This document shows positions 1 to 46,690 of a DNA stretch of 46,690 bases, one piece after another (the stretch's first letter is position 1; every line of letters starts with the position of its first letter). Both the position numbers and the translations under genes were made by a program. The notes under the pieces were generated by a model that was not told the DNA's origin, did no database searches, and worked only from the letters and a program-made list of their open reading frames with translations. This DNA comes from Bacteroidota bacterium. Its GTDB lineage: Bacteria; Bacteroidota; Bacteroidia; Bacteroidales; JACABE01. The stretch covers positions 28,753 through 75,442 of the forward strand of contig JACABE010000018.1 in NCBI GenBank assembly GCA_013377005.1. The letters run 5' to 3'.

Positions 1-320
1 TTGTACTCGTTCCACTAGCTCCGGATGGCAATGTCCAGATATATGTTGTTGCATTCGCAATTATTGGGACTGTATATGTTACATTATTCTGTCCCTGACA
101 TACTGGTGTTGTTCCTGTTATCACTCCTGCTGCCGAAGGTAATGGATTGACTGTTATTGCCAATGATGATGACGCTCCATATCCACATAAATTACTTCCT
201 TTTACAGTTATATTTCCTGAAGTTGCTGTATTTGAAAAACTAACAGTTATTGAATTCGTTGTACTCGTTCCACTAGCTCCGGATGGCAATGTCCAGATAT
301 ATGTTGTTGCATTAGCAATT
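1..320 (-). repeat. Near-identical PKD-like module repeat, 258-bp period
   Basis: Bases 1-55 recur exactly at 259-313, and similarity continues past that. The offset of 258 bp equals 86 codons, one PKD-like module, so the repeat lies in frame within the surface-protein gene. At least one further copy may lie left of the window edge. Exact nucleotide identity in modules that otherwise diverge suggests recent duplication or gene conversion. Confidence 0.8.
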
Positions 321-3300
321 GCAGGAACAGTATATGTTTTCGACCACCCTGGGCATATCGGTGTTATTCCTGTTATTGTACCTGCTATGCTTGGTAACGG
401 ATTCACAACAACACTATCTTTAACAAATGCTGTCCCACACTCATTATTTGCAGTTAAAGTTATATATTGTATTCCTGAATCAGAGGCTATGATACAAGGT
501 GAATTGGGTAAAGAAGGGTATGTAAATGAACTACCGGTAAAGGTAGATGTCCACGTGTTGCTTGTAGCTCCGTAGCAATCTTTAATTTTATAATCACCAT
601 TACTTACACATATAGGCATATTCTTCATGCAAATTATTGAACCTTGACATACAGGTGAAGTAAGAGGTAAAAATGTAACTGTCGGTTTATCTTTTATGGT
701 TATAGTTTGAGGTAATGATGTAACAGTACAACCATTATATACAGTTAATGTAATAGAGTAGATGCCCGGTTGAGTAAATTGAATAACGGGATCCTTAGAA
801 TGAAAATCTGTACCGTTTAAATAAGTGATCCCATTGCATCCAGATGTTCCACAATTAATGCTAGAATTAACACAAGATATGTTCCAAGTATAATCAGCAG
901 GTATAGTACAAAAACCTGTTTCATTAGTTTTATTTTTTATATTTACTATTAATGGTAAACATCCTGTAGTACTATCAAGTGTAAATATAGGAATAGGTAA
1001 TGGACTAATACAAATAGTTTTTGAAATAGTATCACCCCCACAAATATTTAAATCACTAAGTGAAATAGTATAATTACCTGATGTGGGAAAATTTATTGTT
1101 AATGGAGTTGATGTCAATGATGCAATAGCAGGAACTGTATTGCAATTTGATGGTAAAGTCCAGTTACGATTTACATTAGTTCCATTTATAATAGAACATG
1201 CACCGGAAGAAGTATCTGTAAGTATAATATTTGAACATACGGAGTAAGGACCAGAAGAAAATGTAAAACCTACTGAGGGTTTACTTTGTATAAATATTGG
1301 CTGAGCATAATTAGGAGGTAGACTTAAACAAGCATTACTTATTAATAATTGAACATAAAATGAATTTGAATAATATGGTGCAGAAAACCCGCAAGAACCT
1401 TTAGTAAAAGTATGGCGGTAAACATAGGTTGAATTTGTTGATGGAGGAACTGGTGGAATTAAATGAATTGAAGGGCTTGAAATTAAAGAAGCTTGATCAT
1501 AAGAATCAATTAGACTACCATCATTAAAGCTAAATACATAACTTGTTCCAGGAGTATTGCTAAAAATATTATCGGATAATGGAAAATCAATAGTAGCTGG
1601 TGAACATAATCCGTTGGCAGATCCTGCAGGTGTAATTATTGTCCCACCAGGATTTGTTCCAACATAGACAATATAATTTTTTGTGGAAACACATGTATTT
1701 CCACCTGTAACCTTATAAGTTAACGTTTTTGATCCTAATGGATAATCATGAGGTAGTGGGTTGAAAACAGGTGGTATTGCATTGAAAGGATTTCCTGTTG
1801 ATGTCCAAGACAATGGGCTACCCCATCCAAACGTAATTTCATAAATTGAATCTGTACTAGATGTGCTAATAAAAGCACTAGATATATTAGTTAAAGTAAG
1901 TGTATTTGGAGGTGTGACTGCACATTTTTTCATAGTGGTTGGAATACCTGAAGTTGGAAAATTACTAAAGCCCCCTGATTGATCAGATTGTAAACACGGG
2001 TTTGGTCGGTGTTTAACAGTAACAGTGTGAGAAATAGTCGTAGAACTACAACCATTAGCATCAGTTACGAATAAGCCAACATTAAAATACGAATTTGCAT
2101 TCCCAAATACATCAAAAACATGAGTTGTATCGTGAAGACTTGGATAAGATGTGACATCTCCAAAATCCCAATTACAAATTATCCCTGTGCTTGTTGGATG
2201 AAAATTTATGGTTGTACCTGAACATGCGTTATCAGGATTAAAAGTAAAACTTGCAGTTGGTAAAGAATTTACTGTTACTATTATACCATTGGAATATACT
2301 CCATTCCCGCAACCATTGCTTCCCTGTACTTTAATTGTTGCGGACCCAGTAAAGCCTGTACTCCAATTAACAATGGCAGAAGCCCCTGTACCGTTTATTG
2401 TTCCAGCTGACACAGGGCTTATGCTCCAATTATAATTAGTACAGTTTGTTCCTCCCGTGGTTGTATAGTTAGAATTAGGTGGGGTTACACATAATGATAT
2501 TGGACCTGTTGGTGTGGCCGGTTGACCGGGTAAAGGGAGTATGTTAATTGAAAAATTGGATGAGTGAGTTCCATTCCCACATGCATTAACTCCAGAAACA
2601 GTTAATATTCCCGAAGTTGCATTATTGGAAAAATCAGCAATAATTGCGTTTGTATTGTTAGCTCCTATTATATTCATTCCTGTACCCGTATAGTTCCAAG
2701 AATATGAAGATACATTGTTAATACTAGAAACTGTGAACCCATCGTCCGTTTCACCCTGACAAATATTGTGGCTGCCAGCTATGTTACTTGCAGCTGAAGG
2801 AACTGAGTTAATTATTGTTGCAACTACTGGAGTTCTATTAGGGTTTTCACAACCAGTAGTTGTATTATAAATTGTAACATAATATGAAGTTGTAGCTGTT
2901 ATTGAAGGTGTAGTGAAAGAAAGACCTGTCCCTAAAAGGGCTCCACCTGTAGAAGATGAATACCAATTATAACCTTCACCTATAGCTGCACCACTTGTAG
3001 CAAAAGTAACTGTTCCAGATCCACATCTTGATACTCCAGATGTAGTAGCAATTGAACTTGACAGAGCATTTATTGTAATAGTTATTGAATTATTAGAAGT
3101 ATCTTTTGGGGTAGTACTAATGATTCTTATTTTATATCCATTCCCTTGTAATGTTCCTACCGGTATAGTTCCTGTAATAGTTCCTGAAGCTATACTTGGT
3201 ATGGATCCAATATTAACTGCTGGTGAACCAAAAATGCCAGTTGCATCTGATAATTCAGCTGTAAAAATATTACTACCTGCAAATGTACCGCTTATAATGT

Positions 3301-3433
3301 AATTAATAGTAATATTATCACCTGTACAATAGGCTGTTGGTGTAATTGAAGCAATAGTAATGGTTTGTGATTGCGTAATTTTACTTAAAAGCAAGCAACT
3401 AATAATTAAAAATAGCAGGTATATTTTCTTCAT
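1..3433 (-). CDS. Large secreted PKD/Ig-like repeat surface protein (partial, 3' end beyond left edge)
   Basis: I read one open frame from the ATG at 3431-3433 leftwards to the window edge, about 1144 codons. I checked codon by codon from the left edge to about 2280 and saw no stop; the rest translates smoothly. It opens with a signal peptide (MKKIYLLFLIISCLLLSKIT, then QSQ). The first domain resembles the N-terminal module common in Bacteroidota surface proteins. An Ig-like module with a WYSSSTGGALLGTG motif follows, then several PKD or PKD-like modules. One of these has the classical CNWDFGD motif (near 2150-2190), and the last two share the YIWTLPSGASGTST motif. Many modules begin with a cysteine (VCQGQ, ICQGE) and end with NxCG, as PKD-like domains do. 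The likely role is an exported adhesin or structural protein. The C-terminus, where a sorting domain would sit, is not in the window. No enzymatic domain is visible in the part seen. Confidence 0.85.
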   Translation of the reverse strand, partial: MKKIYLLFLIISCLLLSKITQSQTITIASITPTAYCTGDNITINYIISGTFAGSNIFTAELSDATGIFGSPAVNIGSIPSIASGTITGTIPVGTLQGNGYKIRIISTTPKDTSNNSITITINALSSSIATTSGVSRCGSGTVTFATSGAAIGEGYNWYSSSTGGALLGTGLSFTTPSITATTSYYVTIYNTTTGCENPNRTPVVATIINSVPSAASNIAGSHNICQGETDDGFTVSSINNVSSYSWNYTGTGMNIIGANNTNAIIADFSNNATSGILTVSGVNACGNGTHSSNFSINILPLPGQPATPTGPISLCVTPPNSNYTTTGGTNCTNYNWSISPVSAGTINGTGASAIVNWSTGFTGSATIKVQGSNGCGNGVYSNGIIVTVNSLPTASFTFNPDNACSGTTINFHPTSTGIICNWDFGDVTSYPSLHDTTHVFDVFGNANSYFNVGLFVTDANGCSSTTISHTVTVKHRPNPCLQSDQSGGFSNFPTSGIPTTMKKCAVTPPNTLTLTNISSAFISTSSTDSIYEITFGWGSPLSWTSTGNPFNAIPPVFNPLPHDYPLGSKTLTYKVTGGNTCVSTKNYIVYVGTNPGGTIITPAGSANGLCSPATIDFPLSDNIFSNTPGTSYVFSFNDGSLIDSYDQASLISSPSIHLIPPVPPSTNSTYVYRHTFTKGSCGFSAPYYSNSFYVQLLISNACLSLPPNYAQPIFIQSKPSVGFTFSSGPYSVCSNIILTDTSSGACSIINGTNVNRNWTLPSNCNTVPAIASLTSTPLTINFPTSGNYTISLSDLNICGGDTISKTICISPLPIPIFTLDSTTGCLPLIVNIKNKTNETGFCTIPADYTWNISCVNSSINCGTSGCNGITYLNGTDFHSKDPVIQFTQPGIYSITLTVYNGCTVTSLPQTITIKDKPTVTFLPLTSPVCQGSIICMKNMPICVSNGDYKIKDCYGATSNTWTSTFTGSSFTYPSLPNSPCIIASDSGIQYITLTANNECGTAFVKDSVVVNPLPSIAGTITGITPICPGWSKTYTVPAIANATTYIWTLPSGASGTSTTNSITVSFSNTATSGNITVKGSNLCGYGASSSLAITVNPLPSAAGVITGTTPVCQGQNNVTYTVPIIANATTYIWTLPSGASGTST

Positions 3434-3579
3434 AATCTAAGTTTCTTTATTGTATTTTTAAAATATATTTGGTTAAATTTTTTTAGTAGGAGAATTTATT
3501 TATTATAAGAAATAAAAATTTTGCTTATTTCATTTTCTGAATAATTATTGAAAAATTTCATTACTATTTTATTATTTTT

Positions 3580-3831
3580 TCATTCTTTAAATTGAGAATA
3601 TTTATTCACCATTCTTTCGTCCATTCTCAATAGTGAGAACCTCTGCCCGAACACTCGTTTGAACTTTCTCAACTGTGAGAATCTTTGTCAGACTCCTCGT
3701 TTGAGCTTTCAGAGGCCTCCGCTTCTTTGCCCGAGCACTCGTTCAAGTTTTCGGAGGGTTCTGCTTCCTTGCCCGAGCTCCCGTTCATCCATTCAGATGT
3801 TTCGGGTTGTTTGCCCGTGCTATCGTATGAA
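3580..3831. repeat. Imperfect 42-bp tandem repeats (five units plus one decayed unit)
   Basis: Units run 3622-3663, 3664-3705, 3706-3747, 3748-3789 and 3790-3831, each exactly 42 bp. A degenerate sixth unit lies at about 3580-3621. Shared words are TTTGCCCGAGCACTCGTT and the CATTC/CTTTC unit start. The patch is much richer in G+C than its surroundings. Because 42 is a multiple of three, both strands show 14-residue periodic reading. On plus, a 71-codon frame runs 3659-3874. On minus, an S/E/K-rich frame with the motif CSGKEAE is broken by TGA or TGA-like stops in the older units. I do not call a protein here. It lies in a stretch of over 600 bp without a gene, between the surface-protein start and the LuxR-type gene. 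Confidence 0.75.
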
Positions 3832-4014
3832 TATTTGTATTGTTTTATTGCATTATAATTTAGGTTTTAAATAGTCTTAAAGTAAAAATTCGACCGCTTC
3901 GCTGTAATAATTAAATTGATAAATTAAAAAGAACCTACTGTACTTAAGAAAGTAAGTAGTATAATAATTAAACCAATAAAAAAGTCGTTGCAAATATAAT
4001 GTTAATATAGGAAC

Positions 4015-4044
4015 AAAAAAATACCCTAATTAGGGTATTTTGTG
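4015..4044 (-). terminator. Intrinsic terminator after the PAS-LuxR gene
   Basis: A perfect palindrome (AAAATACCCTAA / TTAGGGTATTTT) lies about 20 bp beyond the stop codon of the minus-strand regulator gene. On the minus strand the stem is followed by a run of seven T. The fold is symmetrical enough to act on the plus strand too. Confidence 0.75.
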
Positions 4045-4065
4045 TTAAAAAATAAGGGAATATTA

Positions 4066-4800
4066 TTACAATCCATTTTCTACAGCAAAGGCTGCTAAAG
4101 AAGCCATGCAATGTAATCGTAGTTTTTTTGATATCACTTTTCGATGACTATTAACGGTGTGAGGACTAATATCTAGAGTTTTAGCAATTTCTTTGGTATT
4201 AAAACCCTTAGAAATGTAATGTAGTATTTGCTTCTCTCTTTTTGTTAATGAATCTAATATCAATTTATTCGCTAATTTGATATTTTCTTTCATTATCAAA
4301 TCCATCTGGTTTTTAGTATTCATTTCATGAGATAAATCAACAGCAATCCCTAAAATCAATTCATTTTTACCATTTTGATCTTTTGTAAAAACAGTAGATT
4401 TGCTATAACTCCATCGCCATTGATCATCCCCTTCAGGTTTTATTCTATAAACACCAGAAAATTCCGTATCTCTTTGTTCAGTAAAAGTCAATATACTTTC
4501 TTTTATAACCTTAATATCATCTGGGTGATAATGGCTTAAATACCATTCAATATCTTTGTTTTTTAAATCTTCTATGGGAACACCCAGTCTTTTTTCTGCC
4601 AAAGGATTGCCCCACACTTGTTGTTTGCTTTTACAATCGTTGATATAAACAGCAATAGGCAAGTTATTAATAATACTTTCTAAAAATTTAACTTTTTGTT
4701 TAAGCAAATCAAAGCCTTGTTGTAAATTACTTTCATCAACATTAATGTAACTCCCTTTTAGTAATTGATTAAGCTCATCTATTAGATTGAAATCTCCCAT
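4066..4800 (-). CDS. PAS domain LuxR-type transcriptional regulator
   Basis: This 244-residue protein has a PAS fold at about residues 45-160 (AVYIND... WGNPLAEKRLG ... YHPDDIKVI) and a C-terminal LuxR/GerE helix-turn-helix at about 178-240 (LTKREKQILHYISKGFNTKE, then IAKTLDISPHTVNSHRK). There is no receiver domain with a phospho-acceptor Asp, so it is a one-component regulator sensing through PAS rather than a classical response regulator. The PAS part is of the PAS_3 kind, with the WRWSYSKSTVF strand typical of that group. Its ligand and targets cannot be read from the sequence. It is monocistronic, with a terminator downstream and 413 bp of gene-free DNA upstream. Start is the ATG at 4798-4800. 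Confidence 0.88.
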   Translation of the reverse strand: MGDFNLIDELNQLLKGSYINVDESNLQQGFDLLKQKVKFLESIINNLPIAVYINDCKSKQQVWGNPLAEKRLGVPIEDLKNKDIEWYLSHYHPDDIKVIKESILTFTEQRDTEFSGVYRIKPEGDDQWRWSYSKSTVFTKDQNGKNELILGIAVDLSHEMNTKNQMDLIMKENIKLANKLILDSLTKREKQILHYISKGFNTKEIAKTLDISPHTVNSHRKVISKKLRLHCMASLAAFAVENGL

Positions 4801-5213
4801 AACAAATAGAATTATAAATACTTTAATCTATAAATAAAAATCATTGTTGTCAGAACAAAACTTGAGAGTGAAGTATTACGATTTACTAAATATTTTTTGT
4901 GTTTTGTTTCGATAAAAAACGCTAAAATAAGCAAAAATAACATTTTTTTGAACAATTTGTTTTCAGACAACTAAACAAGCCAAGAGAGTCTATCATACAT
5001 AGAAATAATTCTTAAGGTGAGTTCCAATGCAAAAAAATCACTGATAAAATGCGTATGTTTAAAAGAACACTAAAATAGATGAAAATTTTATGAAAATTCT
5101 CCAGAATGATCGGGAGAGGCTATGGAAAAACTTGAATACGGCTAATAAAGTTACAATTTATAAATATTTCAGCAACTTAATACAATATAGACATAACAAA
5201 ATATCTCTTTCAG
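4801..5213. other. Gene-free stretch upstream of the PAS-LuxR gene
   Basis: About 410 bp of AT-rich sequence has no open frame worth calling on either strand. I saw no strong TAnnTTTG element, hairpin or repeat. It must contain the promoter of the minus-strand regulator, but I cannot place it. Confidence 0.5.
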
Positions 5214-5459
5214 CTATCTTTTTTTCTTACTATTGTAAACAGCAATAATCAATAGCGTAGCCGAAACAATTAATCCCAGCGAAAACAAACCGTATCTTAC
5301 ATTTTTAAACCCATCTCCGGCAATATCGGTATTATCAATAGCGTACATAAAACCATTGATGATAAAAAATATTGCTAACATCACTATTAATATATCTCTA
5401 ACTACTAAGAGTTTTTTTCTTAGTTTTAATTTCTTAACTTTTTTGCTTTCTTCATCCAT
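5214..5459 (-). CDS. Small two-helix membrane protein, function unknown
   Basis: An 81-residue protein starts at the ATG at 5457-5459. It has a very basic N-terminal segment (KKVKKLKLRKK, residues 6-17). Two hydrophobic helices follow, at about 20-42 (LVVRDILIVMLAIFFIINGF) and 56-75 (LFSLGLIVSATLLIIAVYN), and it ends in KKKR. The short loop between the helices (AIDNTDIAGDGF) would face the periplasm if the basic ends are inside. I do not recognise a family. It stands alone, divergent from the phosphate permease gene with about 235 bp between them. Coding is supported by clean composition and topology rather than homology. Confidence 0.6.
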   Translation of the reverse strand: MDEESKKVKKLKLRKKLLVVRDILIVMLAIFFIINGFMYAIDNTDIAGDGFKNVRYGLFSLGLIVSATLLIIAVYNSKKKR

Positions 5460-5645
5460 GGTACAATATTTTATAGTAATTACTGATTATTTGTTCAATA
5501 TTAAATTAACGTTAAATATCAGACAAAGATAATGATTTGATAGTGATATTTTCAAACATTTGTGCAATTTTGCAAACAAATTAATGTTAATTTAATATAG
5601 AGCTATTCTTTTGTTAATATGTTTATTGAAAATAAACAATAATAA

Positions 5646-5677
5646 TTTGCTTATTCTTGTTTATTTAAATACTTTTG
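5646..5677 (+). promoter_or_regulatory. Bacteroidota-type promoter of the phosphate permease gene
   Basis: TTTG at 5646-5649 is followed after 20 bp by TACTTTTG at 5670-5677, matching the TTTG / TAnnTTTG consensus of the primary sigma factor in this phylum. Transcription would begin around 5682-5684. That puts the potential TTG start at 5675 inside the -7 box and leaves the ATG at 5696 as the translation start with a leader of about 12 nt. Confidence 0.7.
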
Positions 5678-5695
5678 GATTTTAAAATAAATATT

Positions 5696-7102
5696 ATGTT
5701 TGGATTAGATACAGGTTTAACCATTTTATTACTTTGCTGTATAATAGCTACGTTAGCTTTTGAATTTATCAATGGATTTCACGATACAGCCAATGCAGTA
5801 GCAACAGTTATATACACAAATACACTAAAACCAAATGTGGCTGTTGTTTGGTCAGGCGTTTGGAATTTTATTGGTGTAAATGTTGGTGGTATTGCTGTTG
5901 CGATAGGAATTGTAAATTTATTACCTATTGAAGCATTAGTCGATCCAAATATTTATCATGTTGTCGCATTGATATTAGCATTAGTATTAACAGCTATAAT
6001 TTGGAATTTAGGAACTTGGTATTTTGGCATTCCCTGTTCAAGTTCACACACTTTAATAGGATCAATTTTTGGAGTAAGTATGGCTTATATGCTTTTACCT
6101 GGAAGTACAGCAGTTGAGTTGAACTGGAAAAAAATTGAAGATGTCGGTTTATCGTTATTAGCTTCTCCTATTTTTGGTTTTGGGCTAGCATTATTATTAA
6201 TGTATATCTTACAAAAAGTAGTAAAAAATAAATTAATATTCAGAGAACCACCAAAGGATAAAAAACCACCATTATGGATACGTTCAATTTTAGTATTAAC
6301 CTGCACAAGTGTTAGTTTTTCGCATGGATCAAATGATGGACAAAAGGGTGTAGGTTTATTAATGATAATATTAATTGGTATTGTTCCGGCGCACTTTGCG
6401 TTAGACCATTCAAAATCGCCAGAGCAATTATTAAAAAATGTTCAGAACATTGAAATTACTTTAAAACAAGCTAATGTAGCAAGTTTTGATACAAAAAATA
6501 CTGCTGAATATATTAAAATTACATCACGAATAGATTCTTTACAGGCTATATTAAGCAATGTAAAATCGTTTAGTGAAATAAAAGATAACAAGCATTTTGA
6601 AGTACGTAAAGACATTTTATTAATTGCAAAAAAAGCAGATGCTTTTATTGCAATTAATAAAGATAAAGGTTTTGATAAAGAAAGAGTAAAAACTATCAAA
6701 TCCGACATTAAAAGCATGAAAGAATATACTGAATATTCGCCTTGGTGGGTTATTTTAATGATTTCATTATCTTTAGGCTTGGGAACTATGGTTGGTTGGA
6801 AAAGAATCGTAGTAACTATTGGCGAAAAAATTGGAAAATCACATTTAACTTATGCACAAGGTGCTACTGCAGAAATTATTGCAGCAAGTACTATTGGAGC
6901 TTCTACATGGTTGGGTTTACCTGTAAGTACAACTCACGTATTATCATCAGGTATTGCAGGTTCAATGGTTGCAGGTAAAGGCAAAAATAATCTCCAGATG
7001 AAAACAGTTAAAAACATTGCCATTGCATGGTTGGTAACACTTCCAGTAACGATTCTAATGTCGGGTGTATTATTTTTATTATTAAGATTGATATTGGCTT
7101 AA
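5696..7102 (+). CDS. Inorganic phosphate transporter, PiT/PHO4 family
   Basis: This 468-residue inner-membrane permease has the two inverted PHO4 signature regions. GFHDTANAVATVIYT lies near the N-terminus with its partner SFSHGSNDGQKGVG at about residue 210. CSSSHTLIGS and GLPVSTTHVLSSG are the paired loop motifs. PiT proteins take up phosphate with protons or divalent cations. Between the half-repeats sits a hydrophilic segment of about 110 residues (roughly 240-350, rich in K, D and I), predicted cytoplasmic and helical, longer than in E. coli PitA. I place the start at ATG 5696 because an upstream TTG (5675) falls inside the promoter -7 box. No PhoU-like gene is adjacent. Confidence 0.9.
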   Translation: MFGLDTGLTILLLCCIIATLAFEFINGFHDTANAVATVIYTNTLKPNVAVVWSGVWNFIGVNVGGIAVAIGIVNLLPIEALVDPNIYHVVALILALVLTAIIWNLGTWYFGIPCSSSHTLIGSIFGVSMAYMLLPGSTAVELNWKKIEDVGLSLLASPIFGFGLALLLMYILQKVVKNKLIFREPPKDKKPPLWIRSILVLTCTSVSFSHGSNDGQKGVGLLMIILIGIVPAHFALDHSKSPEQLLKNVQNIEITLKQANVASFDTKNTAEYIKITSRIDSLQAILSNVKSFSEIKDNKHFEVRKDILLIAKKADAFIAINKDKGFDKERVKTIKSDIKSMKEYTEYSPWWVILMISLSLGLGTMVGWKRIVVTIGEKIGKSHLTYAQGATAEIIAASTIGASTWLGLPVSTTHVLSSGIAGSMVAGKGKNNLQMKTVKNIAIAWLVTLPVTILMSGVLFLLLRLILA

Positions 7103-7111
7103 AAAATTGTG

Positions 7112-7119
7112 TACTTTTG
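7112..7119 (+). promoter_or_regulatory. Promoter -7 element before the DedA gene
   Basis: TACTTTTG matches TAnnTTTG, and a weak -33 (ATTG ending at 7090) lies about 21 bp upstream. Transcription would start near 7125, about 20 nt before the DedA start codon, so DedA and possibly Kup are transcribed apart from the phosphate permease. Confidence 0.55.
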
Positions 7120-7146
7120 CCCGCTTGTTTTTAACACTCTTTTTTT

Positions 7147-7794
7147 ATGATGGACTTTTTGCATTTGCTGCTTGATTTTATCCTGCACATCGACAAATAC
7201 CTGAACGAATGGGTTTCAACTTACCAAACCTGGACCTATTTGATTTTGTTTATTATTATTTTCTGTGAAACAGGACTCGTGGTTACTCCCTTTCTTCCCG
7301 GCGATTCATTGTTGTTTGCAGCAGGTACTATTGCTGCTATGGATGGTCATCCTCTTAATGTAGCCATCCTGATTATTGTAGTTATATTAGCAGCATTTTC
7401 GGGTGATAACACAAATTTCTTTATAGGTCATTTGATTGGCAAAACCGTTTATGAAAAAAACTATAAGCTTATCAAAAGAGAATACCTTGACAAAACCCAT
7501 GCTTTTTACGAAAAACATGGAGGCAAAACATTGGTAATTGCACGCTTTATGCCAATTATCAGAACCTTTGCTCCTTTTGTTGCCGGTGTTGGCGAAATGA
7601 AATACTTCCGTTTTATACCATTTAGCATTATTGGTAATCTTTTGTGGGTTTTTTCTTTTATACTTGCAGGTTATTTCTTTGGCAATATCGATTTTGTAAA
7701 GAAAAATTTCACACTGGTAATACTAACCATTATTTTTATCTCGTTACTTCCACCTGTAGTGGCAATCATAAAACAAAAGTTTTCGAAAAAATAG
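7147..7794 (+). CDS. DedA family membrane protein
   Basis: This 215-residue protein has the DedA/VTT hallmarks. FCETGLVVTPFLPGDSLLFA is at about residues 40-60 and carries the acidic residue and the FLPGDS motif. HGGKTLVIARFMPIIRTFAP is at about 120-140 with the conserved arginines, and GNLLWVFSFILAGYFFG follows. It has several membrane helices and a basic C-terminus (KQKFSKK). DedA proteins are inner-membrane proteins, some of which flip polyprenyl phosphate or phospholipids; which substrate applies here cannot be told. It starts at ATG 7147 (a second ATG follows at once) and is followed after 9 bp by kup, so the two are probably cotranscribed. Confidence 0.88.
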   Translation: MMDFLHLLLDFILHIDKYLNEWVSTYQTWTYLILFIIIFCETGLVVTPFLPGDSLLFAAGTIAAMDGHPLNVAILIIVVILAAFSGDNTNFFIGHLIGKTVYEKNYKLIKREYLDKTHAFYEKHGGKTLVIARFMPIIRTFAPFVAGVGEMKYFRFIPFSIIGNLLWVFSFILAGYFFGNIDFVKKNFTLVILTIIFISLLPPVVAIIKQKFSKK

Positions 7795-7803
7795 CATCAC
7801 ACA

Positions 7804-9753
7804 ATGAGAAGATCAAAAACGGCACATGGGCATATTACCAAGCTAAGTGCTGCAGGCTTATTAATTACATTGGGCATTGTTTACGGCGATATCGGAACTT
7901 CGCCTCTTTATGTACTTAAAGCAATTATTGCCGGAAGTTCAGTTATAGATAAAAATAATATTTTCGGAGCATTATCTTGTGTAATCTGGACTTTAACTTT
8001 ACAATCTACCGTAAAATATATTATTATTACATTACGTGCAGACAACAAGGGTGAAGGTGGAATTTTTTCTCTCTTCGCATTGATTCGTAAAAGAGCAAAA
8101 TGGGCTTATGTTCTTGCCATAGTCGGAGGTTGTGCATTATTAGCCGATGGTATCATAACACCTGCCATTACCGTTACTTCTTCAATAGAAGGATTGCGAA
8201 TGATTATTCCAAAAGTAAATGTAATCCCTATAGTTGTCGTAATTATTACTTTTCTTTTTGTTATACAACAGTTTGGAACCAATTTCTTAGGTAAATCATT
8301 TGGACCTATGATGTTTATCTGGTTTGCCATGCTTTCTATACTTGGCATTTCTCAAATAATAATGTATCCAACCATTTTTCATGCTTTTAATCCTTATTAT
8401 GCTTATAAGTTTTTGGCCGAAAATCCAAATGGCTTTATATTATTGGGTGCAGTTTTCCTTTGCACAACAGGTGCAGAAGCTTTGTATTCCGATTTGGGGC
8501 ATTGTGGTATTAAGAACATTAGAATGACATGGATTTTTGTCAAAGCCTCATTAATTTTAAATTACTTAGGACAAGGTGCCTGGATTTTAAGCAACTCTGA
8601 AACCATGGTTAGAGCTACAAATCCATTTTTTGCCATTATGCCGTCTTGGTTTTTGATTGTTGGAATTATTATATCTACCATTGCTGCTATTATTGCCAGT
8701 CAGGCATTAATAAGCGGTTCATATACATTAATAAGCGAAGCTATTTCATTAAACTTTTGGCCAAAAGTAAGAATAAATTATCCTACCAATATTAAAGGTC
8801 AGATGTATATTTCGAGTATTAATTGGATGTTGTGGGCAGGATGTTTGTTTGTGATTTTTTACTTCAAAGAGTCTTCCAATATGGAAGCAGCTTATGGGTT
8901 GGCAATTACCATCACCATGCTTATGACAACCTTACTGCTTAGTGTATATCTGCATTATCTTCATATACCTAAATATATAATTTCTATTTTTCTTCTTGTT
9001 TATTTATCTATTGAAGGTTCTTTTTTGGCTGCAAACTTGAATAAATTTATGCATGGAGGATGGGTTTCCTTATTAATTGCAAGTATTTTGTTTGTTGTAA
9101 TGTATATTTGGTTTCATGGAAGAAGAATCAAAAATAGTTTTATTGAATTTGTTCAGATTAAGAAATATTTGGAAATTCTGAAAAGCTTACATGGTGATGA
9201 ATCTATTCCAAAAACTTCTACTAATTTGGTTTATATTACAAGAGCTGCCAGAAAAACGGAAATTGAGTCGAAAATAATGTATTCTATTTTCAACAAACAA
9301 CCCAAACGTGCAGATGTATATTGGCTTATACATGTAGATATTGTAGATGAGCCTTATGAAATGAGTTATTCGGTAAACCAATTAATCCCCAAAATACTAT
9401 ATCGTATTGATTTTAAATTAGGATTTAAGGTACAGCCGAGGGTAAACTTATACTTCCGTCAGGTAATTGAAGAAATGGCAAAAAACAATGAAATTGATGT
9501 TTCAAGCCATTACCATTCATTACGTCAGTTTAATATTATGGCTGACTTTAAATTTGTTATTATCGATCGTATACAAAACTACGACTTTGACTTTGCTCCT
9601 TTTAAACAGTTTTTAATGAATTTGTATTCATTCGTTAAGCAGTTTGGTATAACAGAAGTTCGTTCTCTCGGACTAGATACCAGTAATGTAATCATTGAAC
9701 AAGTTCCACTTATTATCGACAGCAAAATAAAATCAGAGTTAATCCGGCACTGA
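7804..9753 (+). CDS. kup: Kup-type potassium uptake permease
   Basis: At 649 residues this matches the usual Kup length. The N-terminus has the family signature GIVYGDIGTSPLYVLKAI at about residues 19-36. About twelve membrane helices follow, with ADGIITPAITVTSSIEGL (about 110-127) and GAEALYSDLGHCG (about 223-235), both characteristic. The last 200 residues form the cytoplasmic domain (from about residue 450, TSTNLVYITRAAR onwards). Kup proteins import K+ with protons. It follows the DedA gene by 9 bp. It converges on the minus-strand PAS gene, with only 5 bp between the two stop codons and no room for a separate terminator. Confidence 0.95.
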   Translation: MRRSKTAHGHITKLSAAGLLITLGIVYGDIGTSPLYVLKAIIAGSSVIDKNNIFGALSCVIWTLTLQSTVKYIIITLRADNKGEGGIFSLFALIRKRAKWAYVLAIVGGCALLADGIITPAITVTSSIEGLRMIIPKVNVIPIVVVIITFLFVIQQFGTNFLGKSFGPMMFIWFAMLSILGISQIIMYPTIFHAFNPYYAYKFLAENPNGFILLGAVFLCTTGAEALYSDLGHCGIKNIRMTWIFVKASLILNYLGQGAWILSNSETMVRATNPFFAIMPSWFLIVGIIISTIAAIIASQALISGSYTLISEAISLNFWPKVRINYPTNIKGQMYISSINWMLWAGCLFVIFYFKESSNMEAAYGLAITITMLMTTLLLSVYLHYLHIPKYIISIFLLVYLSIEGSFLAANLNKFMHGGWVSLLIASILFVVMYIWFHGRRIKNSFIEFVQIKKYLEILKSLHGDESIPKTSTNLVYITRAARKTEIESKIMYSIFNKQPKRADVYWLIHVDIVDEPYEMSYSVNQLIPKILYRIDFKLGFKVQPRVNLYFRQVIEEMAKNNEIDVSSHYHSLRQFNIMADFKFVIIDRIQNYDFDFAPFKQFLMNLYSFVKQFGITEVRSLGLDTSNVIIEQVPLIIDSKIKSELIRH

Positions 9754-9758
9754 TAGTG

Positions 9759-10100
9759 TTAAGGATTTCTTTTAAAATGTTTCATTTCCATAGGTATTAC
9801 TAATGATAATTCGGTAAATCCCATGTATTCGCCGTTTTCGTACCATGGTGTTTGATAAATCATCTTTTTAATTCCGTTTTTTTCGATGGTATACGCATTT
9901 GTGCTTTCATTAACTAGCATTTCAGCTAACATAGTTCTGGATGGCTCTGGATGGCAATTAAGCACGTTTTCGCCTATTAGTTCTTTTGCTCCGTATTTCT
10001 CGAAAGTAGCTGCCGATTTATTGTTCATATATAAAATTTTGCCCTCTTTATCGCAAACTGTAACAGCTATAGGCAGTTCTTCATACCAATTGGTTTCCAT
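9759..10100 (-). CDS. Stand-alone PAS domain protein
   Basis: At 113 residues this is little more than one PAS domain: LPIAVTVCDKEGKILYMNNK opens the fold and PWYENGEYMGFTELSLVIP closes it. The middle has the segment NCHPEPSR, a histidine- and cysteine-containing loop found in PAS domains related to DUF438-type sensors, where it may bind haem or metal; that is inference. No output domain is attached, so it would have to signal through a partner. It ends 5 bp from the kup stop, convergently. The start is ATG 10098-10100. Confidence 0.75.
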   Translation of the reverse strand: METNWYEELPIAVTVCDKEGKILYMNNKSAATFEKYGAKELIGENVLNCHPEPSRTMLAEMLVNESTNAYTIEKNGIKKMIYQTPWYENGEYMGFTELSLVIPMEMKHFKRNP

Positions 10101-10354
10101 TTATTGTGATATTTTAGTATTATTTATAGCTGCAAATGTAGTATTTATATTTTGAAAGCTTAAAATCCTTGATGGATTAGCTTAGATAAAAATAAAATTA
10201 ATGTTATAGGTAACTTTTGATTTCATTAAAGAAAAAATGCTCTCTCCTGAAGAAATTGTAAAAACTTTAAAATATGAACCATTAATTTTTGAAGTCAAAC
10301 GCACAATAAAGAGTTTATAATCAAAATTTAAAGAAAAAAAACAGTAAGATTAAA

Positions 10355-11353
10355 TCAATGTAAGATTTTATAAACTAGTTCTTTCATTAATTCTCCATCG
10401 GTAGCAGATGCATTGTCAACACCTTTTGATTTTACATCATAAATTCTTAGTAATGAAATAATTTGATGCAATTGTTCTCTTGTGAATTTCCTTGAAGCAG
10501 TATCATAGTCTTTTACAAAAAACGGATTAACACCCAACACAGAAGCAGCATTTTTTTGAGATTTATCAGTTAATTCAATGTATGTAAGTATTTTTACAAA
10601 AAAAGAATATAAAATGGGTAAAATCTTTACTAAAGGATTTTCTCTTGGGTTGGCAGCAAAATAATTGATAATTTGATTTGCTTTAACTATTTCTTTATTC
10701 CCTAAAGCTTTTTGCAATTCAAAAACGTTGAAATCCTTACTAATACCAATGTTATCTTCAATAATTTCCGGAGTAATACTTGTATTTTGAGGAACATTGA
10801 TTATTAGTTTATTAATTTCATTTACAATTTTTTGCAAATCAGTGCCCAAAAAATCGGCAAGTAATTTGCAGGCACTGGGTGTAATTTGAAATTCCTTCTT
10901 CTTTAAATAATTAATTATCCAGTTGGAAATTTCATTTTCGTAAAGTTTTTTAGATTCAAAAAAAACACCTTTTTTCTCAATATTTTTTTTGAAACTGGTT
11001 CTACCATCTATTTTTTTATACTTATAACAAAGCACTAAGATTGTTGAATTCTGAATATTTTCAAGATAAGAGTTTAAGCCTTCTATTTTATCAATTTCCT
11101 GTGCTTCTTTTACAATTACCACCTGATAATTTGCCATCATCGGAAATCGCTTGGCGTTGTTGACGATTGTGTTTATGTCAATGTCTTTCCCATACAAAAC
11201 ACTTTGGTTAAACTCTTTTTCATCATCAGTAAGTGTATATTTTTCAATATAATCAGCAATTTCATCAATATAAAAAGGTTCTTCGCCTGATAATAAATAG
11301 ATAGGACGAAATATTTTGTTTTTTAAATCCGCAAGAATTTGTTCAAATGTCAT
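10355..11353 (-). CDS. holA: DNA polymerase III subunit delta
   Basis: A 332-residue protein of the clamp-loader delta family. The N-terminal domain opens with FRPIYLLSGEEPFYIDEIAD, the degenerate P-loop region typical of HolA. The middle carries ELQKALGN and the C-terminal domain has the helical collar segment. Delta opens the sliding clamp during loading onto primed DNA. It lies downstream of the AMP nucleosidase gene on the same strand with a 45-bp gap, so the two may be cotranscribed. In many Bacteroidota holA sits near amn and an HSDR_N_2 gene; here that gene is present but set apart by a barrel-protein gene. The start is ATG 11351-11353. Confidence 0.92.
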   Translation of the reverse strand: MTFEQILADLKNKIFRPIYLLSGEEPFYIDEIADYIEKYTLTDDEKEFNQSVLYGKDIDINTIVNNAKRFPMMANYQVVIVKEAQEIDKIEGLNSYLENIQNSTILVLCYKYKKIDGRTSFKKNIEKKGVFFESKKLYENEISNWIINYLKKKEFQITPSACKLLADFLGTDLQKIVNEINKLIINVPQNTSITPEIIEDNIGISKDFNVFELQKALGNKEIVKANQIINYFAANPRENPLVKILPILYSFFVKILTYIELTDKSQKNAASVLGVNPFFVKDYDTASRKFTREQLHQIISLLRIYDVKSKGVDNASATDGELMKELVYKILH

Positions 11354-11398
11354 TGATGAATGATAAATTATGAATTAGGAATACCTTACAGCCGATAT

Positions 11399-12187
11399 TT
11401 AATATTGATTGTTATAGTCGAAATATAGATGCTTAACTGTTTGTCCTTTATTGATTAATTGTTTTAACGAGTCAATTCCTATTTCTAAATGGTCAGCTAA
11501 ATAGGTTTCAGAAACTTTTTTGTCAAGTTCTTCTGTTTTAACACCCTCTGATATCATAGGTTGATCGGATACCAACAACAAAGCACCCGAAGGAATATGA
11601 TTGTAAAAGCCTACAATGAAAATGGTGGCTGTTTCCATATCAATTGCCATGCTTCGCATGGTACGAAGGTAGTTTTTAAACTCTTCATCATGTTCCCATA
11701 CCCTGCGGTTGGTAGTATAAACAGTTCCTGTCCAGTAATCTCTGTCGTGATCGCGGATAGTTGTCGATATAGCTTTTTGTAAGTTAAAGGCAGGTAATGC
11801 AGGCACTTCTTTAGGGAAATAATCTCTGGAAGTTCCTTCGCCTCTTATTGCTGCAATTGGAAGAATTAAATCGCCTATATTATTTTTCTTTTTTAAACCA
11901 CCGCATTTTCCAAGAAACAATACTGCCTTAGGATGTATGGCACTTAATAAATCCATAACAGTTGCTGCATTGGCACTACCCATTCCAAAATTAATTATAG
12001 TAATATTATTAGCTGTGGCACTTTGCATTGCTTTTTCGTTGCCATTGATAGGTACTTTGAATTTTTCTGCAAACATTTCAACGTATTTTGAAAAGTTTAC
12101 CAATAAAATATATCTGCCAAAATCTTTTAATTCTGTTCCTGTATAGCGAGGTAGCCAGTTTTCAACAATTTCTTCTTTCGTTTTCAT
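11399..12187 (-). CDS. amn: AMP nucleosidase
   Basis: This 262-residue protein belongs to the nucleoside phosphorylase superfamily in the short form of AMP nucleosidase usual in Bacteroidota. It lacks the large N-terminal domain of the E. coli enzyme. Visible motifs are NFGMGSANAATVMDLL (about residues 65-80), LFLGKCGGLKKKNNIGD (phosphate/ribose site region), and SMAIDMETATIF with the conserved Glu-Thr pair that binds ribose. SDQPMISEGVKT follows. It cleaves AMP to adenine and ribose 5-phosphate. It lies upstream of holA on the same strand. A TAAATTTG element at 12220-12227 lies before the start codon (ATG 12185-12187). Confidence 0.9.
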   Translation of the reverse strand: MKTKEEIVENWLPRYTGTELKDFGRYILLVNFSKYVEMFAEKFKVPINGNEKAMQSATANNITIINFGMGSANAATVMDLLSAIHPKAVLFLGKCGGLKKKNNIGDLILPIAAIRGEGTSRDYFPKEVPALPAFNLQKAISTTIRDHDRDYWTGTVYTTNRRVWEHDEEFKNYLRTMRSMAIDMETATIFIVGFYNHIPSGALLLVSDQPMISEGVKTEELDKKVSETYLADHLEIGIDSLKQLINKGQTVKHLYFDYNNQY

Positions 12188-12219
12188 GCCTATACTTAAA
12201 TTTAGAAATAAATATTCTA

Positions 12220-12227
12220 CAAATTTA
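12220..12227 (-). promoter_or_regulatory. Putative -7 element for amn-holA
   Basis: On the minus strand TAAATTTG fits TAnnTTTG and lies 33 bp before the amn start codon. No clear TTTG is found at the expected -33 distance, so the call rests on the -7 alone. Confidence 0.4.
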
Positions 12228-12290
12228 CATATTTTTTAATAGTTACGAATTGTTCTTTAAAAAAACATAAACTATAAATTATAAAATACA

Positions 12291-13640
12291 CTAAAATAAA
12301 TAATTTAAATTAATATAAAATGCTGAATTTCCGTCTTCAACATCTTTGGCTCTGGCATAAGTAAAATTTAATATAAAATTTGAGTTTAATACAAAATGCA
12401 AACTGCTACCATAGCCAATGTGCAATCCTTCGTTATTGGAATCAATATTATAATTTTGAGGAAGATTGGATTTAATAAAATTATATTTTTGAATAACTTC
12501 GCCCATATCGGTAAAGCCGCTTAATGCGATATAAAAGTTTTGTTTAAATAATTGGGTACGCAAAAACTTCCAACGAAGCTCGAAATTACTGTAAAACATT
12601 CCTTCGCCAACCAATCGATTGCGTAAAACACCTCTTATTGTTTTGGCTCCACCTAATCCATCGCGGGTAGGTTTATTGGATGCATATAAAAATGGTAACA
12701 TATAAAAAGGCATTTCTCCGGCTATTTTACCCTGATAAGCAACTCGGCAAGCAAGATTTAAAACTTCTTTTTTTAGCGTAAAATATTGGCGATGACTGAT
12801 TGCAAATTGAACATAATTATAATTGTTGCCAATAAAAGAAGGTGAAAGCAACAGCAACGCCTCCGACCAAATTCCACGCATAGGATTTGATTCATTATCA
12901 CGCGTATCATAAACAATACCAAGCTTTATAATTTGTGTAGTTCCTCCATTTTCTTGTCCTTTGGGGATAATGCCCCAAGTTTTATATTTTTCAAATAAAC
13001 TTGTAGTTGTATCTACAGCAGGCAACAATTTATCAGCATCTCTACCTTCGTTTAAGCTTTTTATATCTACTTTCCCGATTTTATTATCGTACAAACCATA
13101 TCCTAAAACCCATTGTATAGCTTTATCTTTACGTAAGCTTAGAAAATCAAGTGTTAAACGGAATAGTTGCCTGTCGATGCGATAATACATACGCGATAAA
13201 TACGTTGGGTTGTTTGCATTATCATCTTCAAAATTATGGTTATATGTGGCTTGATAACCGTTAAATCCGTAAAAGTCTAAGGCTTGTTCCTGAAAATAAC
13301 TGATGTCTCCTGTAAATCTTATTCCTTTTATCAGGTATTTCGAATCATAAGTAATTTGATTGATTCCGCTGCCCTTGGTAGTTCTCGACCATTCTAAATA
13401 AATTGAATGGCGATAGTCGGGATAGATAGTTCCGTTTCCGTAATCAAACAAATTAAGAACAGCTCCGTATTTAAAACCTATGTCAGAATCAAACGCAATA
13501 GCAGGAATTGCACCAAAACTCCATCCCTTGATTTGCTTTTCTTTTTTTGCCGGCAAAAGGCTAGAATCAGATTTTTCTTGTCCATTAACTAACACGCTAA
13601 TTATTAAGAATGATAATGTTAATAAAGTAAATTTTTTCAA
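12291..13640 (-). CDS. Omp85/BamA-TamA-type outer-membrane barrel protein without POTRA domains
   Basis: A 449-residue protein with a signal peptide (KKFTLLTLSFLIISVLVNGQ) is followed almost at once by barrel sequence of alternating pattern. It has the GVLRNRLVGEGMFYSNFELRW segment, which resembles the conserved Omp85 strand/loop region. It ends INLNYLF with the terminal aromatic residue expected of an outer-membrane protein recognised by BamA. It has no POTRA repeats, so it is not the core assembly factor. Similar short members are common in Bacteroidota and often listed as surface antigen D15-like. The signal peptide is complete only if translation starts at the TTG at 13638-13640; no in-frame ATG lies nearby. 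Confidence 0.78.
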   Translation of the reverse strand: MKKFTLLTLSFLIISVLVNGQEKSDSSLLPAKKEKQIKGWSFGAIPAIAFDSDIGFKYGAVLNLFDYGNGTIYPDYRHSIYLEWSRTTKGSGINQITYDSKYLIKGIRFTGDISYFQEQALDFYGFNGYQATYNHNFEDDNANNPTYLSRMYYRIDRQLFRLTLDFLSLRKDKAIQWVLGYGLYDNKIGKVDIKSLNEGRDADKLLPAVDTTTSLFEKYKTWGIIPKGQENGGTTQIIKLGIVYDTRDNESNPMRGIWSEALLLLSPSFIGNNYNYVQFAISHRQYFTLKKEVLNLACRVAYQGKIAGEMPFYMLPFLYASNKPTRDGLGGAKTIRGVLRNRLVGEGMFYSNFELRWKFLRTQLFKQNFYIALSGFTDMGEVIQKYNFIKSNLPQNYNIDSNNEGLHIGYGSSLHFVLNSNFILNFTYARAKDVEDGNSAFYINLNYLF

Positions 13641-13743
13641 AAATAGGAGTATTAAGTTATTAATTCTTTCGCATTATTAAGTTGATTATTGAATGAGAAA
13701 TCGACAATTAGTTGGTAAAAATAAACATTCTTTCATAAGAAAA

Positions 13744-13773
13744 TTGAAAAATGATATTTTTTGTGTAGGTTTG
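13744..13773 (+). promoter_or_regulatory. Promoter before the HSDR_N_2 gene
   Basis: TTG at 13744-13746 and TAGGTTTG at 13766-13773 are spaced by 19 bp, fitting the Bacteroidota consensus. The gene starts 28 bp after the -7 element. Confidence 0.6.
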
Positions 13774-13801
13774 TAATTCATTAATTTATTATTTGGATTG
13801 A

Positions 13802-14251
13802 ATGCTAAAGCTTAATTTCCCATCCTATTCTTTCAAAATTCAGGAAACTGAAAAGGGCAATGAAATATTTGATATAATCAGAAAGAAATATGTTGCTTTT
13901 ACCAATGAAGAATGGGTGAGGCAACATTGTATTGCTTATCTGATAAACGAAAAAGCATATCCAGCTTCACTTATAGCTGTGGAAAAAGCTCTTGTAGTTA
14001 ATGGACTCAAAAAGAGAACTGATATTTTAGTGTATGGGAAAGACGGTACACCAAAATTAATTGTTGAATGTAAAGCTTCGCATATAAAAATTACAAACGA
14101 AGTATTTGATCAGATAGCTCGTTACAATATGACATTGAAAGTAAATTATTTGATGGTAACCAATGGATTACAGCATTATTGTTGCTTAATTAATCATCAG
14201 GAAGCGAGTTATAAGTTTTTGGAAGAAGTTCCGGTTTTTCTCGGATTATAA
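13802..14251 (+). CDS. HSDR_N_2 (type I restriction HsdR N-terminal-like) nuclease-fold protein
   Basis: A 149-residue single-domain protein of the family named for the N-terminus of type I restriction R subunits. It shows the PD-(D/E)XK layout: Asp74 in KRTDILVYGK, then Glu89 and Lys91 in LIVECKAS. EEWVRQHCIAYLI is at about residues 37-49, where this family has a conserved arginine and histidine. No helicase domain and no hsdM/hsdS genes are nearby, so it is not part of a restriction system here. Copies of this protein are near-universal in Bacteroidota beside holA and amn, suggesting a housekeeping DNA-related role that I cannot specify. The start ATG follows a good promoter. Confidence 0.85.
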   Translation: MLKLNFPSYSFKIQETEKGNEIFDIIRKKYVAFTNEEWVRQHCIAYLINEKAYPASLIAVEKALVVNGLKKRTDILVYGKDGTPKLIVECKASHIKITNEVFDQIARYNMTLKVNYLMVTNGLQHYCCLINHQEASYKFLEEVPVFLGL

Positions 14252-14331
14252 GTATAAATCTAAGTTTTCGATTAATTGTATTTTTTTTATTTTGCATTTA
14301 GTGAAAATAATTTCTTTTTAAATATTATTTA

Positions 14332-14339
14332 TATCTTTG
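14332..14339 (+). promoter_or_regulatory. Promoter -7 element of the riboswitch-metH-metF unit
   Basis: TATCTTTG matches TAnnTTTG and lies about 45 bp before the riboswitch. No TTTG stands at the expected -33 position (a TTTC at 14311-14314 is 17 bp away). Confidence 0.55.
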
Positions 14340-14384
14340 CAGCACAATTCAAATATTCTTTTCTTAAGGGTATTTGATTATAAA

Positions 14385-14468
14385 GAAGAGGGGAGAGATC
14401 AGGCTCTATTAACCTCTGGCAACCTTCCAAATTTGGAAAAGGTGCCAAAACCTGCCCGTAATGGGATT
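14385..14468 (+). ncRNA. SAM riboswitch (S-box/SAM-I type) upstream of metH
   Basis: The conserved core words occur in order: GGGGAGAGATC, GGCTC, CTCTGGCAACC, GGTGCCAA and CCTGCCCG. A side hairpin TTCCAAATTTGGAA stands between the GGCAACC and GGTGCCAA strands, and a short CCCGTAATGGG hairpin closes the 3' side. This is the S-box pattern in the form seen before methionine genes in Bacteroidota. It binds S-adenosylmethionine and turns off expression when SAM is abundant. The expression platform must lie in the 150 bp to the metH start. The AT-rich stem AATACATTTATGTATT (about 14494-14511) is a candidate part, but no clean terminator with a U-run is visible. Confidence 0.85.
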
Positions 14469-14628
14469 TATAATTAAAATACGTCAATAATGAATACATT
14501 TATGTATTTATATAATCTTACTATATAATATTAGCATAAATGTTGATTGTTTCTTAATTATTCTTATCTTTATACGGTGTTTTTTATTTTTTAATTAATT
14601 AGAATTTTTCAAAGTGGAAAAAGAATTG

Positions 14629-17600
14629 ATGATAAAAAAAGAGCTGGAAAAGCGGATTTTAATACTCGATGGTGCAATGGGTACTATGATACAACGTTAT
14701 AAGTTGCAAGAAAAGGATTATAGAGGTATTCGATTTGCTGATTATCCTTCAGATTTAAAAGGAAATAACGATTTGCTTTCAATCACCCGCCAAGATGTTA
14801 TTCAAACTATTCATGAACAGTATCTTAAAGCAGGGGCTGATATTATTGAAACCAATACTTTTAATGCCAATCGCATTTCGATGGCTGATTACAATATGGA
14901 AAGCTTGGCTTTTGAATTAAATATTGAATCTGCCAAAATTGCGCGCAGTGTAGCTGATAAATATACTTTACTAAATCCCCAAAAACCACGTTTTGTGGCA
15001 GGATCAATAGGTCCAACAAATAAAACAGCTTCGATGTCACCTGATGTAAATAATCCTGCTTATCGTGCCGTTTTGTTTGATGATTTGGTTCAAGCATACA
15101 AAGAACAAACCTCGGCTTTAATTGAAGGTGGCGTTGATTTGCTACTTATTGAAACTATTTTCGATACATTAAATGCAAAAGCTGCATTGTTTGCTATCGA
15201 AGAGGTATTAAAAGAAAAAGAAATGCGTTTGCCGGTTATGGTTTCAGGAACAATAACAGATGCAAGCGGTAGAACATTGTCGGGGCAAACTGTTGAGGCA
15301 TTTATTAATTCATTATCGCATATTGATTTGTTGAGTATAGGGTTGAATTGTGCATTGGGTGCTAAGGAAATGCGTCCATATATTGAGGAAATAGCTCATA
15401 AAGCACGTTTTTATACCAGTGCATACCCAAATGCTGGTTTACCTAATCAATTTGGTGAATATGACGAAACACCTGAAGAAATGGTGTTACATATTCAAGA
15501 TTTTATTGAAAATGGATTTGTAAACATTATTGGTGGATGCTGTGGTACTACACCCGAACATATTCGTTTGTTTAGCAAAGCTGCTGAAGTTGCTAAGCCA
15601 CGTCATCAATTAATGTTGGAACACATTACAAAACTAAGCGGCTTAGAGTCTTTAACAATAGAAAAAGCTTCTAATTTTATTAATATTGGTGAAAGAACCA
15701 ATGTTTCGGGTTCTAAAAAATTTGCACGTTTGATACGCGAAGAAAAATATGAAGATGCACTTTCAGTAGCTCGTCAGCAAGTAGAAGCAGGTGCTCAGGT
15801 ATTGGATGTAAACTTAGACGATGCCATGTTGGATAGTAAAAAGGAAATGCATACATTTTTAAATCTTTTAGCTACAGATCCTGATATTGCTCGTATCCCT
15901 ATAATGATTGATTCTTCTAAATGGGAAGTTATTGAAGCTGGTTTAAAATGTTTGCAAGGTAAATCTATAGTAAATTCAATAAGTTTAAAAGAAGGTGAAG
16001 CAGATTTTGTTGAAAAAGCAAAAAAAATCAAACAATATGGTGCTGCAATTATTGTTATGGCTTTTGATGAGCAAGGTCAAGCAGTAACTTTTGAACGAAA
16101 AACTTCGATTTGTAAACGTGCATACAATATTTTAACACAAAAGCTTAACTTCTTACCCGAAGATATTATTTTCGACCCAAATATATTAACCATTGCTACT
16201 GGAATTGATGAGCATAATAATTATGCTATTGAATTTATTAAAACAGTAAAATGGATTAAAGAAAATTTACCTTTTACTAAAATTAGCGGTGGAATTAGCA
16301 ATTTATCATTTTCTTTTCGTGGGAATGATTATATACGTGAGGCAATGCATGCAGCTTTTTTATACCATGCCATTGAAGCTGGTATGGATATGGGTATTGT
16401 TAATGCCGGCAATTTGCCAATTTATGATGAAATTCCAAAAGATTTGCTCAAATTAGTGGAAGATGTTATTCTTAATAGAAGAAAAGATGCTACTGAGCGA
16501 CTAATTGCTTATGCCGAGAATAATAAAAATACCGAAACTAAAGAAGAAAAAATTTTAGAATGGCGTAACTTATCAGTAAATGATCGATTAACACATTCGT
16601 TGATAAAAGGAATTACTGAGTTTATTGATATTGATGTTGAAGAAGCACGACAAGGTTTTGACAAAGCATTAAATGTAATTGAAGGTCCTTTGATGGATGG
16701 AATGAACATAGTAGGTGATTTGTTTGGTAAAGGAAAAATGTTTCTGCCACAAGTAGTTAAAAGTGCGCGTGTAATGAAAAAGGCGGTTGCTGTTCTTTTG
16801 CCATATATTGAAAAGGAAAATGCAGGTAAAATAAGTAGTTCGGCGGGAAAAGTCTTACTTGCTACTGTAAAAGGTGATGTGCATGATATTGGGAAAAATA
16901 TTGTAGGTGTGGTAATGGCTTGCAATAATTTTGAAGTTATAGATTTAGGTGTTATGGTGCCTGCTGAAAAAATTATTCAAGCTGCTATTGACCAAAAAGT
17001 TGATTTGGTTGGTTTGAGTGGGTTAATTACACCATCTTTAGAAGAAATGGTTCATATTGCTAAGGAATTTGAACGTTTGAAATTGAATATTCCTATTTTA
17101 ATTGGTGGTGCAACTACATCAAAAATACATACCGCTGTTAAGATTTCTCCAAATTATAATTCTCCTGTAATATACGTCAAAGATGCTTCGTTAAGTGTTG
17201 GTATAAGTGCAAATCTTTTGTCTGATAGTACAAAAGAAACATTAATAAATTCAATTAATAAAGAATATCAAGAAATTAGAGAAACCTATCAAACTACTAA
17301 ATTAAAGCGTGATGCTTATATTTCTTTAGAAGAAGCTCGTAGGAACAAGCTTAGAATTAATTGGGTGAATCAGGAAATTGCAAAACCGAAACAAATAGGT
17401 GTTCAATATCTTTTAAACTATTCGTTGAAAGAAATTGCGGAATATATTGATTGGACTTTCTTTTTTCACGAATGGCAAATTAATGGTAAGTTTCCTGCAA
17501 TTTTCTCCGATCCACTAAAAGGAAATGAGGCTAAAAAATTGTATGAAGATGCGCAATTGCTTTTAAACAGAATTATAAATGAGCAAATGCTTACTGCTAA

Positions 17601-18294
17601 TGCTGCTTTTGGTATATTTCCAGCTCATGTAATAGGTGATGATATTGAATTATTTAGTGATGTTAATAAATTAAAGAGCTTGTCTGTAATTCACTTTTTA
17701 AGAAATCAAGAAGTTAAAAAACCAGGTGTGCCTAATTTGTGTTTAGCAGATTTTATTTCACCGGCTGAGGTTAATAAAACAGATTATGTTGGATTATTTG
17801 CTGTAACTGCAGGATTGGGAATAGAAAAACATGTGGAAGAATTTAAAGTCAATGGTGATGAGTACAATTCTATCATGATAAAAATTTTAGCTGACCGCTT
17901 AGCCGAAGCGTTTACTGAAATATTACATCACAAAATACGAACAGAATTTTGGGCTTATTCAAAGGACGTTACTTTAACAATGGAAGAAATTCATAAAGGA
18001 AATTATATTGGTATTCGTCCAGCTCCAGGTTATCCTGCATGCCCCGAACATTCTGAAAAGCAAACTATTTTTAAAATTTTAGATGCAGAAAATAGTTTAG
18101 GGGTGATACTTACAGAAAGTTTTGCTATGTATCCGGTAGCATCTGTTAGTGGATATATGTTTGCAAATAATCAATCGCAGTATTTTAATGTTGGAAAAAT
18201 TGACGAAGTACAAGTAGCTGATTATGCAAAGAGAAAGAATATTACTTTTGAGCAGGCAGAAAAATTATTATCACCAAATTTAAATTATAAATAA
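14629..18294 (+). CDS. metH: Cobalamin-dependent methionine synthase
   Basis: The full-length four-module enzyme has 1221 residues. The homocysteine-binding domain (about 1-320) has [11 protein letters not shown] and the zinc ligands Cys241 (GLNCALG) and Cys304-Cys305 (GGCCGTT). The pterin-binding domain (about 345-610) has [17 protein letters not shown]. The cobalamin module (about 645-885) has the base-off loop GDVHDIGKN with His752 as the lower axial ligand. The SAM-dependent reactivation domain (about 900-1221) has [12 protein letters not shown]. It transfers methyl from methyltetrahydrofolate to homocysteine. I prefer ATG 14629; a GTG five codons upstream (14614) is also possible. An S-box riboswitch precedes it and metF follows with no gap. 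Confidence 0.97.
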
Positions 18295-19248
18295 ATGAAC
18301 ATTACAGAAATACTAAATAACACAAATAAAACTTTGTTTTCGTTTGAATTGTTACCTCCATTAAAAGGTACAAATATTCAATTAATTTTTGATACCATCG
18401 ATCCTTTGATGGAATTTACTCCGCAATATATCAATGTTACTTATCATCGTGAAGAAGTAGTTTATAAAAAACATCCCAATGGTTTGTTAGAGCCAAGGGT
18501 AGTGAGAAAAAGACCCGGTACTGTTGGTATAGCTGCTGCTGTGATGAATAAATATAAAACACCCGTTGTTCCACATATAATTTGTGCCGGTTTTAATAAA
18601 GAGGAAACTGAAAATGGACTGATTGACTTAGATTTTCTTGGAATTGATAATGTTTTAGTTTTAAGAGGCGATGCCGATAAATCAATGGGTAAATTTATCC
18701 AAGAACCTGGTGGGCATGCTCATGCCATTGATTTACTCAAACAAATAATGAATATGAACAATGGGAAGTATATTGATAGTGATATAGAAAATTCTACACC
18801 AACAAATTTTATCTGTGGTGTAGCTGGTTATCCCGAAAAACATTGCGAAGCTCCAAATATGGAACTTGATTTGGAATTTTTAAAAGCAAAGATTGATGCA
18901 GGTGCACAGTATATTGTTACTCAAATGTTTTTTGATAATAAAAAATACTATAGTTTTGTAGAAAATTGTCGTAGAAAAGGAATAGATGTTCCAATTGTAC
19001 CTGGTATAAAGCCCATTTCGATAAAACCGCATTTGAGTGTATTGCCTCATACATTTCATATTGATTTGCCTCAAGAACTTACAAATGAAGTAATGAAGTG
19101 TAAAACTGATGCAGAAGTAAGAGCAGTTGGTGTTGAATGGAGTATTAAGCAATGTAAAGATTTATTAGCAAACAATGTTCCGATTATTCATTTTTATACA
19201 ATGGGAAAATCAGATAATATTGCTAAGATTGCTAAGGAAGTATATTAG
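18295..19248 (+). CDS. metF: 5,10-methylenetetrahydrofolate reductase
   Basis: A 317-residue FAD-dependent reductase of the MetF family. SFELLPPLKGTN lies near residues 17-28 and contains the catalytic glutamate position. NVTYHREE is the strand with the conserved Thr. NVLVLRGDAD (about 120-129) binds FAD, GVAGYPEKHCEAPN carries the substrate-site residues, and IVTQMFFDNKKYY is the conserved C-terminal motif. It makes the methyltetrahydrofolate that MetH uses. Its ATG directly follows the metH stop codon, so the two are translationally linked and both fall under the SAM riboswitch. Confidence 0.96.
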   Translation: MNITEILNNTNKTLFSFELLPPLKGTNIQLIFDTIDPLMEFTPQYINVTYHREEVVYKKHPNGLLEPRVVRKRPGTVGIAAAVMNKYKTPVVPHIICAGFNKEETENGLIDLDFLGIDNVLVLRGDADKSMGKFIQEPGGHAHAIDLLKQIMNMNNGKYIDSDIENSTPTNFICGVAGYPEKHCEAPNMELDLEFLKAKIDAGAQYIVTQMFFDNKKYYSFVENCRRKGIDVPIVPGIKPISIKPHLSVLPHTFHIDLPQELTNEVMKCKTDAEVRAVGVEWSIKQCKDLLANNVPIIHFYTMGKSDNIAKIAKEVY

Positions 19249-19359
19249 CTATTAAATATAAATGTATGACTAATTCTTTTCTGCTGTTTTAATATATTTA
19301 CTTTTTTATTTAACTGCTTTATAAATCAATTATTTACTAAATAATAACTAATCACAAAA

Positions 19360-20082
19360 ATGAAAGCAATGATATTTGCAGCGGGTTTAGGCTCTCGATT
19401 AAGGCCGCTTACTAATGATAAACCTAAAGCATTAGTAGAGTTGAATGGAGAACCGTTGATTTCAGGTGTTATTAAAAAGCTCGTTGCTGCAGGTGTTACC
19501 GAAATTGTTGTGAATTTGCATCATTTCGCCAACGAATTAAGGGATTATATTACCGGAAATAACTTTGGTGTTATCATACATTTTTCTGACGAAAGTCAAT
19601 TTTTATTTGATACAGGTGGTGGTTTGAAAAAAGCTGCCGGGTTTTTCGACGATGCACAGCCTTTTTATGCCTATAATGTAGATGTTTTGTCGAATATAGA
19701 TCTTAAATGCTTATATAACCAACATATTGCAAACAATGCTATAGCTACACTTGCTGTAAGAAACAGGAAAAGTTCCCGTTTTCTTTTGTTTGATAAAGAT
19801 AATCAATTATCTGGTTGGGAAAATATTCTCAGTAACGAAAGACGTTTAGTAAATATCAACAGAGAAGATTTGCATCCGTTTGCTTTTAGTGGCATACAAG
19901 TAATTGACCCCCAAATTTTTAATTTGATGGCAGAAGTAGGTAAGTTTTCTATTATTGATGTTTATCTGCGTATTGCAAAAACCGAAAGGATAAAGGCATG
20001 TATTCATGATGAAGATTATTGGTTCGATTTGGGAACCATCAAACAATTGGAAGAGGCTGAAAGATTTTTAAAATTGCATTAA
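19360..20082 (+). CDS. Sugar-1-phosphate nucleotidyltransferase (MurU/RmlA-like)
   Basis: This 240-residue protein is a short NTP-transferase. It has the N-terminal nucleotide loop (MIFAAGLGSRLRPLTNDKPK), the second conserved segment FDTGGGLKKA (about residues 84-93) and a catalytic Asp region (NVDVLSN, in place of the usual GD). The C-terminal DYWFDLGTIKQLEEA is the metal-binding WxDxGT-type motif. There is no extra C-terminal beta-helix. The nearest functional relatives I know are MurU (MurNAc-1-phosphate uridylyltransferase, cell-wall recycling) and mannose-1-phosphate guanylyltransferases. In Bacteroidota such genes often sit beside an AmgK-like kinase; none is present here, so the substrate stays open. 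Confidence 0.85.
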   Translation: MKAMIFAAGLGSRLRPLTNDKPKALVELNGEPLISGVIKKLVAAGVTEIVVNLHHFANELRDYITGNNFGVIIHFSDESQFLFDTGGGLKKAAGFFDDAQPFYAYNVDVLSNIDLKCLYNQHIANNAIATLAVRNRKSSRFLLFDKDNQLSGWENILSNERRLVNINREDLHPFAFSGIQVIDPQIFNLMAEVGKFSIIDVYLRIAKTERIKACIHDEDYWFDLGTIKQLEEAERFLKLH

Positions 20083-20133
20083 CCTATTAACTTGATTACA
20101 CTAATAGCGTTGTGTGATTTGAAATTAAATACG

Positions 20134-20232
20134 AAACCAGACAGGTTTTTAAAACCTGTCTGGTTTGAGAAGAATATTTGCTCTTGATAGCTTCAAATAA
20201 TTTAAGCTTAAACATTGACAGGTTTAACAACG
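20134..20232 (+). repeat. REP-like palindromic element, copy A
   Basis: A perfect hairpin at 20134-20166 has 15-bp arms AAACCAGACAGGTTT / AAACCTGTCTGGTTT and a TTA loop, followed by GAGAAGAAT. After about 40 bp comes TGACAGGTTTAACAACG (20216-20232). The first 42 bases are identical to copy B at 25487. A short outer inverted pair, GCGTTGT (20106-20112) with ACAACGC (20227-20233), would close a larger stem. It lies in the gap after the nucleotidyltransferase gene and could also act as a transcription barrier. Confidence 0.85.
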
Positions 20233-20344
20233 CCGTAAGGTTTAAATTAAAATAATCAGCATATTTTGTAAAAATAAATTTATCAACATTGTTTCTTTAC
20301 AAACCCTTTTTAGTTATTTTAGCAGAAAATAATTAAAACTCTAT

Positions 20345-21388
20345 ATGGCTGATTCAATACTTGATAAACGGAAAACAGATTTTCTCCTGAGGCACCCTGA
20401 ATTGGCTGTTAATCATATATGCAGATATTATCCTTTTAGTTTTGAAGAGTTAAAGGAATATGACAATGAACTTTTGTGGTGGAAAATAGATTTGAATCAT
20501 TACATCCCATGGTCTTATGAAATCATTGATTATTTTATTGACAAGTTTGATTTCAATGGTAAAAATGAATATTACGGACCCGGTTTCTTTTGTCTGAACT
20601 ATGGATTGCCATGGAGTATTGAATTTATTAAACGTTATGAGACACTATGGGACTGGAATATATTGATGTATAATCTAAAACTCAGAAGAAATCCTGAGAT
20701 ATATGAATATATGCAGCAAACTTATCTCAAATATACTACCCCAAAAGATGTAAAACAAGCAAATAAAATAAAAAGTTTTGGTGGAAGCGATTATGATTTA
20801 AGGGAAAATTACCCAGAAATTGACAATTTTATCTTTACATCAGAGTCATTGTGGCATGGGAAACCATATACGACATGGGAAGAAGTAGAAAACGATACTC
20901 CCATCGATTGGGATGAAATCAGTAAAAACAGTTTTTTGCCCTGGAGCATCGAAATCATAGACAAATATAAATATTCTTTGAATTTTAGAAATTTGTGCTG
21001 GAATCATGGTGTACCCTGGTCAACGGAATTGATTTTTAAATTCTTTGTCAGATTTCAGGAAAGTGCAATTTTAGGCTGCGATGAAGATACAACAAATAAA
21101 AATCAATTTTTGGGAATATTGAATCATAACCCATGCTTTCCATGGAATATGAAAAATATCCGAGAACTGGAAGATTATATTCCTTTTGACGAATTGTCAT
21201 TTAATTATTATGCAGAATGGAGTATTGATTTACTTGAATATTACGAAGACAAATGGGATTATCCGAACATGGTCTCTAATCAGGGCATAATCCCAAAAGC
21301 TTTTCCCGAACTCAGTCAATTTGAGGTTATGAAAGAACTCTGGCTTGAAATATTGAAACGCAAACGCAATGCTAAACAAAAATTGTAA
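20345..21388 (+). CDS. PWS-repeat protein of unknown function
   Basis: A 347-residue soluble protein, rich in Trp, Tyr and Asp, is built on a repeated motif of the form PWSxEhIxxYxxxhDW. Copies start at residues 55, 89, 199 and 224, with weaker ones at 266 (PWNMKNI) and 291 (EWSIDLL). Each is followed by a short acidic/aromatic stretch such as DKFDFNG, TLWDWNIL or DKWDYPNM. I have seen such Trp-rich repeats in hypothetical proteins of Bacteroidota but know no function. No signal peptide or membrane helix is visible. Base composition matches the housekeeping genes, unlike the three genes that follow. It is the first gene after REP copy A. Confidence 0.7.
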   Translation: MADSILDKRKTDFLLRHPELAVNHICRYYPFSFEELKEYDNELLWWKIDLNHYIPWSYEIIDYFIDKFDFNGKNEYYGPGFFCLNYGLPWSIEFIKRYETLWDWNILMYNLKLRRNPEIYEYMQQTYLKYTTPKDVKQANKIKSFGGSDYDLRENYPEIDNFIFTSESLWHGKPYTTWEEVENDTPIDWDEISKNSFLPWSIEIIDKYKYSLNFRNLCWNHGVPWSTELIFKFFVRFQESAILGCDEDTTNKNQFLGILNHNPCFPWNMKNIRELEDYIPFDELSFNYYAEWSIDLLEYYEDKWDYPNMVSNQGIIPKAFPELSQFEVMKELWLEILKRKRNAKQKL

Positions 21389-21607
21389 CAATTGGCTATA
21401 AGCTTTCCTGCAAAATTTTTATAAAGCTTAGGTTTAGGGTAAAGGATGGGTTATTTTTGTAGATATTTAACTAAAAATGTCTAATTTTATTAATTTAAAA
21501 ATTGGGAAACAATATTTTAATCTTTATCCTAGTAAAAAATTATATCGAATTAACAGATAGATAAATCTATAGACTTATTTGTTAGAATATTTTAAATAAT
21601 CAAAATC

Positions 21608-22105
21608 ATGATAAATAAATCATTTATTGAACAATTTGGCAAAATTAAACATAGTATAACTGAAGATGAAGTAACAGAATTTATTAAGGAATGGGAAATT
21701 AACCATCCTATAATTATTAATGAAAAGAAATTATTTTTCATAGGAAGATTTGGAGAAGAATATAATGAATTTTCCAAATATCTTTTCACTTTAAAGCCCT
21801 ATAAAACTAATGAAGAAATAACTGAGCTAGTGAAAAAAAGTTATGATAAAGAAATTGAAAATCAAATAGAATCATATAAAATTTTAAAAAATGAAATTAC
21901 CATTCCTAATAAAATTCAACAGAAAGGGACTCAAACGAAAGAAAATTTAGTGTTTATTATAACAATAACAGTTTGTATAGTATCTTTCCTTTTTTCTTGT
22001 TGGATATTTAAAGCTATTCTTTATAAAGCAATAATTTTTGTTGGTATATTTGTTTTAGCATTTATTATATTATACATGATATCTATGTTTGAAAAAGATA
22101 AATAA
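21608..22105 (+). CDS. Unknown protein with two C-terminal membrane helices
   Basis: This 165-residue protein has a soluble, charged N-terminal part of about 115 residues with IGRFGEEYNEFSKYLFTL near the middle. Two close hydrophobic helices follow: VFIITITVCIVSFLFSCWIF (about 115-134) and AIIFVGIFVLAFIILYMISM (about 141-160). It ends in FEKDK. The N-terminal part would be cytoplasmic if the basic/acidic tail stays inside. No family is recognised. The gene is strikingly AT-rich; for example 21841-21900 has only 8 G or C in 60, against about one third elsewhere. It belongs to the AT-rich middle of the accessory island. Confidence 0.6.
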   Translation: MINKSFIEQFGKIKHSITEDEVTEFIKEWEINHPIIINEKKLFFIGRFGEEYNEFSKYLFTLKPYKTNEEITELVKKSYDKEIENQIESYKILKNEITIPNKIQQKGTQTKENLVFIITITVCIVSFLFSCWIFKAILYKAIIFVGIFVLAFIILYMISMFEKDK

Positions 22106-22275
22106 AATTAATTATTTCAAAAACTCGACTAATCACATAAATAATATGGTCAAATGTAGAATTAATTTCGTAAAAGACAAAAATCATTCATTACAAATTA
22201 AGTAAACATAAGAATTATAATCTTCTATATCAAATTATAAAATTTATTGCAAATTATCTTAATAAAAAATCATTG

Positions 22276-23382
22276 ATGAATTTATTAGAAAACTTAATAA
22301 AATATGAGGCTGAAATCAAAAATCACAATGCAAATATTGATGATGGATTTGAACTCAATTTCTCTCATAATTTAAAAATGCCTGTATCTAATAGGGAAAT
22401 TTTTCAAATAGATGTTGAAATAATTATTGGCGATTATTCATTTTATACAAAAATGAATAAAGTTTTTATTCATCAGATAGGAAAAAGGATTTATGATGAA
22501 GAATATGGCAATGAATATTTGCCATTATTTCACCAATGGGTAGAAGATTTTAATAATGATACTGAAAGTTTTAAAAAGAGAATTAAACAAGTATTTAAAA
22601 ATAACTCTTTAATTATTAAATATTTTGAAACAAATAAGAAAATGATTTATGGTATTGTTTCCGATAAATTTGAGGTTACAAATCAGCTTGATTTTCGAAA
22701 AAGATTTATTGAAGTTGCTCAAGAAAGAGGTGTTATTGATATTGAAAGTCCAACAATGTATCAAGTTACATCCAGTAAATATAGCCAAATAAAAGAATAT
22801 TTTAAGTTTGAAACAGATAATTCACAAGTGCAATTAAGTTGTGGAATTGTATATGGTCTAAATAATGGCTATGGTGCATATACAGTTCATTGGATAAGGG
22901 AATATAAAGAATCCAAAACTTGGTTTAGTCCTATTAAAAGTAGTAAACAGGATTACAAATGGCGTAACAACCCAAAGTTTCATGATGAAAGTTCAAAAGT
23001 CGAAATGATCAAATTTGTTGATTTTATTATTGATCAAGGAATTACACATAGTAAGTTTATTGAAGAAAAAGTTAAAATTGCACAGGAAAATCCGATAAAT
23101 GTTTTAGATATGAATACATTTTTAAAACTTCTTAAAGTTGCCGAAGCAACAAAAGTGAGAATAAAAGATCAATTTAGTGAGGAGGTTTTAAAAAAAGGAA
23201 ATACAGAATTTTCATTTAGTGAAAGCATTAGAAATATTGGTACTTTTGATAAATATACAGGAAAAGCAACTAAAAGATTACTAATTGAAACTGGTACAAG
23301 AATAATAGAAGAAGATGGTATAAAAGCATTAATTTCAGAAGATTTAGAGTTTTCCATAAAAGGAGATTATGATTGGTATTAG
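22276..23382 (+). CDS. Unknown 368-residue protein (distant DUF932-like look)
   Basis: This soluble protein has no signal peptide or membrane segment. Residues about 120-215 read like the middle of DUF932 (phage/plasmid-related) proteins: YGIVSDKFEVTNQLDF, then VQLSCGIVYGLNNGYGAYTV. This is an impression from memory, not an established match. The C-terminal 90 residues are helical and charged (FLKLLKVAEATKVRIKDQFS). I start at ATG 22276; a TTG one codon upstream is less likely. It is AT-rich like its neighbours and stands 170 bp after the membrane protein gene and 265 bp before the DUF2971 gene, so it is probably not a tight operon. Confidence 0.6.
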   Translation: MNLLENLIKYEAEIKNHNANIDDGFELNFSHNLKMPVSNREIFQIDVEIIIGDYSFYTKMNKVFIHQIGKRIYDEEYGNEYLPLFHQWVEDFNNDTESFKKRIKQVFKNNSLIIKYFETNKKMIYGIVSDKFEVTNQLDFRKRFIEVAQERGVIDIESPTMYQVTSSKYSQIKEYFKFETDNSQVQLSCGIVYGLNNGYGAYTVHWIREYKESKTWFSPIKSSKQDYKWRNNPKFHDESSKVEMIKFVDFIIDQGITHSKFIEEKVKIAQENPINVLDMNTFLKLLKVAEATKVRIKDQFSEEVLKKGNTEFSFSESIRNIGTFDKYTGKATKRLLIETGTRIIEEDGIKALISEDLEFSIKGDYDWY

Positions 23383-23647
23383 TAAATTGAAATATATACA
23401 AATTAAAAAGATATGAAAATAATCAATACATTGAAATAGAGAATTCAGAAATTCTTACATTAAAATATGTTTTAAACTGATAGGATTAGAGAATAAAATT
23501 TAATTAAAAAAATCAGATAATATTATAACTTATTTTAATAATTAATCTGATCATATATTGAGTTCAATACTTAGTTTTTTTACCAAGATACATTAGAGGG
23601 CTAGATCATTAATAATAATTTTATAGAAAATAATAAACCAAATAATT

Positions 23648-24676
23648 ATGGAAAAATATGGCTGGCAATATAATATAACAGGTGATCAAAGCAATCTGAA
23701 AATGGAAGTAATTCCACCTAAAGATAAAATAAAGCCTTTACCTGAAACACTTTTTAAAATTTATCCACTGAACTCATATTCAATAGATGCTCTATTAAAT
23801 TCATATATTTACGGCTCACATCCAAGTGAATTCAATGATTTGTTTGATTGTCATAAAGATTTGATAGAATATGATGATATTACAGTAATAAGAAAAATTT
23901 TGTCTATGAAATTAGGCGAAAATCATGAATTTTTATTGCGTTTTGATAAAGAAGAAAATATAAAACTTTTTGGGATTGAACTTTTTTATCTTTTATTATA
24001 TAGTACATTTGGCATATATTGCATGTCAGATGATATTAATAATATTACAATTTGGTCAAATTATTGTAATCATAATGGTTTTGCCGTAGAATTTGAAATT
24101 GAAAAATTAAAATCTGATTTAGTAAATAATGGCTACAAACCATTTGGACCATTTCAAGTTAACTACCAAAATGAAATAGAAAAGGTATCATTAATAAAAA
24201 ATCTGTCAGAATCAATTCCTTACCAAACAAATATTAAATCAAAAAGTTGGGAAAATGATAATGAATGGAGATTGCTTATTGAGTCACTATATAAACCGTT
24301 AGAAATACCCGAAAAAGAAATAGATAAATTGATATTACCAAAAGAATTTGAACACTTAGAAAACCCGATTAAATTGTTGAAATGCATTAAAACTGAAAAA
24401 CGAAAATTCAATATTACTATTAATTCTATAAGAAGTATCAGGTTGAGTTTAGATTTCTTTAAAAAAGAAGTGTTAAATAGAATTATTGAAAATGATTCAG
24501 AAGTTATTGTTAATCTAAAAGATGGAAATAAAATTTGTGTGTTAAATTTTATTTTTGAGCATTCAATAGATTTATATATATCATTACCCAACAACCAAAA
24601 GTTTCAAATTGATTTTGAGAGATATGAAATTGAGAAGATCAAATTAAATGAATTTAAATTGACAAAAATAAAATAA
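23648..24676 (+). CDS. DUF2971 family protein
   Basis: A 342-residue protein whose first half fits DUF2971. LFKIYPLNSYSIDALLNS is followed by the family landmark SEFNDLFDC (about residues 60-68). IYCMSDDINNITIWSNYCNH (about 123-142) corresponds to the usual CFS...MWSHYA motif, and GFAVEFE follows. WENDNEWRLL (about 201-210) is the conserved downstream segment (K/S..W..E.EWR). DUF2971 has no settled function and often occurs in mobile or defence-like gene neighbourhoods. The last 120 residues are outside the family core and unknown to me. The gene is AT-rich, and a 45-codon ORF begins 6 bp after its stop. Confidence 0.8.
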   Translation: MEKYGWQYNITGDQSNLKMEVIPPKDKIKPLPETLFKIYPLNSYSIDALLNSYIYGSHPSEFNDLFDCHKDLIEYDDITVIRKILSMKLGENHEFLLRFDKEENIKLFGIELFYLLLYSTFGIYCMSDDINNITIWSNYCNHNGFAVEFEIEKLKSDLVNNGYKPFGPFQVNYQNEIEKVSLIKNLSESIPYQTNIKSKSWENDNEWRLLIESLYKPLEIPEKEIDKLILPKEFEHLENPIKLLKCIKTEKRKFNITINSIRSIRLSLDFFKKEVLNRIIENDSEVIVNLKDGNKICVLNFIFEHSIDLYISLPNNQKFQIDFERYEIEKIKLNEFKLTKIK

Positions 24677-24682
24677 ATATAA

Positions 24683-24820
24683 ATGGAAGATATAGATAAA
24701 AATGAGAAAGTTAATGTTGCAATAAATGGTCATATTGCAGATTTTTTAATAAAATTAAACAATTTTAAATCAATTGATGAAGCTATTACATTTACAGAAA
24801 TTTTAATTAATGCTAAATAA
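24683..24820 (+). CDS. 45-residue ORF downstream of the DUF2971 gene
   Basis: The ATG at 24683 begins a clean 45-codon frame ending at TAA 24818-24820, only 6 bp after the DUF2971 stop. The product is acidic then amphipathic (MEDIDKNEKVNVAINGHI..., ending in ILINAK), with no membrane helix. Its spacing suggests it is translated with the DUF2971 gene. It could be a small partner protein or the remnant of a longer gene; I do not recognise it. Confidence 0.4.
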   Translation: MEDIDKNEKVNVAINGHIADFLIKLNNFKSIDEAITFTEILINAK

Positions 24821-24834
24821 TTAACCCAACTCAA

Positions 24835-25470
24835 ATGATACCAGGTCTTTATTATTTTTTTGAATGTCCACATTGTGGCTATCAGCTTAAAAAAGGGAGT
24901 TTTGCCTCGGCTAACACTTTTGGAGCTAAATTGTATTCCGATTTAAAACGGCTGGCACCCGATTGTACTGAATATCCAATTATTTCAAGATGCAAAAATT
25001 GTTATCAGATTTTCTGGCTCATGGATTCCAATCTTATAACAGAAAGTGATGATGATGATCTTTGGCTCATTAAAAACAAGAAAAAAGTAGAAGATGCCGA
25101 ATTTCTGGATGTGTACGATTATTTTGAAGCACTGGAAATGAAACTTTCAAATAATATTGAAGATGAAGTCTATCTCAGAAATAATATTCTCTGGTGTTTT
25201 AATGACAGGATACGTGATGCAGAAGTATACTCTGATTCAAAAGCCGATATGATAATTTGGAGGCAAAACTTAAACAGACTGATTGAGATTCTAGATTATA
25301 CTAATATAGATCAGAGAATATTGATGGCAGAGTTATATAGAAATCTCGGAAATTTCGAAAAATGTATTGCATTAATTGAAAGTATCGAACCTGAAGATTA
25401 TGCTTGGTTAAAAGAAAAATATATCAATGAATGTAGTAAGAAAAATAAAATGGTTTTCTTGCTCTATTAG
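24835..25470 (+). CDS. Zinc-ribbon protein with TPR-like C-terminus, function unknown
   Basis: This 211-residue protein opens with a four-cysteine zinc ribbon split by about 40 residues: Cys11 and Cys14 (ECPHCGY), then Cys53 and Cys56 (RCKNCYQIFW). The C-terminal half is helical, and residues about 165-205 (QRILMAELYRNLGNFEKCIA) look like one or two TPR units. No signal peptide. Its base composition (21 G or C in 24841-24900) is close to the genome average and unlike the AT-rich genes just upstream. It may therefore share origin with the PWS-repeat gene rather than with the genes between. REP copy B begins 16 bp after its stop. Confidence 0.65.
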   Translation: MIPGLYYFFECPHCGYQLKKGSFASANTFGAKLYSDLKRLAPDCTEYPIISRCKNCYQIFWLMDSNLITESDDDDLWLIKNKKKVEDAEFLDVYDYFEALEMKLSNNIEDEVYLRNNILWCFNDRIRDAEVYSDSKADMIIWRQNLNRLIEILDYTNIDQRILMAELYRNLGNFEKCIALIESIEPEDYAWLKEKYINECSKKNKMVFLLY

Positions 25471-25486
25471 GCATTTAAAATTGTCT

Positions 25487-25592
25487 AAACCAGACAGGTT
25501 TTTAAAACCTGTCTGGTTTGAGAAGAATGCATAGCAGCTGACAGCATTATAAGAAAAAGGAAAACAATAAAAGTTGTCAGGTTTAAGCAACG
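25487..25592 (+). repeat. REP-like palindromic element, copy B (upstream of the RAYT gene)
   Basis: A perfect hairpin at 25487-25519 is followed by GAGAAGAAT; the 42 bases 25487-25528 are identical to copy A. A second part, GTCAGGTTTAAGCAACG at 25576-25592, matches the 3' part of copy A apart from single-base changes. It ends 12 bp before the transposase start codon, so it could form in the transposase mRNA leader. Confidence 0.85.
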
Positions 25593-25604
25593 AAAAAAAT
25601 AAAT

Positions 25605-26294
25605 ATGCAGCAAACAGAAACATTAATTTATGGCAATTATTATCACATTTATAATCGTGGAATAAATAGTTGCGATTTGTTTAGAGATGCTGATAATTAT
25701 GAGCATTTTCTGAATTTATATGATAAATATATTTCGCCTATTGCCGATACGTATGCATGGGTTTTGATGCCTAATCATTTTCATTTGTTGTTAAGGATAA
25801 AAGATGAAAAAGAAATACTTTCATCCTCAAACCTGACAGGTTTTAAAAACCTGTCAGGTTTAGGCCAAGCCCAAAATACTCATCAAAACCTATCAGGGTT
25901 AAACCAAGCCCAAAATACGCTTCAGAATCTGTCAGGTATAAGACTACCATTTAAACATTTTTCCGATTTATTTAACGCATACTCAAAAGCTTTTAATAAA
26001 CGATTTAATCGTCATGGCAGTTTATTTGAACGTCCCTTTAAACGAAAGGTAATCGACAATGAAATCTATTTAAAACAAGTACTTTTGTATATTCACAATA
26101 ATCCTGTTCATCATGGTTTTTGTGAGCATCCAATGGAATATGCATGGAGTAGCTATTTAAGCTGTATTTCGTTAAAGCCGACGAAACTAAAAAGAGATAT
26201 TATTATTGGATGGTTTGATGATTTGGCAAATTTTAAAACAATACATAATCAAAATATAGAAATTACTGCAATTGAAAAATTACTGGAAATTTAA
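25605..26294 (+). CDS. REP-associated tyrosine transposase (RAYT), Y1/HUH family
   Basis: A 229-residue single-strand transposase related to IS200/IS605 TnpA. The N-terminal YHIYNRG (residues 13-19) is typical. The HUH metal site is His58 and His60 in MPNHFHLLL. RFNRHGSLFERPFKR (about 134-147) is conserved, and the probable catalytic tyrosine is Tyr162 in LYIHNNPV. Such proteins cut and join REP hairpins. Oddly, residues about 75-112 are an insertion encoded by a REP-like hairpin plus two degenerate 13-residue repeats (SGLxQAQNTxQNL), all in frame. REP hairpins also lie just upstream (copy B) and 5 bp after the stop (copy C). The frame and key residues are intact, so activity is plausible. 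Confidence 0.9.
   Translation: MQQTETLIYGNYYHIYNRGINSCDLFRDADNYEHFLNLYDKYISPIADTYAWVLMPNHFHLLLRIKDEKEILSSSNLTGFKNLSGLGQAQNTHQNLSGLNQAQNTLQNLSGIRLPFKHFSDLFNAYSKAFNKRFNRHGSLFERPFKRKVIDNEIYLKQVLLYIHNNPVHHGFCEHPMEYAWSSYLSCISLKPTKLKRDIIIGWFDDLANFKTIHNQNIEITAIEKLLEI
25829..25861 (+). repeat. REP-like palindrome inside the RAYT coding sequence (copy D)
   Basis: A perfect 33-base hairpin has 15-bp arms AAACCTGACAGGTTT / AAACCTGTCAGGTTT and a TAA loop (not in frame as a stop). It is translated as NLTGFKNLSGL within the transposase. It differs from copies A and B at the arm centre (CCTGACAGG against CCAGACAGG) and is 33 bases long like them. Confidence 0.85.
25854..25940 (+). repeat. Degenerate 39-bp direct repeats in the RAYT gene
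   Basis: Units at 25854-25892 and 25893-25931 share TCAGG...CCAAGCCCAAAATAC, and a third start (TCAGGTATA) follows at 25932. Each unit encodes 13 residues and begins with the right-hand half of the REP hairpin arm, so the repeat array seems to have grown out of the inserted hairpin. Confidence 0.75.
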
Positions 26295-26298
26295 TTCG

Positions 26299-26351
26299 AA
26301 ACCAGTCAGGTTTTAAAAACCTGACCGGTTTGAGAAACTGTTAAACAACGC
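26299..26351 (+). repeat. REP-like palindromic element, copy C (downstream of the RAYT gene)
   Basis: The hairpin at 26299-26331 has arms AAACCAGTCAGGTTT / AAACCTGACCGGTTT (one A-C mismatch) and a TAA loop, followed by GAGAA. GTTAAACAACGC at 26340-26351 matches the 3' end of copy A. It begins 5 bp after the transposase stop codon and may double as its terminator. Confidence 0.8.
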
Positions 26352-26407
26352 TATAAGCTTGTTTAGAAAAGAATTAATAATTACTTGCATTTAAGATCAA
26401 ACAAACA

Positions 26408-29236
26408 ATGACTACATTTTTACAAAAAACAGCAGACTATATATTTGATAATTACCAAAATGATTTGGAAAACGTTTGTATCATACTGCCCAATCGTCGG
26501 GCAAGTTTGTATTTAAAAAAGTTTATATCCGAAAGGGCGCAGAAGAATATATGGTCACCACAAGTTTTTGCAGTGGAAGATTTTATTGCTGCTATTTCTG
26601 ATAAAGTTATTGTAGATAATGTTTCCCTTTTGTTTGATTTATACAATATTCATCTAGAGCTCGAAAAAGAAGAAGCCCGCAGTTTTGATGAATTTATGAG
26701 TATGGGCGAAATGATGCTTCATGATTTCAACGAAATTGATTTATACCTTGTGAATGCCGAAAGTTTGTTCAGCTTTTTGAGCGAAACCAAAGCTATAAGT
26801 TTATGGAATTTAGATGGTAAAGAGCTAACACCTTTTCAAAAGAAATACCTGAAATTTTATAATTCTCTTTATACTTACTATCAATTGTTGAATGAGCGTT
26901 TACTGGCACGCAATCAGGCATATCAAGGACATTTATATCGTTTTGTTGCTGAAAATATTGCCGAAAAGGTACAGAATATTTCATGGAATCATTTAGTATT
27001 TGCAGGTTTTAATGCCTTGACAACTTCCGAAGAAACCATCATTAAATATCTTACCAAAGAAGAAATTGCCAAAACATTGTGGGATGCAGATGAATACTAT
27101 CTCCTCAATCCGCAACAAGAAGCAGGAAAGTTTTTACGAAAATATTCCGAACTATGGTTAGATGCAAATTTTGATTGGATAGGCAATGATTTTAAAACTG
27201 ATGCAAAAGAAATAAATATCATCGGTGTGCCCATGAAAATAGGACAGGTGAAATATGCAGGCAATTTGCTAAAGGATATTTATAACGAAAAAGGCAATTT
27301 AGAGCATACTGCATTGGTATTGAACGATGAAAACCTATTGATTCCAATGTTACACTCAATACCTGAAGAGTCCAAGGCATTTAATGTTACAATGGGATTA
27401 CCTTTCAGGCATGCAGTATTATACAACTTAGTTGATTCGATTTTGCTAATGCACGAAAACAGAATAAGACTAGCAAATCCAGATAGGGGACAAAATGGTT
27501 TTTATTTTAAAGACATCAGTAAAGTATTAAGTCATCCTTATTTAATGAGTGAGTTTGATTTTGAAGGAATTATTAAAAGTATCGGAACATCTAATCGTAT
27601 ATTTTACGATTCGTCGGAGTTAATTAAACGAATACAAAGTAGTATTCCTGTGGACGATTCAGTAATTAGCAATGTGTTTTTGATATGGGAAACTCCAAAA
27701 GATGCCATTACACATTTAAAAGGACTGATTGATAGATTACACCAACGTTTTAAAGATGAAGAAAACCGTTTTTTAGAAGACGAATATTTGTATCATTTTG
27801 CAAAACTTCTTTTTCAGTTAAACAGTTTGCCTGAAATACATCAATCGTTTATTACTGTTAAAACCTTCCGTAAAATTTTCACCCGATTAGCAGTTCTTAC
27901 TAATATTCCATTTTATGGCGAACCATTGGAGGGCTTGCAAATTATGGGTATGTTGGAAACACGTACGTTGGATTTTGAAAATATTGTGATGCTTTCGGTA
28001 AACGAAGGTATTTTGCCTGCTTCACGAAGTTTTAATTCGTTTGTTCCTTTGGATATTAAACGTCAGTTTGGTTTGCCCGATTATGCTGACAAAGATGCTA
28101 TTTTTGCTTATCACTTTTATCGTCTTTTACAGCGAGCAAAAAAGGTATCTATATTGTATAATACCGAAGCCGATGAGTTCTCTGGCGGAGATATGAGTAG
28201 GTTTATTTATCAAATTGTAAATGAATTGCCCAAGTATAATCCAAATATTATTATTAATGAGCAATTGTTGAATATTACAGCTACTGACAGTTTGCAAAAT
28301 AAGCCTATCAGAATTTTTAAGCATGAAAATATAATGAAACGCTTGAATGAATTGGCTATGAAAGGTTTTTCGGCAAGCGGATTGAATACCTTTGTTAATT
28401 GTTCCTTGCAATTTTATTTTAAAAACGTTGCAGGTTTAGAAGAATTGGAAGAAACCGAAGAAACTATTGCAGCTAATACATTGGGTTCTACTATTCATGC
28501 GGTATTGGCTGAGTTGTACGAGCCTTTTGTAACAAAAATTATATGTGCAGAATATATAAACTCCATGTTACCTCAGGTAGATGGATTAACTGATAAATAT
28601 TTTAAAGAGTTGTATAAGGATGGCGATATAAGCTTTGGGATTAATTTACTTACGGTAAAGATGGCGAAACTTTTTATTGCCAATTTATTAAGAAACGAAG
28701 CAACACAAATTGATAAAATATCAAAGGACAATGCTTTGCTTACTATTAACATGCTTGAGCAGAAACTGGAATGTGTATTGGATTGCTTTATAAATGATGA
28801 TTTGCCTTTCGTTAAGCTAAAAGGTTATGTTGACAGAATTGACAGCACATCTGAATTTATCCGTATTATTGATTATAAAACAGGCAATACATCTCAAAAT
28901 GAATTAAATCTTACTGAACCTGATTTGTTGCAGAGTGAACCTAAATTTGCTAAAAGTATGCAATTATTGATATATGCTTTGCTTTTTATGAAAGAGCATC
29001 CTGAAAACGAAAAGCCACTGAAAGCTGGAATCATATCACTTCGCAATCAAACAAAGGGTTTTATGGGAGTAAACTATGAAGGAAATGATACTCTCACTGT
29101 CCAAAATATTAATGCTTTTGAAGAAATATTAAGTGCATTGATTCATAAAATATTTGATAAAGAGCTTCCTTTTGAGCAAACAGAAAACGAAGAAAATTGT
29201 TTGTATTGTGCTTTTAAGGAAGTGTGTGGAAGGTAG
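26408..29236 (+). CDS. AddB-like PD-(D/E)XK nuclease with iron-sulphur cysteines
   Basis: A 942-residue protein in the form Bacteroidota use as the AddB-like half of a recombination helicase-nuclease. The N-terminal helicase-fold region has a degenerate ATP-binding site (VCIILPNRRASLYLKKF) and LGLPFRH-like and GMLETRTLDFENIVMLS motifs (the latter near residue 515). The C-terminal RecB-type nuclease has Asp809 in GYVDRID and Asp822/Lys824 in IIDYKTG. Cys665 (FVNCSLQF) plus Cys931, Cys934 and Cys940 (CLYCAFKEVCGR) form the split 4Fe-4S set of AddB-type nucleases. It would process DNA double-strand ends with an AddA partner, which is not in the window. Confidence 0.85.
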   Translation: MTTFLQKTADYIFDNYQNDLENVCIILPNRRASLYLKKFISERAQKNIWSPQVFAVEDFIAAISDKVIVDNVSLLFDLYNIHLELEKEEARSFDEFMSMGEMMLHDFNEIDLYLVNAESLFSFLSETKAISLWNLDGKELTPFQKKYLKFYNSLYTYYQLLNERLLARNQAYQGHLYRFVAENIAEKVQNISWNHLVFAGFNALTTSEETIIKYLTKEEIAKTLWDADEYYLLNPQQEAGKFLRKYSELWLDANFDWIGNDFKTDAKEINIIGVPMKIGQVKYAGNLLKDIYNEKGNLEHTALVLNDENLLIPMLHSIPEESKAFNVTMGLPFRHAVLYNLVDSILLMHENRIRLANPDRGQNGFYFKDISKVLSHPYLMSEFDFEGIIKSIGTSNRIFYDSSELIKRIQSSIPVDDSVISNVFLIWETPKDAITHLKGLIDRLHQRFKDEENRFLEDEYLYHFAKLLFQLNSLPEIHQSFITVKTFRKIFTRLAVLTNIPFYGEPLEGLQIMGMLETRTLDFENIVMLSVNEGILPASRSFNSFVPLDIKRQFGLPDYADKDAIFAYHFYRLLQRAKKVSILYNTEADEFSGGDMSRFIYQIVNELPKYNPNIIINEQLLNITATDSLQNKPIRIFKHENIMKRLNELAMKGFSASGLNTFVNCSLQFYFKNVAGLEELEETEETIAANTLGSTIHAVLAELYEPFVTKIICAEYINSMLPQVDGLTDKYFKELYKDGDISFGINLLTVKMAKLFIANLLRNEATQIDKISKDNALLTINMLEQKLECVLDCFINDDLPFVKLKGYVDRIDSTSEFIRIIDYKTGNTSQNELNLTEPDLLQSEPKFAKSMQLLIYALLFMKEHPENEKPLKAGIISLRNQTKGFMGVNYEGNDTLTVQNINAFEEILSALIHKIFDKELPFEQTENEENCLYCAFKEVCGR

Positions 29237-29339
29237 AAGTTTTTATGGTTAAACTTAGACGTTAAAAGTAACTTAACAATTCTTAACAAAATATAAAGTG
29301 CGTTCGTCGAAAAAATGATGTTGAATTACATAATATCAT

Positions 29340-29347
29340 TAATTTTG
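29340..29347 (+). promoter_or_regulatory. Putative -7 element of the S41 protease gene
   Basis: TAATTTTG matches TAnnTTTG and lies 19 bp before the start codon. The -33 region is poor. Confidence 0.4.
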
Positions 29348-29366
29348 GCTTTTAAAATTAAAAAAA

Positions 29367-31151
29367 ATGGTAAAGAATAAATTCATGTTTTTGGCTTTAA
29401 TGCTTGTTTTAGCATTCAGTGGAATTTCTACAGTAAAAGCACAAGATTACGATCCTAAAAATACAGAGCAAAAGATAAATTATGCATTACAACTTTTTAG
29501 GCTTGCGTATGTCGACAAAGTTAATGCTCCAAAACTAACACAAGATGCAATTATTCAAATGCTTAAAGAACTAGATCCTCATTCTGTATATATTTCTAAA
29601 GAAGAACTTGACAAAATGAATGAACCATTGGTTGGTAATTTTGATGGTGTTGGTATTCAATTTCAAGTATTAAAAGATACAATTATAGTTGTGGATGTAA
29701 TTTCTGGTGGTCCTTCAGAAAAGGTTGGCATTATTGCCGGCGATAAAATTGTAGCCATTGATGGCAAGCCAGCCACAGGTGATACAATAAACTCAAATTT
29801 TGTGCTGAGTAAGTTAAGAGGAAAGAAAGGAACAATAGTAAATGTTTCAATTCTAAGAAAAAGCAAAAATAAAATACTCGATTTTACAATTACGCGTGAT
29901 AAAATCCCTTTGACCAGTATTGATGCTGTTTTAATGGCAACACCAGAAGTTGGTTATATAAGATTGGATCGTTTTTCAAGAACTTCTATGGATGAATTTC
30001 ATAAAGCTTTATCTGATTTAAAAGCAAAAGGGATGAAAGATTTAATTCTGGATTTGCGTGGCAATGGAGGTGGTTTTATGGATATTGCCATTGAATTGGC
30101 TGATGAATTTTTAAGTGCTGATAAACTTATTGTTTATACAGAAGGAATTTCGAGTCCTAAACAAAATTTTAATTCAACTGCTAAAGGTGGTTTTGAAAAA
30201 GGGAAACTTGTACTATTGATAGATGAAGGTTCTGCTTCTGCCAGCGAAATTGTATCGGGAGCTATTCAAGATTGGGACAGAGGATTAGTAGTTGGACGCC
30301 GCTCTTTTGGTAAAGGATTAGTTCAACGTCCTTTCGATTTACCTGATGGTTCAGTAATCAGACTTACTACTGCCCGTTATCATACTCCAACCGGACGATG
30401 TATTCAGAAATCATATAGTGATGGTTTAGATGATTACTATGGAGATTTTGCAAAACGTTATAATAATGGTGAATTAAGTAATGCTGACAAAATTCATTTC
30501 CCTGATTCATTAAAGTACTATACAAATAATAAACGAGTTGTATATGGTGGTGGTGGCATTATGCCTGATATTTTTATTCCGATGGATACATCTAAAATCA
30601 GTGATTATTATGTTGATTTACGTAGAAAAAATGTGTTCAATGATTATATCATGGATTATGTTGATAAAAACAGAGAATCTTTAAAGCAGAAATATCCTGA
30701 TTTTAAAAAGTTTCAGTCAGAATTTATGTTAGATGATGCTTTTATGAATGATTTTGCAAAAACTGCAGAAAAATCAGGGGTTAAGAAAAACAGTGTAAAT
30801 CCTGAAAAACTGAGTTTAATGATAGCTCAATATGTTCAGAAAATTAAATCGGATAGTACTCTGTTTTCTAAATTTAATAATTACAAAGACTTAGCAGCTT
30901 ACTTAGTAAAAGATAATGATGCATTAAACAAAGAGGTTCAGAAATATGCTTCCATCGAAGATGCTACTGCTGTTAAAGCTGTTGAAAACTCTGATAAATA
31001 CATTAGATATCAGCTTAAAGCATTGCTTGCACGTAATTTATATGATGCAAATGCCTATTATGAAGTTATCAAAGATATTGATGATGCCTACTTAAAAGCG
31101 GTTGAAATTATAAAAAGCGATAAGATGTTTGATAAACTGAAAGCAAAATAA
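29367..31151 (+). CDS. S41 family C-terminal processing peptidase
   Basis: A 594-residue exported protease. A signal peptide (MVKNKFMFLALMLVLAFSGI..., ending VKAQ) is followed by a short N-terminal helical region with LKELDPHSVYISKEE. The PDZ domain is at about residues 85-165 (GNFDGVGIQFQV ... PSEKVGIIAGDKIVAIDG). The peptidase core has LDLRGNGGGFMDIAIELADE and the catalytic pair Ser291 (DEGSASASE) and Lys316 (RRSFGKGLVQ), the usual 25 residues apart. The C-terminal 200 residues are helical. Such periplasmic proteases trim or degrade envelope proteins from their C-termini. An intrinsic terminator follows at once. Confidence 0.93.
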   Translation: MVKNKFMFLALMLVLAFSGISTVKAQDYDPKNTEQKINYALQLFRLAYVDKVNAPKLTQDAIIQMLKELDPHSVYISKEELDKMNEPLVGNFDGVGIQFQVLKDTIIVVDVISGGPSEKVGIIAGDKIVAIDGKPATGDTINSNFVLSKLRGKKGTIVNVSILRKSKNKILDFTITRDKIPLTSIDAVLMATPEVGYIRLDRFSRTSMDEFHKALSDLKAKGMKDLILDLRGNGGGFMDIAIELADEFLSADKLIVYTEGISSPKQNFNSTAKGGFEKGKLVLLIDEGSASASEIVSGAIQDWDRGLVVGRRSFGKGLVQRPFDLPDGSVIRLTTARYHTPTGRCIQKSYSDGLDDYYGDFAKRYNNGELSNADKIHFPDSLKYYTNNKRVVYGGGGIMPDIFIPMDTSKISDYYVDLRRKNVFNDYIMDYVDKNRESLKQKYPDFKKFQSEFMLDDAFMNDFAKTAEKSGVKKNSVNPEKLSLMIAQYVQKIKSDSTLFSKFNNYKDLAAYLVKDNDALNKEVQKYASIEDATAVKAVENSDKYIRYQLKALLARNLYDANAYYEVIKDIDDAYLKAVEIIKSDKMFDKLKAK

Positions 31152-31152
31152 A

Positions 31153-31184
31153 AAAAGAGGCTGCAATTGCGGCCTCTTTTTTTG
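31153..31184 (+). terminator. Intrinsic terminator after the S41 protease gene
   Basis: The stem AAAAAGAGGC / GCCTCTTTTT has a TGCAATTGCG loop that can itself fold, followed by more T. It starts 2 bp after the stop codon. It is the best intrinsic terminator in the window. Confidence 0.9.
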
Positions 31185-31560
31185 TAAGCGTTGATTCTAA
31201 AATGCTAAAAAATAATGAATTTGCTTACACCATAACCTATTTTGCTTTCTTATGTTATTTTTTAATAACGTCTTAAGTTTGTCTGCCTTATTAGAGATTG
31301 TTTAAAAACAAAAAAAATAATTTAACTCTCTTAATAGATAACCTATTATAAGCTCAGAAGATTTTTTTATTTTCAAAGAAAAAAGTATTCTATGATAAAT
31401 TAAATCATAATTATTTTCCATAATATTTATTAATAATATTGAATAATCTGTTTATATGTATTTACAACTTATAGATAATCATTATTAACTGTCAGTAAGT
31501 AATTGTTTTTCAATATAATGCAACTTAATATTTTTTAACATAAAATTTCTCAAATATTCT
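31185..31560. other. Gene-free stretch before guaB
   Basis: About 375 bp of AT-rich DNA has no convincing frame, repeat or structured RNA that I can see. The guaB promoter is at its right end. Confidence 0.5.
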
Positions 31561-31568
31561 TAAATTTG
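31561..31568 (+). promoter_or_regulatory. Putative -7 element of guaB
   Basis: TAAATTTG fits TAnnTTTG. Transcription would start near 31574, leaving about 5 nt before the ATG at 31579 or about 14 nt before the ATG at 31588. The second is therefore favoured as start. No TTTG is present at -33. Confidence 0.45.
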
Positions 31569-31587
31569 CAGTCTAAAAATGCAGTAT

Positions 31588-33054
31588 ATGTTTACAAATC
31601 AGGAGAAATTTTTTGGAGAAGGACTTACTTATGATGATGTGTTATTAGTACCCGCATATTCAGAAGTGCTTCCACGTGAAGTTGATGTTTGTTCGATGTT
31701 TTCAAAAAATATTAAGTTGAACATTCCTATTGTTTCAGCAGCAATGGATACTGTTACTGAATCCACTCTTGCAATAGCTATAGCTCAAGAGGGTGGTATA
31801 GGTGTTTTGCATAAAAATATGACAATAGAAGCTCAAGCCAATGAAGTAAGAAAGGTAAAAAGAGCTGAAAACGGAATGATTTTAGATCCTATTACATTAC
31901 AAGAAGGAGCCTTAGTATCTGATGCTTTAAGTTTAATGAAAGAATATAAAATTGGAGGTATTCCCATTGTTAATAAAAACATGGAACTTATTGGCATTGT
32001 CACCAATCGTGATTTACGTTTTGAACGCAATCAAAGACGCCCTATTATAGAAATTATGACAAAGGAAGTTGTAACTACTTCCGAATTTACTGATTTTGAA
32101 AAAGCGGCTGATATATTACAACAACATCGAATAGAGAAACTTCCTGTAATAAATAATCAAAAAAAATTAGTAGGATTAATTACCTATCGCGATATAATTA
32201 AGTTAAAAGAACGTCCAAATGCATGTAAAGATAAAAATGGACGATTAAGAGTTGCTGCAGGAGTGGGAGTTACAGCTAATTTGATTGAACGAGTTGAAGC
32301 TTTGGTAAAAGCCGGTGTTGATGCTATCGTTATTGATACTGCTCATGGACATACCAAAGGTGTAATTGATGCGTTGAAATTAGTAAAAAGTAAATTTCCT
32401 GAGATTGATGTTGTGGTAGGGAACATTGCTACTGCCGAGGCTGCTTTAGATTTGGCTAAAGCCGGTGCCGATGCTGTAAAAGTTGGTATTGGTCCTGGGT
32501 CTATATGCACTACCAGAGTTATTGCTGGTATAGGAGTACCTCAGCTTTCGGCAGTGTATTATGTTGCACAAGCCTTAAAAGGAACTGGCATTCCATTGAT
32601 TGCTGATGGAGGCATACGTTATTCAGGAGACATTGTTAAAGCATTGGCAGGAGGAGCTAGTTCTATTATGGCAGGCTCTTTATTTGCAGGTGTTGAAGAA
32701 TCTCCTGGTGAAACTATAATTTTTGAAGGTAGAAAATTCAAATCTTATCGAGGGATGGGGTCAATTGATGCCATGCAACAAGGTTCAAAAGATCGTTATT
32801 TTCAAGATATGGAAGATGATATTCAAAAATTAGTTCCTGAAGGCATTGTAGGAAGAGTTCCTTATAAAGGCACTTTAACTGAAGTTATTCACCAAATGGT
32901 GGGAGGATTGAAAGCTGGAATGGGTTATACTGGGTCAAAAAACATTGAAACTTTACAAACTGCTAAATTTATTAAAATCACACCAGCTGGTGTTGCCGAA
33001 AGTCACCCACACGATATTACAATTACAAGAGAAGCACCTAATTACAGTAGATAA
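31588..33054 (+). CDS. guaB: IMP dehydrogenase
   Basis: A complete 488-residue enzyme. [20 protein letters not shown] is the family N-terminus. Two CBS domains lie at about residues 92-210 ([20 protein letters not shown] and [20 protein letters not shown]). [16 protein letters not shown] carries the catalytic cysteine (residue 307), and [10 protein letters not shown] leads into the mobile flap. It oxidises IMP to XMP in GMP synthesis. I chose ATG 31588 over ATG 31579 because a -7 box ends at 31568. It heads a same-strand run with three envelope-folding genes, 57 bp before the first, an arrangement I know from other Bacteroidota. Confidence 0.96.
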
Positions 33055-33111
33055 TTTTATAACCCGTAAATTAATAAAACATTAAATTAATATTAAACAA
33101 GCGATTAAACA

Positions 33112-35130
33112 ATGATGAAAAACATGAAATTTTTACAGTTTTTTTTATACACTTTTCTTTTTACAAGTGTATTTGCACAACAAAACAACGACCCTATATT
33201 ATTAAAAGTTGCTGGTGAAAACATCTCTAAATCAGAGTTTATTAGAGTATATCAAAAAAACAATGCAAAAGATCAGGCTATTGACAAAAAAGCCTTGAAT
33301 GAATATCTTGAACTTTATATTAATTTTAAATTGAAAGTGAAAGAAGCTGAAGAATTAGGATTGGATACTAACATGATGTTTAAATCAGAATTAAGTGGAT
33401 ATCGTGCAACTTTGGCTCAACCTTACCTTGTTGACAAAGATGTTACTGATGAACTTATAAAAGAAGCATATAATCGTATGCTTTTTGATGTTAGAGCCAG
33501 TCATATACTTATTAAAGTTGAAAAAAACGCATCTCCTATAGATACTTTAACGGCTTATAACAAAATAATAAATCTAAGAAAAAGAATACTTGCAGGTGAA
33601 GCATTCGAAAAAGTAGCTGCTGAAGCTTCTGATGATCCATCAGCAAAAGATGCTGCTGCAACTAACGAAAGACCTGCATACAAAGGAAATGGAGGCGATC
33701 TTGGTTACTTTTCTTCTTTCGATATGATTTATCCTTTTGAAAACGGGGCATATAATACTAAAGTAGGAGAAATATCAATGCCAATTCGTTCCGATTATGG
33801 TTATCATATTATAAAACTTACTGATAAGAAAAAAGCAATGGGAAAAGTTCAGGTTGCTCATATTCTTATTTCATTACCACAAAATGCTACTGAAGAAAAT
33901 ATAAAAGTAGCCAAAGTAAAAGTGGATGAAGTATTATTAAAATTACAAAAAGGTGAAAAGTTTGATGATTTAGTTAAACAGTACTCTGATGATAAGGGTT
34001 CTGTTGCAAAAGGTGGCGTTTTACCTGAATTTGGAGTAAATCGAATGATTCCTGAATTTATTATTGCGATTTCTAAACTTGAAAAAAATGGTGACATTAG
34101 CGAACCAGTACAATCCAGATATGGTTGGCATATACTGAAACTTATTGATAGAAAAGATATTAAGAGTTTTGATGAATTAAAGACCGAAATTAAACAGAAA
34201 GTTGCAAAAGATGAGAGAGCCAATAAAAGCAAAGAATCTTTTTTGACAAAAGTAAAGACTGAATATAAATTTACAGAAAACCCAAAGACTGTAAAAGATT
34301 TTTATAAAGTAGTTACTGATTCTGTATTTACAAATACCTGGAAAGCTGATGCCGCTAAAATGTTAACTGCTAAAATGTTTTCAATCGGAGAAAAAACGAT
34401 TACTCAAACTGACTTTGCTAATTTTTTAGCATCCATAAAAAATGAAAATACTAAGCCTGAAAATATTGAAGTATATGTTAATAAGAATTACAAAGATTAT
34501 GTTGACAGAACATTGTTTCAATATGCTGATAGTAAGCTTGAAGAAAAATATCCTGATTTTAATATCTTGATGAAAGAATATCATGATGGAATTTTGTTAT
34601 TTGATTTGACTGATAAAAACGTATGGTCAAAAGCCATAAAAGATACTACAGGGTTGAAAGAATTTCATCAAAAAAATATCAACAATTACATGTGGAGTGA
34701 ACGTTTAGATGCTATTATTTTCACATTTAAAGATGGGAAAATTAAAGAATCAGATGCTCGTAAATTGGTTGAAAAAATTTATAAAAAACAATTAACCAAA
34801 GATTTTGACAAAATAAATTCAATGATTGCTAAACTCTCAAAGGATAGTGCTGCAGTTGAATATAAATATGATAAGTTTTCAAAAGGCGATAATAAGCTAA
34901 TAGACCAAATAAAGTGGCAAGAAGGTGTTTCTGAAAATATTAAAGATGGAAACAATTTATCAATTATTATTACTAACAAAAAATTAGTACCTGAGCCTAA
35001 AACTTTAAATGAAGCTAAAGGGATTATTACTGCTGATTATCAAAACTATTTAGAAAAAGAATGGTTAAAATCATTACGTCAAAAATATTCTTTTACTGTA
35101 AATAAAGAAGTTTTTGACTCTATTAAATAA
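33112..35130 (+). CDS. Periplasmic PpiC-type peptidyl-prolyl isomerase with two parvulin domains
   Basis: A 672-residue exported protein. A signal peptide (KFLQFFLYTFLFTSVFAQ) is followed by a SurA-like N-terminal helical segment. Parvulin domain 1 is at about residues 122-243 (VRASHILIKVE ... GGDLGYFS ... YGYHIIKLTDKK). Parvulin domain 2 is at about 245-350 (VQVAHILISLP ... GGVLPEFG ... YGWHILKLIDRK). The remaining 320 residues are a helical region without a known domain. It would isomerise prolines and chaperone outer-membrane proteins. It lies second in the guaB run; a strong inverted repeat lies just after its stop. Confidence 0.9.
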   Translation: MMKNMKFLQFFLYTFLFTSVFAQQNNDPILLKVAGENISKSEFIRVYQKNNAKDQAIDKKALNEYLELYINFKLKVKEAEELGLDTNMMFKSELSGYRATLAQPYLVDKDVTDELIKEAYNRMLFDVRASHILIKVEKNASPIDTLTAYNKIINLRKRILAGEAFEKVAAEASDDPSAKDAAATNERPAYKGNGGDLGYFSSFDMIYPFENGAYNTKVGEISMPIRSDYGYHIIKLTDKKKAMGKVQVAHILISLPQNATEENIKVAKVKVDEVLLKLQKGEKFDDLVKQYSDDKGSVAKGGVLPEFGVNRMIPEFIIAISKLEKNGDISEPVQSRYGWHILKLIDRKDIKSFDELKTEIKQKVAKDERANKSKESFLTKVKTEYKFTENPKTVKDFYKVVTDSVFTNTWKADAAKMLTAKMFSIGEKTITQTDFANFLASIKNENTKPENIEVYVNKNYKDYVDRTLFQYADSKLEEKYPDFNILMKEYHDGILLFDLTDKNVWSKAIKDTTGLKEFHQKNINNYMWSERLDAIIFTFKDGKIKESDARKLVEKIYKKQLTKDFDKINSMIAKLSKDSAAVEYKYDKFSKGDNKLIDQIKWQEGVSENIKDGNNLSIIITNKKLVPEPKTLNEAKGIITADYQNYLEKEWLKSLRQKYSFTVNKEVFDSIK

Positions 35131-35140
35131 AGATTATTAA

Positions 35141-35186
35141 AATTGAAATCTGACAAATTTAAAATGTGATTTGTCGGATTTCAATT
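35141..35186 (+). terminator. Long inverted repeat between PpiC and lipoprotein genes
   Basis: The 18-bp arms AATTGAAATCTGACAAAT / ATTTGTCGGATTTCAATT contain one G-T pair and a 10-base loop. It is followed by TGATTTT rather than a pure T run, so it may terminate partly or stabilise the upstream mRNA within the operon. Confidence 0.55.
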
Positions 35187-35234
35187 TGATTTTATAACAA
35201 AACCTAATAAATCCTTTCTAATAACAAACTGTTG

Positions 35235-36077
35235 ATGATATCTTATAAAAAGTTAATTTTTATTTTAATGCTTGGAAGTTTTTTGTTGGGATGTTCTTCA
35301 AAGAATAAAGAAGATATTGTTGCAACAGCTTACGATTACAAATTATATAAATCAGATTTAAAGGGAATTATACCTTCTGGAACTACTAAAAGCGACAGTA
35401 TTGCTATTATAAAAAATTTCATCAATAATTGGATTCATCAAAAAATAGTAATTTATAAAGCAGAAAAAAACCTTTCAGATGATCAAAAGGATTTTACTGA
35501 TCAAATTGAAAATTATAGAAACTCACTTCTGGTTTATTCTTATGAAAGCAAACTAATTAATCAATTACTTGATACAACAATTACTAATGAGCAAATTCAA
35601 GCATATTATGATAAAAATACTGATAATTTTTTGCTTAAAGATAACATTATTAAAGTCAATTATGTGAAGTTAGATATAAATTCACCAAACAAGGCAAAAA
35701 TAAAATCCTTACTTTTTAGCAAAACGGGAAATAAGAGCCAATTGATTGATTTATGTAGCAAACTTGCAGTAAACTTCTATCTTGAGGATGATGAATGGCT
35801 TTTATTCAACGACTTACTCAAAGAGATTCCAATTGAAACATATAATCAGGAAGCTTTTTTAAGAAATAATAGAACAATTGAAACTAAAGATGAAAATTAT
35901 TATTACTTAATTTATATAAAGGATTTTAAAGTTAAAGAAAGTACTTCTCCCATTAGTTTTGAGAAAGAAAATATTAGAAATATTCTTATCAATAAACGAA
36001 AATTAGAATTAATAAACAAAATGCACAACGAATTATATGAAGAAGCTGTTAAAAAAAATGACTTCAAAATTTACTAA
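35235..36077 (+). CDS. SurA-like lipoprotein lacking a parvulin domain
   Basis: A 280-residue lipoprotein whose signal peptide ends in the lipobox LLGCSS, so it should be anchored through that cysteine. The body is helical and resembles the N-terminal chaperone part of SurA/PpiC proteins. It has YDYKLYKSDL, NFINNWIHQKIVIYKAEKNL and TNEQIQAYYDKNTDNFLLKD, the last being the hinge that normally precedes a parvulin domain. The catalytic parvulin motifs (HIL, GGDLG) are missing, so it probably chaperones without isomerase activity. It stands between two true isomerase genes. I use ATG 35235 rather than the TTG just before it. Confidence 0.8.
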   Translation: MISYKKLIFILMLGSFLLGCSSKNKEDIVATAYDYKLYKSDLKGIIPSGTTKSDSIAIIKNFINNWIHQKIVIYKAEKNLSDDQKDFTDQIENYRNSLLVYSYESKLINQLLDTTITNEQIQAYYDKNTDNFLLKDNIIKVNYVKLDINSPNKAKIKSLLFSKTGNKSQLIDLCSKLAVNFYLEDDEWLLFNDLLKEIPIETYNQEAFLRNNRTIETKDENYYYLIYIKDFKVKESTSPISFEKENIRNILINKRKLELINKMHNELYEEAVKKNDFKIY

Positions 36078-36133
36078 ATAATACAATAAAACCGACAAAC
36101 AAGAGTTTTTAAAACAATTTACAAAAAAGCATT

Positions 36134-37486
36134 ATGCAAAAATTACAACGAATAATTTTACTCACTTTATTTTTTTCATTCATAGCTATACAATTAAAAG
36201 CACAGGATGTAATAATTGACCAAGTTGTTGCTATCGTGGGAGGAAATATAGTAAAGGCTTCTGATATTGAACAGCAATATAACCAAATGCGAATACAAGG
36301 TAATTTAAAGGGCGGTGATAATGCTAAATGTTCTATACTTGAAAGTATATTAGTCAGTAAATTAATGCTTAATCAAGCAAAAGTTGACAGTGTAACAATA
36401 AGTGATGAGCAAGTTGAAAGTGAGTTAGAACGAAGACTAAGGTATTATATTGCTCAAGTAGGTTCAAAGGAGAAATTTGAAGAATATTATAAAAAATCGG
36501 TAAATGAATTTAAAGATGAATTTAGAGATAATATTCACAATCAAATGCTTGTTCAAATGATGGAAGGTAATATTACAGATAATACTAAAGTAACTCCTAC
36601 TGAAGTAAAAAAGTTTTATGATGAAATACCTACAGATAGTATTCCTCTGATTAATGCTGAATATGAAATCGGACAAATTATTCGTCAGCCAACTATTAGT
36701 AAAGCAGAAAAAGAAATTGTAAAACAAAGACTTAATGAATTAAGAGAAAGAATTATTAAAGGTGAAAAATTTGCATCACTTGCAGCTTTGTATTCAGAAG
36801 ATCCAGGTTCAGCAAAAAAAAGTGGTGAATTAGGTTTATTTGGGAGAGGAGAGATGTTTCCTGAATTTGAAGCAGCAGCTTTTAACCTTAAAACCACTGA
36901 TGAAGTTTCAAATGTAATTGAAACAAAAGCAGGTTTTCATATTTTACAATTGATTGAAAGAAGAGGAGATTTTGTAAATGTACGTCATATTTTGCTTATG
37001 CCTAAGGTATCACCTTATGAGCTGCAAAAAGCTAAATTTTATTTGGATAGTGCTTATACGGTTATTAAGGATAGTGCAATGAATTTTGAGAAAGCAGTTT
37101 TAAAATTTTCTGACGATCCAAGCAAGAATAATGGAGGAATTATGGTAAACCCTAATGGAGGAAATTCTAAATTTGGTGCTGATGATATTGACCCTTCTTT
37201 GTTTTTTGTGATAGATAAAATGAAAGTTGGCGAAATTTCAAAACCTATTATTATGAACGATAATGATGGTAAGCAAGCTTATCGTATAGTTTATCTCAAG
37301 TCGCGTTCTTCAGCTCACCGTGCTAACCTTAAAGATGATTACGATAAAATACAGAACGCTACATTAGAACGTGCAAAAGCTAATGCTATAAAAAAGTGGT
37401 TAAGTGATAAAATTGCCAAAACATACATTAAATTTTCTGATAATTACAAAGACTGTAAGTTTGAAAATGAATGGGTAAAGAAGTAA
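36134..37486 (+). CDS. SurA-like periplasmic chaperone/peptidyl-prolyl isomerase
   Basis: A 450-residue exported protein. A signal peptide (LQRIILLTLFFSFIAIQLKAQ) is followed by the SurA N-terminal domain (VDQ-like start: IIDQVVAIVGGNIVKASDIE, then CSILESILVSKLMLNQAKVD). Parvulin domain 1 is at about 178-280 (YEIGQIIRQP ... GELGLFGRGEMFPEFEAAAF ... AGFHILQLIERRG). Parvulin domain 2 is at about 283-395 (VNVRHILLMPKV ... GGIMVNPNGG). It fits SurA in order and length, and is the last gene of the run. Its likely clients are outer-membrane barrels. Only a weak hairpin (CAGAAAT / ATTTCTG, 37517-37532) separates it from the convergent giant endonuclease gene. Confidence 0.9.
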   Translation: MQKLQRIILLTLFFSFIAIQLKAQDVIIDQVVAIVGGNIVKASDIEQQYNQMRIQGNLKGGDNAKCSILESILVSKLMLNQAKVDSVTISDEQVESELERRLRYYIAQVGSKEKFEEYYKKSVNEFKDEFRDNIHNQMLVQMMEGNITDNTKVTPTEVKKFYDEIPTDSIPLINAEYEIGQIIRQPTISKAEKEIVKQRLNELRERIIKGEKFASLAALYSEDPGSAKKSGELGLFGRGEMFPEFEAAAFNLKTTDEVSNVIETKAGFHILQLIERRGDFVNVRHILLMPKVSPYELQKAKFYLDSAYTVIKDSAMNFEKAVLKFSDDPSKNNGGIMVNPNGGNSKFGADDIDPSLFFVIDKMKVGEISKPIIMNDNDGKQAYRIVYLKSRSSAHRANLKDDYDKIQNATLERAKANAIKKWLSDKIAKTYIKFSDNYKDCKFENEWVKK

Positions 37487-37583
37487 TTGTAAGCTTTCAA
37501 ATAATATAAAGCAAAGCAGAAATTTATTTCTGAGAGTATAAGTTTTTTAAGAATCTTTTTTTCTATACAATAAGAATTTGAAA

Positions 37584-40500
37584 TTAATAAATTACTTCTT
37601 TCTTTACAAAAATCTTGTGTTTATTGATTAATTTCATAAAATACACACCCTGTGGTATTAAAAGGGGAAAATTATTATTTCCTTCTGTAATATTATACAC
37701 TTGAATTAATCTGCCATTTACATCATAAATATTTAATATAGTATTGTCTTTCCATGGATTTAAAACATGAATTGTTTGATTGTTATAATAAATATTTGGT
37801 GTTTTTTCATGTTCTTCATTTATTCCTGTTGAAATAAAGTGTAACAGAAAACGATTGGGATTGTCGTTGGTTTGTGCATTGAATGAATAAGTGTTGTAAG
37901 CAGATAAATTTTGTTGAGTCCCAGTTTTTAAATCTTCCAATATCACATTACCGAATGGCTGAATACCCATTGCAGAAATAAGATATTCGCCATCAATACC
38001 TGATTTGAAACCTAAAGCTATTGTGGGGTTATTAGCAACAGAACTGAGTTTATTAATACTCCAGTTTTTATTCAATTTTGTTGAATAAAAACTAGGAGCC
38101 TTTGCGTACATGCTAAACATTTTCTCGGCACCACTCATATCATTTGCATTGCCAAAGTTGATAATTAATTCGTCACTAAAAGTATTGGCTGTGGTTGAAG
38201 TTCTTAGTTTGATGGTATTGTTTTCTATAGTATTTGATTTTAGCCAATTTTGAGGAGCATGTTCACAGGCATTATTGTTTATACTAAAGCTTGCAGCAGA
38301 ATCAGCTTTTACCCAGAAACCTTGAGCTGAATTTATAAAATTAGAAACACCATTGGTACCGCTTGAATCGTTTGAAATAAAGCATCCATAGTTGCCAATT
38401 GTTGGATTCCAAATCCAGAAAGCATATTGTTCGGAGCCAGCATTTTCGAGCATGTTTCTATTAAAACCTGAAGCAATATTCCAGTTTATGGCAGAAGGAT
38501 AAGGATTGGCAACTAAGTTCCATCCTGCATACAAACCTGAAGTAAATGTCAGATTGGTTGAAACAGAAGCTTGGTTAATGTTTCCTGTAAAACTTTTTGT
38601 AGAAGTTGTTGAGTAGGAAACGGCATAGCCTCTACCTGGTGTAAACATATTGCTTCCGTTCAGGGCAGTGAAGCCTGCATCATCATAAGCAAGCCAACTT
38701 CCGTTGGTTTCGTCCCATGCAAACAAACTTTGAGTTTCAGGATTAAAACTGCTGTTAATTTCCTGAGAAGAAACAGGAGAAGCCAATATATGAAACGCAT
38801 CACTGGTAGTAACAGGAATATAACGTTCAATTATATTGTTGGTTGATTGTAAGTTACCCTTATTAATAAATGAGCCATCTCCTGTACCATCTGATTGTAA
38901 ATATAATGTATCTTCTATCAATAAATCATAAGATGAATTGATAGTTAATTTACCTAAAGGTAAAATTGTTAGATTATTACACTCTGTATTATTAGAATTA
39001 ATTATAGCGAACTTATTGGCTGGAATAATAACATTATATAACTTGCTTGGAATGCCATTATTCCAATTTCCTGCATTATCCCAGTTGTTGTCAATATTAG
39101 CTGTAAATGTTGTAGTATTTGCATTAACAATCACACTAACTTGATTTGAAATAGTTTCATTACAAACACCATTTTTTACAATAGCTCTATAATTCAAGAT
39201 ACCCAATGTATTGGGGATGTCTATATATGGGTTATCTGTAGAAAGAATATCGATCCAATCACTACCATTGTTAGATTTTTGCCATTTAATAATACTACCA
39301 TTGTTACCTATTAAATTCAATTCAGTATTTTGACCACCTAAAATAGAGTTATCTAATGTAGAAGCTGTACCAGAGATTGTTAGTGAATCTATAATTACAC
39401 TTACATTTAATCTGGAGTTACTTTCACATTTTCCGCTTTCAATTTGCGAAGCGTAATAATGAAAACCATTTGATAATGAATTACTTGATATAAGTAAGTT
39501 GCCATTGTTAATAGCATCGTACCATTTAATAGTGTTACCTACTGCCACTAAATCATTTATAGTAGCTAAATTACAAAAACTTTGAATAGTATTTCCTGAA
39601 GGACTTGATGAAACAAGAGGTTGTGGGTTTACTATAACATAAGCATTGGCTGAAATACTGCTGGGATTGGCTCTAAGCCTCGCAAGTACTGTATGACTTC
39701 CTGTCATAATGCCTTCAAATATAGCAGAAATCTGATAAGCTCCTCCATCAATACTATATTCGTAAATTTCACCTAAAGGCGAGGTTATTTCTATAGTTCC
39801 TGTGGCTAACAAACAAGAGGGTTGTATGCTTGTATTTGCAATTGGTGTGGCAATATTAGTTGCAAAAGATTCATTGCTTCCATAACTTGTACCAGTGCTA
39901 GTTATGGAATAAGCTCTATAATAATAAAGTGTATTTGGTAAAAGACCTGAAACATTGCTCGAAAAAGAACCTATAGATCCTGTTTCTATAGTGAAAGTTC
40001 CATTAATATCAGGGTTAATAGAAGTGCCATAACATATTCCTCTTGCAGTAATGGTTTGGCAACCTTCTGAAGATACAACTCCACTTAAAGTTGCTGTGTT
40101 TGTTGTAATCGAAGTTGCTGTATTTGTTGTTGTAACACTTGCTGTTGTGTTAATTCCAAAACCTGTAACCGAACGATTTACCGAAGCTGCTCCACCACCG
40201 CTTACAATTATATTTCCATCATAAGATTGAACTGCAATAGGCGAAAATTTAACAAAAATATCTTGACTAAAGTTACCTCCACTTTGAGGGATTGTTAATG
40301 TAGATGCGTATGAACCATTTGAAGTTGTAGCATAAGAATATCCTGATAATGCTGCTATTGTAACATTTGATGTATTTAGGTTTGTTCCTGTAATTCTAAA
40401 ACTATTTGGATTGCTTGTAGTATTGATACATTGATTTCCAAAGGCAGTTATTGCATTTACTGATAATGTTGCTGGACTTATCGGACTTACGTATCCTCCA

Positions 40501-43500
40501 ATTGCTAATCCATCAGTAGTATTATTAGCTGAAGTAAAGCCCCATCCCCCTGTAGCAGTTTGACCACTTGCGTAATACCTTATAGTAATGGTTGTTCCTG
40601 CTGCAATATTCTGTAAAGCAGCAACACCAGTTAAATTAATTTGTGTCAATGTTAGAGAAGTAGATTGAATGGGAGAACCAATCAAAGTAAAATTTGCACC
40701 ATCTAAGCTATAAGCAAATTGTGAAGTAACTCCTGGTGTTGCATAAAAAGTAGCTGTTCCGGCAAATTTTGCATCAATAGAAGAAAGTGATACTTTTTTT
40801 CCGCTTACAGCTTGTAATGTTATTTGAAAATAGTCAGTATTTGAAGTTGAAATACCTTCGTTTTTAAATCCCAGAGTTCTAAATGAACTATTAGCGGAAC
40901 TCCATCCTGCAGTGATTCCTCTTGTAATATTATTAGCTCCGGATGTAGAAACTAAGTTAGTATTAAATGTAGTTGCTGCAAATGTTGGCAACGAATTAGT
41001 TCCCACTCCATTAAAACACCATGCTGCAATAGTTTCAGGAGTTGCAGTTACTGTTAGTGTTTGAGAAACATCTGTAGCTGCTGTATAATTAATATTTCCA
41101 GCTTGTGATGCTGTAATAATTGTTGTGCCTGCACCAACAATATGTGTTTGATTTGAAATAATTGTTGCTACAGATGTATTAGAACTCGAATAAGTAATTG
41201 TATTTATTGCTGAAGTAGGAGAGGTTGCACCCGGGCTAAAATCGGAATCATATATAGTTTTATTAGTAAGTACACCGAAAGTAATAGTTTGAGAAGCTTG
41301 GGTAATATTTGCAGTTAAGCCGGTTGGTTGTGTGAGTGTGTATTTATATGAATCGGTGCCTGTAATTGTCGAAATTGATGTTACTGGTATATTTATGCCA
41401 GCATTTATGTCGGCAAAAATACCGGATGCATTTAAGTTAACAATATCAGATCCAACGATGCCGCTTAATGTTCCTGTAATTGTAGCAGTATTTGTACCAT
41501 TATATACTTTGTTAGAAGCCGTAGCTCCGGAAATAATGAGTGCTTTTGTATTTACTATTAGTGCTTGAGTTACATTAGATGCTGGATAAAAAGCAGTATT
41601 ACCTGATTGTGAAGCTGTAATATTTGTTGTGCCAATACCAATAATAGTTACGATACTGCCAGAAACCGTTGCAACTGAAGTATTAGAGCTGGAATAACTT
41701 ACAGCAAGTCCTGAGCTTGCTGTTGCTGATAAACTAAAATTTGCATTTCCATAAATTACAGGAGCAAGTGTTCCAAAACTTATTGTCTGATTAAATAACT
41801 GTGTAAAAATAAAAGCTGAGCCTATATTGTTTGTTCCATCATTTAGTAATAGTTGAATACTTAGACCATCTCCTGGATCAACTGTAACTGGAATTGAGGC
41901 TGTAAAACTTGAAACTCCACTTGCATTCGTAGTTGAAATTACATTAACATTACTTACGTTACTCGAACGAGCAGTTCCATCAATAGTATATAACTCTGAA
42001 GTATTTGCATTATTGTTGGTTATTATTACGTTGTATTTGAATGTATAGCCAGATACTAAGTTGTTATATTTGTCTTTGGCTGTGCATGTAATAGTACGGG
42101 TTGAATTTATTGTAAATGCTGAACTGATTGAAACTGTTGAGTTATTAGATCTGGGTATGCCAGTATTAATAATTTGAGTAATAGTATCAGTATTATATCC
42201 AAATGCTTCAATAGTAATAATTTTTGAACCTGCTGTTGTAAGTAAAGAGTTTCCTCCTGATGGTAAGAGCTGTATATTACCAGCACTTAAAATATAATCA
42301 GTAATTGGTGTTAAAGTTGTATTCCCAATTTTAATAGAAGTAATATTTGCTCGCCAGGCAGCATTATCAGCAAATGAAATATCTATATTATTATCAACAT
42401 TATTATTTGTTATTTCAGCAGTTAGTTGTGGTGATGTTAGCAAAGGTCCCGTGTAGTTTGTAATAATAATATCATCAATATTTATTCTATTTGTGTTAGA
42501 AGTTGTTTCAATATTAAAACGTACACTACCCGGTTGTTTTATCACAAAAATAGCTGGTGTTAGTATAGTATCTGTTGATGTAACAGGATTTCCTATGTAA
42601 TTCCAGTTATTGCCTCCATCAGTTGATAATTGGAGTTTCCATATTGCATTGGCATCATTTCCATACTTAGCATGATAAATTGTAATAGTATCTACACCAC
42701 CAGTTTTATCAAAAAACATTTTCAAATTTGCATACCTTAATCTGGCACTTTTCAATCCGTTTTTTCTATCTGACGCATCACTGCCAGTTAATAGCGCATC
42801 AAAAAATATCCAATCACCCATACTACAGGTAATAGTGTCGTTTGCATAACCAGATTTATATCCAGTTTCAAAATCTTCTTTCCATAATAAATTTGAGGTT
42901 GTACTATTTGCAGTTGGAATGATACCATCGGTTTTATAATTAATATTGCTGCCACTATTTGTAAAAGGGAATATTTTAAAATAGTATAAAGTGTTAGGTA
43001 GTAGTCCTGAAAAAGTAGCAGTTTGCAAACCTTGACTTACTATCTTTTGCATATTGGTAATAGTTTCTGGAATACTATCTGTAGGGTTTTGAATTTGACT
43101 GAAATCAATATTACTTGCACGTATAAGATAACCGTCAGGCAAAACTGTTCCTGAAGCATCTGTCCAAGTGAGCGTTATGGTACTATTCAGTGGAACTGTA
43201 TTTGTTGCATTAAAATTTGTAGTTTGATTTGATGGTTCTTGTTTTATTGTAATTGCACCACCCCAAATAGCTTGCACAAATTCAGGATGATCGATAAATG
43301 GATTTCTATTATGTTGTGCTGTATTATAATAAATTGTATTATTTCTGTTTATTTCCTTACTGCTGACAGGATCTGCAGCGTGCCATGCAAGTAACATATT
43401 TATAAACCATTGTTTGTAATTGCTAGTTACTGTATCAATAATGAATCTTGAATCATATGTTGGATATTTTTTAACCCAGGCTCCAATACTATCCATATAG

Positions 43501-44120
43501 CGAGTAGCCATATATAAATATGCTCTGGCAAAGTCGCCTTTATACTCATTTATAGGTTCAAAAACAACACCTGAGTATCCTGGGAAAGAACACGATCCAA
43601 CTTTACTACCATTGTTAGAGGTATAAGATGCAGTACCAACTTGTCCAATTGGATAATTACTTTTATGCATATTTACGTATTGATCTGCAGGGTATAAATG
43701 ATGTAAATCCGAATATTGAGGATAGGATATAGATGTGGTTCTTCCTAATCCACCCCACCACGAATTAGGCATACAATGTTCACGCGAATAGCATACTCCT
43801 TCAGCTCCAGCCCCTCCTGTTCCGCATTGATCAGTAAATACCGTTAAAGTGGTAGAGTCTGTTCCTCCTGGAATATCAGTGTACATATCCCAAATAATAG
43901 TATTGTTTGGAGCAGGATAAACATCTGTATTATCATAAAAATTCCAAATATTATCGTACAATATTTTTGAATGACCATTTGTTGTAATAGTCTTTAATGC
44001 AGATCTTAGGTTTTCTCCTGAATAGCCAATAGCAGCATCGTAATATCCAGCTGGAATTTGTCCAAGTATAGAGGATAATGATAATAAAATAAGCGATAGA
44101 CTAAATAATATTTTCTTCAT
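37584..44120 (-). CDS. Giant secreted endonuclease I with Ig-like repeats and type IX sorting domain
   Basis: The protein is 2178 residues from ATG 44118-44120 (an earlier ATG at 44144 would spoil the signal peptide KKILFSLSLILLSLSSILGQ). Endonuclease I domain, residues about 20-285: YSREHCMPNSWWGG with the catalytic His region, SDLHHLYPADQYVN, and NRNPFIDHPEFVQAIWG. Next come a fibronectin III-like domain (about 290-405), a jelly-roll-like module (LWKEDFETGY) and two Big-type modules with SNTSVAT. A YDG domain (SNKVYNGTNTATITGTLSGI) lies between the Big modules. Another FN3-like and several Ig-like modules follow. The last 80 residues form the Por sorting domain (LNIYDVNGRLIQVYNITEGN, then PQGVYFMKLI). 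It would degrade extracellular nucleic acid at the cell surface. Confidence 0.92.
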   Translation of the reverse strand: MKKILFSLSLILLSLSSILGQIPAGYYDAAIGYSGENLRSALKTITTNGHSKILYDNIWNFYDNTDVYPAPNNTIIWDMYTDIPGGTDSTTLTVFTDQCGTGGAGAEGVCYSREHCMPNSWWGGLGRTTSISYPQYSDLHHLYPADQYVNMHKSNYPIGQVGTASYTSNNGSKVGSCSFPGYSGVVFEPINEYKGDFARAYLYMATRYMDSIGAWVKKYPTYDSRFIIDTVTSNYKQWFINMLLAWHAADPVSSKEINRNNTIYYNTAQHNRNPFIDHPEFVQAIWGGAITIKQEPSNQTTNFNATNTVPLNSTITLTWTDASGTVLPDGYLIRASNIDFSQIQNPTDSIPETITNMQKIVSQGLQTATFSGLLPNTLYYFKIFPFTNSGSNINYKTDGIIPTANSTTSNLLWKEDFETGYKSGYANDTITCSMGDWIFFDALLTGSDASDRKNGLKSARLRYANLKMFFDKTGGVDTITIYHAKYGNDANAIWKLQLSTDGGNNWNYIGNPVTSTDTILTPAIFVIKQPGSVRFNIETTSNTNRINIDDIIITNYTGPLLTSPQLTAEITNNNVDNNIDISFADNAAWRANITSIKIGNTTLTPITDYILSAGNIQLLPSGGNSLLTTAGSKIITIEAFGYNTDTITQIINTGIPRSNNSTVSISSAFTINSTRTITCTAKDKYNNLVSGYTFKYNVIITNNNANTSELYTIDGTARSSNVSNVNVISTTNASGVSSFTASIPVTVDPGDGLSIQLLLNDGTNNIGSAFIFTQLFNQTISFGTLAPVIYGNANFSLSATASSGLAVSYSSSNTSVATVSGSIVTIIGIGTTNITASQSGNTAFYPASNVTQALIVNTKALIISGATASNKVYNGTNTATITGTLSGIVGSDIVNLNASGIFADINAGINIPVTSISTITGTDSYKYTLTQPTGLTANITQASQTITFGVLTNKTIYDSDFSPGATSPTSAINTITYSSSNTSVATIISNQTHIVGAGTTIITASQAGNINYTAATDVSQTLTVTATPETIAAWCFNGVGTNSLPTFAATTFNTNLVSTSGANNITRGITAGWSSANSSFRTLGFKNEGISTSNTDYFQITLQAVSGKKVSLSSIDAKFAGTATFYATPGVTSQFAYSLDGANFTLIGSPIQSTSLTLTQINLTGVAALQNIAAGTTITIRYYASGQTATGGWGFTSANNTTDGLAIGGYVSPISPATLSVNAITAFGNQCINTTSNPNSFRITGTNLNTSNVTIAALSGYSYATTSNGSYASTLTIPQSGGNFSQDIFVKFSPIAVQSYDGNIIVSGGGAASVNRSVTGFGINTTASVTTTNTATSITTNTATLSGVVSSEGCQTITARGICYGTSINPDINGTFTIETGSIGSFSSNVSGLLPNTLYYYRAYSITSTGTSYGSNESFATNIATPIANTSIQPSCLLATGTIEITSPLGEIYEYSIDGGAYQISAIFEGIMTGSHTVLARLRANPSSISANAYVIVNPQPLVSSSPSGNTIQSFCNLATINDLVAVGNTIKWYDAINNGNLLISSNSLSNGFHYYASQIESGKCESNSRLNVSVIIDSLTISGTASTLDNSILGGQNTELNLIGNNGSIIKWQKSNNGSDWIDILSTDNPYIDIPNTLGILNYRAIVKNGVCNETISNQVSVIVNANTTTFTANIDNNWDNAGNWNNGIPSKLYNVIIPANKFAIINSNNTECNNLTILPLGKLTINSSYDLLIEDTLYLQSDGTGDGSFINKGNLQSTNNIIERYIPVTTSDAFHILASPVSSQEINSSFNPETQSLFAWDETNGSWLAYDDAGFTALNGSNMFTPGRGYAVSYSTTSTKSFTGNINQASVSTNLTFTSGLYAGWNLVANPYPSAINWNIASGFNRNMLENAGSEQYAFWIWNPTIGNYGCFISNDSSGTNGVSNFINSAQGFWVKADSAASFSINNNACEHAPQNWLKSNTIENNTIKLRTSTTANTFSDELIINFGNANDMSGAEKMFSMYAKAPSFYSTKLNKNWSINKLSSVANNPTIALGFKSGIDGEYLISAMGIQPFGNVILEDLKTGTQQNLSAYNTYSFNAQTNDNPNRFLLHFISTGINEEHEKTPNIYYNNQTIHVLNPWKDNTILNIYDVNGRLIQVYNITEGNNNFPLLIPQGVYFMKLINKHKIFVKKEVIY

Positions 44121-44315
44121 TTTTAAACAACTCCAGTTTTCCAAATTTCTATAACAATTGCAAAATTACAACAAAAATCATATTTGTAAAACATCTATTA
44201 ATCCTATAAGGTTTAATTTGATTTAAACCGATGATATTCTACATAATCAATTATTGTTTTGAATATGCTTTGTGTAATATTGAAAAATATATTTAAACGT
44301 TTATATATCAATAAA

Positions 44316-44350
44316 ATAAAAGAGCCTGAAATAATTACAAGCTCTTTTAT
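44316..44350 (-). terminator. Intrinsic terminator after pepD
   Basis: The stem ATAAAAGAGC / GCTCTTTTAT has a 15-base loop and lies about 20 bp after the pepD stop codon on the minus strand. In that direction the stem is followed by T-rich sequence (TTTTATTG). Confidence 0.8.
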
Positions 44351-44370
44351 CAGTATTAATTTGATTGATG

Positions 44371-45831
44371 TTATTTTTTGGGGATATTTTTCAAAATATC
44401 CAATGTTAAATCCCAAAACATTTGAACAGTATCAATTTTCATTCTTTCGTCAGGCGAATGAGCGCCTTTGATAGTAGGACCATACGAAATCATATCCATT
44501 TCAGGATATTTCTCCCCAATCAATCCACATTCCAAACCTGCATGAATAGCCAATACTTTAGGTTCTTTTTTGAAAAGTTTGATATAAGACTTCTTGGCAA
44601 TTTCGAGAATTTTTGAATCAGGATTGGGAGTCCAGCCTGGATAACCATCACCTTGAGTTACCTTTGCTCCGATTAATTGAAAAACACTGGCAACCATATT
44701 ACATATATCTTCTTTGGCCGATTCAACAGAACTTCGCTGACTAGTTGTAATAATAATTTTCTGATCTTTCATCTTTACAGAAGCCAGATTGGTAGAAGTT
44801 TCTACAAAATTCGGTATTTCTCTCGACATACTGATAACACCATGAGGACAAGCATATAAAGCATTCAAAAGTTTTGATTGAACATCTGAATTAATAACAT
44901 TTTTGGGTAATTCAATACTTTCAATCGTAAACTGAAGCTCAGCTTCGGTAGAACGATATTCAAAACGTATTGTTTCGTTGTGTTTTTTTGCATCAGCCAA
45001 TACATTTGTAGCTTTATCTTTGGCAACTGTAAAAACGGCAAAAGCTTCTCTCGGGATAGCGTTTCTTAGGTTGCCTCCATTGATGTCAGCCAAATGAATT
45101 GTATATTTATTGTTGGTTTCCCACAAAAATCTATTGAGCAATTTATTAGCATTACCCAAGCCTTTGTTAATATCATCGCCCGAATGTCCACCTGTTAAGC
45201 CTGATATTTTAACGATATAAGCAATATTGTTTTCAGGAGTAGCAATACTTGTGTAAGCAAGCTCAGCAACGCTGTCTTTTCCTCCGGCACAACCAATAAA
45301 TATTTCGCCTTCATCTTCCGAATCAAGGTTTAATAAAATCTTACCATTTAATAAATCTGTACTTAAAGCAAAAGCACCCGATAAACCGGTTTCTTCGTCA
45401 ACTGTAAACAAACATTCAATAGCACCATGTTCAATATCATTTGATGCAAGTATAGCCAACGAAGCAGCAATGCCTATTCCGTCATCACCACCTAAAGTAG
45501 TGCCATTAGCTTTTACCCATTCACCTTCAATTCGTGCTTCTATAGCATCCTTATCAAAATCATGAATTTTGTCGCTGTTTTTTTCACAAACCATATCCAA
45601 ATGGCTTTGCAAAACAACTGTTTGAAGATTTTCAAACCCTTTAGCTGCTTTTTTTGAAATCAGTACATTTCCGATTTCATCTTGTTTTGCTTCTAAGTGA
45701 TGATTCTTCGCAAATTCCATCAGAAAAGCAGCTATTTTTTCTTCTTTTTTTGAAGGACGAGGGACTTTAAGAATTTCGTTAAAATAATACCAGATTTTTT
45801 CCGGCTGTAGTTTTATCAATTGATTATTCAT
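44371..45831 (-). CDS. pepD: Cytosol non-specific dipeptidase (aminoacyl-histidine dipeptidase, M20C)
   Basis: At 486 residues this is the normal PepD length. The zinc-site motifs follow in order: QSHLDMVCEKN, GGDDGIGIAAS, VDEETGLSGAF, NLDSEDEGEIFIGCAGG, and SGLTGGHSGDDINKG within the lid/dimer domain. The late IHAGLECGLIGE and GPTIKGAHSPDERM carry the last histidine ligand. It has no signal peptide and is cytoplasmic. It hydrolyses a wide range of dipeptides, including Xaa-His. It starts at ATG 45829-45831, 29 bp after the barrel-protein gene on the same strand, so the two are probably cotranscribed. A terminator follows. Confidence 0.95.
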   Translation of the reverse strand: MNNQLIKLQPEKIWYYFNEILKVPRPSKKEEKIAAFLMEFAKNHHLEAKQDEIGNVLISKKAAKGFENLQTVVLQSHLDMVCEKNSDKIHDFDKDAIEARIEGEWVKANGTTLGGDDGIGIAASLAILASNDIEHGAIECLFTVDEETGLSGAFALSTDLLNGKILLNLDSEDEGEIFIGCAGGKDSVAELAYTSIATPENNIAYIVKISGLTGGHSGDDINKGLGNANKLLNRFLWETNNKYTIHLADINGGNLRNAIPREAFAVFTVAKDKATNVLADAKKHNETIRFEYRSTEAELQFTIESIELPKNVINSDVQSKLLNALYACPHGVISMSREIPNFVETSTNLASVKMKDQKIIITTSQRSSVESAKEDICNMVASVFQLIGAKVTQGDGYPGWTPNPDSKILEIAKKSYIKLFKKEPKVLAIHAGLECGLIGEKYPEMDMISYGPTIKGAHSPDERMKIDTVQMFWDLTLDILKNIPKK

Positions 45832-45860
45832 ATTATATATATGTATTAGTTATTTTAATT

Positions 45861-46445
45861 TTATAATCCAATTCCAAATCCAGCTCTGATGATCGGATTT
45901 GTATAGGGCGAATTATTAGATTCATTTAAATTATATAAAATCATTAATGTAAAAAATGAATTGCTCCCAATTTCCTGTTTATAACCACCCCCAATAAAAA
46001 GACTTGTAATTCCTATATTTTCTTTACCTTTTTCCAATCCATTATTATAAACAGTGTAAGTGTCTATTTTAAAATCAAGATATTCAACTTCAACATGTGC
46101 AAATAAATTTTCAGTAAAGTGATATCTGCCAAATACTCCTCCGCCAAGAATATTTGTTTTTAGATCAAAATATTGACTTTGTTTTGTTTGGGGGTCTGTG
46201 TATGCGTAATAATCTTTATAATTATAATACTTATATGTAAGACTTATTCCAATATCAATATCTTCGGTTAAACGATAACCTATCATTGGAGATACATCCA
46301 CCAGTGTAACAGATCCGAATTGTAATCCAAGATTACCGCCTGTAAAAATTCTACTTCCAAAGCTTCTTTGTGCTTTTAATTCTTTACCTCCAATAAATAT
46401 TAATATTGAAATGATTATCAATATATTTACTCTTATTCTTTTCAT
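45861..46445 (-). CDS. Small outer-membrane beta-barrel protein
   Basis: This 194-residue protein has a signal peptide (RVNILIIISILIFIGGKELKAQ). A short eight-stranded-type barrel pattern follows: GGNLGLQFGSVTLVDVSPMI, then GYRLTEDIDIGISLTYKYYN, GGGVFGRYHFTENLFAHVEV and SLFIGGGYKQEIG. It ends in RAGFGIGL rather than a terminal aromatic. It fits the outer-membrane beta-barrel (OmpW/OmpX-like) proteins frequent in this phylum, whose roles are mostly unknown. A -7 element (TATCTTTG) lies before it, and pepD follows. Confidence 0.75.
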   Translation of the reverse strand: MKRIRVNILIIISILIFIGGKELKAQRSFGSRIFTGGNLGLQFGSVTLVDVSPMIGYRLTEDIDIGISLTYKYYNYKDYYAYTDPQTKQSQYFDLKTNILGGGVFGRYHFTENLFAHVEVEYLDFKIDTYTVYNNGLEKGKENIGITSLFIGGGYKQEIGSNSFFTLMILYNLNESNNSPYTNPIIRAGFGIGL

Positions 46446-46488
46446 TATTTTGAAAGTTTATATAAATTAATCTTTATAAATAAAGGTA

Positions 46489-46496
46489 CAAAGATA
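46489..46496 (-). promoter_or_regulatory. Promoter -7 element for the barrel protein-pepD unit
   Basis: On the minus strand TATCTTTG matches TAnnTTTG, 43 bp before the start codon. No clear TTTG at -33. Confidence 0.5.
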
Positions 46497-46550
46497 TAAA
46501 ATTGAATAAATATGTAATAAAATAAGTTTTTTTATTCGGAAGAAAGTTTT

Positions 46551-46558
46551 TATCTTTG
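46551..46558 (+). promoter_or_regulatory. Outward-reading promoter near the right edge
   Basis: TATCTTTG, followed by CACTCC, reads rightwards. A TTTG with following GTAGTAATAAA at 46672-46675 looks like the -33 region of a second promoter whose -7 box would lie past the edge. No open frame of note follows within the window. Confidence 0.5.
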
Positions 46559-46690
46559 CACTCCTTTTCAAAAACAGTTCTTTTAAAAATAAGCCAAAAA
46601 TTTTTTTTCATTGATTAAAATATTTGCTAACAATATGTTGAAAAATATTTTAGAAAAAAGGTAAAAAAAAGTTTGGTAGTAATAAAAAAA

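Follow-up and report, generated by a model that had tools for sequence, protein, structure and literature searches.

The closest described relatives of the arrangement reported here are found among the RAYT or TnpAREP proteins, tyrosine transposases associated with REP elements. For their subclass 2.4, which they map to RAYT group 4 of Bertels et al. (2017), Quentin et al. (2018; PMC6006769) describe, in the accessible sections of the article, REPs inserted within tnpAREP genes without disruption of the frame. As a rule, these insertions are placed between HuH and Y; the region concerned is variable and peripheral, and it is located away from the face that binds DNA. In the accessible text of the open-access literature, REPs inside tnpAREP genes were found reported by Quentin et al. 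only. A further group, TnpAREP subclass 2.6 of the Bacteroidetes, has a W-Q motif and a short insertion between alphaC and beta4. For E. coli (subclass 2.2), PDB entry 4er8 represents a RAYT bound to a REP hairpin. The E. coli enzyme shares with the RAYT analysed here the HUH motif, the tyrosine and hairpin copies beside the gene. To our knowledge, there is no REP inside the E. coli tnpAREP gene. Its product reads a GTAG foot, a feature that the hairpins of the clade described below lack, and the residues W94, Q95, E100, H101 and R104 are responsible for this reading (Quentin et al., PMC6006769, accessible sections). Palindromic repeats in frame in protein genes are also known as Rickettsia palindromic elements (RPEs; accessible text of PMC10969869 and PMC3733652), which differ in being about 150 bp long and in residing in many unrelated genes, whereas the palindromes of the window clade measure 33 nt and are concentrated in one loop of one gene family. 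Likewise, the intragenic GTAG/CGTC REPs (Di Nocera et al., 2013; PMC3733652, accessible text) lie within coding regions, but in those of various host genes, whereas here 55 RAYT loops stand against 15 palindromes in other open reading frames of at least 120 aa.

The window, i.e., the whole stretch of 46,690 nucleotides analysed here, contains a RAYT gene with a REP-like palindrome in its coding sequence. A preliminary description, made from the sequence alone, had noticed this palindrome and knew of no described case, a view superseded by the subclass 2.4 genes of Quentin et al. (2018; PMC6006769, accessible sections). The kind of arrangement is already published. New are a clade without the GTAG-reading residues and without GTAG feet, the loop count of 55 out of 196 genes, the likeness of inner palindromes to their own flanks, at least 31 changes of presence or absence, and RAYT loops holding the sole pattern matches in 4 of 5 genomes chosen for their lack of related flanking copies.

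Materials and Methods

A first look at 59 genomes, 25 of them with a match, had revealed open reading frames of relatives with different palindromes at the same place. The sample consisted of 235 loci: 80 loci on GTDB contigs (Prolixibacteraceae, Marinilabiliaceae, Flavobacterium and others), 80 order-wide stretches from among the matches listed from 393 genomes, and 75 loci from searches of the window genome, of its relatives and of the order. They yielded 231 profile matches; 206 were left after removal of identical or contained proteins, and 196 were kept as distinct RAYTs with H60, Y162 and N-terminus. An arm score of at least 11 with at most 2 mismatches was used as cutoff for a palindrome. 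In the seed alignment A1, 7 of 11 rows had a loop palindrome; when the seeds are excluded, 49 of the remaining 186 genes have one. One dropped seed, L029 (G033:C36), possesses a loop palindrome and lacks the Tyr of the Y motif. For density counts one RAYT per locus was taken as the RAYT, and all palindromes were counted, because the class termed "family" takes its definition from the very palindromes of the loop and the near flanks.

The RAYT gene of the window and its inner palindrome

The inner palindrome, AAACCTGACAGGTTTTAAAAACCTGTCAGGTTT, was read directly from the window. It is perfect, with 100% complementary arms of 16 nt and a centre of 1 nt. As the preliminary description had it, this 33-base palindrome lies between the HUH motif (H58/F59/H60) and Tyr162, and the frame of 229 aa runs through it unbroken as NLTGFKNLSGL (Table 1). 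The predicted stability of the hairpin is -21.2 kcal/mol as RNA and -15.3 kcal/mol as DNA. Its 38-nt match to the upstream copy takes in non-palindromic feet, and the inner copy is inverted relative to both flanking copies.

The identification of the gene as a RAYT held. The NCBIfam profile REP_Tyr_transpos matched the window protein with an E value of 5e-16, though at 58.9 bits below the curated cut-off of 80; Pfam Y1_Tnp (E 0.0042, 17.7 bits) also stayed below its cut-off of 23. Entry 4er8 was the sole PDB match by profile (E 2.5e-6) and the first fold match (E 2.4e-7, TM 0.72 by target length), i.e., E. coli TnpAREP is the best match by both fold and profile. In an alignment of 64 rows, that of the window protein included, N57, H58, F59, H60 and Y162 were invariant. 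Two features of RAYT/TnpAREP genes are present, the HUH motif with a single catalytic Tyr and flanking palindromic repeats that also occur elsewhere in the genome. The flexible loop supposed by the preliminary description corresponds to a predicted low-confidence loop: the AlphaFold model has a mean pLDDT of 89.9, with block means that fall to 57-71 over residues 71-110 and, the two protein ends excepted, stay at 92 or above outside this segment.

Table 1. Features of the RAYT locus and related palindromes, in positions of the window.
Feature	Position (nt)	Strand	Basis or remark
RAYT gene (REP-associated tyrosine transposase, HUH/Y1 family), 229 aa	25605..26294	+	ORF, NCBIfam, Pfam, fold match 4er8
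HUH motif codons His58, Phe59, His60	25776..25784	+	N57 H58 F59 H60 invariant in 64 rows
Inner REP-like palindrome, 16+1+16 nt, in frame (NLTGFKNLSGL)	25829..25861	+	Sequence, repeat search
Extended element, 38 nt, 95% match to upstream flanking copy, inverted relative to that copy	25826..25863	-	
39-bp tandem repeat (13 aa, NLSGLxQAQNTxQ), about 2.4 copies	25846..25940	+	Each copy begins with the right half-arm
SLFE, residues 139-142, at the place of E. coli N-I-W94-Q95	26019..26030	+	Alignment
Catalytic Tyr162 codon (YIHNNP motif)	26088..26090	+	Y162 invariant in 64 rows
Upstream flanking REP-like palindrome, perfect 16+1+16	25487..25519	+	Under a 71-aa ORF, 25408-25623 (-)
Downstream flanking REP-like palindrome, one unpaired position	26299..26331	+	5 nt past the stop codon
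Lone REP-like palindrome, same sequence as 25487-25519	20134..20166	+	

Copies of the palindrome in the window and its genome

The three palindromes of like design outside the gene, which the preliminary description had listed, are all real. Allowing up to 3 mismatches to a 31-nt pattern, 4 places were found in the window and none in 100 dinucleotide shuffles of it, while the whole genome (3.69 Mb) contained 9 places and the reversed-pattern control 0. It had been conceded beforehand that the likeness would be chance if the 33-mer was no repeat in the genome; with 9 places it is a true repeat. Of the 9 copies, the inner one alone lies in an open reading frame of at least 90 aa. Six of the other 8 copies, the dispersed ones, were checked further and are found in no frame of at least 60 aa; the downstream flanking copy lies in no listed frame, and the upstream one is covered only by the short minus-strand frame of Table 1. 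Two dispersed copies on contig C15 and one on C45 are identical to the inner copy over 31 nt, on the opposite strand, while both flanking copies have 2 mismatches each to the pattern and are less like the inner copy than these three, a point against local deposition. Based on the repeat comparison and the genome-wide pattern matches, the palindrome belongs to the RAYT's own REP-like family.

The lone copy and the upstream flanking copy share 42 identical bases in direct orientation and bound a 5.3-kb segment (20167-25486) with several open reading frames. This segment is absent from the sister genome G001 (C212; L021, L236), in which the stretch left of it abuts the RAYT. The window genome (G000) encodes a second RAYT (C29:22741-23613; L010, L011), which is interrupted, its matches falling in two open frames about 300 nt apart around residues 49-54.

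Comparison with subclass 2.4

With subclass 2.4, as presented in the accessible sections of Quentin et al. (PMC6006769), the window clade shares in-frame REPs inside the gene, generally between HuH and Y. NHFH and YIHNNP fit the motifs NH[IFV]H and YIxNNP, the beta3-alphaC insertion region is variable in length and sequence, and Bacteroidetes are among the hosts. Unlike subclass 2.4, the clade has F-E in place of W-Q, and the other GTAG-reading residues are not kept either: E. coli W94, Q95, E100, H101 and R104 align to F, E, R, K and D of the window protein. At the W-Q position, F-E was found in 121 of 196 genes, and a W at its start in 3 distant rows only. The W-Q motif of subclass 2.6 is likewise absent in the window protein. 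Also unlike subclass 2.4, no GT[AG]G foot or double foot was seen above control at the clade's hairpins; among 271 palindromes the GT[AG]G foot occurred at 10, compared to 7 in a shifted control. A GAG foot, borne by 5 of the 9 window-genome copies, was rejected as a conserved feature, with 12 of the 271 palindromes versus 11 in the shifted control. Because of these residues and feet the clade was not filed in subclass 2.4, although it behaves like it. The matching of inner to outer hairpins, the 31 changes and the sole-copy genomes were not found in the accessible sections of that article.

The loop is the place of palindromes in the gene

Using the cutoff given above, a palindrome was detected between HUH and helix C in 55 of the 196 RAYT genes. 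Elsewhere in these genes 1 was found before HUH, 0 from the loop end to Tyr and 3 in the C-terminal part, with the loop accounting for 7793 of 43612 codons (18%). Under a strict rule (perfect, arm of at least 14), the loop kept 36 palindromes and the other parts of the gene 1. All 15 of 15 pairs were formed in 33 loops versus 0.0 of 196 expected after codon shuffling, while 14 pairs were counted in 16 genes and 13 pairs in 5. At 12 of 15 pairs there were 13 loops against 3.8 expected, so that some worn copies exist. The preliminary description would have been contradicted by an unrelated loop of one length in all relatives; instead, the distance from HUH to the helix varies from 18 to 100 aa.

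In 194 loci, palindrome density was 2.38 per kb in the RAYT loop (55 palindromes), 0.040 in the rest of the RAYT (4), 0.021 in other open reading frames of at least 120 aa (15) and 1.07 in all other DNA (277). Close to the RAYT ends, up to 50 nt away, it reached 5.0 per kb upstream and 7.7 per kb downstream, with about 2 per kb at 50-100 nt and 0.06-0.14 per kb beyond 400 nt. The loop is therefore about as dense in palindromes as the DNA adjoining the gene. Such a pattern is what short-range deposition together with loss of harmful insertions would give.

Palindromes in other long frames include three in one frame of L171 (753-1071), two in one frame of L075 (2515-3001) and one each at L184 1368 and L110 4610. 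The frame of L171 may encode a protein kinase. A second loop type of about 50-56 aa was seen in L021, L114, L158 and others, several of them with the protein pattern KWET..LS...APD.VK. Its DNA forms imperfect, bulged inverted repeats; perhaps it is an old complex REP turned into protein. Neighbouring RAYT copies occur in L122 (3985 and 5339) and in L158 (2526 and 4194). Of the two in L158, one carries a loop palindrome and its neighbour the second loop type.

Inner palindromes resemble those of their own flanks

From locus to locus, the inner palindromes have very different arm sequences. Among the 55 carriers, 43 have an outer palindrome within 600 nt; for these, the mean best match to the own flank was 25.2 of 31 compared to 17.6 of 31 for the flanks of other loci, a difference reached in 0 of 20,000 permutations. 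A match of at least 26 of 31 was observed in 29 of these 43 genes. In 7 it was 20 of 31 or less, which counts against local deposition.

The likeness extends beyond palindromes. Loop DNA, palindromic or not, aligned to its own flanks at a score of at least 36 in 60 of 196 genes, while control segments of equal length did so in 6 genes before HUH, 0 just after the loop and 6 behind Tyr; of 587 pairs of loops with flanks of other loci, 4.1% reached this score. When the 10 genes with a control match before HUH or behind Tyr (tandem RAYT copies) were dropped, which sets these two controls to 0 by construction, 52 of 186 loops remained versus 0 of 186 segments after the loop. In L050, L096, L087, L028 and L103, loop and flank have 83-129 nt of mostly non-palindromic DNA in common, so non-palindromic loops may also be flank copies, of a more complex kind; L102 is a tandem RAYT fragment. 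An association of loop palindromes with flanking palindromes within 300 nt (Fisher p 0.012, 182 genes) was not relied on, with 10 independent tree pairs giving a median p of 0.375. In G014, 29 places belong to the family of the loop palindrome; its copies on the RAYT's own contig C242 (L075, L252), the inner one included, have A/T-rich centres, and its dispersed copies mostly have G or C there.

Turnover of the inner palindromes

A tree built from 158 core columns, the loop left out, requires at least 31 changes in the presence of a loop palindrome, compared to a mean of 48 and a least value of 41 for 200 sets of shuffled labels. The number is approximate, because this tree was built by a fast method and many of its forks are weak (stars on 35 of 193 inner branches). 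As these changes are fewer than with shuffled labels, presence is partly inherited and often gained or lost. The nearest relative of the window RAYT, with 87% core identity, lacks a loop palindrome. The centres of 59 inner palindromes fell into frame classes of 34, 14, 8, 2 and 1, with at least 19 frame changes among carriers. No clean exact empty site was detected in the loop pair alignments or in the sister genome G001, of three searched by DNA, which counts against the deposition model discussed below.

Discussion

We consider it moderately probable that copies of the cognate REP land again and again next to and within its own gene, and that inside the gene only those in the permissive loop survive. 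The hairpin would be a copy of the REP-like element belonging to the window RAYT, as its likeness to the own flanks suggests. Copies would be laid down mostly adjoining the RAYT gene, from which palindrome density falls steeply with distance, and probably stem from the RAYT's own single-strand cutting and joining near where the enzyme is made. Within the gene body they would survive only in the flexible loop from the HUH strand to helix C and in open frame, since copies elsewhere in the gene would break the enzyme. The inner palindromes are indeed located in frame in this loop, which is modelled at low confidence, and the rest of the gene is depleted of them. The loop would act as a recurrent landing site with its content replaced whenever the cognate family changes, and inner and outer hairpins would stay alike for this reason; at least 31 changes between presence and absence are observed. 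We infer mobilisation of the copies by the RAYT itself, movement in cis, and no additional role for the majority of inner copies.

Loops with the sole copy of their genome count against deposition, because a passive insert of an active family should have kin. The loop palindrome of the C29 RAYT, which has no other copy in the window genome, has to be read in the same way. In 17 of 55 carriers no related palindrome (at least 22 of 31) was found elsewhere in the fetched locus; 5 of these 17 had a partial match of 18-21. Five genomes, picked not at random from the carriers without related flanking copies, were searched completely with the pattern of the loop, a search that would miss palindromes of other sequence. 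In G162 the only two matches were the loops of its two RAYT genes, and G240, G135 and G255 (the last 66% complete) had a single match each, again the RAYT loop, while G069 had nine matches with one in a RAYT loop. Sole-copy hairpins may be what is left of families that have disappeared elsewhere, may have come in recently by transfer, or may be kept for a purpose.

Under the last of these options the inner hairpin would be functional. The RAYT would bind or cut it, in the mRNA or in single-stranded DNA; the hairpin would thereby limit expression of the enzyme or mark its own gene, and selection would keep it matched to the specificity of the enzyme. We regard this as unlikely, although several observations agree with it. 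Four of the five chosen genomes contain pattern matches only in RAYT loops, and 14 of the 17 carriers without a related locus palindrome, the five with partial matches counted among the 17, are perfect (two of the 14 with arms of only 11). Mismatches of 0, 1 and 2 were found in 43, 14 and 2 inner and in 164, 44 and 4 outer palindromes, i.e., in similar spectra, and worn intermediates are few (33, 16 and 5 genes with 15, 14 and 13 pairs). The predicted RNA fold is stable at -21.2 kcal/mol. Compared with L084 and L156, which have their palindrome in the same slot, L088 shows one change on both arms with pairing kept. On the other side, the changes of L121, L124 and L125 are one-sided, as expected for decay, and these pair counts do not decide between the readings. 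Two-sided changes are common among the same-slot carriers listed, but these carriers had been chosen as palindromic. Compensatory change was thus rejected as proof, because replacement gives the same picture and close pairs point both ways. The hairpin is not required either, since 141 of 196 relatives have no palindrome by the cutoff used. Furthermore, the 13 loops at 12 of 15 pairs (3.8 expected) include worn ones, and frame and position vary. With 2 mismatches, the inner copy of G002 (C42) is more worn than both its flanks (0 each) and two dispersed copies (at most 1); the idea of the inner copy as a general master copy was rejected on this account. A maintained built-in target copy, matched to the specificity of the enzyme, outlasting the extragenic copies and serving self-recognition of the gene or message, is improbable to the same degree. 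If true, such self-recognition would let the RAYT curb its own expression, or would preserve a protected master copy able to reseed a REP family that has been lost.

Instead of the transposase, replication error might have produced the inner copies, with the polymerase switching templates between hairpins or folding back on one arm and thereby copying and perfecting a palindrome. This appears quite unlikely. Perfect arms longer than the usual 16 nt, with 22 nt in L058 and 25 nt in L181, the copies of the right half-arm as tandem repeat in the window gene, and the 83-129 nt, mostly non-palindromic, common to loop and flank in the five loci named above are in line with it. Replication error alone leaves unexplained the dispersed repeats at 9, 29 and 28 places in G000, G014 and G338 and the density peak within 50 nt of RAYT genes.

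It is very unlikely that the encoded peptide matters, i.e., that REP-coded loop residues help the RAYT to recognise the REP, so that reader and target would evolve jointly. The REP sequences of loop and flank do vary together, and the loop residues with them. However, closely similar palindromes are translated in different frames into unrelated peptides such as NLTGFxNLSGL and PDRVxNPVR, with the frame changes among carriers counted above (at least 19), and a peptide function of the loop was rejected for these differing frames. The low confidence of the modelled loop speaks against it as well, as does the position of the variable region of subclass 2.4 away from the DNA-binding face in the accessible sections of Quentin et al. 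(PMC6006769). A chance or low-complexity palindrome, for which the AT-rich DNA and the variable loops could be cited, has a negligible probability and was ruled out by the genome repeat count, the shuffles (0 in 100), the codon shuffling (33 loops at 15 of 15 pairs versus 0.0 expected) and the own-flank match.

From the interpretation given in the preliminary description, the RAYT, its own REP-like family and the low-confidence loop stood, and the claim that no case had been described fell with subclass 2.4 (Quentin et al., 2018, accessible sections). The inner hairpin may have a retained function, an option resting on the sole-copy cases; in these genomes it could be a remnant, a master copy or a regulator. 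How the REP elements, which are common repeats of bacteria, come to spread is not well understood so far, and the RAYT clade described here points to short-range deposition around the gene. RAYT genes that may hold their own REP offer a built-in record of the pairing of hairpin and enzyme, even outside the GTAG rule.
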